A DNA stretch of 64,000 nucleotides from Marchantia polymorpha subsp. ruderalis (taxonomy: Eukaryota; Streptophyta; Marchantiopsida; Marchantiales; Marchantiaceae), in NCBI GenBank assembly GCA_037833965.1, contig AP031354.1, positions 722,001-786,000 of the forward strand. The letters are read 5' to 3'. A program made the position numbers and the translations under genes. Position 1 is the stretch's first letter. Each line of letters starts with the position of its first letter. This document shows positions 1 through 64,000 of the stretch, piece after piece. The notes below the pieces were generated by a model. That model was not told the origin of the DNA and made no database searches. It was given only the letters and a program-made list of their open reading frames with translations.

Positions 1-277
1 AGCCACAGGGGAGCCGGCCTATTTTGTCGATCCTTGGTGGCAGCTTCCCAACCGCGTGGGCACCGTTTCGCAAGTTTCTGATCACTGAAGAACCTGTTCT
101 GTCCATTTCAGCAGCAGAAATCTGGAATTGCTGCTGCTGAAATCTTGCTGATCGGTGGGAGAAGTGGAGAAGTCGAGAAGGGGAGAGAAGGTAGTAGAGG
201 TAACTTTGAATTCTGCCGAATAGTGAGTTGGAAATAAGCCGACTTGTGGAGGCTTTGTTGTTTCGAAGATCAGCAAA
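1..277 (+). other. 5' leader/proximal promoter of AGT1
   Basis: This stretch precedes the AGT1 start codon. The part from about 120 to 215 is purine-rich, with GAGAAG-type repeats, as is common in plant 5' leaders. No certain TATA box or splice site is visible, so the transcription start is not placed. Confidence 0.4.
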
Positions 278-1486
278 ATGGCCGAGTACTTCCCAGCGCC
301 CGGAAGGAACCACTTGTTTGTTCCAGGTCCGACCAATATCCCCGAGAGGGTTATGCAAGCCATGAATAGAAACAACGAAGACCACCGATCTCCTGCGTTT
401 CCTGTCTTCTCGAAGGCTTTGATTTCAGACGTGAAGCGTTTATTCAAGTCGACCAAGGGAACGTGCTTTATAATTCCTACAACTGGAAGCGGCGGATGGG
501 AAAGCGCCTTGACGAACACGCTTTCGCCAGGCGACAAAATCTTGACATACCGGCTGGGGCAATTCAGTCATCTGTGGATCGGACGCATGACTCGCCTGAA
601 TTTCGAGGTGGAGGTGGTGGATCTCGAGTGGGGCTCCGGTGTGGACCTCGAGCAGTTCCGATCGAAGATTTCTGCGGACAGATCCCACTCGTTCAAGGCT
701 GTTTGCATTGTGCACAACGAGACTTCGACCGCCGTCACGAACGACATCGGTGGAATGCGAAGAATTTTGGATTCGGTGGGCCACCCAGCGCTTCTGCTCG
801 TCGACGCTGTGTCTTCGATCGCCGGGCTCGACTTTCGAATGGACGAGTGGAAGGTAGACGTTGCTCTCACGGGCTCCCAGAAGGCTCTCTCCATGCCGTG
901 CGGCCTGGGCATCCTCTGCGCAAGCCCCAAGGCCCTCGAAGCAGCGAAGAGCGCCAAATCGCTTCGAGTGTTCTTCGATTGGGGTGACTACCTCAGTGCT
1001 TACAAGTCGGGAACTTACTGGCCTTACACTCCTTCTATTCAGTTGCTCTACGGCTTGCGCGCTGCATTGGATATGATTTTCGAAGAAGGTTTGGACTGTG
1101 TCATCGCCAGGCACCATCGTTTCGGAGAGGCCACCCGTCTGGCTGTCAAGGCTTGGGGACTGAAGTTGTGCACTACAAATCCCATGTGGTACAGCGATAC
1201 GGTTACATCTGTGCTTGTACCGCAACACATTGACAGCGGTGATGTGGTGAAGCTGGCGTGGAAGAAGTACAATCTCAGTCTGGGAGTCGGCCTCGGGGAT
1301 ATAGCTGGAAAGGCCTTCAGAATCGGACATATCGGCCACCTGAATGAGCTGCAGTTGCTCGGGGCTCTGGCTGGTGTGGAGTTGGTTCTTAATGAGGTCG
1401 GAGTGAAAGTACCTCTAGGCAGTGGTGTAGTGGCTGCAGGAACTTATCTGTCGAAATCTACTCCTTTGATAGTCTCTAGACTCTGA
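278..1486 (+). CDS. AGT1: Serine-glyoxylate aminotransferase, peroxisomal (AGT1-like)
   Basis: A 402-residue class V PLP-dependent aminotransferase. In plants this enzyme moves the amino group of serine to glyoxylate in leaf peroxisomes, giving hydroxypyruvate and glycine in the photorespiratory cycle. The N-terminal PGPTNIPERV segment, the GSGGWESAL segment and the PLP-lysine motif TGSQKAL (Lys202) are all present. The last three residues are SRL, a type 1 peroxisomal targeting signal. Length matches the plant family (about 401). The ATG at 278 gives the usual MAEYF start. The whole reading frame is uninterrupted by introns, so the copy is either ancestrally intronless or an old functional retrocopy. 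The frame is intact, so I treat it as an active gene. Identity is well supported; intron history is inference. Confidence 0.95.
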   Translation: MAEYFPAPGRNHLFVPGPTNIPERVMQAMNRNNEDHRSPAFPVFSKALISDVKRLFKSTKGTCFIIPTTGSGGWESALTNTLSPGDKILTYRLGQFSHLWIGRMTRLNFEVEVVDLEWGSGVDLEQFRSKISADRSHSFKAVCIVHNETSTAVTNDIGGMRRILDSVGHPALLLVDAVSSIAGLDFRMDEWKVDVALTGSQKALSMPCGLGILCASPKALEAAKSAKSLRVFFDWGDYLSAYKSGTYWPYTPSIQLLYGLRAALDMIFEEGLDCVIARHHRFGEATRLAVKAWGLKLCTTNPMWYSDTVTSVLVPQHIDSGDVVKLAWKKYNLSLGVGLGDIAGKAFRIGHIGHLNELQLLGALAGVELVLNEVGVKVPLGSGVVAAGTYLSKSTPLIVSRL

Positions 1487-4080
1487 GACTCTAGCGAGAA
1501 GCTCTGCAGGTCCTTGGGATCAGGAGGAGGACGAAGTCCAGTGGCTGGACCTCGACCGTGACTTTTTGTTGTTGTCATGCAGATGGATTCAGACACTAGT
1601 GGTCTAGAGATGGAACAATCGAACTCAACATCGTCGACTGAGTTTGTGCTCAGCACTCGGAAGTAAGGGAAATCATGCCGGATGAGGAGGAGTCGGCTCG
1701 AAGTTAAGGATCAGCGCTTGTGCTATTCAAATAGAGAAACTGGGATCATCGCTCTGCCGAGAGATTCCATTCGGCCGTACCTGGCCTCCTTGCTGAGGAA
1801 ATGAAGAAGAATCAGTGGGATGGCCACAGCAAGAGGTATTTGCAAACGGTCATTTCAAGCAGGCTCAGACTATCGAAAGTTGAAGGTTTAGTACGGCAAG
1901 TTGGAGTAGGAATGCCGGGAAGGAGACTGTCAGTGGTACAATATTTCTCTCCCCGCCCACCTCGTATGTCGTAGGAGGTGAAATGTTTCATATTCCTTTA
2001 AGCCTAACTGTACATTTTGCCGGTGGTTCGTCTTTGAAGTCGGAATTCGAAGATCAAAACTATTGTGGTTGATACAGTGCTGGCATTCATCAAGCCAATC
2101 ATCACGTTGTAGACTTGAACTCAGATGCACCATTCCCCCAAATTGTATAAATACCTAAGTGTTCGTGAATATAAACGGAGTAAACTTGCCCACGAGTTCT
2201 TATGTCATCTCACTCATCGGTTTGCTAGGTTACTTTCTATGCCTCATAACTCTCACGGAATTGCGGTTGTTGATATGGTAAGATGAAGGAATGGGGATGG
2301 CAAATGACGTATGATAATGGCCCTAATACCAATTATACAGTCTTATCCCTCGCTAAGCTTAAATCACACAATCTCTGCCCGGAGAGAGATGAAGCTGCTG
2401 AGTCTAATTGTACAAGTGAAGTGCAATTCTTCATTTTAGTAATTGTTCCATATGATAATAACAAAAGTGCATGTTCTGCATGAGGTGTATCGAGATAACT
2501 TCCGGCCGTTAGTTCAGTTGTAAAGAAGTTGGCGATTCTACACGTTCATTTTACAGGGGCCAACGATTGGTCCTCATGTCAAGGCACGAACAAAGTACAC
2601 GTACTGTTATGTCTTCCCTTTTCGAGAGAGATAGAGATAGAGAAGCCGTTCATTTTGAAGCAAGGAGGCAGCGGTTGCATAAGGAGCTTCCAAACTGAAA
2701 CCAGCCACTGCAACGGCCATTTCACTAGTATTTTAGGCAACGTGTACTCTGTAAATTTTAAAGGGTTCATCCAGCGGACAGAATCGCAACTGTTTTGAAT
2801 TTTGTGGAGGTACAGAACGTTTCAAGGGAATCTCGATCACTTGATATTGTGAGTACTGTACCTATACTAATCATCTGACATATCCGTGCACACGTCTCGT
2901 CAAAATAGGGCAAATGACTAACGCTGAATGCTATGAGGACCCTACATTTCGGTTTTGTCGTGTTCACATTTTGCTCGAATCTTTTACACTGGCCTGGTCA
3001 TGTGCCGACATCTGAGCAACAAACACGTCTCATGAGAATGTGGATTTGACGAAGTCGAAAAGGAGTGAGCGAACGAATGTGAACATCACACAGACGAATG
3101 TCTGTATGCTAGCACTCTTGATTCATACCAATAAAATCTGTCGAGGTCCCTGGTCGTGAATTGCTCTGTGTTCGTATATGATTCGTAGGCATAATTGCTC
3201 TGTGTTCGTTTCAATGATTCGTAGGCACAAAAAACCGTCCTGAAGCAATTTCCTTTCGTACCAGACTTAAAATTCCTGAGGCTAATTCTGCAGATTCTAG
3301 CAAGGGCAGCATCGGGCATGCCAGCCAACAACCCAGTTGTCAGGCTTCCAAGCTGGTCGGCTTTGACCTTTTGGAATCAACTGAAAGGACTTCCCTGGAG
3401 CATGCTCTACTTTTCTACTCATTTCTGAAATAGTGTGCGAGTCATGGAACTTAAACACGATGTACTTGAAGTGTCCTCTACCTTACCTCCCCCGCATGCA
3501 AACGAAGAAGCGATACACAATGCTAAATTGCTCTCAGAGACCATGAGCATAGCGGATCTGGACATTCTGGAGATGTCTCCAGAATTTCTAATTGCTCCTC
3601 AAAGGCACTCCGACGTATCACATGTCTTCTGGGCTAGGTTTCAGAGCGTGAAACTCTGGAGGCCTCAGCGGCGAACTTGTTAACTGCCTCTAAGAAGTCC
3701 AGCTGATGAAATCGGGCAACCGACAAGGTACAACAACATGAATATGGATGACATTTTCAGGGCATACACCGCATAGGCTATAGGAAGAAAGTTCGTCAAG
3801 CATTTCGAGGCTGTCAACCGCGCAATTGCTAACAATAAGTTCGACGATCCGGTTGATAAAGAGCAATTCGGCAGAAACCTGATGAGTAGTAAATCGGAGA
3901 AGAGTCTTGCAGAGAGAATGAAAGGCATATGAAGTCCACAGAATCCAGAAATGGCAATAAGACAAGGAGAAGCAGAGCAGCCAAAGCCGCGGAGTGTCCA
4001 GGGGTGTAGGGTGTGGAAGTAGATCCAAGATACTGTACACAGGGACATGTGAAGGACTCTCCACTCGTTAATATGCTCAT
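1487..4080. other. AGT1 3' flank and intergenic DNA
   Basis: Sequence after the AGT1 stop, probably 3' UTR for the first several hundred bases, then intergenic. Short open frames occur on both strands (for example 3435-3683 + and 3690-4064 -), but none shows a recognisable domain, splice pattern or consistent codon use. No gene is called. Confidence 0.5.
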
Positions 4081-7000
4081 AAAATAACCTCCTTATGAAG
4101 AAGGTCTGTCAACGATAAACCTGGGCGATGTGCACGAGAATAGGACAATATTGCTTGATAAGTCTATTACATATAGTGTCATAGATTGTGCGTGTCATCA
4201 CATGTGCACGTGGATCATCCAACAAAGTCAAAACCTGTAAAGTATATGTTAATGGGCAGGTTGGTCATCGTTGAGGATATCATAACACACATAATATTTC
4301 CACAAACATGCCAAACGTGAATATTGTAGCCCATGATCATAACAAGAGTTTAGGGATACTAAACCCTATTTGTGTATTTCCAATATGGCCATCAATCAAT
4401 CATCATCATGTATGACGCCATGCCCAGGAACATCTTGGATCCTCATTAACAAATATATGTTTGAAGGCAAACCTTGTTCATATTCTTACATCGCTGACAC
4501 GGGTAAGACATCAATATCGTCACGCCAACTATGTGATTTGACTTAATGAGATGATTCTTACAATTTCATCTTGCTCCACATACAAGTATTGATGGACTCG
4601 CATGCCAGTTTGTAAGAGCTTAGTCGAACATACGCTCATCATTCCAAATAGATCCATCCCATGTACATTACTCTCGATCTGGATATACCTTGTATCCAAA
4701 GGTCTCTAGATAATAGCAAGAAATTGATCTTATATCCAAATGTGATATCATTATGGAAGTGCGAAGAGATCTTTTCTGTCTTTTGTCATAGGAGCGAACG
4801 CATGCAGCTCATCTATCATCTGCAATCCCTGCATATAAGAAGTATCTTGGAGTTCATCCAAGATGTATGATACCATTCTATGTACAAAGGCTGTCATTTA
4901 TATATATCGTCCCCAAAACATCGAGCCAACATATGCCAACGTTCACCTAATATAACAATAGATTTGATAATAAACCGTACCAGTAATCATCTCATTCGGC
5001 GCTTATCGCATTAGCAACTTGGTTCATATGAGATAATCTTTTAATCTTTAATCTTTTATAGATAATCAATGCTTATTTTAATTGGAAAAACCACAACAAC
5101 ATACACTGGTACATTAAATGACTCTACAAGTATAACTATAGCACATGGTTGCATGATATAACTATAAGTGATATGGTTAGATTCGAATTCCAAGGGCAAA
5201 ATATCTTGATAATATTTGATGCTAATGTATCACAAGAATCTCCACGAGAGGTCTGAATATGAAAAATATTTCTCTTTATACCCTTCAAATCAAGATTAAG
5301 GAATGCATACTACTCTTACATAAAATTTCATGTAATAATACCTTTTGTTATATCAAACAAACAAAACACACACGCTAAATGTTCAACATTTTTTCTTTGT
5401 AACCATTCTAGTTTTCTTGTATGTACATCTAGAAACCATGTTCATCATGATTATTACTAGAAGCTTGTAACATTAGAAAATAAGAGACTATACCTTAAAT
5501 ATGATACAAAATCCAATGATGAAATTGTCTAGATTGATTCTCCTTATTTATATATATTTTTTCAAAAAATGAAATTTTATAAAATTTCTTTCTCATCATA
5601 CATTTCACTCTTTGTGGATCAATAATATTGCAAATATTTCTAACAAAGATAAAAAACATCAACTTGTGACTTCCAACGATCACAATCAATACAGCTTATG
5701 GATTGTTGACGTGTCAAATATAGATGATTTACTATATGTTGTAATCATTTTTGTCTTGAGTTACCTTTGCATTTAATTTTAACGAATCAAAGATGATTAA
5801 GTCTATTTCCAAGTTTCATGAATAGATTTATTTATCTCTCAAACAATTCAAATAGTGTTTTCATCATCATTTCAAATCAACATATTCTTTTTTGATTCAC
5901 AAAATGTGATTACCAAACATGAAAAATATAATCATACAATGTAATTATATTCTTGGTTGAGATAGATTGTTCTTGCATGAAGAGATTATTTGCTTCATTA
6001 TTGTACTGAAGAAGCTATGATTCAATCCAAGGAGACAAGCGGTGATCAATAAGTTGAGATTTATGTGAAAATACACGGAAAATGATGGTCAAATATTTTT
6101 GCAAAAATTATACCGATGTTGTTGATTTTGCAGACTCATTTCCTTCATCTACAAGTATATGGATATTTTCTAGCACTCTCATCTTTCTAGTAGTTTTATC
6201 AAAGGGATTTACATGACATATTTAATGGTCAAAAGAATGTAAAAATTGAAAAGATGTATCTTATTGAACGGTTTATTTTCTTTGTGTATTTAATTCCAAC
6301 AATGATTCTTTAGATTAATATGTGTTGAATTATGCTATTGATCATCTATATTTTGCACAATTATGCTACTCTATATATGTATTTTACAATATTTTAATCA
6401 TATGATGTACAACTAATGACTCAAAAATCTAAACTCTATTTTATTATATTCATATATATTATTTTTTCTCCATCCGCAGGAGGTAAGACAACAAATTCAC
6501 CTCATAACTAGTCTAATTTATCAAAACTTGTGTAGTGATTGCTATTTTAGTACCAATACATCAAAAGCTTTGTTGACTTAGACATCTTTTATCTCAAAAA
6601 TTGTCATGAAATCTTTTGTTGATATCAATTATCAATGTAGATCAAAATAATAATCAATCATAACATCATGTTTATTACAATATTTAAATGATTTCAAAAT
6701 CAAGTAAAACCATTCTTTGTACTTGAAGAAATTTTTTCTGGAGTGAAATTTATCACATATCTAAGATTTTTATCCTATTGTTGAAAATTTTTAACAAAAA
6801 AACGTCATTGATCTCATTCTTGTAGCTTTACAAAACTATACTGATGATTAAAAATATATACATTTTTTACAATAAACATCTTGAGATTATATGGTAGACT
6901 AACGATGCAATGGAAACTTAAAAATTTGTATGCTATTATCATTTTAAAGTTGTAAAGTAGACTGATAAGGTAAAAAAAATTTAGGCGTAGACGATGATTT

Positions 7001-8781
7001 TTTGTTGAATGTTAACCTTGATAAGTTCAACAATATCATATCCACTGGCAATTATAGATGATCTGTTTTTCCATAAAGATTACATATATCATCCTTAAAA
7101 CTCATACTCATGCTTAACATTCCGTAATATTATGAGATTTTTCTTCACTATTTTGAACTATTATTAAAATATTTGTAGAATTAATGATTTCATGTGTGAC
7201 AGTAAATTTTTGTCATTCAATCATCATATGAATGATATTAATTAATCAAAATAATTGAACAAACACATCTCAAATATTCATTTTGATCTTTTAATGACGT
7301 AAAATTGAATTTCTTGGGGGTCTTTGACTGATGTATACTTGAATACACACTTTTCAAAACTCCTTTGTGTTTAGCTCTATAATTAATTCACATCAATAAA
7401 CATTGTATTAGATTTAATAAAAAAAACATTGTTTTTAAACCCTAAACATGAATATGTTTGTGCATGAACTCTTGATTATCATACATAATTTCATTGAGAC
7501 AAAAGTAATAAATTAGGTTGTTATGCATTTGCATTAAATTGCAACATGAGACTAACTTTTGAAAAAAAATCATCCAACTTGATGATGCTTTTTGTGTTGA
7601 AAATACATTGATTCATAAAATTTTATCATGTTTCATATCAAGTAAAATTACTCTTCAAGCTATCATATACTTTAGCTTTATTATTCATCACAAATATCAA
7701 TTGAAAATTTTGATATATTGTAAAGGTCAAAATTGGTTCTCCATCCAACTTCAATCATAAAATTAATTCAATATTTTATAAGTCTTTTTTAAAACTTCAT
7801 CCTGGTATCAAAATATCAACTTTTTTTCATCACAATAAGAAATTTTAACTAAAATTCAAAATACAAATCAAAACACATATCGGCAATAATAAAAAACAAA
7901 GACAAGATGAAATGATCTATCAAAAATAAATAAATAACACTGCTTTATCTCAAAGTATATAAAAAATCAAAGAAATTAATTCAACTTGGACTTACATAAC
8001 CTCATTATATCATTCACAAGAACCAAAAATGTATTAATTTGATATTTTGATATCAAATTTGATAGACTTATACCAAAAATTTGAATTTTTTTTTACTCAG
8101 CTAGAGAACTTATATAGAAATTTTATTTGCAAAAAAAAACCATTTTTTGATACTTTACGAGCTGTTGAATTTTTTCTTTTAACTTTTGATTTTAATTTTA
8201 ATACGTAAATGTTGAAAATATTCTACAGCTCAATTTTCTAAAAAATATCATTTGTTTGCGAATTTTTTTAACCTTTTAAACCATTTTACAAATCTTTTAT
8301 CGAACAAACATCGTAATAGTACAGTATTTTGCATGTATAATGTATTGAATTTGTTTTAAAAACTTTCAAAATATTACATTCTGGACTTCAAGCATTTTTT
8401 CATACTTTTTTTCTCCCATCTTGATTTGAATTTCATACTTTTGGATTAAAACTTAAATGAAAAATTTTTAAATTTATTGGGTAGATTTTGAATTAATTCT
8501 AATTTTAAAATTCTAGCATAATCTTCCTCTATTGATATTCACGTATTTTATATTCTGCAATCACCAGAAGGTAAAGTGGATACAATATTGAAGCTTATGT
8601 GTATTCATCAAAATAGTTTATGTGCTTCAATAATTTACAGAGCTTCACCTAAAAAGCTTATTGAGATTTTGTATTGATATTTTGTATTTTGAAAATTTAC
8701 GAGTTTATGTCTCTCATCACCATAACTTAGAAATTAGATAACAGTGGAGCCAAATCCTCTTTGTGTCAAGTTTCTTGCACT
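4081..8781. other. AT-rich gene-free block
   Basis: About 4.7 kb of very AT-rich DNA with many A and T runs and hardly any open frame longer than 60 codons. The texture resembles decayed transposable elements. I could not recognise conserved pol motifs on either strand, so no element is assigned. It ends at the left target-site duplication (GCACT, 8777-8781) of the Copia-type element. Confidence 0.5.
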
Positions 8782-9011
8782 TGTTACGATAAAAACCAAA
8801 AAACAGTGACACATTCAAGCCAAGCCACCAACACAAGAGACAGAATCAACGTGGTTCACTCTTGGGAGGAACTACGTCCACGGGCAAGTGCATTGTGAGA
8901 TTATAGTGAATGTTCTATCTGGTAATACATAGACTCTGGGTATATACCCAACATAAGCAACTAACATAGCTAGAACCTGTGATTACTCCTTAATTGAAGT
9001 TAAGCTCAACA
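8782..9011 (-). repeat. LTR (3' LTR in element orientation)
   Basis: A 230-bp terminal repeat, TGTTA...CAACA on the plus strand. It shares long blocks with 12380-12618, including ACGTCCACGGG, AAGTGCAT and GAGATTATA. It is preceded by the GCACT target duplication. Confidence 0.9.
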
Positions 9012-9062
9012 ATCTACTCCTTAATTTGTGTTAAAAAGTAAGTAAAAAAGTAACCTCTATTA

Positions 9063-9350
9063 TAATTTTGCCGGGAGTTCTTGACAATAATCTAACACAA
9101 GACGTCTCTTTACGCGAGAGTTAACTAAAATTAAGCTGTAGCCATAACACGGTAGAGTAATAACATAAAGAGATAACTAGAAACCTACTACCATAGAGGG
9201 AACATAAACCTTGTACCATATATAATTACTCCGCAGGAATTTTTAGGGAGAAATCTAATACAAGTATTATTAAACGACATTTCTCCAGAACTAAGCTGTA
9301 GCCATCACATGTAGAGTAATTATATAAAAAGATAACTGAAGATACTATGC
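9063..9350. repeat. Imperfect 160-bp direct repeat inside the Copia-type element
   Basis: The segment TAAGCTGTAGCCAT...AGAGTAAT...AGATAACT occurs at 9132 and again at 9292, a spacing of 160 bp, with similar flanking sequence on both sides. It lies between the pol tail and the left LTR, in the element's 3' untranslated region. Confidence 0.55.
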
Positions 9351-9394
9351 TAGCAAATTCTACCTGTGCTTGCCTGCACAATCTACATACTAGC

Positions 9395-9515
9395 ACAGTG
9401 TCGGCTGAAACTCTCCATAGTAATAACTTTGGTCAACGTATCAATTGGATTCAGTTTTCTGTGAATCTTGACTATTTCAATCACCAGAGTTTATTGTCAA
9501 TCTTGACTACCTCAA
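9395..9515 (-). pseudogene. C-terminal tail of Copia pol (RNase H end)
   Basis: Minus-strand translation gives IVKIHRKLNPIDTLTKVI followed by MESFSRHCA. This matches the very end of Copia polyproteins (KIHT-x-NPADMLTK, then a short segment around a histidine-cysteine pair). Upstream in the element the rest of pol is absent. The remnant fixes the element's orientation and superfamily. Confidence 0.7.
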
Positions 9516-10737
9516 TCATTTGCTCAAAACTTCACCCGGATAAATGTTACTTCTTGATCATTAATCACACAAATGATTAAACTCCCCCATAACAATATCC
9601 GTGAGTGAAGAAATTTTTCTTGTTATGACAAAAAGTCTGAGAACTCTTCCTCTCTTTTAATGATCTAGGTCTCATTGAAAGATAACATACATACTAACAA
9701 GAATCTTATAGACTACTATATCCAATAGCTTGTAATCCTACATTGGCCAAAGCATGTAATCTCGTACTTCTAGATTGAGATTCTACAATTTGTCTCGTGG
9801 CCATCCTCATTTGTAATAAACTTCAGAGTGTAGAAGCTTTTGTTTCAATGTACTCCTTTTGGATCATCTTTCAACTCTTGAAAATGGTCTAGATGCTTCA
9901 ATTGCGTCAAGATTTTTCCAACGATACCCAATTTGTCTATATTCCAACAAAGATTCTTGTGGAAGAAATATTTACAAACAGAATATTTTCTTAGAATAAT
10001 GAATCTTTTTGCCGCACAAAATCTTTTGGACAAAATCTTCTTGACAACTTGACGAACATGACTAGTCTACTTGCCACCTATCATCCGCACTTGGAATTGT
10101 GACTATACGTGATTGTGATCCGCGACTGATTGTCATCGTCGCCCGTAGTGCCGTCGTAAATGCACTTGGCTTGTAAATTTACATTGCCTCGGGCCAAGGA
10201 CCGCGACCCTAGTTACTAGTCTCACCATGCTGCAAGGAAGCCTCTGCTCCGATCATTGCGCAGGCCTCTTCTAGGGGGTTGATCCAATACCGAACGGCGC
10301 TATGCCACACGCCTCTCTTCCTCTTGCCCGTCGATACTTTCGACTTGCAGGGCCGTTGACGCACGGCCTACGGCTGCATCGTTCGGATCATTAGCTTCTT
10401 GCCCAGGAAAAAATTGCTATCGCAAGAGAAGATTGCAAAATTTTATTTTTGCGACAACCATTTCAATTTTGACTCCATTCTCTCACTCCCTATGTGTCTC
10501 CATTGATATTCCCACCCACGTCGGTAAGCAAACACGCACGCACTCACTCGCTCACAACTAGCTAGCTCACCGAGTAGTAACATTTGTTGCATTGTTTCTG
10601 ACCATGAGTTTGCTAGACTATACGTTGAAGTTGTCGAGGCCAGGCTTGTCTCGAAGTAGAGTCTCAAGAAGCAACCTTTGATGATACAATATCAAAATGT
10701 CTGACTACACAAGAGCAGTTTGCCGAGAATCGTCATA

Positions 10738-11857
10738 CTAGATCATGGGAGCCTTTCCCTTGATATCCACTTGCAACTTCTTCTTTTGCTTCCTAGCTCC
10801 TTCCTCAAGCCCATTAACTTCCAACTTTAACCTGACAACAGCGTCATCTAAGACTTCTAAATCTCTAAATAGAATACCAGCAGGATTGTTGTAATCCATA
10901 AACGTCTCCAAAATATGAAACGCTGAGTTGACAATATGAGTGTGTTAAGGATTCACATCTTTCAGCAACGGGAGCAGACATTCAAAGCAGGGCTGAATAT
11001 CAGCCCTGCTTTCCTCAGGGTGGCACAACCAGAAGATGAAGAAACCAAGATAGTGACAAGAGAGAGCAAAGCTTCCACGAATGCAACCGAATAGCTCCAT
11101 CTACCACAATAACTGAACCAACAACCTTATTCATTAGACTAGTCAAGATACCTCTATGATCACCCGCACTAATAATGGTGAGCACACTCCACAGTGGGGA
11201 TTTGTCTTGTGACTAGGCTGCTAAAGCAAGCACAGCAAAAATCATGATATTTTCAAGAACTATGTACTCTCAACGTAACACGGTAACCAACTCGTTCATA
11301 AATTTGGGCTCGCTGATGAAAAACGCCGTCAAACCTTTGTGATCAAGATTTGATTGCAACAAGACGGTGAAGACAAGTGATTGTATACACATGTATTGCC
11401 TTCGGCTTGTGAGAGAGGCAAACGTCATGACAAATCTTATCCTTGTTAGCAAAGAGAATCGAAGACTAGAAAACATCTTATGCTGATCTGTGAGCTTCTT
11501 CAAGAGCTCAAGATCATTCTCTGGTCATAGATGCAAATCTGAGATGTGCACGACCTGCAATCCGGAGGCTTTTGAGGAAGATTTCACATCATACTCCCCT
11601 TGTGTATTTCCATCCGCATAAAACTCAAAATGAAAAGTTGAATCTAATCTATACGCGTATACATCACACCCGTTTTCAATAATAGCACAGGCTAATAGCT
11701 GCAAGCATTTTTCTTTGCCAACCCACCCTTTTCTCATAGTTTCAAGAGAATCGAGTCAACAAAGCGTTGATTTTCTCCAAGGAGTGTTCATGACAGTATT
11801 GATGAATGTCCTTAGTCGAAGAACGGCCTTGACTCCCGACGTTTTCTTCGCCTTCAT
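10738..11857 (-). pseudogene. Captured fragment of a UPL1/UPL2-type HECT E3 ubiquitin ligase
   Basis: Minus-strand reading starts at an ATG (11857) with a stretch like the N-terminal DUF908 region of plant UPL1/UPL2 giant ubiquitin ligases. It then jumps to the later GWxGKE segment (11525-11737), a FSLLTRIRF...RRQYMCIQ...FTVLLQSN block (11270-11503), a SQDKS...GDHRGILTSLM block, and ends with LSLVTILVSSSSGC and ILETFMDYNNPAG...LFRDLE (to 10738). The order follows the UPL family, which supports descent from one gene. Several in-frame stops and frame changes are present, and roughly one to two hundred residues are missing between the first two blocks. No HECT catalytic domain is included. It is a truncated pseudogene carried by the surrounding Copia-type element. 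Family assignment rests on remembered UPL sequences, not a search. Confidence 0.8.
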
Positions 11858-12365
11858 GGTGCTGCTCTCACGGAAAAACTATCGCTGAGAGTTGTGACAT
11901 GTCCCTGCTGCCTACGACCTCTGTTTGACCACCGCAAGTGAATGTCGTCTCCAATCCGTTGCTATCATCAGTAGCAAGCAAGAACGGCTCCTCCTCAGCA
12001 TTCAAATTCGACCGCGGCAAAAAAAAACACAAACACACATTTTCAATGGAATTCTTTCGAAACACACACTCTTGGTTCTTCCCAGTGCAAGAACCAAGAG
12101 CGTTCCCCGCTGATCTAAATTTCCCACTGCTTCTCTGCTTGTCTTGTCGTGACAAATTTCTCTACAACGTACACAAAAACATTAACACTATCTTCAAGAT
12201 AACTGTCAACAAGTACAAACACTGACAAATTTTCCAAACCAAAAATTGTTTAAAAATCTAGCCCTCCTTCACTTGAAAAAAATTATCAGAAAAAATAATT
12301 CTCAATCCAAAAACGCAAACGTCCGAATTGCAAGAGGTTTTGACACAGATTCCGAATCGAAACCT

Positions 12366-12377
12366 GCTTTGATACCA
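12366..12377 (-). other. Primer-binding site for initiator tRNA-Met
   Basis: The minus strand reads TGGTATCAAAGC, two bases inside the LTR at 12380. This is the usual plant Copia primer-binding site with one change from TGGTATCAGAGC. Confidence 0.85.
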
Positions 12378-12379
12378 AT

Positions 12380-12618
12380 TGTTACAGTGAAACCCAAGAA
12401 ACACAATGACAAACTCAAGCCAAACCAAGCCATCAACACAAGAGACAAAACTAACTTGTGATGTATTACGTCCACGGGGAAGTGCATCATGAGATTATAC
12501 TTAATGTTATGTCTAGTAATACACATACCTTGGATATATATACCCAACACCGGCGACTAACCTAGCTATAAATAGCTAAAACCTGAGGTTAGTCTTTAAC
12601 CAAAGTTAACCTCCAACA
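12380..12618 (-). repeat. LTR (5' LTR in element orientation)
   Basis: A 239-bp terminal repeat, TGTTA...CAACA on the plus strand, followed by the GCACT target duplication at 12619-12623. It pairs with 8782-9011. A TATAAATA-like palindromic stretch (12567-12574) lies within it. Confidence 0.9.
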
Positions 12619-12623
12619 GCACT

Positions 12624-14466
12624 AGCCATCATAACCACACTCTTAAGAATTCTTAACATTGAAAACTGATTCATGAAGGGATTTAATTTGAACTCAATCT
12701 TGAGCCCCAGGTCTTATAACAATGGTTTAGCAATGAGAATAATGCTAATTGCTCAATCAGCTCTAACTTTTGTATCTCATTTGCATGAGTATAAGTAACT
12801 ATAGTAAGATAAGTAAATAAAATAAGGTAACTACAATTTAAATCATGACATTTTTCAAATTGAAAAAGTCTTATCCTCAAACCTTACATTGGCATTCAAT
12901 TGCTATCTTGAAAGTGTATTTTGTCAAATGAAGATTCAACACAAAAACTTTACATCATGAGCCCATCTCCTTGGTGACAGCTCTATCATGAGTCTACTAT
13001 ACACGCCTCGCATACGATAAAAAACCTATCCAATTTAATTCATTGTTGTGATTTGGTAAATATGTGAACTGATTATGCATCTACTAGACTGTAAAATTGC
13101 ATTTCATCACATTTTTTTAACTTCTGTCTTTAGAAAAGTAAGTCTCTAGATGATTTGTGCAAGTCTGGAAAATTTGGTCATTGGCAGATGTTATTGATGT
13201 GTATCTGCAAAAATTCTAATTCTTCAAACAGTAGATCATGGTTTTTAAACAGTAGATCTAAATCGATCAATTTTTGTTGCCAGGTGATAGTAGACGGAGA
13301 CAATATCAATTAAAATTGCTCCTCCTTTGTTGTGGGGATTAGCGCATCGCTGAGATTAGTTCAGATTTTCTAGGTGTCAACCAAAGCATTTCGAACCGGC
13401 ATATCCACGTTGGGCTTGCCGAAGCCCCAGTAGCCGTGTCTCAAAAAACCGGTAGCTTTGGGTCTTCGACTAAACTGTTTTAACTGACCCTGTTCTAAGA
13501 TTCTTCCATTAAGCTCTGAATGGGCTCTAGTTGAGCACTGATCGATGAATATTTCAATCTACATCTTAAGGTTTGATCTTTCAGATACTAATTTGTACTA
13601 CTGTTATAACGGATATTGGAGTACATGATACGAAAGTCCTCAGGTAAAGGGTGAATATCTGGCCAACATTGCTGGGCGAGAGATGAAATACAGAGATTAT
13701 AGTCAGCTCAACAAGTATTTCAGAAAAGGATAGAGATTGTCTGGATCCACTCTTGTTCTTTGACTTTGGATCAGTGCTAAAACCAAGGATTGTTTTCAGA
13801 TATCTGAAGTTTGCGCTGCTTTTTACAATCCACGTCCCACACAATACGGATACCACGCCACTGTGGAGGTGGTGCCTCCAAACCAGAAGCAGGTTTCGGA
13901 ACATCGCACTGCACAAATGCAAAGAGTTTAGAGTTTAAACATTCGCAAGGCTCTGTTACTGCAAGAATGTATGCACAAAAGAGTTTGGAATTTCTGAGCA
14001 CGGTCTATGGGCAAAAAACATACGATAACACGACAGTCGAGGAAAATCTTAAATGGAGCTTGCGAAGGCAGCGTAGCGTTCCTCGGAGATCGTCCAGGTT
14101 CTACAAAGTTTGAGTGGCCAAACCTGGTTGGAGTTTGGCCACTCAAACTACAAAATTCGAGAGCTGATGATTGGTTCAGGTCAACACTTACGCATTTTCC
14201 TCCCTTGGGGAATGATGTATGCCAAAATTCAGGGCCGAATCTCTTGTTCCAGAAGACGTCCCTCGAAACCCATTTTCTGTAAGAAGGACACGATTTAGGA
14301 ATTCGAACCACAAGAATATAGCTCATCTGCAGTTCAACCTGCAGTAACTTGCAGCAGTTAGTACGAAGCTATGGAGTATCATGAGCTATATCATCACTAC
14401 ACGACAGACTGTTTAAGGCTGTTCTCTTTACGAGCACGGTCAAATCGAGCGGGTTTTCATAGAATC
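12624..14466. other. Intergenic DNA without a recognised gene
   Basis: Short frames occur on both strands around 13580-14330, but they overlap each other and have no recognisable motif. The stretch contains one perfect hairpin at 14108-14148 (separate entry). It ends at the stop codon of the FAM228-like gene on the minus strand. Confidence 0.5.
14108..14148. repeat. Perfect 16-bp inverted repeat, 9-nt loop
   Basis: GTTTGAGTGGCCAAAC (14108-14123) is followed after nine bases by its exact reverse complement (14133-14148). No poly-T tract follows, and no terminal-repeat element is evident around it. Confidence 0.9.
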
Positions 14467-17384
14467 TCACTCCGGAACGGCTGCCAAGTGGACGCGATCC
14501 TGAAGTTCATCGTCACATGTGACCCGTCCGGCCATGGATGCTTTGAACGCAGGTTCTGGCCAATCGCGCATGCTCAACATTTCCCTGCATCGACTTCTTT
14601 CTGGCACTGACTCACCCATTAATGTCTTTTCTCGCTTGTCCTGTTAAGCAAACAAGAGAGATGGCTTACTCGACGGACCTCGTGGTGCGTGTGCAATGGC
14701 GCTCAAGAGGTCTCTCTCATGAATAATGAGAGAGTGACCATAAGTGATCCAAGTTGGTGGGACTCAGAAATTGGTATGTAGAAACTGTTAAGCAGTTCGT
14801 GTGTTGACCAATGGGCCTTCCTCGGTGTTGGTCAACACCGAGGAAGGCCCATTGAAGGTCTGGAGCACTGCGAGTCTCATACCTTGTCCCAGTCATGCTT
14901 AACAGGATCACGCAAATTCTTGTCGTTGTACTTCAAAGCTGCATCTCGGAACTCGAAGGGGTCGTATTCTCTCTCATGAATAATGTCTAGATACAAATTC
15001 CTCTTTCTCGCAGCTTCGCAATACTTCTTTTGTAGAGCCGCTGGCGACCGCAAGCAAGCAGATAGCCATGTTATATATAACTCGAGAAAGAAGCACACAA
15101 CATACATCGACGTCAATCCACTAGCTAAGACGACAGTGAAGTTCCGATGGTTCGTGGTGTCCGCAGAGAGCAGTAGATGAAGCTCACGCAGTCTCTAGGT
15201 GTATTCAGTTCCGTGCACTCTGACGCAGGCTCCACTCCGTCCTTTCCACGATCGAGTGTCGTCAGCTAATGGTGCTCACTACAGCTTGATACTCAACGGT
15301 GTGTGGTGAAGCGTGTGAGGATTGGGAACAGACAGGTTCCCTACAGAACTTCGACTGATCTCTTCGACTTTCTTGTCCCACGAAATCATAGACATCCTTG
15401 AGTCTCTGGACATCATCCGGTGATATTCATGTACTGCGGTGTGAGCTGAAGTCTATCCATCTCGCTCAACTCGAACAATTAAATTGCACAGAACTGGGTC
15501 GAAGCCTATGCGTTAACTGAGCAGTACATGTGCAGGTTCCGTGTACGTGATGTGCACCCGATCGTGTTCACTCCCATTTACATCTGCTTACTCATTGGCA
15601 GAAGGCAGGAGTGTCAGACTTACTGTTGCGTAGAGAAACTTGGTCTGCTCTGTACGTGTCGTCGTTGATCTTGTCCCCTGTTTGCCTCTGAATGAAATTG
15701 AAAACATGCAGGTCCCATTCCTCCCACATGCGCATCTTCCTCTCTCTCATCATGTCCGTGTCTTTGTGGATGGTATGGAGCGTATCCTTCATAATCCCGT
15801 TGTCTTTCCCTTCGATCCCCTCCCAGATCTCATCAAAATCTTTCTGGAACTTTGCCTCATTTCGATTTTCCTTCTTCTTTAACCAAACTTGTGCTTTCTG
15901 TGGACAGTAAAGACTCCCCGTGTTTTAATACATGGAGAAGAATTGCCTTAAGGCCGAAGCACAGATAGGCATTCTATTCCATTCCGTCTGACTGAAATAG
16001 AAGAAGGGTGACACCATCAGTGCCCCGATTCACAAATTTGTTCACTTCAATCTTCGGACTGAGCTTTAATTCGAATGTCTGCAGAATTAAATCGACCTTA
16101 TTCTTCAGAACCCTAATTTGGGCATGCGACATTGGGCTTGATCTGATGTTAATGATCACCGCCACTGGTTAACTTCGACAGAAATGTGACCAAAGAGTAG
16201 GCAATGTGTCGTTGGCCTACTTACCTGCCATTCTTCTTCCGTGTGATTGATGAGCTTGCGAGGATACGGGCGTTTGGTCCATCTGCGGCATATCCATCCT
16301 CCGCCTTTGTGCTTTTGATAGTATCCAGAAGGTGTCAGAAGCTTGCATATGTGCTGAACACAAGGAGCCGCCCCATCACAACGGAGTCAGCCCCAGCATA
16401 TGCTTGATTCAAGACAAGTGCGGCCACCTTGAGACGTCTCTGACCGTGTTTGCCTCGATCGAAGTGCATGACACGCATCTTTGACCACCGTCCCTGGATT
16501 AGGAATTCAGCAATTTATATCGATTCATCTCTTTCCTAGAAACAAAAATGATTCAAATTACATAATTCCGGCCAGTGTGCTCTGAATACCACATCAAATC
16601 AGCATGAAGGGATTATTGGCGTTGTTTCCAGTGTCGATGGGAGTTTTTGTGTCCATCTGAAACCGAGCCCGATGTAAGTTAGTGGACGAACACTGCCGTA
16701 AAGTCAAGACGTGAGAACGGAGGGGTGAAAGAATCAATCACTTACTTTTCTGTCACCCGTCACCGGATAATGGTGCAGAATGCGTCTTCCATTCTTTGGA
16801 TCGATGGGAACACGAGGTCTGACCCAGCCAGGAGTCACCCACTCGGATTCCAGGGGATGAATGATTTTGGTTGGTTCTGGTCGTCTCGTGGGCAGGTCTT
16901 GTTTGATACGGATTGGAATCTTGACGATGCCCCATCGGGATTGCACTTTCGGCGGCGGTTTGGGTTTGCGGAAGCTCCTGTCGAACGAGGTGAAGTGGCC
17001 TAGAAATGGCAGAGGAGTGGCGACGATGACGCCATTCGAATCTGGCTCGGCCGATTCTTCGGCCAGAAGGATTCTGCTCGTGTTTGGATCCGGGAGTTCA
17101 TATTTCTCGTTCAGAAACACCTCGGAAGGCCCTTCGCTCTCCACAGGCTCCTCCTCGGGAGAATCGCCGAATTTTACCACGCCCAGCTTTCCCACCACGA
17201 GAGGAGGATCTCGTTCGTAAACAAGTTCATCTTCTGCGGGCTCCCCGAGTGGTTCCGACCCGGGGTCATCAATACATTTGTGACAGGGATCAGCTTTCTT
17301 CTGATTTTTGCCACTGTTGTCGCTCCTCTCGCTCTTCTCGCTCTTCTCGCTGTGCTCACAGTCCTCCTTAATGCGGACCTTCAT
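14467..17384 (-). CDS. Five-exon gene, FAM228-like protein (tentative)
   Basis: Model with phase-consistent GT-AG junctions: exons 17384-16746, 16353-16225, 15897-15624, 15040-14883 and 14640-14467, giving 457 residues. Exon 1 is acidic and low-complexity at its start (repeated EKSE/SERS) and ends in HHYPVTGDRK. Exon 3 carries RKMRMWEEWDLHVFNFIQRQ, exon 4 RKRNLYLDIIHEREYDPFEF and NLRDPVKHDW. These resemble the conserved core of FAM228 proteins (a WxExVxxPIQ-like helix, then EYDPF and DPL). FAM228 function is unknown; it is known in organisms with motile cilia, which would fit a plant with swimming sperm. The frame opens upstream of 17384 but reaches a stop before any ATG, so the ATG at 17384 is chosen. 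The join of exon 1 to exon 2 is supported by splice consensus and phase only. A separate gene ending near 16600 is the main alternative. Confidence 0.5.
14809..14854. repeat. 22-bp perfect palindromic hairpin in the last intron of the FAM228-like gene
   Basis: The 22 bases at 14809-14830 are followed, after only GT, by their exact reverse complement at 14833-14854. It sits in the 242-bp intron 14641-14882. In the pre-mRNA it would form a long, nearly loopless stem. Confidence 0.92.
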
Positions 17385-17888
17385 GACTTCGACTCGACAA
17401 AATGTTTCTCTTCGTTCAATCAACGAAAGTCCCGAGAATCTTCCTCCAGCAAAGCAGCAGCGACCTGCGCCTGCTGTCCGAGGCAACCCTCATCAGAAAA
17501 AGGTCCAGACTTTCCCGCCGCCTACATTTTCCGAATTACCCGCAAAATTGACAGTCTTGCCAAGATTCCGCCTGAAATTGACGCTGCGGCGGGGGAAGAC
17601 CGATTTCCGAACGCTTTCTCATCAAGAGGTCGTGCCGAGCAGAATTGCTCTGCTCTGGAACCCACAGCGGCTGTCATTCCTTCCCATTCCAATACGCAGT
17701 GGCGAAACTAGAGCTCTGTCGAGGGCTAGACATACACTTGAGAAGTCCAGGCAGCCCGCTCCGCGTCAGCGCAATAGACTGGATGCTTATTTACTCTTTT
17801 CCCCGTACACACGAGAGACTCCAAGCTCCAAGATGCTCTTCCTCCCGAATTTCAAGGCATTATGAGGGAGAGAAGGGTAAGAGGGATG

Positions 17889-17938
17889 GATGGCCGAGTG
17901 CATGGACTGGTTGAGGCCAGTCCATGCACTCAGCCATC
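17889..17938. repeat. Inverted repeat with 15-bp perfect core
   Basis: GAGTGCATGGACTGG (17896-17910), six-base loop, exact reverse complement (17917-17931). After one mismatch the pairing continues for six more bases (GATGGC with GCCATC). GGGATGGATG and CATCCATCCC further out could extend the stem with a bulge. Confidence 0.9.
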
Positions 17939-18597
17939 ACTGCACTCATCCATCCCTGTTACCTTTCTCGATAGGGATGATCGAAACGCACGGACTGTCA
18001 TCACACAAATTTCTCTGCAGCTGGTGAGTGACGAAATTGGAATCGGTGGCGTCAGCAGCAGTCAGTGCTTCTTCTGGTCAGGTCGCTTCCTTCGAACTCT
18101 TCTTCGTGGCCACAGTTCCTTCTCCTGCCAGACAAGGAAACATTTCTTTTAGCGCCTGAGAACTTACCTCCTGCGGATCCATAGCAGGAGATCTTGAGTT
18201 TTTTTAGTCATATCGTGATCCTCCAGGAACCAGATTTCCGAAAAAAAGCAACATCGGATCACTAAAAGGGCACAGTTTCCAGAATGAGGACCTCCTCGAT
18301 CCGGAATTCCCATAGGTGGGCGTGCTTCATAGAGAAACTGAAACAACATGTGGCTGCAAAGAGTTCGCACCTACACTTCTCTTCGGAATGGGCCTCCAGA
18401 TGCTATACACTTTTAGCTGCTGGATGGAATAAGTCTCATATCATCCGAAAATCTGGAAGAATTAATAAAGTCTGATACAGACGCAGAAAGGTCTTTCCTT
18501 ATTTCGACAAGTCGGTTGCGAGAAATAAGAATCTTCGGCTCTCGGTATCTCTCCCAGTCCTGCTGCAACTGAGTCGATGACGGGGGCTAGAAAAAAC

Positions 18598-18768
18598 TCC
18601 ATGACTGCACCGCAGTTCATAGTCTTGGTACTAACGGTGGTCGTCTGTTCAATGCTTTCCTCCTGGTCCTGTTCGTTTGGTTCTGTTTCACTAACGTGCA
18701 TGGAACCTGGAGACTGCGGGCCTGATCAGCTGAAACTTTTGTTTGTCCTTTTCAAATTCAGTGAGTAG
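18598..18768 (+). CDS. Possible short secreted peptide (weak)
   Basis: A 56-codon frame opens with MTAPQFIVLVLTVVVCSMLS, which looks like a signal peptide, followed by a short stretch with three cysteines. There is no homology I recognise, and an overlapping antisense frame exists. A GTGAGT donor lies just before the stop, so it could be a first exon. It may equally be chance. Confidence 0.18.
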   Translation, partial: SMTAPQFIVLVLTVVVCSMLSSWSCSFGSVSLTCMEPGDCGPDQLKLLFVLFKFSE

Positions 18769-19711
18769 TGTTTAGAACTACTTGTCAGCCATTACCTGAA
18801 TTAAATTGCTAGATGTGAAGTAATTCTAAAGTAGCTGTAGTAAATTTCTTCTCTATAAGAAAAGGACGTTTTGAATCAGGACTTTATCGAATCACATGCT
18901 CTTTCGAAAAGCTGCGTTGAATGTGATATATTTGAATCACCTCTAGGTGATGTCTCTCCACTATCTTCTGGACTCTCTTTACACTTCCGATAGCTTGCCT
19001 AAAAAATGCTATTGAGATCAGAATTCTCAACCTAGCACTTTCCACTTTGAACGGAAGAAGTAACCAGATCAAAATCATGTGTGTCGATGGTCAAGTTGGA
19101 AATTGGAAAAACTCCAATTTTAAGTCTGGGTTCATATCAACATACTTCCTCACCATTCAACGCCATTGCATCAATCATGGTCCTGTATGAAGTTGAAATC
19201 AAGAAAAGGGGACGCATGGCGTAGAAACCGCGATGCTCGGCGATTCGAAGATGAATACGACAAAAGCGGGAGAGCAACAGCCTGATAACTTGATTTGAGG
19301 ATCTTGTTGAAAATGGCTTTTTGCCCACACTTTCTTCCAAAGGACTCTGTGAAACCCCTTAATGATTGCCAAGCCTCGCCCTGCAGTGAATCCTTATCAG
19401 TGTTGAGAGGTAAATTGGTACTTCCGAGTCAGGCTTTATCATTGGATCATTGAATTCCGCTCTCACATTCATTCATGCAGCGAGGGATCATCTGCAGCGA
19501 GGGATACCACTCGTTTTCGGTTTCTTCCAAGCAGTGTATTGCAGGATGGAATTATACAGATAATGTCTCCGGGCTCAAACATATATCTGGAACCAAATCG
19601 ACCGCTCATACCATATTCTCATGAGTCCATTTAGAAGGCATGGATGTCTGAACGGTGGCCTGGCACATCACATACTGACCTATCTGTGCCTTTCACTTTC
19701 TTGTGCCGCTC

Positions 19712-19740
19712 AAATTTGTACTCAGAATGAGTACAAATTT
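19712..19740. repeat. 13-bp perfect inverted repeat, 3-nt loop
   Basis: AAATTTGTACTCA (19712-19724), GAA, then the exact reverse complement TGAGTACAAATTT (19728-19740). Confidence 0.9.
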
Positions 19741-20067
19741 CAGTGAGATAGAAGCAAGACGATGGATGCTTAATGAGTATGATTCAGCTATTTCCATCGA
19801 ACACTTACTGCAGCCCATAATAAATCACGCGTAATAAATGGTTGATAAGGTTTGGACAGGTAAGTTTATTCCACTGTGTCTGGTGACGTGAACTAAAACA
19901 CCCTATGATGCCGCAAACTATGTAATAAATGTAGTCGGCACACCTGATTTACCATATTTCGTTGAAAGGAAAGAATAATTTCATTTTACTATATTCTGAA
20001 GAGAGCTAACACATATGACATACTTTCCAACTCGAAGGTAAATGTATTGAGCTATAACTCCCCATTA

Positions 20068-20640
20068 GCTACTGGGAATGACGTGAAGATATACGATGGC
20101 ACTTTTAAGATACAGCAGATTTATTTCCACACCGGAACGAATGCTTGTCCTGGTCACTTCAAACCGAGGAATGAAACTCAGTGTAACTCCAGTTCAAGAT
20201 TTCTACAACCGGAAGATTGAAGTCCATAGTCCCGGGAGCACCACAGAATAAGCCCATTAAGCTACTGGGAATGACTTGAAGATATACGATGGTACTTTTT
20301 AGATACAGCAGATTTATTTCCACACCGGAACGCATGCTTGTCCTGGTCACCTCAAAACGAGGAATGCAACTCAGTGTAACTCCAGTTCAAGCTTTCTACA
20401 ACCGGAAGATTGAAGTCCATAGTCCCGGGAGCACCACAGAATAAGCCCATTAAGCTACTGGGAATGACTTGAAGATATACGATGGTACTTTTTAGATACA
20501 GCAGATTTATTTCCACACCGGAACGCATGCTTGTCCTGGTCACCTCAAAACGAGGAATGCAACTCAGTGTAACTCCAGTTCAAGCTTTCTACAACCGGAA
20601 GATTGAAGTCCATAGTCCCGGGAGCACCACAGAATAAGCA
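20068..20640. repeat. Three tandem copies of a 193-bp unit
   Basis: Units start at 20068, 20261 and 20454 with GCTACTGGGAATGAC. Copies 2 and 3 are almost identical; copy 1 has several substitutions. The array ends about 18 bp from the stop codon of the lectin gene, so on the minus strand it forms the start of that gene's 3' untranslated region. The period is not a multiple of three, and the array is not part of the lectin frame. Confidence 0.93.
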
Positions 20641-20657
20641 CATCATGCATCCCGTCC

Positions 20658-22387
20658 TCAAGCGGTAGGAGCTTGGGCTCCCGACACGGCAAGATAGACG
20701 CGAGAAGCGACGGAGTAGGACCAGACTTGGAGAACGCCGCTGGGCTCCAGGCGAGCGAATTGATCGGTGGTGACGGTTTCGGAGCCGTCGTAAGGAGGAG
20801 ACGAGGACGGGAACGGGTCGATGACCGACGTCGAGTTGGCTTCGGGCTGAGAGCACAGGGTCGGATCCTGGACGCTGGTCGAGGCGACGGTCGTGCCCGT
20901 CAGGACCACCACGCCGTCGGCCGCGCTGAAGAACGTGTCGTGATCGTAGAGGCACGTGTGCTGCGTGGCGTAGACGGTGTCGTTGGTGGGTATGACAGAC
21001 TTCCACCACGTAGGCGCGCTGGATGTGGTGCTGGTGATTGTCACTCCTGCCACCTCGGCGTTGAAGCGGTAGCTCCCCGTGGAGTAGTTGCTGCTGGACA
21101 CGGCCGACGCCAGCGAGCTCGGGTACAAGAGAGTCTGGCCTGGCAGCAGAGTGTCGGTGGGTTCTTTCCAGCTCTCCCACACTGTGGCGTTGAAGGTGTC
21201 GAGGAATTTCAAGTTTCCCTCCGCACCTAGCTCGACACCAAAATCGGTCTGTGAGACAAAATCGACGGTGAATTTGTCAGCGTCCTTTACAACAACACTA
21301 AAATAAGTAATTTCATTGAGCATAGCACGTATAGCAATCGAATCGAAATTTCAAGTGCAGCCAGACTTTATGTACAACTCGAAACTCCAATGTTCGGAGC
21401 AAAAGCTCGACTGATCGAGTCCGAGGAATTATTCACGCAGGTTCCAGCAGGAAGAGGCTCAAAACGCTTGGATTCGATGGACGTTCATTATATCAGTATT
21501 CCATGTACGAGCTGTTGGAGGCATGATCGTCTGTACGATATGCCCTGAATCCAGTTTCGACCTTGATGAGTATGACACCAGGTCAATATCCTCCTCATAT
21601 AATTGAGAAAGTAAAGATCGAGAGAGAGGGTTCAAGTACGGAAGATGCGTGAATACATGCGCCATTCCTCAACTTTAAGATGAAGTAAAGATATGTCTCG
21701 AGTTTGGGAACACACCAACATTTGTGTGCAGCATAGATATCCACGACAAAATTAATAGAAGTAAAATTACGAGCAAAACGAGAGTGTCAACCCGAGCTTC
21801 GACAGAGTTTTCATCTCGGTAAAGAATTTAGCAGCAAACGGGAAGGATGAAATCGACATTTTTCAGGAACTCGCGTCCCGATCCTTGTCAGCAACTGATG
21901 AGATACAAAGTATAGAAAGGAGCTGTGAACATACACTTGTGCCGGCGTAAACACCAGGGCTCTTCCAAACCAGAGTACCGTCTGCATCTCTCAGTGACAA
22001 AAAGACGCTTCCGCCGCCAATCTCCGTGGCGAACGTTGCGTTCTGGTGCACGGGGGTGTCTCTGTTGGGACTCCAGACGGGGATCCAGGCCTCGCTTACA
22101 GTGAAGGGTTTGATCACCAGGGCGAGGTAGAATGTAGCATCTGCACCGTACCCACTTTTCTGTCCGGTCGTACTCAAGAATTCCAGCGCGAACTGCTGTG
22201 TTCCTTCGATGAAGATAATTCTGGGAGTATTGCCATCTCGGGTCCGTACCTCAAGGCTAGCATCATTAGTCACTGTGAAAACTCCAGCAGTTGTCGGAAA
22301 GTAATCAGCGCATGCCGTTCCAGCAAAGAGTAAAAGTGCAATGGCACAGGCCAGTTGGCATGAGCTTGCCATCGAGGCGTAACGCAT
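20658..22387 (-). CDS. Bulb-type (mannose-binding) lectin domain protein, secreted
   Basis: Two exons: 22387-21935 and 21248-20658, joined by a GTATGT donor and a TCTCACAG acceptor in phase 0, giving about 347 residues. The N terminus has a signal peptide (second Met at 22372: MASSCQLACAIALLLFAGTACA). The lectin core follows: FYLALVIKPF, IPVWSPNRDTPV, DGTLVWKSPG, then GNLKFLDTFNATVWESW and PTDTLLPGQTL, the hallmark of S-locus/bulb-lectin domains. No kinase, PAN or transmembrane segment is visible after the domain, so this is a short secreted form like EP1-type glycoproteins, not a receptor kinase. Such proteins sit in the wall or apoplast and can bind mannose-type glycans; binding here is unproven. 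A decayed relative lies at 25749-26010. Confidence 0.82.
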
Positions 22388-25300
22388 GAATTCAGCTGGC
22401 AAACGAATTTGAAGCCGACCTCGAGAGCAGCTTTAAGTGATTGCAAGGACACCGAAACTTTTTTTGCGAGTACCCTTCAGCAATGTTCGGGCTCAATTTT
22501 TATTCAACAGATAAACTCGACCTGATACTTATACTATCCGCAACACACTCGACATGTGAAAACCCGACGTTGCTTCCTTGACCTGGTCAGCTATAGCAAC
22601 GTGAAATTTCTTTGTGGATGAAGGTGAAAGGTGGGTCCACTTTGCAAGACCGTGTCACATTTCAATTGAGGTGACAGGTTGATGTGGCCCCTACGGCTTT
22701 CACAGCGAGCCAAGGGCGTCAGCTGTTGTCGATCATGTTCATTGCAGATCAATTCAGACCTTTTCTGGTGCGAGCTTTATCTGCCAACGTTCTCACTAAG
22801 CCTGTAGAAGGCCATCCAGTGTCAAGCAGGTCGTGAGATCACCGACAGGTCGATCAGAAGTTTCTCAACCCAAGTGCTGCGTCTGTCACAGCAAATGTAG
22901 GAAAGCAGATTCAGTGCCAACGGTTCGTCTGAGAACTAATCAACGATTATTCTCGTCCCATGATACCTACGGAAGTGTTCGACCTCTTAACCGAACTCCA
23001 AAGTTGTTTACCTGAATTCTATCCGAGATCAGTCAGAGGAAATACAGTGCTTCTGTACTTTTAGACTGGCTGTGATCCCTCATCTGTGTTCTCTTGGACG
23101 TTACTGGAAGCAAAGAAGGATCACTTAATGAAACCCTTCGAAGTATCGACAAGGTGACGTTTCAGACCTTGAATTAGTAAAAGCTTTGATATATACCGAT
23201 TAACAACAAAGAAAACGCCCTGTTGTTGGGATCGATGCTGCTAATTAAGGAACGCGGATATTTATGTGATGCCCGAATCTGTCTGGATCTCTGGCTTCTC
23301 TGCTAGCAATGAAGTCAGATTGAACTTGCAAACCTCCAGGAAGTTCAGCAACACGTGGCGCTGAGCTAGTTCGTTTCTTCATGGCAAGAGAAAGCCGAGC
23401 TGCTTTTAGAGTTGTACCTGCCTGCAAGCCAATGCCCTTGAAAAACTTCTTAGAAGATATTGTCAATGGGCAGAGTGTTCTAGCGGATACCCCATCTGAG
23501 ACGTGTGATGAGTTCGCAGTTTCGAACTCTTTTTACTTACACGGCAGCTGCCCTTTACACCTTCTATTGCTCCAAATTTCACATCAGCCTGGCAGGAATC
23601 TGGTCAATTTTCCATTGACCTGTCCACGGCTGTAAACTAGTGTGTACAGTTAATCCAACTCGCCCGTTTGTAGTAACTGAAGATGTTGCGAAGCTGAGGG
23701 GAGGGGAGTAGGGAGGGTGGAAGCGAGATCTTCACAATTTATGATCAGCAGATTCAGTAATTTAAGCTGCTGCATGACTGGTCCATTCTTACGGATCATG
23801 TAGGCGTCATCCCGACAGGAAGTTCAGGACATTTCGTCTGCTTACAGCCTAGGAGCTCACGCCACCTGTCGGACAATCATAGGAAGATGTCTGTTCAGGG
23901 GAGCTGGTCAAAGTAGCAGGGTGCAGGTGCGCAATTTTGGATATCAGCGAGCGCGTCAAAAAGCTCGCAGTATTCCAGTCTTGTCCAGTCGGCGCTATGC
24001 TAGCGACCATCCGTCTGGTCAACCAGGCTGGATGTGAATCTCGTGTCAAAGGATCGATGGTTTCTGGATTGTGGTGTGTAGCAGCCATACTACGGAAGAT
24101 ACGAAAATCCTGCCAAAAGCCCAAATGCAGATAACATGTCCTGACGTTCTTTCATGCATCAACAACGATGACATATCTCCAACTAAAGTGAAGCACATCG
24201 TTGCCGTGCTGCAAGCTACGAAGAGGTTTTCAGGCTGGTACCTTTCCGTGTGTTGCATAGCGGGCGTAGACTTTGTTGACTTGAGAGCTCTAATAAGGGT
24301 GTGGATTGAGATTAAGGCATTCGTCATCCGTAACGTCGAACACGCATAAGAACCAAAGCAGGATTTCAATAATATAGACTCTGCAGTACAAACCTTCCTT
24401 CCTCAAATAGAAAACCATATCGACTACATACACTCATATCCGGCCTGTTGACATGAAAATGCTGTTATTTTCTCATATTACGTCACTCTGTTGACTGGTT
24501 GCTCACAAAGCTAGTTTGGATTCTGACCAAGTTTCATTTGACGATTTGGCGGGTGGATCATAAAAGGGACATGAAAGGCATTCTCTCAAATCTAGTTAGC
24601 TGGATACAATTTTTTCACAACCTTCGCCCTCAGATTAAACTTAAAAATAAGAAGTGCATAACTATTTGAATTGACATAATTGGCTTTGGATGGCTGTGCA
24701 TTAACGCGACGCCAAGCTCGGCGCTCACTGTTAATGGACCTGCCTGAATGGTAAAAATTGAAATCTGAACAGCGACAGTGATAAAATCTGATCGGAGATC
24801 ATATAATCTGATCAGATTTTCAAAAATCCAGTGGTTCCATCTGGGTACAAAAATTGCTCGCACATAGCTTTGGAGATGCTTATAAGGATGGTTATTCCCA
24901 AGCTTCATGCACGAAGCCCTACCTCACATGCAACAAGGTAGTCTCGAGCGACACTGCAAACCTGACTCATCCGAGTGATGCCTTCGTCTCCAATTCTTTC
25001 TCCTACAACAATAAGATTAATTATCTCATACTTGATTAAACAACATGGACAAAAACAAAACCTCAACCCTAACTTTGAAGTCCTCTTCTGGCTTCCGGGG
25101 CCGTAGGAAAATTTTCATCGACGAAGGTAGACGTGAGCATTGACAATGGAGATTTGACCACGTCCAACCTACCTAGGACGACCCCAAAAATTCCAGAAAA
25201 AGTCTCCGGCATATTCTTCACCCAGTAAGTTCCTGAGCCAGAATGATTTAGAGCCAGGGACCAAAAGACGTCGACCTTTGGGCCTAACTTCATTGGATAT

Positions 25301-25748
25301 CTTGCTGACATCTTCCGCCAGGGTGCTGTCGAGAGGGTGATGTTGAGAATAACGCAAAGTTGGGTTGAGGATGAGGCTGATTGTAACTTCAGTGCGCTGT
25401 CTTCACGAGAGAGCACGGCTGCGAGTCTGCACATTTGGTGGAGCACCAGAGAAAATGTCGACTTCAACGAGTAGGGCAGTTTCTGTGGAAGTATAATTAA
25501 ATACCATTTGCTTTTATCTTCATCCTAGCCTCATTGACCGTGACTTGACAACAGATATTTGCTTTCTCATTACAGCACTGCCTGACTACAAAAAGCTGCC
25601 AAAATGAAGCATCCGGAAAGAAGACAGGCAGGTTCCCAAGGTCATTATCACGATATCATTTCTATCGTATCTTAAGAACTGGGTCGACATTGATCTCGAC
25701 ATCGCGTCAGCTGATAGTGGATTTGCAACCATACGTGGAGGTGGAGCT
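22388..25748. other. Lectin gene upstream flank and intergenic DNA
   Basis: No gene is recognised. Minus-strand frames around 25069-25467 read for about 130 codons with some protein-like composition, but shift frame and match nothing I know. The rest has only short overlapping frames. Confidence 0.45.
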
Positions 25749-26010
25749 ATGGCGAAGTCAAGTCAACTGGCCTGCTCGATTGCATTTTTGTTCTTTGTTG
25801 GGGCTGCATCAGCTCAGTTCTAATCAACCCTGAAGTGCTGACTTCAGAGTCGGATCTCACGGACTTCATTGAGTACAGTCGGACAGAAGAGTGCGTATGC
25901 TTAATTCTTCCTCGTCCTAGTCATCAAAACCTTCAACATTAAGCAGGCCTGGCTGGATCGCCAACAGAAATAGACTCGTGCACCCGAACGCACTTTTGTC
26001 CGTGAAGCTC
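25749..26010 (+). pseudogene. Decayed paralogue of the bulb-type lectin gene
   Basis: It opens with MAKSSQLACSIAFLFFVGAA, closely matching the signal peptide of the lectin at 22372, but meets a stop after QF. Further on, LSTVGQKSAYA, a stop, FFLVLVIKTFN and QAWL mirror LSTTGQKSGYG...FYLALVIKPFTVSEAW of the intact gene. NRLVHPNA, matching NRDTPVHQNA, then follows in a shifted frame. Several stops and frame shifts make it non-functional. It is on the opposite strand to the intact gene, so it is an inverted duplicate. Confidence 0.75.
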
Positions 26011-26045
26011 AGCACTTCTGGTCCTAAGAGACTCAGAACGCTCTC

Positions 26046-27813
26046 TCGGTTGGATGAGGAAAATAAATTTATAAAAGTTGAGATTTTCTTCAAGTGTCTA
26101 TACTACTCAAACTTTGAATATTACATGAGATTAGTTATGTTTCAGATGAGGCATTTATTTTGGTAATATTTTTCTTCAAGAGTCGAAAAAGAAGTTTCCC
26201 ATCATAAGGCTAACTTCTCTCCAACAGAGTCTAAAAAACTGCAATTTACTTGGTCCTCAAAACCTAGTTCTTCTAACAGTCCCCAATTGCAATGAGGTTC
26301 ATTGCACGATCACCTAAAATTTATGCACATGTTTATGTAAACCGGCACTTACTAGATTTAGTTTGTAGCCATGTAAGTTATGATAATTATATAGTGCTAG
26401 TGCTCATCTATCACGAAAGATTTATAGCACATCAAACATGGCAATATATATTAACTGAATAATATCTATCATACATATTATTTTTATCCTGAGACATGGA
26501 TGTTGAAAATATATGTATCAGTACCAAAGCATCATCACGTATAACAGTCAAGTGGCTTGTTCCATACACTTCCATAAAGAGTGCTCGGAATTGAGGGCTA
26601 TCAGATTACATAGTAGCTACTCTCCACCATTCAATATCATAATTTAGAACTTCGCTCGCAGAAAGAACTTTTTCCAATGACATCGTCTTACGCTTCACGC
26701 TTCGCTTCTTAGTGCACGGGAACCGAAGCGTTGCATAAATGTCAGAAAAGCTAGGGTTACATCCTAAACAGATGCCTCACGTCTATATCAAGGGCAAAGA
26801 TAAACAAGGGTTAGGAATAATACAATGAAGCACAAGGGGTTTCGATTTTGGATCCATTCAAAAGTTGGCAGTACGCAATGATATACTATACTGAGCTTGA
26901 ATGAGCCCTCCGTGCAGCCATAGATAGAATTTTCGCATAAAACATGCCAAACTTGTGCCCTTTCTCGTTGCAATTGAGGAGTGGAGAGGTCACAGAGGTT
27001 CCGCCCGTACATGTGTAACGGTTCCAGATCGGTCCGCCTCCGTATAATGGCCTCTTGCTTACTTATCGTACATGAGTGATGGGTGATCCTCAGGCTACTG
27101 CAAGAAGATGGACGATGCTTGCATTGAAATATGACTAAACCATCAGTACGTCATGCACCAACAATGTAGATTGGCTATTGGAGACGAAACATTAGCTTTA
27201 TACAATGAGTACTAACTTAGCGTCGGAGACTTCGTCCGTCCAAACTTTAGCCACTATAACATTCACTTGGAAAAAAAAAAGAGACCGTCGACGCTCACTT
27301 GTCTTCTGTGGCCAATTTGCTCAAGTGTACATTGCAATGATTAAATACCTTCGTACTTGAACCTGTATCATTGCATATTCAACATGAGCGTGATCGGCCT
27401 GTGAATTTCAGAGATGCTAGTACTTCAGAGTGAAGTGCTGGTTTCGGAATCCAGAGTCTAATGAATGTTATGAGGTTTGACATACTGGAACAACAACAAG
27501 TTGAGCCAACAAGTTTTCGACTAGATCATTCTTCTACTGGTATGTGTATCAAGTTGAAGATAATAATTTGCTGCAAAATGTTCAGTCAGTTTTGAAGAAC
27601 AGGCAGTAGAATGTCAGACAGGCCAGGCCAGAGAATGTCAAGACATTCTTTGGCCTTAATATTGAATATCTCATCCCCCATGCTGAGTTGAAGTCAGATC
27701 CAATTTTAACTCTAGGACTCTTGATCGATGACCTTCGTCCATTCTTACGTCAAGTAACCTGCTTTGCTACTGAATGCAGAAGGAACCAGCAGGTGAAAGG
27801 TTGGTATCAAAGA
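26046..27813. other. Intergenic DNA upstream of the carboxypeptidase gene
   Basis: AT-rich with short frames only. It includes a near-perfect hairpin at 27626-27655. The promoter of the carboxypeptidase gene must lie here, but I see no certain TATA box. Confidence 0.45.
27626..27655. repeat. 14-bp inverted repeat with one mismatch, 2-nt loop
   Basis: GGCCAGAGAATGTC, AA, GACATTCTTTGGCC. One G:T-type mismatch interrupts the arms. It lies about 160 bp upstream of the carboxypeptidase start codon. Confidence 0.85.
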
Positions 27814-30800
27814 ATGTTGTCCAGTGCCAAGGGTTCCCTCTCGATGATGACACTGCAAGTGTCGGCGGTTATTTGCATCGTCCTGTCACTGACTGGTGCA
27901 GGAGCCGTCATAGCTGCACCAGAAGAGGACCTCGTCACTAAATTACCAGGTCTTCCTTCCTTAGGCTTCAAAATCTACTCAGGTTACGTCACCGTGGATG
28001 AGCAACATGGCCGAGCTCTCTTTTACTTCTTCGTGGAGGCGCAGAAAGATCCAGAGAATAAACCCCTCACGTTGTGGCTAAATGGTGGTAATCACTCATT
28101 ACTGAATCTTTGAAGACTAATTCTTGTTGATTGTATACTTCAATTTGTTAGGAACAGTTTCCAACGTTTCATACTTCTTTTCTGTTCCTATTCTTTCAAC
28201 TTGCTGCTGCAGGGCCGGGATGCTCTAGTTTTGGAATCGGGAACTTCAACGAACACGGACCCTTCGCCATTCGAGAAAATACTATTGTGATAAATCCTTA
28301 TTCTTGGAACAAAGGTATGTAGCTCAAGAATATGTGACACCTGAGGCTTCAATGTCGAGTTTATGCTAGTAAAGTCTCTGTCATTACATCTTTTCTCCGA
28401 TATTCACTGGAGGAAAGTATGCACGAAAATACTGCATAATGTGGACTATTGCTCATGGACAGTTGTGTATTCTTGTGGATTTTGCAGAGTCGAACGTACT
28501 GTACCTGGAATCTCCAGCAGGAGTTGGATTTTCTTACTCCAACACTACCATCGACTACGTGACTGATGACGAAAGGACAGGTAAAACAGGCATGTTCCCT
28601 TTGATCATACATATTTGGAAAGATCAACATGACTTCGATGTGCTAGTCATTTCTCAGCATCAAAAGTGAAACGCAAGTCGTTCTATTTGTCGGACTTCCA
28701 GCTGATGACGGTTCTTTTTACTAAGAGTTTGAATTTATATTGCATGTACCATCAGTGGAGATGAATTTCAAACATATATTATCTCATGCTCGCTTCTTCA
28801 CAAACATAATCTATATCTCGTGTGTACCATATAATCTGCCTCACTTACGCGAGGATTGCCTCATTAAATATTCAGCAGGATATGTCAGTCAAATTTCATT
28901 AGCAACAAGCAGGAATATGCCACTGAGACTCGAGGTCATTTTCGAAGCCAAAGAGGGTGCTTACTCTGATCATGCACAGAAACAATGACCGCTAGAGAGA
29001 GATTCTAATATATTGGATATTACAGCTCAAGATGCTTTCGTATTCCTTCACGGCTGGTTGGAAAAGTTTCCCGAATACCAGAATCGACCTTTCTACATGA
29101 CTGGAGAGAGCTACGCAGGTACGAAGTTCTGATGATGTTTGGCTGAAGTTCTCGTCCCGGTACTCGCTTCCTTCCTTTCTTGCCAATGACTTTTGCAAAA
29201 AAAGGTATAATCAGAACTACGATATGACCGTGCAGCTGACTTCTATTTTTGTTATTCCAGGTTAAGTTACTGCTTCATTGCCTTCCCGTATATGTCGATA
29301 TTCCAAAATTGATTTTAATCTTGAGGATCTAAGTTAATTTCGCTGATTTTTTGGCGCACATTAAATTATATGTGCAGGGTTGTATATTCCTCAGTTGGCA
29401 GCTCTTTTTTTCAATAGTGATCTCAGACTACAGCTCCGAGGGATTATGGTAATTCTTCGCAGTATATTTCACGAATTGGAATGTCCGAAATAAAATACTG
29501 AAAAGGTTTACGATAGTTTTCGTCGCGCCTTTTTGCCAACGACTTTCAATTGACGGCCTAAAATTGATTCTGCGTCTCTTGATTGTGGACGCAGATTGGG
29601 AATCCCGTAATTAATGTAGAGGAGGATTTGAGTTATCCAGTTATGCTTTTCTTCTTGTACACACACGGAGTGATATCAGAGGAGTCTTACCGGAGATTGG
29701 AGGTTGAGTGTGGGATTTCCAATCGCAGTACCCAAGACAACAAAGCCTGCCGCGAGACTATGGATAATGTTTTCTACAGTGAGACGGGCATGATTGACTG
29801 GTACGACGTTCTTAGTGACACTTGCGCATCAGACAGAAATTTTATGCTGCTGACCAGCAACCTGCAGCTTCCGAAGGTAATGAGATCGTGGCTCAGAAAA
29901 AAATCTCTTGCAAGATTCTTGAATCTATGATTACAAGACTTCAAGCGATGACTGTAGACTGGATAGCAGGCTTAACAAAAGGCTGGTGAATATTATTGTC
30001 AGAGCACCAACTGATATGTAGCCTTTTTATGATCGCGTCATAAGAGAGCTTTGATATTGCGATTCGGCTGAATATGGAAATAACAGCTGCAGTGCTGAAA
30101 ATGAATTCGTAGGAAATCGCAGTTGCATGGTACTTTAAAGATTTGATTCCTAATTCCTGATTCCTAAACTGCAGATCCGAACGAGTCCTACCGGTCTCAG
30201 TAGAGTACACGTTACACCTGCAGACCCTTGTCACGAGAACGATATGGTTCCATACTTGGCCAGAGAGGACGTTCAGGCTGCTCTTCATGCACATCTTGCA
30301 AATGCTTCAATACCTTGGAGTGTGTGCTCGGAGTAAGTTTAGGCTGGACGATATCAAATTCTTGATGCCCTTGTGAAAATCTACACTGAAATGGATAATA
30401 AATGCTCGCACGTTTCAAATATGCAAGTATGTGAAGACTATAGATAGATCCATCTGGATAGATTCGAAAATAATAGCGACACCGCTATTGATTATACACA
30501 TGCTATGCTATCGGGCTTGATTGTGCAGTATTGTAGAATACATTTCAACAACAGTGACCGTGGAGCCCGAGCTGAAACTCTTGATAACAAGTGATATCAG
30601 AGTGTGGGTTTACAGGTGAGTTTGAGAAGACGAGACTCTTATACTAGAAAACAAAGCCTTGAATCTCATTCGAATGCAATCAACAGCAAGAACTCCTCTT
30701 TCATCGAGATGCTTTTTTCGCACTCTAGATAACAAGATAAGTAAAACCATACTGAGTGCAAGCAGCAATCTCTTGAAGATTTCTGGCCCATGCATGTGAA

Positions 30801-31444
30801 TCTAAATATGATATGAACTTTGTATTGACGTGTACCTTTTTTTTTTGATTGGATGGTAACAAAGAAAATATTTCCTTTCAACCGATTCAGTTCTTAGACT
30901 AACAAATGATACTTACCATTTCTTCTTCAGTGGAGATCAAGACTCTATCATCCCATTTACTGCGACTAGAAGAACAGTCGAGAAGTTTTCTCAAGCAACG
31001 GGTTTGAGAATCAGCTCTCATTACCAACCCTGGTTTGCGGACAACCAGGTAAGGCATGAAGTAGAGTTTTTTATTGTATTCTTAAGGCTAGTATTGATAC
31101 ACCTACATGGAGACGCTAGTACACGGGGCCGTTAATTTACTGAAACTTTGCCAACTGAAAATACGCCAAGACGATTTGTCAAAGACTCATGCAGAAGTTG
31201 TGAAATCTTCAAACTCTATATTCGGATATGAGAAATAACGCTGTTTATCTTCCTCAAGTCATTAACTCATGAATCAATTGGTAACGATCAGATCGGAGGC
31301 TGGACAGTGAGTTACGGGTCAAACCTTCTATTTGCAACCGTGAGAGGCGCCAGCCACATGGTTCCCAGAAGCCAGCCTGTACGTGGTCTTCAAATCTTCA
31401 CTTCTTTTCTGCGCGACAACAACCTTCCACTGAGACAAGAGTAG
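27814..31444 (+). CDS. Serine carboxypeptidase-like protein (peptidase S10)
   Basis: Ten exons with matching phases: 27814-28087, 28213-28314, 28488-28580, 29026-29118, 29378-29448, 29595-29876, 30175-30332, 30529-30615, 30931-31048 and 31292-31444, giving 476 residues, usual for plant SCPL enzymes. A hydrophobic signal segment ([15 protein letters not shown]) points to secretion or the vacuole. The oxyanion motif NGGPGCSS (from residue 90), the nucleophile motif GESYAG (Ser185), GDQDS (catalytic Asp391) and ASHMVP (His448) are all present. [19 protein letters not shown] is also typical. GDQDSIIP and the CS motif near residue 385 place it among carboxypeptidase-type (clade II-like) members, not obviously the acyltransferase clade; that is inference. 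The start could also be the second or third Met (27844 or 27847). Confidence 0.92.
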
Positions 31445-34400
31445 ATTCACCAACCTATGGGTACCATTCTTGAATACAATCTAGTCCGCAACGACAATGA
31501 GCAACCGATTTTGAAACACTCGACAGTACGTACGTTACGGCTTCTATGTTTTCGTTGCTTTTAGTGTACTTTACTTTGTTAAAAGTCGGGAAATGTGTAC
31601 CATGGACAATGAGAAGGATTTTCTCGTTTCTTAGTATACAAAAGCAATTCTTACTCTTAACAATTGTTTAGCAAACGTACTCGTGTATGTTATTCCAGTG
31701 TTATAGTATCTAGACGGAAAAGTAATAAATAGTAAGGAAACAAATGTTGAATAGATCAATTTAAATCAATTTGGACTTTCTTCGTCTTCGAACTGCATGG
31801 ACATGTAAATAACGCAAAAAATACGTTCAGTGTGCTGGCACTTCGGGGCTGGAACTCAAGAAGTACTTCTGTCACATATCCGTGACGGAGGATGAATTGA
31901 TCAAATTCCTCACTGAGCACCGTTGGAATTCTATAGCTGAAAGTTTATCACGTGAGCAAAACGTCGTCGTTTATGTAAGATGACGTTCCATATCCCCACT
32001 GCATGCTCTGGAGGAACTTTTTTCCACGATATAGAAAGATCTGTATTTTCTCTTGGAACGTGCACACAACATCATCCAACAAAATTTGCACATGTGAAGG
32101 AAGTCATCAAACGTGCACAGTAGCACTGCTGGTGGCTACAAGCTAAGAATATGAATGTTTTCGACAGATCAAGTTAGTAATTGTTACCGAGGACACAATG
32201 GGGCAGTTATCTTACTTTGTTGTCACTAAGCGGGAGGTTTAAATGGCCTCTCACTTGTTTTTTCAAGAACAAGTTTCTGGATTTTATAGTGGAACGGTCT
32301 AACGTATTCTTTGATGCTTCCAAATGAGGTTTCCTGATGAAACTACTATTTGGAAAAAAAATCTTCAAAAGTATTAGGAAGATGAACAGCGTTATCAGTG
32401 GCAATTGCAATTTCTTACGGAGAGCGAGGAGGAGACGGTGACTCTAGATGGTCAGTCATGATGACTTTAGTATTCCGATATCTGATTAGCGCAAGAAAAG
32501 AATTTGCATTCTTATGGACAGTCCCACGATCATTAGGATAATATTAGAGCATGTTCAGATATACTACTGAGTGGCATGAGGGTGACCTCGGTGGATTCCT
32601 TGCTTTGCACTTGGGCAAAGCGAAGCTGTATTGAGTGCAGCATGAATGAATAGAAGAAGCATTGAGTGCAAAACTACCACGCTTTCTATGACGCAGGACC
32701 TGACTGTTGAAGTTTAGCAGCAATGGAAGGTGGTTGGATGAGCTCCCTCTCCAAAGCTGATCTTTGAGTCATCAAGGGTACAAGGGGCTAACCTCTGTCA
32801 AAAGGAGGCAAAAGCTCAAGGCCTTGACGTACGCACTCTGCCTACGTCCCTGCCTTGATCTGTTAGAAAAGCAACTTACAAGCGTTGTAGCCTAAGGAGT
32901 TTCCAAGCTTGCAGCATATGGGCCGTGCTTGGAAATATGACGTCAATCCAAATGGAGAAGTTGTGTTAATTTCTTCAATTGTTGTTTGTATTTGAATTAC
33001 AACAACAAATCAAATTTTCTTCAAAAGCTAGTGATTTTTCTAAGATTTGATTTTAGATTCAAATAAATTTTAAAAACCTCATGGAGTATATGAGAACAAA
33101 AGAACTAGGGTCACAAATTTTAACATTTTCAAGTTTTATTGACATTTTAACTATTTTCAATTATTCAATTTGCATTGATAAGTACAAGTCAGGTTTTAGC
33201 AAATTGAAGATCAATTTCATATCAATAAAAAATTGCAAATTTAGATTGAAGATTGATGTGATATTAAAAGAAAATTGTAAGGAACTGCAATGATTTTTTA
33301 TGAACATAGTTGTGTTATATTTACAACCACAATTTATGATTAGTTTTATAACTAAATATTTTGTGTTAGATATGAAAAATTGTAACAAAAATGTCATCGG
33401 AAAAAGTTAAACTATCTCAATATTCTTTAAACCGGTTAAAGCTAAATTCAAATTTAATTTTATTGAGGCAAGATGCCAGAACAAATTTATGACATCACAT
33501 AAATGTAGATGAAACGTGTTTGGAAAGTGTTTTATAAAAAATGAAAATTTTGCAATGTTGGCTTTATTATTTTATATTTTAAAATAAATTTCACGCTTAT
33601 TATGGCTAAAAAAATCTCATATTTTGTTTCTTATAACTAGTATTACTTTGTTTCAACACACTTATTTTCGGTAAATATTTGGCCGTAGTTCATGTTGGAA
33701 CACATTTAAGTACTAAATATCTAGTTAATTTTTGAAACTTATCTTCTATCTACCATAGTCTTCGCATGTCTTCATTCCCTTTTACTCTGCTCCATCGAAA
33801 TATTGCAAAGTTGCAAGCGGAGCAGAAATCTAAAGAGGGCGACTTTTCTTGTATTGAGTTACTACCTCAGGTTATCCTTGTTCTCTGCACACAGCAACCT
33901 TTTGTTGAGGATGCTCCAAAATATCTAAAGCTACACAATTTTGTGTCGCCAACATATTAGCAGGAAAACCGTCTCCTCAGTCAAACAAGTGACAAAGTTA
34001 TGTTCGACACTTTATGGAGGACAAGTCTGCATTGAGAACATGAACGTCTGATAAGCCCTTGCTTGAATCATCTCGAAATAAAGGTTACGAGTTCAGTATC
34101 AACTCTGGAATTATGTCGAAGTAGAGATTACGCGTTGAATGTCTGTGTTCAGACGGTCGTAGCCGGATGTACTGACCTCTGTGACTGCTAACACAGTATC
34201 ATGCGATTGTGAAATCACGAACTCGAATCCTGGGTACTGGAAAGTTGTGTACAGCTACCGTTGGACGTGCATGTAGGCTGTTGACTTTTGCAAAGACGTC
34301 GTTAGAAAGTTCACGCGAAAACTTTACAACATGGCAAAATGACGATCACTCCAAGCTCTGCCCTCCTCAACTTTTGTACGTGATTAATTCTGTTCTTGCA

Positions 34401-34757
34401 TCTGAAAGTCACGAACAGAAGTGAAGAGAAACTCTGCAGAATTTCAATGACTGCAAAGGGATTCAGAAAACAATTCAGAGCTTGAGAGTTGAAATAGAGA
34501 GCAGAAGATACAGCACCCTTGCAGACACTTTGGTATGGAACTACGGCCAATAGGCCTATACTGGAAGATACCGTACATCTTGACATCAGGTGGGTACTGA
34601 AACTGTGTAAATCTTAACTTACTGTAAATTCGGCCGTGGAAAAATCAACATTATTCCAGCAAAGTCGCCATAGACAAACTCATTGAATTTACAAGAAAAA
34701 TGAAATGCAGCTCTCCTACACACTAAGTTCAATGTCATTGTACGGTCCAGAGGTAAT
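31445..34757. other. AT-rich intergenic DNA between convergent genes
   Basis: The carboxypeptidase and RecQ genes converge on this stretch. 33000-33750 is very AT-rich. No reading frame has recognisable motifs. Confidence 0.5.
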
Positions 34758-37700
34758 CTACTTTTTCCGACGTGTTCTCTTGACCAATACAAAGTCTTCA
34801 TCCTCATCGTCACTGGCAGGCCGTTTGTTCTGTGTTACGGTCTTCGCCCTTTGCTCCTTAGGTGGATTTGTTTTGACGGAGGGCAAGTCTTCACCTTCCT
34901 GTGTGCATTCCTCGATTCCTAACCTTTTCTTCTTTGGTCCATCAATATCTTCATCATCTTCTACTTCGTTTATTTCCGGGACTGGTTTCCCATTGATATC
35001 TCCTCTCACGGAATGTTCCCTCAGCTCCACGTCATCATCGCTGTCACTATCCAGATCGATATATGCATCTTGTGCAACACCTGGGCTCTTGGATAGAGCA
35101 CTTGTCTCCCTTTTAAGTGTTTCAGCTTTCCCTGCTGCACAGGATTTTTTAGCACTGCGTTGCGGTTCGCATTCTTGAGAAACACCACGTTGGATACTTT
35201 TCCTCTTTGCACTTGCTGACTTTTGAGCTGATTGAGAAGCGATGGATGTTTTACTGCCCTTGGGAGCAACCCAGGGTCCTTCTTTTTCTTCGAATTCTTC
35301 ATCAGGATGCTCCTTGATGTAGGCTCTGATAGCGTCCAAAATCTGTTGACCGTACTGCTCCACTTTTCGCTTACCTACAACCTCCTCAACCTGGTATTTA
35401 TGGAGTCCATATCACGTAAGATTAAGAAACGGCAGATAACAAAAAAAATTTCTTGACGCGAAACTTCAACATAATGGCAAGATCTTGGTGACAAGAAAAA
35501 GTTTTCCGGCAGATATCTTTTGATTTACTAATGGTAAGGGGGCCAACAAAGGATATGCTACTCTGTACCATACCAGGTTCAGAGTGTCGGGTCGACGGGA
35601 ACACAGCATCTTGATGTGTTGTGATGATAGAACTGAATGGGGAAAGATACTCCCGTGACAGCCAGCTATTTGTTGCCTCAACGCATCTAGCATATGAGCC
35701 ATACCACTTTGCAGCTTTGAGTCTTCATTCGCAATTCCTACGGTACCTTTCTTGCTTTTGAGTCCTTGTGCAACCTCTAGAATAATCTTCCGTTTGCCTG
35801 CGATGATAAGCGTTAGAGACCGTACAACGCAAGTATCACAGGAAGAAAGACATATGGAGATGGGTCAAACAATCCAGCTTTGTTTTATTGCTCAAATTCA
35901 ATCCTTATTCCAATCTCTATATAACTAGTTCCTACTAAGTATAATTCAAAACGCACCAAAACTACCTTCGCAAACCTACTCCGAGCGGGTGTACCGAGAC
36001 AGTTTTTCCTTTTATATGTAGACAAAGGGTAGTCTCACCTTGCAATAGAAATCGTGATCCCGCACTGACTGTCACATATGCATTGGTGGCATAAGCAGTG
36101 TGTGCAAACTCTTCTTTCTGCAAAGCAAAAGTTGGTACAGAATATGTTATAAACAACTCGATCATCAACCAGAAGCTCGCCCACACCATAAAACAGAGAT
36201 TCTGACATACAAATAAACCTCGCTTACCAAAATGCCATCCAATACCAGTTGTATTATTACTCGCTCCACGTCCTCTTTGCTTAGTTCCTTCACCAGTGCT
36301 GCTTCACCTCGTGCTTCTGTGTCCGTGAGAAGAAACGAGTTTTGTTTATCCCCATTCTAAAAATGAAAAATTTGCGGACCACGAGCCCTTCGAAGAATAC
36401 CAGAAAAAAGCGGTGCACCGGAAGATTCCAATAACTTGCCTGTCTGACGTGACCTACTTCTCCAACTGTCCACTAGCTGCAGCATAGTAGTCTTCTGATT
36501 GTCCGAATCTTTCAACAACGTGACAATCGACTTGGCATGAGCTGTAGACATGAAAATCGAATCAATTTATATCTCCAATTATTGCATCTAACAGTCCCAG
36601 GTACATGAAATCAATGACATTACTTGACAGAATTTATAGTATCTGACATACCGGTCACATCTAGCTCGGTGATCTCCTTTGCGTAAGCACAGTTGTCGCA
36701 CATACCTGTCAGATGTCACTACGAAACTTAGAGTGGCAGATGCAACACTCAATGCCAAAGCCGCTAGCTGTTCTCAACTTTCATAAACTGTGCAATGTTG
36801 TTGCGGTAAGAGCTGTCAGTTTAGTAAAGTAAGTTCCCTCACCATTGCAATCCTGCACTGGTTCACCAAAATGTCGAAAAAAAGCCTCCCGTCGACATGA
36901 ACGTTTCGACTGCAACATCCAGTATACACAGTTAAATCAAGGAACACGTTCTCTCCAAGAGCTGAACCAATTTGGCACCGTTGCCAAAACATAGTTGTAA
37001 GGCCGTTCTTGTTTGTCTTCCTATCAAACCTACGGGTTAGAAAAAAAGAAGGAAAGATTTTAGTACAGATACATGCAATTACTGTGATAGGCGTTTCTAA
37101 CAGCTTCAACCTTGAAGATAGGACCAATACTTTCATACTGTTTATTCTAACAACCATGAGGTCGAACCTGACAAAAGCGTGCAATAGCATAGAGATTGTG
37201 AAGACCGGCAACTTCGGAAAAAACCATCGAGCTCTGCTACATGCAAACAAGAGCAGACCTGTCACACCTGTCAAGATTCTCAATGAGTGCAGTCGCACAA
37301 GAGCTCACAGCTCAACTGAGTCCACATGATGAGCCACGAGGTCAATGAGCACAACTAACATACTTACTTACAAATGTTCTCCCTATTAACGGAAAAGATC
37401 TTAGAACACAAGATAGATAAGATGAGAGGTTTGCGACTCCATGAAAACTTGCAGCGAAAATATCTTTAGAAAAGAATAAAGCACCAGTAGATTTATAAGG
37501 CGCATCAACTGAAGCCGTTCACGTACAATTTAATTGATAACTCATAATCCCACGCTTCTCTAAGCGATACGTTGGAATATTCTCCAAGATGAGAGCTTAA
37601 TATACAAAACAAAATCACCTGACGGGGGATATCGGCAGGTCGGAAAAACAAGACACAATGCGAAGGAAGCCCATCTCGACCAGCACGACCGCTCTCCTGC

Positions 37701-40700
37701 AAATACCACCAATCATGCCAGACTCTTTGTAATTATCAGGTTAGGGAGTATGTTGTCATCAACAATGATACAAGCTGATGGTGTTCAGCTTCCAAAAAAT
37801 CTCAGATGGGGAAGACTAACCTGGTAATAAGTCTCCAAGGATTTGCTTAAACTGTGGTGGATGACAAAACGCACTGTCGACACAAAACAAAGGACTGGTT
37901 ATGAGTCAGGTAAATTATTCAACACAGAAAACATATATGACTGATAACTTCAAAACTCAAACGCTCACCGTCGGGTTTATTGATTCCCATCCCAAAAGCC
38001 ACCTGTTGTAAATGACTCAACGTTGAGTTAGTGCACAATCAACAATCGATCGACAATCGACAAAAAATCCACGAGAAGTTGATTGCAGATTATTCTTTCG
38101 TGGTAAGAATGAAGATCATTTGAAAGATAAGACTGATCCACCCTACATAGTGAGGAAAAACTGCTGTAAATTATCCGATTGAAATTGTTCACACTTACCG
38201 TACCAACGATGACCTGTATCTTATTACCACTCCATCTGAACCACCACCAAAGAAAAATAAATGACCATTAACTTTCATCTACCTTACGAACGGAGAGTCT
38301 GCAAATTAACATATGAATCTCTAGTTAGGAAACATGTTCTGCCATGGTAAACTCGATGATAACCTTGTGTGTATGTTGGCTCGCACATCTGGGGCCATGT
38401 CTGCGTGGTAGTGCGAGGCTGAGATACCCCTTTGACGTAGCTCCTCCGCAACCTATGAGAAATCCAGATTCATTTGACCGCCAGCTTTTCAGAAGTTTCA
38501 AATGTTGGTACTCTTCAGACATAAACCCGTCCCATAGCACTTTAGAGTCTGATCGACTACGTAGTCATATACAATCGTTCGGGCAAAAAAAGTACTGTTA
38601 CTCATTCTTCACCACTCCCGCAGATCCTGGAAGTGTGTAGGCAAGTTCATAGAAGGGGAGAGAGTTCTTAAAAGATTCTGAGAATCTTACCTGCTCGCAT
38701 TCTTTACGAGTGAAGCAGTATACAATCCCAGATTGCTTTTCGGTGTATCCTCCTCGAATGAAGTCTGCAATATCGTCTATGGCCGCACTTGCATTTGACT
38801 TCTTTTCACGAACCTGCGCCATCCAGCAAATAGTAAATGGCATAAACTACCAAAAAGCGTTTGACAATTGGCTAAAACATGCTCAGTGTACAATATTTAC
38901 CTCGTAGAACAGATTTGGTCGATTCACGGAGCTCGTAAACCTCTCTGAATAAGGAATTTGGAGCATTTCTCTTACATCAGTTTGCACTCGTTCGGTAGCA
39001 GTAGCCTGAACAACAATAGCATTCACTTAAGAACAAAGTTGGCCGAATGACTACGATATATGAATTCATGAAGTTGTTCATATAACCTGCTCTTTAAAGT
39101 AGAAACAAATCTTCCCATATGATGGGAGCATATCAAATATTACAGTATGACACTTACAGTCAAAGCAATGATTGGAACTTTTGGGAACTGTTTTTTCAGA
39201 ATACCCAGATTCTTGTAATCAGGCCTGAAGTCATGACCCCACTGACTACAGCAATGAGCCTCCTGTATGCATAATGACACGATTAAAGAGATAAGTATAA
39301 TGCGCTCAGTAGTATTTACCTGTCATCACTTCAAGACAAAGGTCAACATAGCTAGAAGGAGATAAGTAGAGACCTTAGTTGATAGAATTACAGTTGAGGC
39401 CGTAAAGACACCGACATGTATGAGAACCTCAAATCATCTGTAAGATGGTTTAACTTCAGAATATTGATAGCATCAGGCCACGGACTTACATCAATAGCCA
39501 TCAGAGATAAACGACCCGCCTTGTTGCACTTCTCAAGTTTTGACATGAAGCGTTTGCTCTTGGCAATTTTCTCTGGAGTAACGTAGAGGATTCGAAGTCC
39601 TCCGGTTCCTTTCTCCAAAGAGAGATATATTGCTTTCTCCTCTTCTTTCGTGGTGGTCGAGGTAAGCATTCCAGCGGGAATACCCAAGGCCTTCAGGCCC
39701 ATGACCTACACTTAACGTTCGTCTGCCAGTCTCAATATCGAGATGAAGCAGGACAAAATGGACACCAGAAATATACCGCACAAAAACCAAACATCAATAA
39801 ACATGCAACAAGCTGCCAGAAGACTGCAATAGCTAAGATAGGGCTTTATAATTTACAACATAATATACTTGCATGCTGATGCCGCCATTTAAAGATAAAA
39901 AAGTAGCTGGCAATTTGATACTCTACCTGGTCTTGAATCAAAGATAAGAGGGGGCTGACAATGAGGGCGATGCCAGAACGCAGAAGTGCAGGCAGTTGGT
40001 AACAGAGACTTTTTCCGCCCCCAGCAGCCATAATAACCATCACATTTCTCCCACTCATGACAGCATTTATTATCTACAAGACCACAGCTAGAAGATGACT
40101 CTTAAATACTCGAAACAGAATTAAAATTAAATCCGTAATATCTGTTGATCTGGAAATCAAATTACAGTTTAGAAACCACTAGACTGGCAGGTACCGAAGA
40201 GATGAGTTCGATGTAAGCTCTATGTAGACTTTTATCACATAAGCTCGCCATAAACTCTTAAAAATGCTCGAGGTTTGCTTGATGATCACACCTCACGCTG
40301 GTTGGTACGATAAGTGGATATTCCAAATACATTCAGTCGCAAATCAGCTGCACGTTTATCCCACTCGAAAGATCCTGTCCAGTCCTCTTTGGTGGAACTC
40401 GATACGAAAGCTTCGGATCCGGTTCCTTCTTGTTTTCTGAAATAAATACTCACAACAAATAAAGTGTATCAGCGTGTTATTAAAATAAATAGATATATAC
40501 ATCAATTGCTCTCAATTGCTCCAGTCAGTGAACAACATGCCTGCAAGATTCTAAGAGGGCACGCAGTTCTTGTCGCTGTTCCAAAAGCTTCTCCTGATGT
40601 TCCAACAATGAGGTTATCTGATCTGCATCAACCGACAAGGAAGAAAATTCAACATGCTTGTAACATTAATTTACCATGAGAAAGTCCAGAAACTGTGAAA

Positions 40701-41445
40701 CTGGTGCACAGGTTCACATCACCTACATAATTCAAAACATTCAAAACACTGAGCGATATAGCATCAGAAATTGAAATGCAGAATTGGCCATAGTATATGT
40801 TTGGAAACTTAAACCAGACGAAAAACACGATACTGAGTATTGGAACAGTTGACTCTCAGAAAACAGTCCTCTGTGGCATTACCGCTAAATATATTACAAA
40901 AGACAACATCTTTTCATCATACACAACTTAGCAGATAAGGAATTCATAGCAGAAAGAGGAAAATACCTGCACATATAAGCTTGTGAGAGATAAATATATT
41001 CAAAACAGCAAAATTCTTGAAACTAGTTACGAAATTTGATCGCCCATAACAAAAAGAAAACATAGACGTCCGCACAAACTACCACTCCAGTTATCTTCCG
41101 AGAGAGCAGCAAGTGCTACATTCTAGAGGAAAAAAAAGACTTTGGCCATTTAAAACCACAATACTGGATAGCTAATTGAGCACGATAGAGCTCTATGCAG
41201 CGCAGAATGCAAGAAAATATGAGTAAAAAGATACCGAGAAAAACGAAAAGAATCACTGGAAAGAAAAGAAAATCAGTAAACTAGCCCAAATCGGTAAGCA
41301 AGACGCAACCAATTTATGGATATTGTTGGTAATCAACAGCTTAGAAAGAGACGAATCTATAATATTAGCAGCTGTACGAACCTTGGACCTGATTGAGCTC
41401 TTGCTGCACGAGCTGCAATTGCTGAGCGATATCCTCCGAGGCCAT
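34758..41445 (-). CDS. RECQL2: RecQ-family DNA helicase, RECQL2 (WRN-like) type
   Basis: ATP-dependent 3'-5' DNA helicase of the RecQ family, acting in nuclear replication and repair. I trace 21 exons, giving about 865 residues: 41445-41382, 40622-40541, 40436-40292, 40073-39927, 39705-39490, 39262-39158, 39005-38901, 38813-38691, 38452-38364, 38235-38199, 38002-37969, 37873-37821, 37696-37619, 37233-37168, 36909-36843, 36705-36652, 36541-36474, 36356-36228, 36117-36039, 35797-35574, 35390-34758. Walker A is GGGKS (Lys118); the DEAH box (218-221) is split between exons 5 and 6. [25 protein letters not shown] and [13 protein letters not shown] are typical, and the RecQ zinc cysteines end in CDNC. 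Coiled N terminus and domain order match Arabidopsis RECQL2 (about 705 residues). The extra length is an acidic tail with [11 protein letters not shown] (SUMO-interaction-like) and basic PKKKR and KRTRRKK. Intron 2 appears to be GC-AG. The exon 17 donor (GTGGAC) is weak and chosen by phase and homology. Confidence 0.93.
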
Positions 41446-42420
41446 ACCTCCTGCTCTTAACCAAAAGATCCAAGTCTACAGCAGCACTTCTTTCAATTTC
41501 TCGAATCATTCACCCCGTACGAGTGACAGCAGAACGCGATACTCCATCGCTGGAGCTCGTCGAGCTAGATGATCGAATCACCAGAAGCTCAAAAAATTTC
41601 GAGTCTTATAATTTATAATTTGCACACATCTATCACTGTCTTCTCCGGGATTTGAACAGGGTTCAGCATGTCAGTATCTGTACATTCAACTACGGTTGCG
41701 ATCCTGTATCAAATTGCCTGATTGTCATGCTTTGGGGATTTCCTTCTTTCCAGGGATCGTACAAATTGCATGCACTGAAGTAGAATCAGGGATATAATAA
41801 CGGTGTAATCTTTTGATAGCTACAACCCCACCGGTTCAACGAGTTTTATTATCCGAATGAAACAGATTGCAGATGTTGCAGGAAACAAAGTCCATCAATG
41901 TTTTAATTAGTTGTGTACATTATATTTGAAATTAAAAGTATCAAATAGATCGTAAAGAAGATGAGGAGATCCTATTCCGCCTTACAAAGAAGAAATCTAA
42001 CGTGAAATCATAAATATATACTACAATGTCTAAACTAAATACACAAAAGATACTATGTACAAACAACGGCATCATACTAAAATAGGCTGCACATACAGGA
42101 GAAAATGATAGCATGGATGTTCTCGTTATCTTACTAACATATCAAAATGATTGTACATAGCTACACTTTATATAATGACAGGTTAACAAGTGCTTAATTT
42201 ATTATAGCAATATGTAGATCTTGATTGTTGCCATCATCTTTTCCATCTACTAAAGATAATGTTTGAATATCCCTTCTATACAATGTCACATATAATATCC
42301 ATCAGAACCAAAGAAATATTTTTGACTAGAAACTCCAAAACTAAACATAGATGTTTCATAATATTATGAATATGAATTATCTTCACATGTATTCATCATT
42401 TTATGAATAAGTTATGAAGA
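41446..42420. other. Upstream flank of RECQL2
   Basis: Contains the RecQ 5' leader and promoter (minus strand) and then AT-rich DNA leading into the Copia remnant. No further gene is seen. Confidence 0.4.
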
Positions 42421-42429
42421 AACTTGATT

Positions 42430-45400
42430 AATATTATATCTAAGCTGCAAAATCTTTGAAGTTGCATGGTGTCTTGAAAACTAAACAGAAGTAATCATCT
42501 GGGTAAAGCATCAACTGGTGAAGCTTTACATCAATCTTGATGAGCTTAAGCGCGTTCTCAAAAACAGCCTGTCTAATAAAGTGGTACCTGATGTCAATGT
42601 ACTTTATCCTACAATACATCACCTGATTCTCTGCCATGTGAAGCGCATTCTGACTATCACAATGAAGATTCACATCATGCTGAGGCAATCTAATCTTAGT
42701 GATAAGCTTGTTCAACCAGATTGCTTACTTCATTGATTCTATTGTTGCATTATATTCAGCGTCCGTTGATGACTGGAAAAAAATATTTTTAAAGAGTAGA
42801 TCTCCAACTAATGCAGACATTTGTAAGAGTGAAAACATATCCAATCTTTGATTTTCTCTTGTCCAAGTCTCTCCATGATCAACATCCACATACACCAAAA
42901 GTGACTTGACCCTCATTGCTTTGATATCAAACAATAAGTCATGTTGTGTATAACTCTTAACATATCTAAGTATACACTTCATCGATTCGTGATTCAGCTT
43001 GCCTGGATTTGACATGTACCTGCTTACCTTACCTACAGCAAAAGCTATATTTGGTCGTGCACACCATCAAATACATGAAACTATCCAGTGCAGTCTCACA
43101 GAGATTAGAAGACATTTAGTCTTTTTCAACCGCATTTGTAGTACAATGCACTGCTGAAAGTAAAAAATAAGCAGCCAATGGAGTATTCACATGTTTAGCT
43201 TCAGCCATGTTGAACTTGGCAAGCATCTTCTATGCATATTTCTATTGAGATAACCAAAGCTTCCCTACTTTGTAATGCCAAAATAAATTCATACCAAGAA
43301 TTCTCTTGATTGGACCTAGATCCTTCATGCTAAAAATTGAGCTCAACTAAGACTTAAACTTATCATCTATTAGAAGCTGCAAATCATCAATACAAGACAA
43401 GAATGATAAGCCCAAATGTTGCATCAAAAACCTATTTTAAATAAAAATAAGAATCATATTCAATTTGTAAAAATACTTGTGAGTGCATGAAGTAGTTAAA
43501 ACGTTTATTACACTGTTTGAAACTTTGCTTTAAATAGTATAAAAATTTATGCATCATGCATACTATGACTTACTTTACTTTCATAAGAAAATCTTAGGGT
43601 TGCCGCATGAATATCATTTCATCGAGTAATTCATAAAAAAAAGCTATTACAACATCCATCCCATCAAAAACTAGATCATGTATAATCACAAGAGCACAAA
43701 GCAAAAATTTTTTAAAACACTTTGCTACTGGTGCAAAAACTTCATTATAATCCACACCTTTCCATTGTGTGAATACCTTGACTACCAAAACTTGAAAACT
43801 TTCAGATCAATATTCATGGGTCCATACTTCTTCTTGTAAACCACTTACAATTTACCACTTTTTAATCTTAGAGCAACTCTACAAGTTTCCAACTGTTGTT
43901 GGCAAAAAATGATTTCCTCTCCTTTTGCATCGCTGCATTTCATTCTTCCTTCTCACTAGAATATAGAGCTTAAGAGTAAGAAGATGGATCTTCATCTTTT
44001 GTGATCAAAGCGTCATCTTAATCCTCAGCATCAGTTTCAATATCATCAATAATTAAATAGTCAAACCAAGTGTCATAGCTAACTGAAGCTTGACGTTTAG
44101 CTACATTCCGCAACTGCCGCTTTAATGAAGATTTCGCTTGATCAATTTGTGTTGGTTCTAAATGTGGCTCACTAGCAATCAGCTCTTCTTGTTCCACAAT
44201 ATGTGGAAACTCTCTTTGTGATTCATCATAAGTGGTGTCAATATAAATCTCCCCTCCAATGGTGTTATGGGCAAGAGTCTTTCTTTTGGCAGTAACTGAA
44301 GTCTATATTTTTTGCTTCTCATTCAATGATCTAAATTCATTGAATGAAACATAATTACCGACAATGGGTTTGCAAGCATTGACATCCCACACTCTATATC
44401 CCTTTAGTCTTGTTTGATAACAAAAAAGACATATTTCTTGGCTTTTTGATCAAGCTTAATACTATTATGCTTTAGAATAAGAGCATAAGCATCACAAACA
44501 AAATTCTCAACATAGAGTAATCACTTAATCGTTTGTACCACAATTCAAACAGTAGCTTGAAACTTGATACATCTATTACGAGATAGGTTTACCAAATAAG
44601 ATGCAATATTCACAACTTCAGCTCAAAACGTATGAGGTAAACTAGTGAGATTCAACATACTTAGGAGAAGCTCCAATTGTGTGTATTTGAGTCTTTCGGA
44701 TTGCAATCTCTGGGCTAACTCTCACCGAGATTTACCTCATATGTCTTAGCGGTAGCTCATTATGGTTCTAGAAGACTAGGATTCCTCCACATACTCAAAG
44801 CCCAAACACTCTTTCATACAATACCTCAATTTACCACTCTTTCATATATGAAACAAGTTTTTACATATGAATCCTCCAAACTTGCTTGAAAGTTTCTTCC
44901 TTACCTCTCTATATATACTATTTGAATAGTTATCATAGTAAAAAATGGTAATTTCTAACTAACTTACTTTTACCAAGATAAACTATAGTAAGTTTGACTA
45001 GTTATCAATACGTGGCAACATGTCATTGGCCTCCTAAACCTTCTAGAAGTTTACTAATACCTATATTGAGTTGACGACATGACATTTGTGTATTTCCAAC
45101 TTCTAAAACTTCCACTTGCCACTAAATCAACACTAGACTTGGTCTAACCAATGAAGTATCCAAAACCTAGTCAAAGCAATCAAAACTAAACATGAAGATC
45201 AAAGTAATTTCTCATAGAATCTAAACTTTTGTACAAGACAAAATAGAGGTGCTCACTCAAATACTCTAGAATTTCTCAAGTTATTCCGTCAAATATAAAT
45301 ATTATAGCTAAACTTAGTTATAACTTGATAAACTTAGTTATAACTAGTTAGACTTAGTCATAACTAAGCTAACCATGATTAAACTCCTTGACTACTTCTA

Positions 45401-46450
45401 GTTCTATTTTGTACATACAAAATCCGATCTTTCAAGACACATCATTTTGCTCCAAAATATACGATGTGATGAGATGTTGACTAATACCATCTCTTTTCCA
45501 ATACAACTAAAACTCTATTCAGTTCTAGTCCACGTCATTATCAATGTGCAAATATTTCACCTTCTTTCGAGTTTTGATCTCAACTAGAACTTCTAATTTT
45601 TAAAAATTTAAAAGACCTCGCACTTTTGTTGCATGAAGTAAATCCACATGATTTTTGAATAGTCATTCACAAATGTTATACCTTTGCACAGTGTGAGGGA
45701 GTAGGAGAAGATTCCAACACATTAGTATGAATGTAATCAAGAACATATTGTGAGCTATGCACTCCAATGCCAAATGTTGCTCTTGTTTATTTGTCAAATA
45801 CACAATGCTCACAAAAGTTGAGATTGCATTGCTTCATCGTGGGCAATAAACTCTGTTTGTGTATAATGGTCAAATCCTTTTCACTCATGTATCCAATCGG
45901 TTGTGTCACAAATGAAAATTCAAATTTGAATAGGTATTAACATGTGACTCTCCAAAAATTATTGTACACTCCAAGATGTACGGATTTTTTAGCCTTGAGC
46001 TCCTCATGAGAATGTGAAAACCATTCATCACACTCAAAATTTCACTGTCGGTGCTTCACTTGAATACTTTCAAGTTCAACTCTTCAAATGATATCAAGTT
46101 CTTACACATACTAGAGATGTGTCATACATCAATCAAGATACGGATCATCCTATCAAACATTTCAATCTTCACAGATCCAATGCCAAAAATTTTGCAAGTT
46201 TGATCATTTCTCAAAAAAGTGTACCGGTTAACAGAATGTAAGAATTAAAGGACTCGTTAACGTGACAAATGTGGTAAGAGTAAGCTGAATCCAAAATACA
46301 TTCCTCGTTTTTAACATGGACGGAAGTACAAAGGGCATTATCGAAATCTTTAATTAGCTTGCTGAGGGTTCACTGGTTGCTTTACTACAACAATCTTTGT
46401 GAATGTGACCAAATTGGCCACATTTTCAACACTTGATGTATGTCCGTCTC
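42430..46450 (-). mobile_element. Decayed Copia (Pseudoviridae-type) retrotransposon
   Basis: Minus-strand fragments appear in normal Copia order. Nucleocapsid zinc knuckle near 46385-46430 (C-x2-C-GQFGH-IHKDC, with TGA in place of Trp). GAG-pre-integrase near 45700-45900 (LNFCEHCVFDK). Integrase core near 45430-45690 (FVNDYSKIMWIYF; EQNDVS then a stop). Its continuation at about 44380-44665 (LNLTSLPHTF, SYLVNLS). Reverse transcriptase at 43594-43788 (GVDYNEVFAPVAK, FDGMDVVIAF). RNase H at 42725-43015 (MSNPGKLNHESMKCILRY, STDAEYNATIESMK) and 42440-42715 (CDSQNALHMA, IDIRYHFIR). Numerous stops and frame shifts show it is dead. LTRs were not identified. Confidence 0.85.
44670..45425. mobile_element. 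Insertion of about 755 bp splitting the Copia integrase
   Basis: Integrase homology stops near 45430 and resumes at about 44665, leaving unrelated AT-rich DNA between. The insert runs from about TGTGTATTT to about TACATACA, so it starts TG and ends CA like a solo LTR. I found no convincing target duplication; the boundaries are approximate. Confidence 0.4.
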
Positions 46451-48233
46451 ATGCAATAAGTCTCATGATTTTTTGCCTTGTTGTATGACTTGCCGTTGCT
46501 TCACTTTGTTTTTGTTATAGCACTTTTGGGCTACAAGTTTTCACCAAGATTAAACCATGCATGTGTAAATATGAACATAATTTTTTTTGTGAAATTCCCA
46601 AAGTGTTTGAATAACTTTTTTGATTTTCTTATCATTATTTTCTACCAAAAAAATATTATAATAAAAAAATTTGTTAATTGTATATACATCAATGTTGTAT
46701 ATATTTCAATTTTTTTATAAAAATTCAAAATTATTATCAGTAATAAATGATGAAATAAAAAATCAAAATTAAAAAGTTTAATCTTAATTGAATTTGTGAT
46801 GCTACTATTGGAATCTAAAATAAAATTTATTTCAATTGAGCATAAATTTAAAGACATAAGTCTCAATGATTATTATTAAAATATAACGGAAAGTATATGT
46901 AAAGATTAATTCCAACACATGTTTATTGTAAATGGTTTATTACACCATTTTCAATTTCACTTCATATTACATGCATATTTTTTAAGAATGAAATTTGGAA
47001 GATAATTTATAAAGAATTTATGTTTATATCATTTTTTCTTAGATAAAAATAAAGGATTCAAATTTTATAACTATACTTTACATTACTACAACACTTTAAA
47101 ATGAGACTATATTTTTTGAATTAATAGTTTTTTGGAGTAGAAAACTAAACACTTTTATCTATTGTAATATGAATTTATACCCTAATTTAATAAAATTAAA
47201 TTCCTTAAAGCATTTATCTAACTCATCGTGCAGCAATTCGATGTTTGAAATAAAAAAATTTTAATGATCAGTATTTCAGACTTGCATAAACTCTTGCATA
47301 ACTTAACTCTAACTTAGGGTTAGCCTAGATTTTATTCAGCTCTTATAAACTAAAGACTATTACATTGAATACAAAACAAAATTTGAATTCTTTCAATGGA
47401 CTTGTAGATTTCTATCCACCATGGAGAATAATATACAAAATTTGACAAAATTGAAGATGAGAAAAAAATATACAAATCAATTTATAGACGACTCTCAACT
47501 TTGATCACTATCACCAAGCATGGTTGTATCAGACAATCGTATACTGCGATACTTGAATTACCTAAACAACGGCATGTTCTTACGCCTAATATGGATGAGA
47601 TTTCGGTGCCTAAATTAATGTAGATGCTGCAACCAATGGGGAGGAGGTGTCTAGTACTTAATCATGTTAGAACTTTAACCCATATTTGACTCAAAATCGC
47701 ACTCTTGATTAATATATACACCAAATCTCACAAATCTTTTCACCACTTCTCATTGATCTTTTTTGAAAGAGAGTAAAATCGAGTACCTGCAAATTTTGCT
47801 GTCGTTCGCATTGATGACAAATATGTCCACACAATATTGTTAAAATTTCTTCCTTTATTTTCTTTGAAAATCGTATATTCTAATCTTTCTGAATTGCTGA
47901 AATGATGCGGTGTACAAGTGAAAATGTCGCGTTGACTATGTGCTACAATTGAACAATTGCTCGAACTAAATTCTTTTCTACAATGACAAAAATTTGTTCT
48001 TCTGCGTATATATAAAAACATGATGATAAATTTGGGTTGAAAGTTGTGATTCAAAATCTAAAATTGTTGAAGGTGATGGATGTGCAATGGCGGTTTTGCA
48101 TTACATTTCATCGGAAGTAAAAGGCAAATTTAAAACAAAAAGTGAGATTTTTGGTTCAAGCATAGCAATTTTACTTTGTAACGATAATATTGAACAACAT
48201 TTTTGTATCCAACATAGGAAACAATGGGCGGTG
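46451..48233. other. AT-rich DNA, no gene recognised
   Basis: Probably includes the degraded 5' part of the Copia remnant. 46500-47300 is extremely AT-rich. No motif was recognised. Confidence 0.45.
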
Positions 48234-48531
48234 TGTCATGTAGTTACGAGTCGGCTCACGCAGTTTAGACACTTACTATATTTAGACGTGAAGTTAGGGT
48301 TCGGGTCACGAGGGGTATAGAGTCGGGGACGGCTCGAAGAACGTTAAAGTTCGTTCGAGTCGAGCCTGGAAGCGTCGGGAGCGTAGAGCGACTTTCCCTT
48401 TTGCGTCGACCTAGATTCTCCGAGTGTGGAGTGGGTTGGGCTTGACTCATGTTTGTGACGGTGACGGTTTGTTGCCAGTAGGGTAATTGACCGACGGGAA
48501 TTCCAGTGGGGAATCTCCCGTCTATTTCACT
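48234..48531 (+). repeat. Terminal block B, left copy (LTR part)
   Basis: 298 bp, from TGTCATGTAGTTACG to CTATTTCACT, nearly identical to 60346-60640 apart from a few substitutions and a short indel near the GAACGTT motif. It lacks the 117-bp block A that accompanies the right copy. No primer-binding site is seen directly after it. Confidence 0.9.
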
Positions 48532-50027
48532 CGAAGAACTCTTGACGTTTTTGTGTGTAACCGTTTTACGTTCCGTTCTGCCTCTTTGTGTTTTCGTCGT
48601 GTGTTTCTCTCTTTTGTGGTTTGTTTATACCTTTGGGCAATTTCTGTATTTGAAAGTCTGAGGAAATTAGGGTTTTAAATCGAGAAATATGTGCAGAAAG
48701 ATTCTCAGATTTGATGTTCGGAAGTAGGGATTTTGAAGATTGAGTCGGAGTCTGAAAACTGAAGTTTCGGGATAGCATTCAATTTTTGTTCGTGTGGCGT
48801 CGAAGGGCAAGGTAGAGATTTGGGTTCAAATTCTGAACCGCTGGAAAGGGCTTTTTGACTCACTGGAATCAGTGACAGGAACACTGAAAAAAAAAATGTT
48901 GGATTTCGGTTGGAAATTTTCCACGAGAAGAGGGAAGAATCAGTCCGAAGCTTGATTTGGTCTTGTTCATTCGGTTCGCGGGAAGAGGCTGGACTGCTGT
49001 GCGGTGATTGAATCCTCTGAGAACTTGCAGTCAGTACACTCTGTTTGCCCGAAGATGGGAATCCCAAGAGTATGCGTTCGGGAAATTTCGTGAATTGACA
49101 AGAACACTCGAAGTGATTAAGATCCGACTGTACTGTTATTTCGAAAACGTGAGGCATCACTTCCGTGCGCACGCAGGGTTATCAATTGCATGACCCGCCA
49201 ATTCCAGCAGAGTCTACGGCCTGCTTCTTCGCAGCCTCGGGAGTCATCAAAGCAGCTGGCTGCAGCCGAAGCTCTCGAGGGCGCCGAGACTTTGGTGCTC
49301 TGCTTGACTGCGAGCTCGCTGCGTGCGGAGGAGGCATGCGGGGGCGAGCGAAGTTTCTGTGATCAATTCCTTGATCGATCTGTTCACTGTGAGCGGTGGT
49401 TGTCGTCGTCGTGGCCTCGTTGGGCATCTTGCTCAGTTGGACCTGCGTGGGAGAAGCATTAATTTTGCTTCGTATGGTGTGCGAGTCACACGCAGTCACC
49501 ATCCCTTCTTCTTTCTGCTGCCTTTGCCGCCGCTGCTGCTGACTGTGAACCGATCTCAAACCTTCCGGAGATATCTGCCATTCTCTTCCTGCGTTTGTTC
49601 TCAGACTTCTTGTTCTGGTCGACACTACATCTCGTTTCGTGGATTCAAGTTCTCTGAATGTAGCAGAATTACGAGCCGGATCTCGTTTGAAAGACCTCGT
49701 ATCTCATCGTGCCTTTTTCGTTTCCAGCCTACTCTGCCCACGGCTTGATCAGTTGTTGCTGTCTGTGTTGCTTTACACCCTTGTCCAAGCTATACACGAA
49801 TACAAGGCAGTCAAAGTGAACTCCGTTGAGTGACTCCCTTTGTGCATGTGTCTTCTTTGTATCTTCGTACTCTAGTCGCTGAGCGGGACAGAACGGCGTC
49901 AAGGCGTACTAGTCATCTCAGGACCGTGGTTTTATACGGAGGAGTTCGAAGGGTTCTAGGGCTTTATTACTTGTTCGACAGTGACACTTTACTTTAGAGT
50001 CGAAGCTCTGGTACGTGCAACTTACAT
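48532..50027. other. Long leader region of the gypsy unit, first part
   Basis: Non-coding-looking DNA with the flavour of a plant gene 5' leader (TTAGGG motifs, GC-rich 49180-49350). No frame can be assigned. Whether it is element leader or captured host DNA is open. Confidence 0.4.
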
Positions 50028-50611
50028 TTGGCGATTTGGAGAGAGGCAGAGGAGGAGGAGAGAACACTCCATGAGCTAAAAACCGAAGTAGAGGTCGAGA
50101 AGAAAGCTCTTACATTAGCCAGAGCGTGGGCGGAAGAGGAAGCGAAAGCAGCTAGAACACACGCCAAAGTACTAGAGGAGGCTAGAAAACGCTGGGAGGG
50201 CCAAGGAATTCAGGTACATGTAGATAAAGAACTTGATGAGGAAAATATTCCGGCTTTGCCTTGGCAGTACAGTGGTTCTAAGTCCTCGCTGAACAAATTT
50301 TTGCAACGAGCACCCGTTCAGGATTTTCTGGCAAGGGCTGGTGATCTGAAGTCTAGAGTCCTTGAGAGGTTTTTCCAGTTGTTAGAAGCAATTGGCCGGG
50401 CTTTTTCGAGTGCCCAGCGAGAGACAGCTGAGTCACTTCGGGGTGTGAGTACGAAAGTACATGCAGTACAGCAAAGACTGTCGCTGTCGTCTCTAAAACC
50501 GCACAGGACATGCAAGAAGCGACAAAGAACACATTCGGCGGTTTAAGTACGTCCATATCTGAAAATACAAAGAAGATGCTGATGGATGCCGGGGAGAAGC
50601 TCAAAAACTAG
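50028..50611 (+). pseudogene. 3'-terminal fragment of an SLH-domain (At5g23890-like) plastid protein gene
   Basis: The frame gives REAEEEERTLHELKTEVEVE, RAWAEEEAKAARTHAKVLEE and ARKRWEGQGIQVHVDKELDE. This is the conserved coiled segment near the C terminus of plant S-layer-homology proteins such as Arabidopsis At5g23890. After VHAVQQ the frame shifts by one base and continues as KTVAVVSKTAQDMQEA to a natural-looking end, GEKLKN, with a stop at 50611. The N-terminal SLH domains are absent. One frame shift and the truncation make it a pseudogene. It lies between the terminal repeats of the gypsy unit. Identification is by remembered family sequence. Confidence 0.65.
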
Positions 50612-52588
50612 CACCAAAGTTCAAGAGTTGATCGGAGCATCAAGCACCTATCGTATCATCTGGGATATGCATGGTGTTACTCGACCGTCATTCATATTAC
50701 AAGAAGTATGGAGGGTGCCCAATCAGCAGTGTAATGCTACGGATTAGAAGGGCCCATTACTGCTGGAGTAGTACAATTGAAGCATCCTTTTCCAAGACAG
50801 TTCGAATGTGCCCTGCGTATGGAGCTTAGGCGAGATGAAGGCTGATACATTGGTTAAAACATGGAGTAGGTTCTTTGTAGCATGATATCGTTGGTGCTTG
50901 CAGAGTCGGGAAAAGTGAGACGGGCATTCACACCTTTTTCTGTCTATCAGGTCAGTGTGTGGCTGCTCGGGATAGAGTGTCGTAATTACAGAGCCACTAT
51001 TGTCGGGGAATAGTCCCACCCGTCGTCATTACATTTGGCTATTGTAACCTAGCATTGAGGCAGGCAGGTCCACAAGTTTTTTTCGGATATTTGCGCACAG
51101 AAAGCTTTCAATCGAGATGAGAATATAAGAGATTCCTAGTATAGTATGTTGATGTACCCGGTTTTGAAATTTCAGGAATTTCAAAAAGAAAAACAAACAA
51201 GCAAACACATGATGTTGACAGAACCCATCGACCTAGATCTTAGCTTCTAGGTGATACACCACTTCATACGTTAGGTTATGTAAAAGAGAGGTTTGCTTAT
51301 TGTTATTACAAGCATGCAAACAGGTGGCGATTGTGTTGTGGAGAGATACGTGACTACCTGGTTGAACAGTAACTCAGAGAAATAGTTGTTTACAACTGCT
51401 ATTTTCGTTTATATTGTACTCTTATGTGTAGGGTAGTCTAAATCCTGATGACACTCTCTAGTATATTCTAGGGAAGGAAGAATATTAGCTAATTGGGTGT
51501 CCAACTTATGAAACATTGAATTTAGAAGAGTTTACAGGTCCAAAGGAGGGGGTACCTCTAGCAGTATAAAGTGTTACAGGTTGGACAAAGACATATGAAT
51601 ATTAGAGCTCATTAATTTTCTTTGCTAGAAGCTCAATCTGGATAACAGAGTGGTAGAGTTTGAGTTCAGACAGTCGCACCAATGATGCTAGTACATATGC
51701 AGCCGACCAGGAAAGTAATGTGAAAAGCACTCACAGTTAGATAGAGTATATATTTCTAGGATCTAAGTATCATAGTGAAATATAGTATATATTTCCAGTA
51801 TTTGAAAATATGTACTCAAAATTGCTGGCTGAATGCAAAGAGTATGTATCCATTAGGCATGTTCACTAAACAGCGATATTCTAGTAGAGTTAAGCTGTGA
51901 GAAAAAAGAGAAAAAAAAAAAAAAAAAAAAAAGGAAGAGTTTAGGGGTTCAGAGTTATAAGAACCTCATCTGAAGAGGCCGGAAATTTGCATCCGGTCTC
52001 ACTTACTATAGTCTTCAGTTTAAGGTAGAGTGTGACCGTGAAGATTCTCTACGCGACTTGGTGAACGTGAGGGCATCATAGGCACTGGAGGCCCACGTAG
52101 ATGGAGGGCAATGGAGATCGAATCGGGATCGCGAAGCAATGCGATGTCCCGTGTGTGTTGTCTTGTTTTGTGCTGTGTTTCCTTTAGACTGGAGAGTCGT
52201 TGCTAGCTGGTTGCTTGTGTTTGGATCCTCTCCAGTCTTGCTTCCTGGTGCGCGCCCGAGTAGGGGTGACGCTGATTTCCGGAGTAGTTTTACTCCTGTG
52301 TGCTGGCGATAGAGGGCTGGACTTGATCACCGGCCGGTCTATCTATGTTTCTCTCACGGTGAGACTGGAGTGATGACCAGTAGACCGTGAGAGTCTTCTT
52401 GCTGTGATGACAGGTTAGGTTGCCCATACCCCTTAGCTAGTAGGGCTAGAGTAGCTCAGTGCAGCACGGCATTAGGGGCGGATTGGGTTATTGGGTGGAG
52501 ATCTGGCAGTGGTGCGAGTTGAGGTCTCGTCATCACGGAGCAGTCTAGTGGTCCTATTGAGGACCGCGGGGGATTTACGCGGAGTGGG
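50612..52588. other. Leader region of the gypsy unit, second part
   Basis: Probably 3' flank of the SLH fragment (50612 to about 51000), then unassigned DNA with a 21-base A run at 51913-51933, then the element's own gag leader from roughly 52000. No coding signal. Confidence 0.4.
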
Positions 52589-53560
52589 TTGAGGTATCGG
52601 CTACCTTCACCTATTTCGCCAGTTGTTGCGGAGCAGGACCAGAGTGTTGTAGACACAGAGTCTTTGGTGGTGATATCGTCTAGTATTCCCATCCCATTGA
52701 TTTGGGACATGGACGGGATGTACGGGGCCGCGAAGGGCCCTCGACGTTACTCTGGTGCAGTGGGCACCATCGAGCTTGATGATTTTATTCAGGAGTTCGA
52801 CACGTGGTGTGATATGCAGTTTTTGCGTAACCCCACGTTGTTTACACCCTTCTTTGCATGGAAGGGGTTATTCTAGCATTTGGAGGGGCCTCCCATGGAC
52901 GATTATCATGAGTTTGGGAGAGAGTATGCTGCAGAGATTGATGCATGGAGACGGCATTGGTCTCCGAACTACTCATCCATTACCCAGGGTGGTGTGGGTA
53001 CTAGTGGAGGTGCGAGTATCGGCATCAGTGGAGGTGCGAGTAGTAGCATCAGCGAGGGTACCAGTGGAGCAGTTGGCGCAACTGGTACTAGTACCAGCAG
53101 CGGTACTGTTAGCATTGCCGGTGGCAGCACGAGGGGAGATGCTAGTGGCGTACCTTCGTTTAGCCCCATTCCTGAGTTCTTCCAGAGATTGAGGAAGAAT
53201 TATCAGGGGGTGAAAACGGAGAAGTTGAGGAGCCTCCAGGAGTTTGAGCGGAAGACTCGTGAGAGTCTTCGTGAGGCATACACTCGTATGCGACGGCTCA
53301 TCTCAGTTACTCACGGTGTGACTGAGGCACAGGCTGTCCAATACTGGTATCGGATCCTAGACAGAGAGTTGCGGAGGAGAGTGCGTGATGCTACTCTCAT
53401 GAGCGACTCATCACCCACATTAGCCCATGTGTTTGCTCTTTCTGAGAAGATTGAGCTTAACATGCTGGAGGAGAGGGTGGTGACGTCTACATTTGCGAGA
53501 GACACGACCACTAACTTGCGTATTCCACATAGCCCAGCACAGTCTGTGGATGGGTGGCTA
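52589..53560 (+). pseudogene. gag, capsid part
   Basis: The frame includes LDDFIQEFDTWCDMQFLRNP, then an in-frame TAG (52874-52876), then LEGPPMDDYHEFGREYAAEI, a Ser/Gly-rich linker, and the retrotransposon-gag helix region (FQRLRKNYQGVKTEKLRSLQ, EFERKTRESLREAYTRMRRL). The first ATG in frame is at 52709. Gag forms the particle that packages the element RNA. The stop most simply comes from CAG to TAG. The 3' end is cut by an insert of about 400 bp. Confidence 0.8.
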
Positions 53561-53951
53561 AATTTCGCTATAGAATTTTGATATCGATGAGGTGTCCAAT
53601 CTTATATCAAGAGAGCAGCATTACATAGATTTATTACTCCCCTCTAGGAAACACGGGGCAATGCGCAGTTGGAGCAGCTTGAAAATCTAAAATTCCTTCT
53701 GTTGAAGTGTTACCCATGGCCTTGCCTTCGGCTCGTCACCACTAAAGGCCCTTAGAGGCCCTATTTCCGCGGGCCTTCCCTGCCGGGCATAGAGCTTACC
53801 TAAACCCCGTGTAAATGGGTGGGAACCACAGCATGCTCTAAAAGCGTAGTTGAGGGTCTCGCCCCATAAGTGGGAGTCGTGGAGGTCATACACGACATCC
53901 TTCAGGTCACAGAGAGCCTAGTGCGCGGCCACCACTGCCTTCATTTTCGGG
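53561..53951. other. Foreign insert within gag, organelle-like
   Basis: Between the capsid and nucleocapsid parts of gag lies about 400 bp of different character, including a GC-rich core (53690-53940) with a 68-codon open frame on the minus strand. Its texture recalls plant mitochondrial DNA, so a nuclear copy of organellar DNA is possible. I cannot name the source. The insert also shifts the gag frame. Confidence 0.4.
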
Positions 53952-54452
53952 CCAGCCACAGGGCCGTCATGTTGGACATGCGGAGGTAGCCATATGAGGA
54001 AGGATTGTCCCCAGGAGCGAGAGGGACAAACTCCACATGCTAGGCCACAGCCGGCACAGGTGACCTGTGATCATTGTCATCGACCGGGTCACCCTCGAGA
54101 GCGTTGCTTTGACCTTCATCCTGATTTGAGATCTGGAGGTAGAGGTCGTGGAGGTGATGCCCCACGAGGCCGAGGTGTTCGAGGTGGTAGAGGTGGTAGA
54201 GGTACTGGGGCCATTGAGCGTACTGCAGCGAGTGCTACTTCCGCCACAGAGAGCGCTATGGCTGCTTGGATTGAGCAGTTGGAGCAGAGGCTTGCTGCTA
54301 TGGCTGGTCTGGGGGCGAGCACTTCCACATCTTACGAGGGAGAGGATTTCTCCTATTTGGCCAGTGCAGCACAGGTTGAGGCATCAGTTGCAGTGACCCG
54401 AGGTGGTGCTCGCACTTCAGAGCCACGTGGTGCGACTGTGGAGTTGGACCCT
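53952..54452 (+). CDS. gag, nucleocapsid part with two zinc knuckles and RGG box
   Basis: The first knuckle CWTCGGSHMRKDC (53970-54008) is CX2CX3HX4C, one residue short of the usual spacing. The second, CDHCHRPGHPRERC (54066-54107), is canonical CX2CX4HX4C. An RGG-rich stretch (54130-54215) follows, then an acidic end. It binds the element's RNA. The frame ends with TAG at 54453 but continues open in the same frame into protease. Confidence 0.85.
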
Positions 54453-54455
54453 TAG
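54453..54455 (+). other. Amber stop between gag and protease, same frame
   Basis: CCT-TAG-AGG-GGT-GAG. The frame stays open on both sides. A gag-pol amber with purine-rich 3' context is reminiscent of the gammaretrovirus arrangement. A CAG to TAG mutation is the simpler alternative. Confidence 0.6.
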
Positions 54456-56900
54456 AGGGGTGAGGGTGGACGTCAGTCTAGACTTCCCCAGTACTTTTTG
54501 TTGTCAGAGGTGGGTAGCAGTTCATCTATGAGACCTGCACCGCCTAATGACACTAGAGTGAGAACTGAGGTTCTTACATCATCTGTTGTGAACGCAGATG
54601 TGGCATCTAGTGCAGTGATGCGGATGGCCACTTCAGTCTTGCGATCTCCATTGTTTTCAGCCACGGAGTTGATAGACTCTGGTATTGATTTGGCTCGAGT
54701 ATTTCGGGTGGCGGCCACGTCGTGTGAGCGTGGGAGAGTCGCTACTACGAGTGCCAAGATACGTGAGGATACAGTTGAGGACCCATCCTCAAAGTCTACA
54801 TTGTTCGAGGAGACGACTTGGCAGGCCGCAGCGGCGAGGATGGAGTCCTTACCAGCTCGCCCAGCCATTGACCGCGAGAGTATTGTTCCTGATGTATGTA
54901 TGGTGGACAACCGAAGTGGTCTATTTCGGTTAGTGAGTTCTACTAGACAGGTGTATGTTCCAGCCAGAGTTTTGTTGGATTCTGGTGCACAGCCCTTGAT
55001 GTTGGGCAAGGCTGCATGCATTAGTTTGGGCATTCGGAGGTCAGAGTTGGAACCTTGCCCATTCCAGATCCAGACATCCCTTGGTGGCGCCAGCAATAGG
55101 TCTTACTTTATGACCAGGGAGAGCGTAGCGGTGCAGTTGAGGCATGATCACCCTCATGATAGCTCACAGTTTGGAGTTCGTGCTGTGGTTACATCAGCAG
55201 AGTCATATGATGTGCTTGTTGGTGGAGTGGTGTTATACCCAATGGGCTTTCGGATGGACTATTGGACGGAGACTGCCGCATATCGTCCTGGTTGGCAGTC
55301 CGGAGATGGACGTCTGAGCGAGCTGCCAGTGAGATCTATTTCTCGGGATCGACCTCTTGGATCTTCATCAGCGGTCTTGGCATCTGTTGCGGGTTTTAGC
55401 GGAGTGCTTACCTGGCCCGATGACTTGTTGGAGGGGAACATGTCTGCCGACGATACCTCAGTCTACGAGGATGTGGAGGAGGTTGTGAGTTTCACAGCGG
55501 CGGTGACTTCACCCTTAGATGTTCCACTGTGGAGTTCGTGCCAGGCACTACAGTTGGAAGCTGATAGGTTGGTAAAAAAGGCTTGGAGTGAAGCCTCTTT
55601 ACCAGCAGAGCCAGAGAGGGCTTCAGCTGATCGGCTAGTTGGTGGTTCTAGCGCATTGTCTCCATTGGTTACTACACCTATTGCATGGGAGTATTCCTCA
55701 GAGGGCGTTTGTTTGCTGGATCTTTTTGGTGGGATCAGCACCGGTTTGGCTGCGGTGTTGCAGTCAGGTATTCTCGTGCGGAGATACTTGTATGTGGAGA
55801 AGGACGAGACTGCACGTCGAGTCTCTTCACGACATGTTGCACCGTTGATGCGGCGTTTTCCTTTGTTGTTGCCGCGATCAGCTGTCCGAGGATTCCAGAA
55901 GGCGTTGCCTTCAGACATTTCGTTGCTGGGGGCGCCAGACCTTGACCGCGTTGGCCATATTGATATGGTGATTGCGGGATGGCCATGTCAAGGACACATA
56001 CGCGCTGGACATGGGACAGGGTTGCGTGATCCCAGATCTCGGATGTTTTGGGAGATGATGCGAGTGTTACGTCATCTCCAAGTGCAGCAGACACGTTCTC
56101 CAGCATACATTCTGGAGAACGTACCATTGTTGGGTGACACTCTGGCCCAGTTGATGGCGAGTGTCCATCAAGTCCGAGCATGGATTGGATCAGCAGTACT
56201 GTTGGATGCTGCGAGGGTTGGATCACGGGCGCATCGTGCACGTTTGTGGTGGACCAACCTTTTGCCACGTGAGATATTGCGTCATGCCTATGATTCGGTG
56301 AAGCGTGATACTACACTCACCGTTGACAGTATCTTGGATGTTTCCCGTCACTCTCAAGTAGTGAGAGTTGCTGACAGGTCACCAATGGCGTTGGTGAACC
56401 GCGTAGGTCAGCCTCGGATGGCTTTACCTACATTTGTCAGTTATCCGGCATCACATGCATATCGTGATGGGGGACCTGGACTACTATGGGACAGTACCCT
56501 ACATCAGTTGGTGGAGCCCAATGCTGATGAGAGAGAGCGTGTGATGGGGTTTCTTACTGGTGTGACCGCGGCTTCTTCAGTTTCAGAGGTGTCGCGTCGT
56601 CAGGTTTTGGATCAGGCTATGGACCTGAACTGCTTGACGTGGATTGTGAGCTTGGGTTTGGCCGAGCAACGCCGTTTGCGCGCAGATTTGGTGGTTGTAA
56701 CACCACTTATTAGCTCATTGCCTACCGGGACGGTAGTGGCAATGGCTGGGGGCGACAGGCGAGATATCCGTCATCCTTGGAGTTTATGGAACGTGACGAA
56801 AGGACTTGCCAGAGTTGCAGCCCATGCAGTTGGAGAGGATTCTCACGTGGAGGTGGCTACGAAGGAGGGTACGGAGAACCCTTCTTTGCAGTGTGTAGCG
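54456..56900 (+). CDS. pol, N-terminal part: aspartic protease + DNMT3/DRM-like cytosine-5 DNA methyltransferase
   Basis: Residue numbers count from 54498, the first possible (non-ATG) initiator; the frame continues from gag. The protease has ARVLLDSGAQPLMLG (Asp161-Ser-Gly). From residue 402 a C5-methyltransferase domain begins. Motif I: VCLLDLFGGISTGLAAVL (SAM binding). Motif IV: IAGWPCQGHI with catalytic Cys497. Motif VI: ENV (Glu540). Motif VIII: GSRAHRARLWWTN (575-587). Then ADERERVMGF and RRQVLDQAM as motif IX/X equivalents. FGGISTG and SRAHRARLWW resemble DNMT3/DRM enzymes more than MET1 or CMT, but the motif order is linear, not circularly permuted as in plant DRM. There is no stop in 800 codons and all key residues are present. 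It could methylate the element's own DNA; activity is unproven. Confidence 0.88.
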
Positions 56901-56909
56901 TAGCAACCA
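56901..56909 (+). promoter_or_regulatory. Candidate programmed readthrough site UAG-CAA-CCA
   Basis: The stop ending the protease-DNMT frame is TAG followed by CAA CCA, which fits the type I readthrough consensus UAG-CAR-YYA known from tobamoviruses. The downstream RT frame is the same frame. The match may be chance, since the same codon could come from CAG to TAG. Confidence 0.5.
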
Positions 56910-59900
56910 TTGACAGTGTCGCCTCCCTCTAGTGTGCCTATGGAGGAGGAATGGGAGCCATTGATTGGTTCCCAGATCACAGGAGGAGAGAGGCGACGAT
57001 GGACACAATTCCTACGAGACTATAGGAGTTGTTTTGCTTTAAGTATGAAGGAGTTGGGTGCGTTGATTGGACCCGGTATACGGATAGAATTGGCTAGTGA
57101 TACGCCAATCTTCCGTCGTCCTTATCGATACAGTGAGATGGAGAGAGATTTGATTCGGAGTATGACGTTGGACCTACTGGAGGCTGGACTAGTGGAGTTA
57201 TCGCATGGTGAGTATGCGTCAGCCACTGTCATGCCGGTGAAGAAGGATGTACATGGCAACTACACGGATAGGCGCATGTGTGGAGACTACCGTCCTATCA
57301 ATCGGCAGACGAAGTCCGATAAGTATGTCATGCCTACACCTGAGGAGATCTTTGATGTGGTGGGACATGCGAGGATTTTTAGTACTTTGTATCTTCGGGC
57401 AGGATACCATCAGTTGCCAATTCGGGAGGAGGACAAAACCAAGACAGCGTTTTGGGGCGTCAACTCCCACGGCAAGGATTGTTTGTATCAGTGGCGATTC
57501 TTACCCTTTGGGTTGAAGAATGCACTTGCCGAGTTTCAGAGGGTTATGGACAGAATCCTGGCGGGACTGGATTTTGTCAGATGTTACATTGATGATATCT
57601 TGGTGTTTAGTGACACTGTGGAGCAACACCAGATACACTTGCAGATTGTGTTTGAGCGATTGAGGGCTCATGGTTTGAGGTTACATCCTGGGAAGTGTAA
57701 GTTCTTCCAGGAGAAGGTTGAGTACTTGGGTCATGTGATATACCTAGGTGGTTTAGGAGTTCAGCAAGCAAAGGTGGAGGCTATTGCACGCATCCCTCGT
57801 CCCACGGATGTGAGTAGAGTTCGTGCATTTATGGGTTTAGCGAACTACTACCGGAGGTATGTGAAGGGGTTCAGTGCTATAGCCAAGCCTTTGAACCAGT
57901 TGCTGAAGTCAGATCAGGAGTGGCAATGGGGAGATGAGCAGGAGAGAGCTTTTGTTGAGCTGAAAGCCAGGTTGGTGGCCGCTCCCATCTTGAGGAGACC
58001 TATCAGAGGTCGTCCATACCAATTGCACACTGATTGGAGTATGTTGGGACTTGGAGCGGTGTTGACGCAGCGTGATGATGAGGGCAAGGAGTTTGTGGTT
58101 GCGTACGCTAGCCGTTCGAACAATGCAGCGGAGTCGCGGTATAGTTCGTACGAGGGAGAGTGCTTGGCAGCGGTGTGGGCTGTGGCGCACTTCAGGTGTT
58201 ACTTGTTTGGTACGCAGTTAACCCTTGTTATTGATCATCAACCGCTCAAGTGGTTGATGAAGTCCGACAAGCTTACAGGGAAGCTTGCACGGTGGGCTTT
58301 CATCTTACAGGAATACGACTTTCAGGTAGTGCATAGACCTGGAGTTGCGAACCTAGATGCCGATGGTTTGAGTCGAAACCCATGCACTAGCCAGGAGGAT
58401 GACACTGGAGCTAGATGGCATGGTGAGGTTGACGAGGAGATGGTGTCTGGTTGGCATGCATCTGCCTTCATGTGTTGGTTACGTGGGAACTCCAGCAGAG
58501 AGGATCATCTGACATCTTACTCTAGTCAGAGAGTAGATGGTCGATCTTCAGATCCTGAGGTTGAGGATGGTGGTGTGGATCAGCGTGATGTGCACGATGA
58601 TGCATTGGTGTTGGAGTTCCTACAGACCAGCATGGTGCCAGGCACAGTGGGTGCCAAGGAGCGAGATCGTGTTCTCCAACGAGCCAAGAGGTACCGATTG
58701 GAGGGATCACATGTTCTCCAAGTGTGGGAGGACGGTAGGGTACGAGTAGTACCACATCCAGCCCAGAGAGCACGCATTGTGAGGCATGCTCATGAGGAGT
58801 TGGGACATTTTGGAGTGAAGCGTACATACAGCTTACTCCTTGGTCAGTATTGGTGGCGTGGTATGCATACTCAGGTACAGCAGTTGGTATCACGTTGCAT
58901 GGTTTGTGATCAAGTGAGGGCATCATTCAATGCCCCGACACCAGTGTTACATCCATTACCCATCATGGGGTTGGGTTACCGTTGGAGTTTGGACTTTGCT
59001 GGACCACTACCTTTGACTGTACGGCATCATCGGTATGTGTTGGTGATGGTGGAGCATTTCTCCAAGTGGATTGAGTTGGTGGCATTACCTGACAAGGCAA
59101 GTGAGGGAGTAGCATATGCTTTTCTTGACAGAGTGCTTAGTCACTATGGTGCACCAGCTGAGGTGTTGACCGATCAGGGAACGGAGTTTCAGGGTGAGTT
59201 TCAGGTCTTGTGCGACAAGGCACTGATTGATCATCGGACCACGTCGCGAGATCATCCAGAGGCGGATGGTTTAGTTGAACGTGTTGTACAGACGGTGAAG
59301 AGGGCGTTGCGCAAGTATGGCCTGCAGAAAGGTCATCTTGGGTACTGGGATATCCAGTTACCGTGGTTGGCGATGGGATATCGGTTCAGTCGGCATGCAT
59401 CCTTGGCTTCCTTCTCACCATATTTTCTATTGTACGGCCGAGATCCAGACTTGCCAACATCGATTCGTCGTGAGTCTAGCGAGGTGGTGAACCTTGATGA
59501 CCCGAATATGTGGGTGAGAGTATGTTCTCAACGTGCAGAGCTCTTTCGGAGAATTATGCCTGCAGCGTTTGAGAATCTTGCGATTGCTCAACATAGAGAT
59601 ACGTTGCGGTATGCAATCATTCGGGGAGGAGGTTATCGACCATCAATTCGTAGATTCCATGTGGGAGACTACGTCTATCTACAGCAGACTGCACCGACAA
59701 CATTGGATGTGACGGCGGGACGCACCATCTTGCGGGTGCGGGAGGTGTTACCTTCTGGAGTTCTCCTGTTGGAGGGTTGTGACGGCGTTGTTTGGAAGGA
59801 TCATGTGCGCAATTGTGCGCCATGCCACCTCCCAAACGTAGATGGCATTATGGGTCCAAGCTTAGCGGTAGTACGTGCTGGCTTGAGGTGCATGCTGTGT

Positions 59901-60026
59901 GGGTCAGCTGGTCAGGCGGCCCGTATGTTGATGTGTGATAGGTGTTCTAGGGGATGGCACATGTTGTGCCTGACTCCGCCTATCTATGTTATTCCGGTAG
60001 GATCAAGTACTAGTACTCCCGGTGGA
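56904..60026 (+). CDS. pol, C-terminal part: reverse transcriptase, RNase H, integrase, PHD finger
   Basis: Residue numbers count from 56910. RT: FSTLYLRAGYHQ with Tyr161 where the motif A catalytic Asp normally stands, FLPFGLKNALAEFQ, and the YIDD box (226-229). RNase H: LGAVLTQRDDEGKEF, SSYEGECLAAVWAV, DADGLSRNP. Integrase: zinc HHCC (HAHEELGHFG...CMVCDQ), then D-D-E in WSLDFAGP, LTDQGTEF and ADGLVERVVQTVK. The C terminus (994-1020) carries six of eight PHD-finger zinc ligands: CMLC, CDRC and H1017/C1020. The other two fall just after the TGA that ends this frame. Chromoviral elements carry a chromodomain at this position, so the PHD finger may serve the same targeting role; that is inference. 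The RT change implies loss of polymerase activity in this copy. Confidence 0.92.
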
Positions 60027-60056
60027 TGATGGGTTTGTCCTCGATGTACTTCATAG
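60027..60056 (+). pseudogene. End of the PHD finger beyond an in-frame TGA
   Basis: TGA (60027-60029) is followed in frame by WVCPRC, two more residues and a TAG. W-x-C-P-x-C is the signature last zinc-ligand pair of a PHD finger. The TGA therefore interrupts the domain; CGA to TGA would explain it. Confidence 0.8.
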
Positions 60057-60204
60057 GGGTAGATGACTTGATCTTCACATGTTATGAATTGCAGATAGGC
60101 GACTAACGATGGGGCGACATAGCACCCGGCCTACTGGTTCGCGCACCCACGAAGGTGTATAGCATGTAGTTGTAGATAGGGCTACCTGGGAGTCAGAGGG
60201 ACCT

Positions 60205-60227
60205 GACCGCCAGCTAGGGGGGCGAGT
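60205..60227 (+). other. Polypurine tract before the 3' repeats
   Basis: AGGGGGGCGAG directly precedes the TGTGACATTT that starts block A at 60228. This is the expected place and composition for the plus-strand primer of an LTR element. Confidence 0.6.
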
Positions 60228-60344
60228 TGTGACATTTGAGTGTGTACTCTCTCGCGCCTTATATGTGTGTATGTGTGTGCGTATGTGTATGTGAGTAGCA
60301 TGTCAGCGATGTAGAGTGTATGGCGATATGTATTCGCACGACAG
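60228..60344 (+). repeat. Block A, first copy
   Basis: 117 bp, TGTGACATTT...CGCACGACAG, with a TG-rich microsatellite-like middle. One base differs from the second copy at 60641-60757. It starts TG and its end contains CA. Confidence 0.93.
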
Positions 60345-60345
60345 C

Positions 60346-60640
60346 TGTCATGTAGTTACGAGTCGGCTCACGCAGTTTAGACACTTACTATATTTAGACG
60401 TGAAGTTAGGGTTCGGGTCACGAGGGGTATACAGTCGAGGACGGCTCGAAGAACGTTAGTTCTTCGAGTCGAGCCTGGAAGCGTCGGGAGCGTAGAGCGA
60501 CTTTCCCTTTTGCGTCGACCTAGATTCTCCGAGTGTGGAGTGGGTTGGGCTTGACTCATGTTTGTGACGGTGACGGTTTGTTGCTAGTAGGGTAATTGAC
60601 CGACGGGAATTTCAGTGGGGAATCTCCCGTCTATTTCACT
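60346..60640 (+). repeat. Terminal block B, right copy (LTR part)
   Basis: 295 bp matching 48234-48531. It lies between the two copies of block A, so the right end of the element reads A-B-A'. Confidence 0.92.
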
Positions 60641-60757
60641 TGTGACATTTGAGTGTGTACTCTCTCGCGCCTTATATGTGTGTATGTGTGTGCGTATGTG
60701 TATGTGAGTAGCATGTCAGTGATGTAGAGTGTATGGCGATATGTATTCGCACGACAG
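60641..60757 (+). repeat. Block A, second copy
   Basis: 117 bp, one substitution from the copy at 60228. B plus this copy (60346-60756) would form a 411-bp LTR from TGTCATG to CGACA. Immediately after it comes GTGTATCAAAGC, ten of twelve bases like a tRNA-Met primer-binding site. Confidence 0.93.
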
Positions 60758-60760
60758 GTG

Positions 60761-62939
60761 TATCAAAGCTTAGAACTATCTTCAAATCGTATTTCATTTT
60801 TCAAGAATGGATTAATTTCATTTAAAAATTCCTTGAAGTCCATTTTTTGTCTTATTTGAAAGATGAAAGAGATTTCATATATAAAATGAACGATTGATTG
60901 TGGATATCATTGTCAAAAAATATGAGGTTCAATCCTGAAAATCAAGAAAAAAGTGATGTAGAAGATGAAGTAAAATGATAGCATCTTTTTGGTTGTATGG
61001 GTGAAAATAATGTCCAACTAGTTCAACGTCAACATGCAGCAACCAAGTCAAAAGAACGCGCATTATTATTGTGTTGAATCTAAGGATATCGTTATAGAAT
61101 ATTTTTACGAAGTGATAATTATCAAGACAAAAACAACGTTGTTTCACATGGTCTTCTGTTACGTGTCTTACGATATATCATTTTGTATGACATCCAAACT
61201 TATCTATGACACATATGAAGTTTTGGACAATCTTGCTTTACGTTCATGTTCTTGTCACAAAATTAGTAACTTTGTTTGGGTAATTTCCACTGCCAATCTA
61301 CTAGAAAATTGCTAACCTTTTTTGACGTTTGTGGACATTTTCATTAGCACATGACTTGACGACACATCAAAGCATTTCATTTCTTGATATATGCTTCTGA
61401 ATCTTCATTCGCAACTATCATTCAATTATTAACTTGCATGATTGTGCAATTGCTATGTTTGATCGTCACATATGTGATGTGATGTTATGTTCACGATGAT
61501 GAGCAAGTTTTTTATTGTACTCTATCTATATTGGACAAATTATCTTCTTGGTTTGACGACTAACATAATCAATATGACTAGACAAATTATTGGGATTGCT
61601 ACTCGTCTTGCCGACATGATGCACAAGGAGTATATTTTTATTCAAATTTGATGTGAAGTGCATCAACTAGATCTTATTATGGAGAAGATAATGAACAATG
61701 TCATCAAAGAACGATGATTTTCAGCAATGACAAGATTTAATACTCACCTGACTCGGCAGCAGAATTTGATCGCGGAAATGCAAACTACATGTACTCATAT
61801 TGTTAATCGTGGACTTTTGACAGAAAAAATCATCACTTGGTTCAAAATCCATCAAACACAATTATTCGTTCATATCGAGTCAAAGCAGCCAGCTTCCACT
61901 TCAATTCGACTCTGATGGATTGCATTTTTTTCTATGCATCATTTCACTACTCAAGCAACAGTCGTTTTTTGTGATATTCAAGTATTGTATACATTTGTAT
62001 TTTAACAGCAAAATGTTTTGTATAACCATGTTGCAACTTTCATGGCCAAAGTTGGATTGATTGCATCGCTCAATAGAGAAACAATTCCGAATATTGACTT
62101 ATAGACTCACATCATAGTCAGTCATTATGCTTTGTTCAATGTCTAAGAATTTTTCATTGGTCTGGCTTTTTGGGTTAAAATTTTATGGAACTAAGTCATT
62201 GAAAGTGATCTAAACAATTTTCAACACGTTATCTCTCTTGTTTACGACATTGCCTACTATGAGAAATTCATGAAATTTGTGCTTATCAAGATCCAAACAA
62301 CAAAACTATGACTGATTTTAAACCTATTTCTCTAGTGTTATTACATGAATTCATCAAGCTATCCAAAGCAGATTTAATCAGAAAGATTCTACAACATATT
62401 TTTTGATTGAGGCATTGTTATTCATCTTATCATATCGATATCATTATTGATCAGCATAAATATTTTATCCATACTCATAGATGTGAACCAATGATTAAAA
62501 GCATCTTAGATTCGCATTCCAAACATTTAAGTTTCAAGGATGCTTAGTAGTTATTTGATGCTCGATTTCTAAATCTCAATGGAATATTGCTATGTAGTTG
62601 TAACGTTTTTTCTTGAAACAAATACGGTAAAGTTTGATTTTTTAATTTTGTGTTGGTATAAAGATTTGTTTCACAAAAAATTATCAAACTTTGGAATATA
62701 AAAAATCATGTACACAAAACAATTTTTGTTCATAGAACAAATTAAACATTAAAAAATGTTTAATAAAAAATTTGTATTAAAAATTACCTAAATAAATTGT
62801 TTTGAATAGATCAAAATAATCTAAATTAACATTTTAGTGAACTAAATTAATCTAGTTCAACTTTTTTTGGAGATTCAATTAATCTAAATTAATTTTTTTA
62901 GTATACTAAATTAAACATGTTTAGGCGAGTGACGGCCTA
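60761..62939. other. AT-rich DNA, no gene recognised
   Basis: Short frames (for example 61034-61315 + and 61727-61915 +) show no recognisable domain. 62580-62900 is extremely AT-rich. It may be decayed transposon DNA. Confidence 0.45.
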
Positions 62940-63134
62940 CCACTGTCACCCATTGTGCTGTGACATCTCCGGGAGCAAAGAGTGTGAGACCAACTGGACT
63001 GTCCCATCCCACAAGAGTGCGAAGAGGTTGATCGCCACTGTCACCCATTGTGCTGTGACATCTCCAGGAGCAAGGAGTGTGAGACCAACTGGACTGTCCC
63101 ATCCCACAAGAGTGCGAAGAGGTTGATCGCCACG
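62940..63134. repeat. Two tandem copies of a 95-bp unit
   Basis: Units start at 62940 and 63035 with CCACTGTCACCCATTGTGCTG. They differ at only a few positions. The surrounding 62920-63300 is GC-richer than its neighbours. Function is unknown. Confidence 0.92.
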
Positions 63135-64000
63135 AGCACATCCGTCGTGATCGTTCGAAATTCATATTCATAAATGCGGATTTGTAGCGCGCAGCGTTAT
63201 TTAACCGGGCTGGCAAGTTCGCGTCTGGTGTGTGAAACGTCACCGCAGGGCACACCAGCCCGAGCGACTGACCGACATGCACATCAATGCAGAGACTTTT
63301 CCATTCGCTGGTTGCAGATCTTAGCAAAATATTTGTATATATACTAGTAACATATTCAGGGGAGTCTCTCCTTTCCACTGAATATTCGACCTTGGATGCG
63401 CTATAGGCTATAGCTGGACAAAAAGTAATACGAAAAGTAATGTTTGCACTGTAACTTATTCTTAAGTTCATAACTAAACTATGAATTTTTCTTCATAGAT
63501 AAAACTCTATGAAGAAACAACAATTGTTGATACTAGTTTGCTACAATCCTGACAACTTCTAATCCATGATTATGTTTCAAAAGAGATGAATATTCATAGC
63601 ACTTGATGAGAAGACTATTAACAACCAAGACCTTGAATTATAGAAGTATGTAGATATGTCTCAATTTAGCTATTACATGTAATATTGAATATTGCTTGCA
63701 GAAGGCTGTGATATTGAAAGTCATGCGGGTCATTGCATTAAGCTTACGTAACATAATATTTGAAAAATAATATAATATGTAGATAGTGCTCTACATAAAA
63801 AGCATATACTAACGGATAACAAAATCATAAAACATCATCAGGGCAGATCAAGGGAAATGTGCCAAAAAATATCATGCTGAGAAAGATACATCTGAGAACT
63901 CTCATGCAACATGTACAGAGATGATACGGGATAGAGACGGTATGGTGCGTAACCTGGCCCATTTTAAGTTGTGAAAGTTTCTTCGTCTTGTTTTAGTTAG
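63135..64000. other. Intergenic DNA to the window end
   Basis: No coding frame or RNA gene recognised. 63136-63300 is GC-richer, the remainder AT-rich. Confidence 0.45.

Follow-up and report, generated by a model that had tools for sequence, protein, structure and literature searches.

The question raised by this locus is whether a retrotransposon of the liverwort Marchantia polymorpha subsp. ruderalis encodes a DNA cytosine methyltransferase of its own, or whether an insertion has damaged a host gene for such an enzyme. We analysed a window of 64,000 nucleotides (G000:C5:722001-786000) from a 241-Mb genome in nine contigs, eight of them large and one of approximately 5.6 Mb; plain coordinates below are those of the window. 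A first-pass annotation had proposed a Gypsy element with a captured C5-methyltransferase between protease and reverse transcriptase (RT), which would extend this element type from algae to land-plant DNA, and both proposals are borne out by the domains, by many linked copies and by the liverwort host. Namely, positions 48234-60756 are a single insertion, a member of a multi-copy Ty3/Gypsy family (Table 1) and, judging by its sequence, the window copy is a damaged Ty3/Gypsy-like retrotransposon encoding a DNMT3-type enzyme in a Gag-PR-DNMT polyprotein. In particular, its gag is broken, the motif-A Asp of its RT is replaced, its PHD finger is truncated and the self-primer sequence in repeat A1 is changed.

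Table 1. Features of the insertion and its borders, in window coordinates.
Feature	Positions	Strand	Remarks
5' target-site duplication GGTG	48230..48233	.	direct reading
Repeat A1	48234..48529	+	TGTCATG at start, TATTTCA at end
Putative primer binding site (PBS) CTCGAAGAACT	48530..48540	+	reverse complement of AGTTCTTCGAG within A
Hypervariable leader	48541..51930	+	borders approximate; sequence mosaic, mostly unrelated from copy to copy
Captured host segment	49252..49924	+	matches G000:C8:16044531-16045348 minus a 145-bp GT-AG intron
Captured host segment	50038..51143	+	matches G000:C8:138134-139537 minus a 298-bp GT-AG intron
gag region, broken	52709..54455	+	start set by comparison with P0002
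Insertion of ~310 bp within gag	53546..53855	.	missing from other copies compared
Retropepsin-like protease (PR)	54960..55410	+	approximate, by eye; DSG at 54978-54986
DNMT3-type C5-methyltransferase domain	55704..56700	+	FGG, PCQ, ENV, SRAHRAR, motifs IX-X
In-frame stop TAG-CAA-CCA, putative readthrough site	56901..56909	+	DNMT/RT boundary
Reverse transcriptase	57264..57740	+	motif-A Asp replaced
RNase H	57927..58316	+	Pfam
Integrase (IN)	58758..59258	+	H2C2 zinc finger and rve (DDE) core; Pfam
C-terminal PHD finger, truncated	59889..60026	+	complete in L034
Polypurine tract (PPT) AGGGGGGCGAG	60216..60226	+
Repeat B1	60227..60343	+
GC dinucleotide, B1/A2 joint	60344..60345	+	ACGACA-GC-TGTCATG
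Repeat A2	60346..60638	+
One variable nucleotide, A2/B2 joint	60639..60639	+
Repeat B2	60640..60756	+	terminal sequence GCACGACA
3' target-site duplication GGTG	60757..60760	.	direct reading

The internal order is gag, PR, DNMT, TAG, RT, RNase H, integrase and PHD, with PR, RT, RNase H and the rve integrase placed as expected of Ty3/Gypsy elements. The Pfam hits of gag to Retrotrans_gag and a zinc finger are weak and lie below the cut-off, while PR, which gave no Pfam hit, is identified via its DSG motif and position. In most long copies an open Gag-PR-DNMT frame of approximately 1361 amino acids is followed, in the same frame, by RT-IN-PHD of approximately 1042 amino acids, the joint being marked by TAGCAACCA (TAG-CAA-CCA) in 11 of 11 copies, including the divergent subfamily, and at 27 of the 30 best-scoring loci. 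Protease, DNMT and RT do share one frame, as first annotated, but this frame is not continuous, as the conserved in-frame UAG splits Gag-PR-DNMT from RT. The readthrough motif of TMV consists of UAG followed by CARYYA, and UAG CAA CCA matches this UAG-CARYYA consensus; by this resemblance, readthrough at the site is putative. Since the UAG lies downstream of DNMT, the enzyme falls on the Gag side and is probably made at the Gag level. An open frame of 1348-1365 amino acids, stop-free across the match, is found at 26 of the 131 DNMT places scored. Among the ten long copies fetched, L037/L038, L045/L046 and L047/L048 have additional stops or shifts; L033/L034 has Asn in RT motif A, and the second frame of the divergent L049/L050 ends early, without a PHD hit.

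What kind of methyltransferase is this? Its motifs run in linear order in a domain that is intronless within the Gypsy polyprotein, and the catalytic Pro-Cys (Cys codon at 55986-55988), ENV and AHR motifs characteristic of DNMT3 are all present. By both sequence and fold, its best match is DNMT3A, and it is nearer to DNMT3 than to DRM, DNMT2 or bacterial enzymes, the groups covered by direct comparison; DNMT1 and CMT were absent among the matches listed. Motif IV reads PCQ in the element and in a DNMT3-like gene of the host, as against PCN in DNMT3A; the element enzyme is set apart from DNMT3A and DNMT3B by its PCQG motif IV and by its fusion to Gag-PR, and it is approximately 17 residues longer than DNMT3A between motifs I and IV. 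The first-pass description of DNMT3/DRM-like motifs in linear order holds as regards DNMT3 and linearity. Kinship to DRM, on the other hand, was rejected: the two host DRM genes, L072 and L073, have rearranged motifs, with VI-X before I-IV, whereas the element enzyme is linear.

Could the methyltransferase simply be a host DNMT3 gene broken by a Gypsy insertion, or pseudogenised beside one? The family to which the enzyme belongs is the sole point in favour of this. Against it, the identical fusion occurs in many copies, the DNMT3-like gene of the host, with at least two exons, lies elsewhere in the genome, as do the two DRM genes, and the element DNMTs form a separate group with a support of 100/100. 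With a recurrent DNMT-RT fusion and a separate host gene at hand, we reject this possibility as next to inconceivable. The search of the host genome for relatives, proposed at the outset, returned many linked DNMT-RT copies, and the concern that no other copy would link the two can be laid to rest. Namely, among the 131 DNMT places scored, out of 607 candidates, at least 95 have RT at the expected fixed spacing and at least 99 have RT within 5 kb; conversely, at least 99 of 150 RT places have a same-strand DNMT within 5 kb, or at least 111 if extra DNMT places are counted. As both sets of places are subsets of their candidates (150 of 3285 for RT), these linkage counts are lower bounds. The 30 best-scoring loci, a sample of best matches biased toward intact copies, have RT in 27 cases (25 in the DNMT frame) and PR in 27. 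In this sample, pN/pS amounts to 0.276 for DNMT (29 of 30 copies, one with four stops being left out), to 0.254 for RT (25 of 30) and to 0.58 for the protease (26 of 30), the last value being probably disturbed by indels and therefore set aside. What is more, four comparisons of DNMT with that of the divergent L050 give Ka/Ks values of 0.13-0.15, and PCQ, ENV and SRAHRAR are retained in 29 of the 30 copies, L023 having PCK. Judged by these substitution ratios, DNMT is under purifying selection.

The arrangement of the repeats raises a second question, namely how such an element inserts itself. A stands at the 5' end and B-A-B at the 3' end, giving the order A-internal-B-A-B. Since identical complete LTRs are not found at the two ends, we label the element Gypsy-like with circularly permuted repeats rather than a standard LTR element. 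The PBS CTCGAAGAACT follows TTTCA at all 24 A1 ends read (the window, 8 long copies and 15 short loci, the latter among 20 fetched of 40 A places listed). A also contains a TATA-like box and the self-primer sequence, the exact 11-mer complement AGTTCTTCGAG being present at 22 of the 24, with L045 and the window A1 deviating. LTR elements of the Tf1 type are self-primed, an 11-nt RNA segment being complementary to the PBS beside U5. The liverwort element shares this 11-nt self-complementarity, with the PBS complementary to an upstream RNA segment at the sequence level, but its LTR termini differ from its integration termini. Namely, the PPT adjoins B1 in all 10 copies in which this flank could be located and, together with the PBS at A1, this implies, by the standard logic of reverse transcription, cDNA LTRs of the order B-A, while the ends joined to the target are TGTC (the start of A) and GACA (the end of B).

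Both ends were read in 11 copies, and in 10 of them the 4-bp target duplications match perfectly, namely in the window, L031/32, L033/34, L035/36, L037/38, L039/40, L047/48, L054/60, L057/68 and the solo L062, and L043/44 has one mismatch. One end was not found in L041/42, L045/46 and L049/50, and no match to A or B was found in the divergent L049/L050; L053 and L055, which lie 21 kb apart and whose flanks would mismatch if they formed one element, were not counted as a pair. The two nucleotides at the B1/A2 joint are GC in 11, CC in 1 and AC in 1 of the 13 joints read, while the A2/B2 joint reads G in 8, A in 1, C in 1 and AG in 1 of 11 and is deleted in L032. Across 8 copies, A1 and A2 are 99.3% identical within copies and 95.9% between copies, and the two therefore seem to be products of one replication round.

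Retroviral integrases remove two nucleotides at the ends of DNA. By analogy with Tf1, the RNA of the liverwort element would start at AGTTCTTCGAG in A and prime its own reverse transcription; the two ends of the resulting cDNA with B-A LTRs would then be linked to each other in a two-LTR circle, which the integrase apparently opens inside the LTR, at the palindromic ACGACA-GC-TGTCATG, dropping the two middle nucleotides. A two-LTR circle opened at this site would insert as A-internal-B-A-B, and the A2/B2 joint would be the former circle joint, variable as end joining would make it. That said, one could also imagine an ordinary LTR element with LTRs of the form A-B, whose 5' LTR has lost B by a fixed deletion, whose B1 is a chance duplication and which integrates as linear cDNA. 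It is true that the A2-B2 ends are TG...CA and that L062 is a solo A-B, with a partly deleted joint and CATT flanks. However, recombination between A1 and A2 also yields the solo form, the arrangement repeats in independent insertions with different target duplications, PPT and PBS imply B-A LTRs, and the A1 and A2 of one copy hardly differ; we thus consider an ordinary A-B element improbable. PAT/DIRS elements have split direct repeats in the very order A-internal-B-A-B, which the liverwort element shares, but it combines this order with a DDE integrase and a 4-bp target duplication. Is it then a DIRS-type element with a tyrosine recombinase? The A-coding-B-A-B arrangement is indeed the one given for DIRS in the accessible text of PMC5890265, yet the integrase that Pfam finds in the ORFs scanned is of the rve DDE type, a tyrosine recombinase being absent from them, and DIRS membership, to which the 4-bp target duplications are also foreign, was rejected as extremely improbable.

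Two copies differ from the order that a two-LTR circle would produce. L037/L038 is A-internal-B with a target duplication, just what a one-LTR circle would give, although recombination between B1 and B2 after insertion could equally account for it. In L041/L042, for which no A1 turned up, A2 passes into the PBS where B2 would be expected, and the 5' side adjoins an oppositely oriented element; its B-A-PBS order points to a tandem or nested arrangement, outside the circle model's own predictions.

The leader between PBS and gag is the most variable part of the element. Eight of the nine leaders compared are dissimilar for the greater part of their length, some segments being common to several, while those of L033 and L045 are alike throughout. 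Genome searches with six leaders showed that those of the window, L037, L031 and L043 hold segments 96-99% identical to places matching that segment alone; for L047 and L033, most matches were weaker, short or related to the element. The leader of L037 contains a gene from C6:26.13 Mb in antisense (introns CT...AC on the plus strand) and without its three introns. Altogether, the window copy and L037 contain three captured host genes from which five introns are missing in total, and these pieces of the element thus derive from spliced RNA; a host origin of other leader segments is likely. In L043 the leader consists of four consecutive segments, which overlap by 5-14 nt and are 98-99% identical to sequences on C2, on C6 and at two places on C8. 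Such mosaics look like the product of RT switching templates onto host mRNAs, and the antisense piece in L037 makes simple read-through transduction insufficient. The ORFs of the captured genes, of 336 and 172 amino acids, matched no Pfam family above the cut-off. The source places of one L043 segment (C8:126746-127600) and of the second window segment lie approximately 10.5 kb apart. Two candidate traces of RNA were discarded: a 277-bp gap in the L031 leader as an intron, for it has no GT-AG borders and another copy keeps the stretch, and the poly(A) at 51910-51932 as a captured tail, for A-tracts occur near this boundary in several copies, some of them aligned. The 277-bp stretch absent from L031 is retained in a related leader at G000:C2:30887380-30887690 (L078).

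What would a retrotransposon gain from a methyltransferase? For a conserved enzyme that is fused to Gag and has intact active-site motifs, the most likely role would be methylation of the element's own DNA. Translation would mostly stop at the UAG, giving Gag-PR-DNMT, and occasional readthrough would add RT-RNaseH-IN-PHD; the packaged DNMT would then methylate the cDNA, the circle or the new insertion of the element, tagging this DNA as silent and host-like. We consider it somewhat more probable than not that a DNMT made at the Gag level via the UAG, self-priming, integration from a circle and methylation of the element's own DNA jointly explain the observations. CpG transitions account for 1 of 17 differences between A1 and A2 (8 copies) and, in the DNMT segment, where CpG makes up 11% of the bases, for 25% of the differences between pairs (those with more than 120 differences excluded), and the latter excess is no more than a mild sign of methylation. 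Alternatively, the enzyme might silence new insertions as a regulator of copy number, with no role in particles, so that the family persists with little harm. Purifying selection between subfamilies and the co-existence of damaged and open copies would suit such a regulator, which sequence alone cannot separate from self-methylation and which we regard as somewhat unlikely. A further alternative is that DNMT, either within Gag-PR-DNMT or cleaved from it, targets host chromatin, be it host genes or rival elements, and that the family gains by disturbing host silencing. The open Gag-PR-DNMT frames kept at 26 places speak for it, and the C-terminal PHD finger could bring a complex to chromatin, but fusion to Gag favours a function within particles, and the methylome of Klebsormidium nitens is land-plant-like despite such elements (PMC5890265, accessible text); action on host chromatin is, in our view, unlikely. 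A point against methylation of the element's own DNA is that no activity was seen in yeast for the KnitGypsy DNMT in isolation, a result termed inconclusive by its authors (PMC5890265).

A broader proposal, to which we would give even chances, is a Gypsy-like class in which a DDE integrase inserts circular cDNA, RT joins host mRNAs and DNMT3 is tied to the circular lifestyle. Opening of the palindromic GACA-GC-TGTC within the LTR would give a split repeat like that of DIRS, no tyrosine recombinase being needed, reverse transcription would join pieces of host mRNA between PBS and gag into copy-specific mosaics, and DNMT3 may methylate or protect the nuclear circle before integration. Such methylation or protection could explain why captured methyltransferases recur with the DIRS repeat layout, as in SymbioDIRS-Dnmt3, KnitGypsy-Dnmt3 and DIRS with Dam-like enzymes, SymbioLINE-Dnmt, a LINE, being the exception (all as given in the accessible text of PMC5890265).

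The element type itself is already known, from the available part of the report by de Mendoza et al. 2018 (PMC5890265), as KnitGypsy-Dnmt3, a DNMT-bearing Gypsy of K. nitens. According to that text, the two have in common the Gypsy domains, purifying selection, an intronless and unrearranged DNMT3 in Pol and, by the legend of Fig. 4, the combination of Gypsy domains with a DIRS-like repeat order. The element described here is unlike KnitGypsy-Dnmt3, as described there, in its liverwort host, 131 scored DNMT places, C-terminal PHD, separation by UAG, self-primer PBS, ends defined by target duplications and mosaic leader; the strings 'phd', 'circular', 'split' and 'captur' are absent from the main text seen, figures aside. 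In the same source, SymbioDIRS-Dnmt3 resembles our element in its DNMT3 in Pol and its A-coding-B-A-B repeats, and differs in its tyrosine recombinase, DIRS class and dinoflagellate host. An orchid Gypsy with an m6A demethylase likewise carries a captured nucleic-acid modification enzyme, but there it is an RNA demethylase in an orchid and here a DNMT in a liverwort (PMC9289625, consulted in part).

Among the matches listed, relatives come from Marchantia, Calypogeia, Sphagnum, Closterium, Haematococcus, Chlamydomonas eustigma and many environmental contigs, the top protein matches of DNMT being from M. polymorpha, at 94%; K. nitens does not occur by name among the DNMT matches listed, one listing giving the best 120 of 365. 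This spread over bryophytes, Closterium, chlorophytes and environmental contigs does not support the first-pass view that such elements are very rare. In the chlorophyte and environmental Gypsy polyproteins P0038, P0039, P0054, P0089 and P0130, DNMT lies between RNase H and integrase, and a PHD is often present at the C-terminus. Titles and abstract openings of the literature, with incomplete coverage, yielded no DNMT-bearing Gypsy for bryophytes or chlorophytes and no circle-type integration by a DNMT-bearing Gypsy, and the incompletely covered literature that was searched yielded no UAG, PHD or host mosaic of DNMT-Gypsy elements either. Circle-type integration with split repeats and the mosaic leader of host sequence seem to be new features.

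Our results add the lineage of Marchantia, a model liverwort, to the hosts of retrotransposons with a self-encoded DNMT3, so that the reason why an element would carry a silencing enzyme can now be tested in a tractable plant. The element also offers an example of split repeats arising with a DDE integrase, and its leaders a natural archive of captured host mRNA. Counts of DNMT genes in the Marchantia annotation include element proteins and call for caution. P0001-P0012 and others, annotated as M. polymorpha 'genes' (e.g. Mp_8g17980), are proteins of the DNMT-Gypsy element.

Outside the insertion, the window contains an intronless ORF of 402 amino acids (278-1486), which, by eye, resembles a serine/alanine-glyoxylate aminotransferase, with SRL at its end. 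A 193-bp unit is repeated three times in tandem at 20061-20643, with the units 97% alike, beside minus-strand ORFs, one of them (20658-21323) being lectin-like by eye. Finally, a 95-bp unit is repeated twice in tandem at 62940-63133, inside a minus-strand ORF of 186 amino acids (62911-63471).
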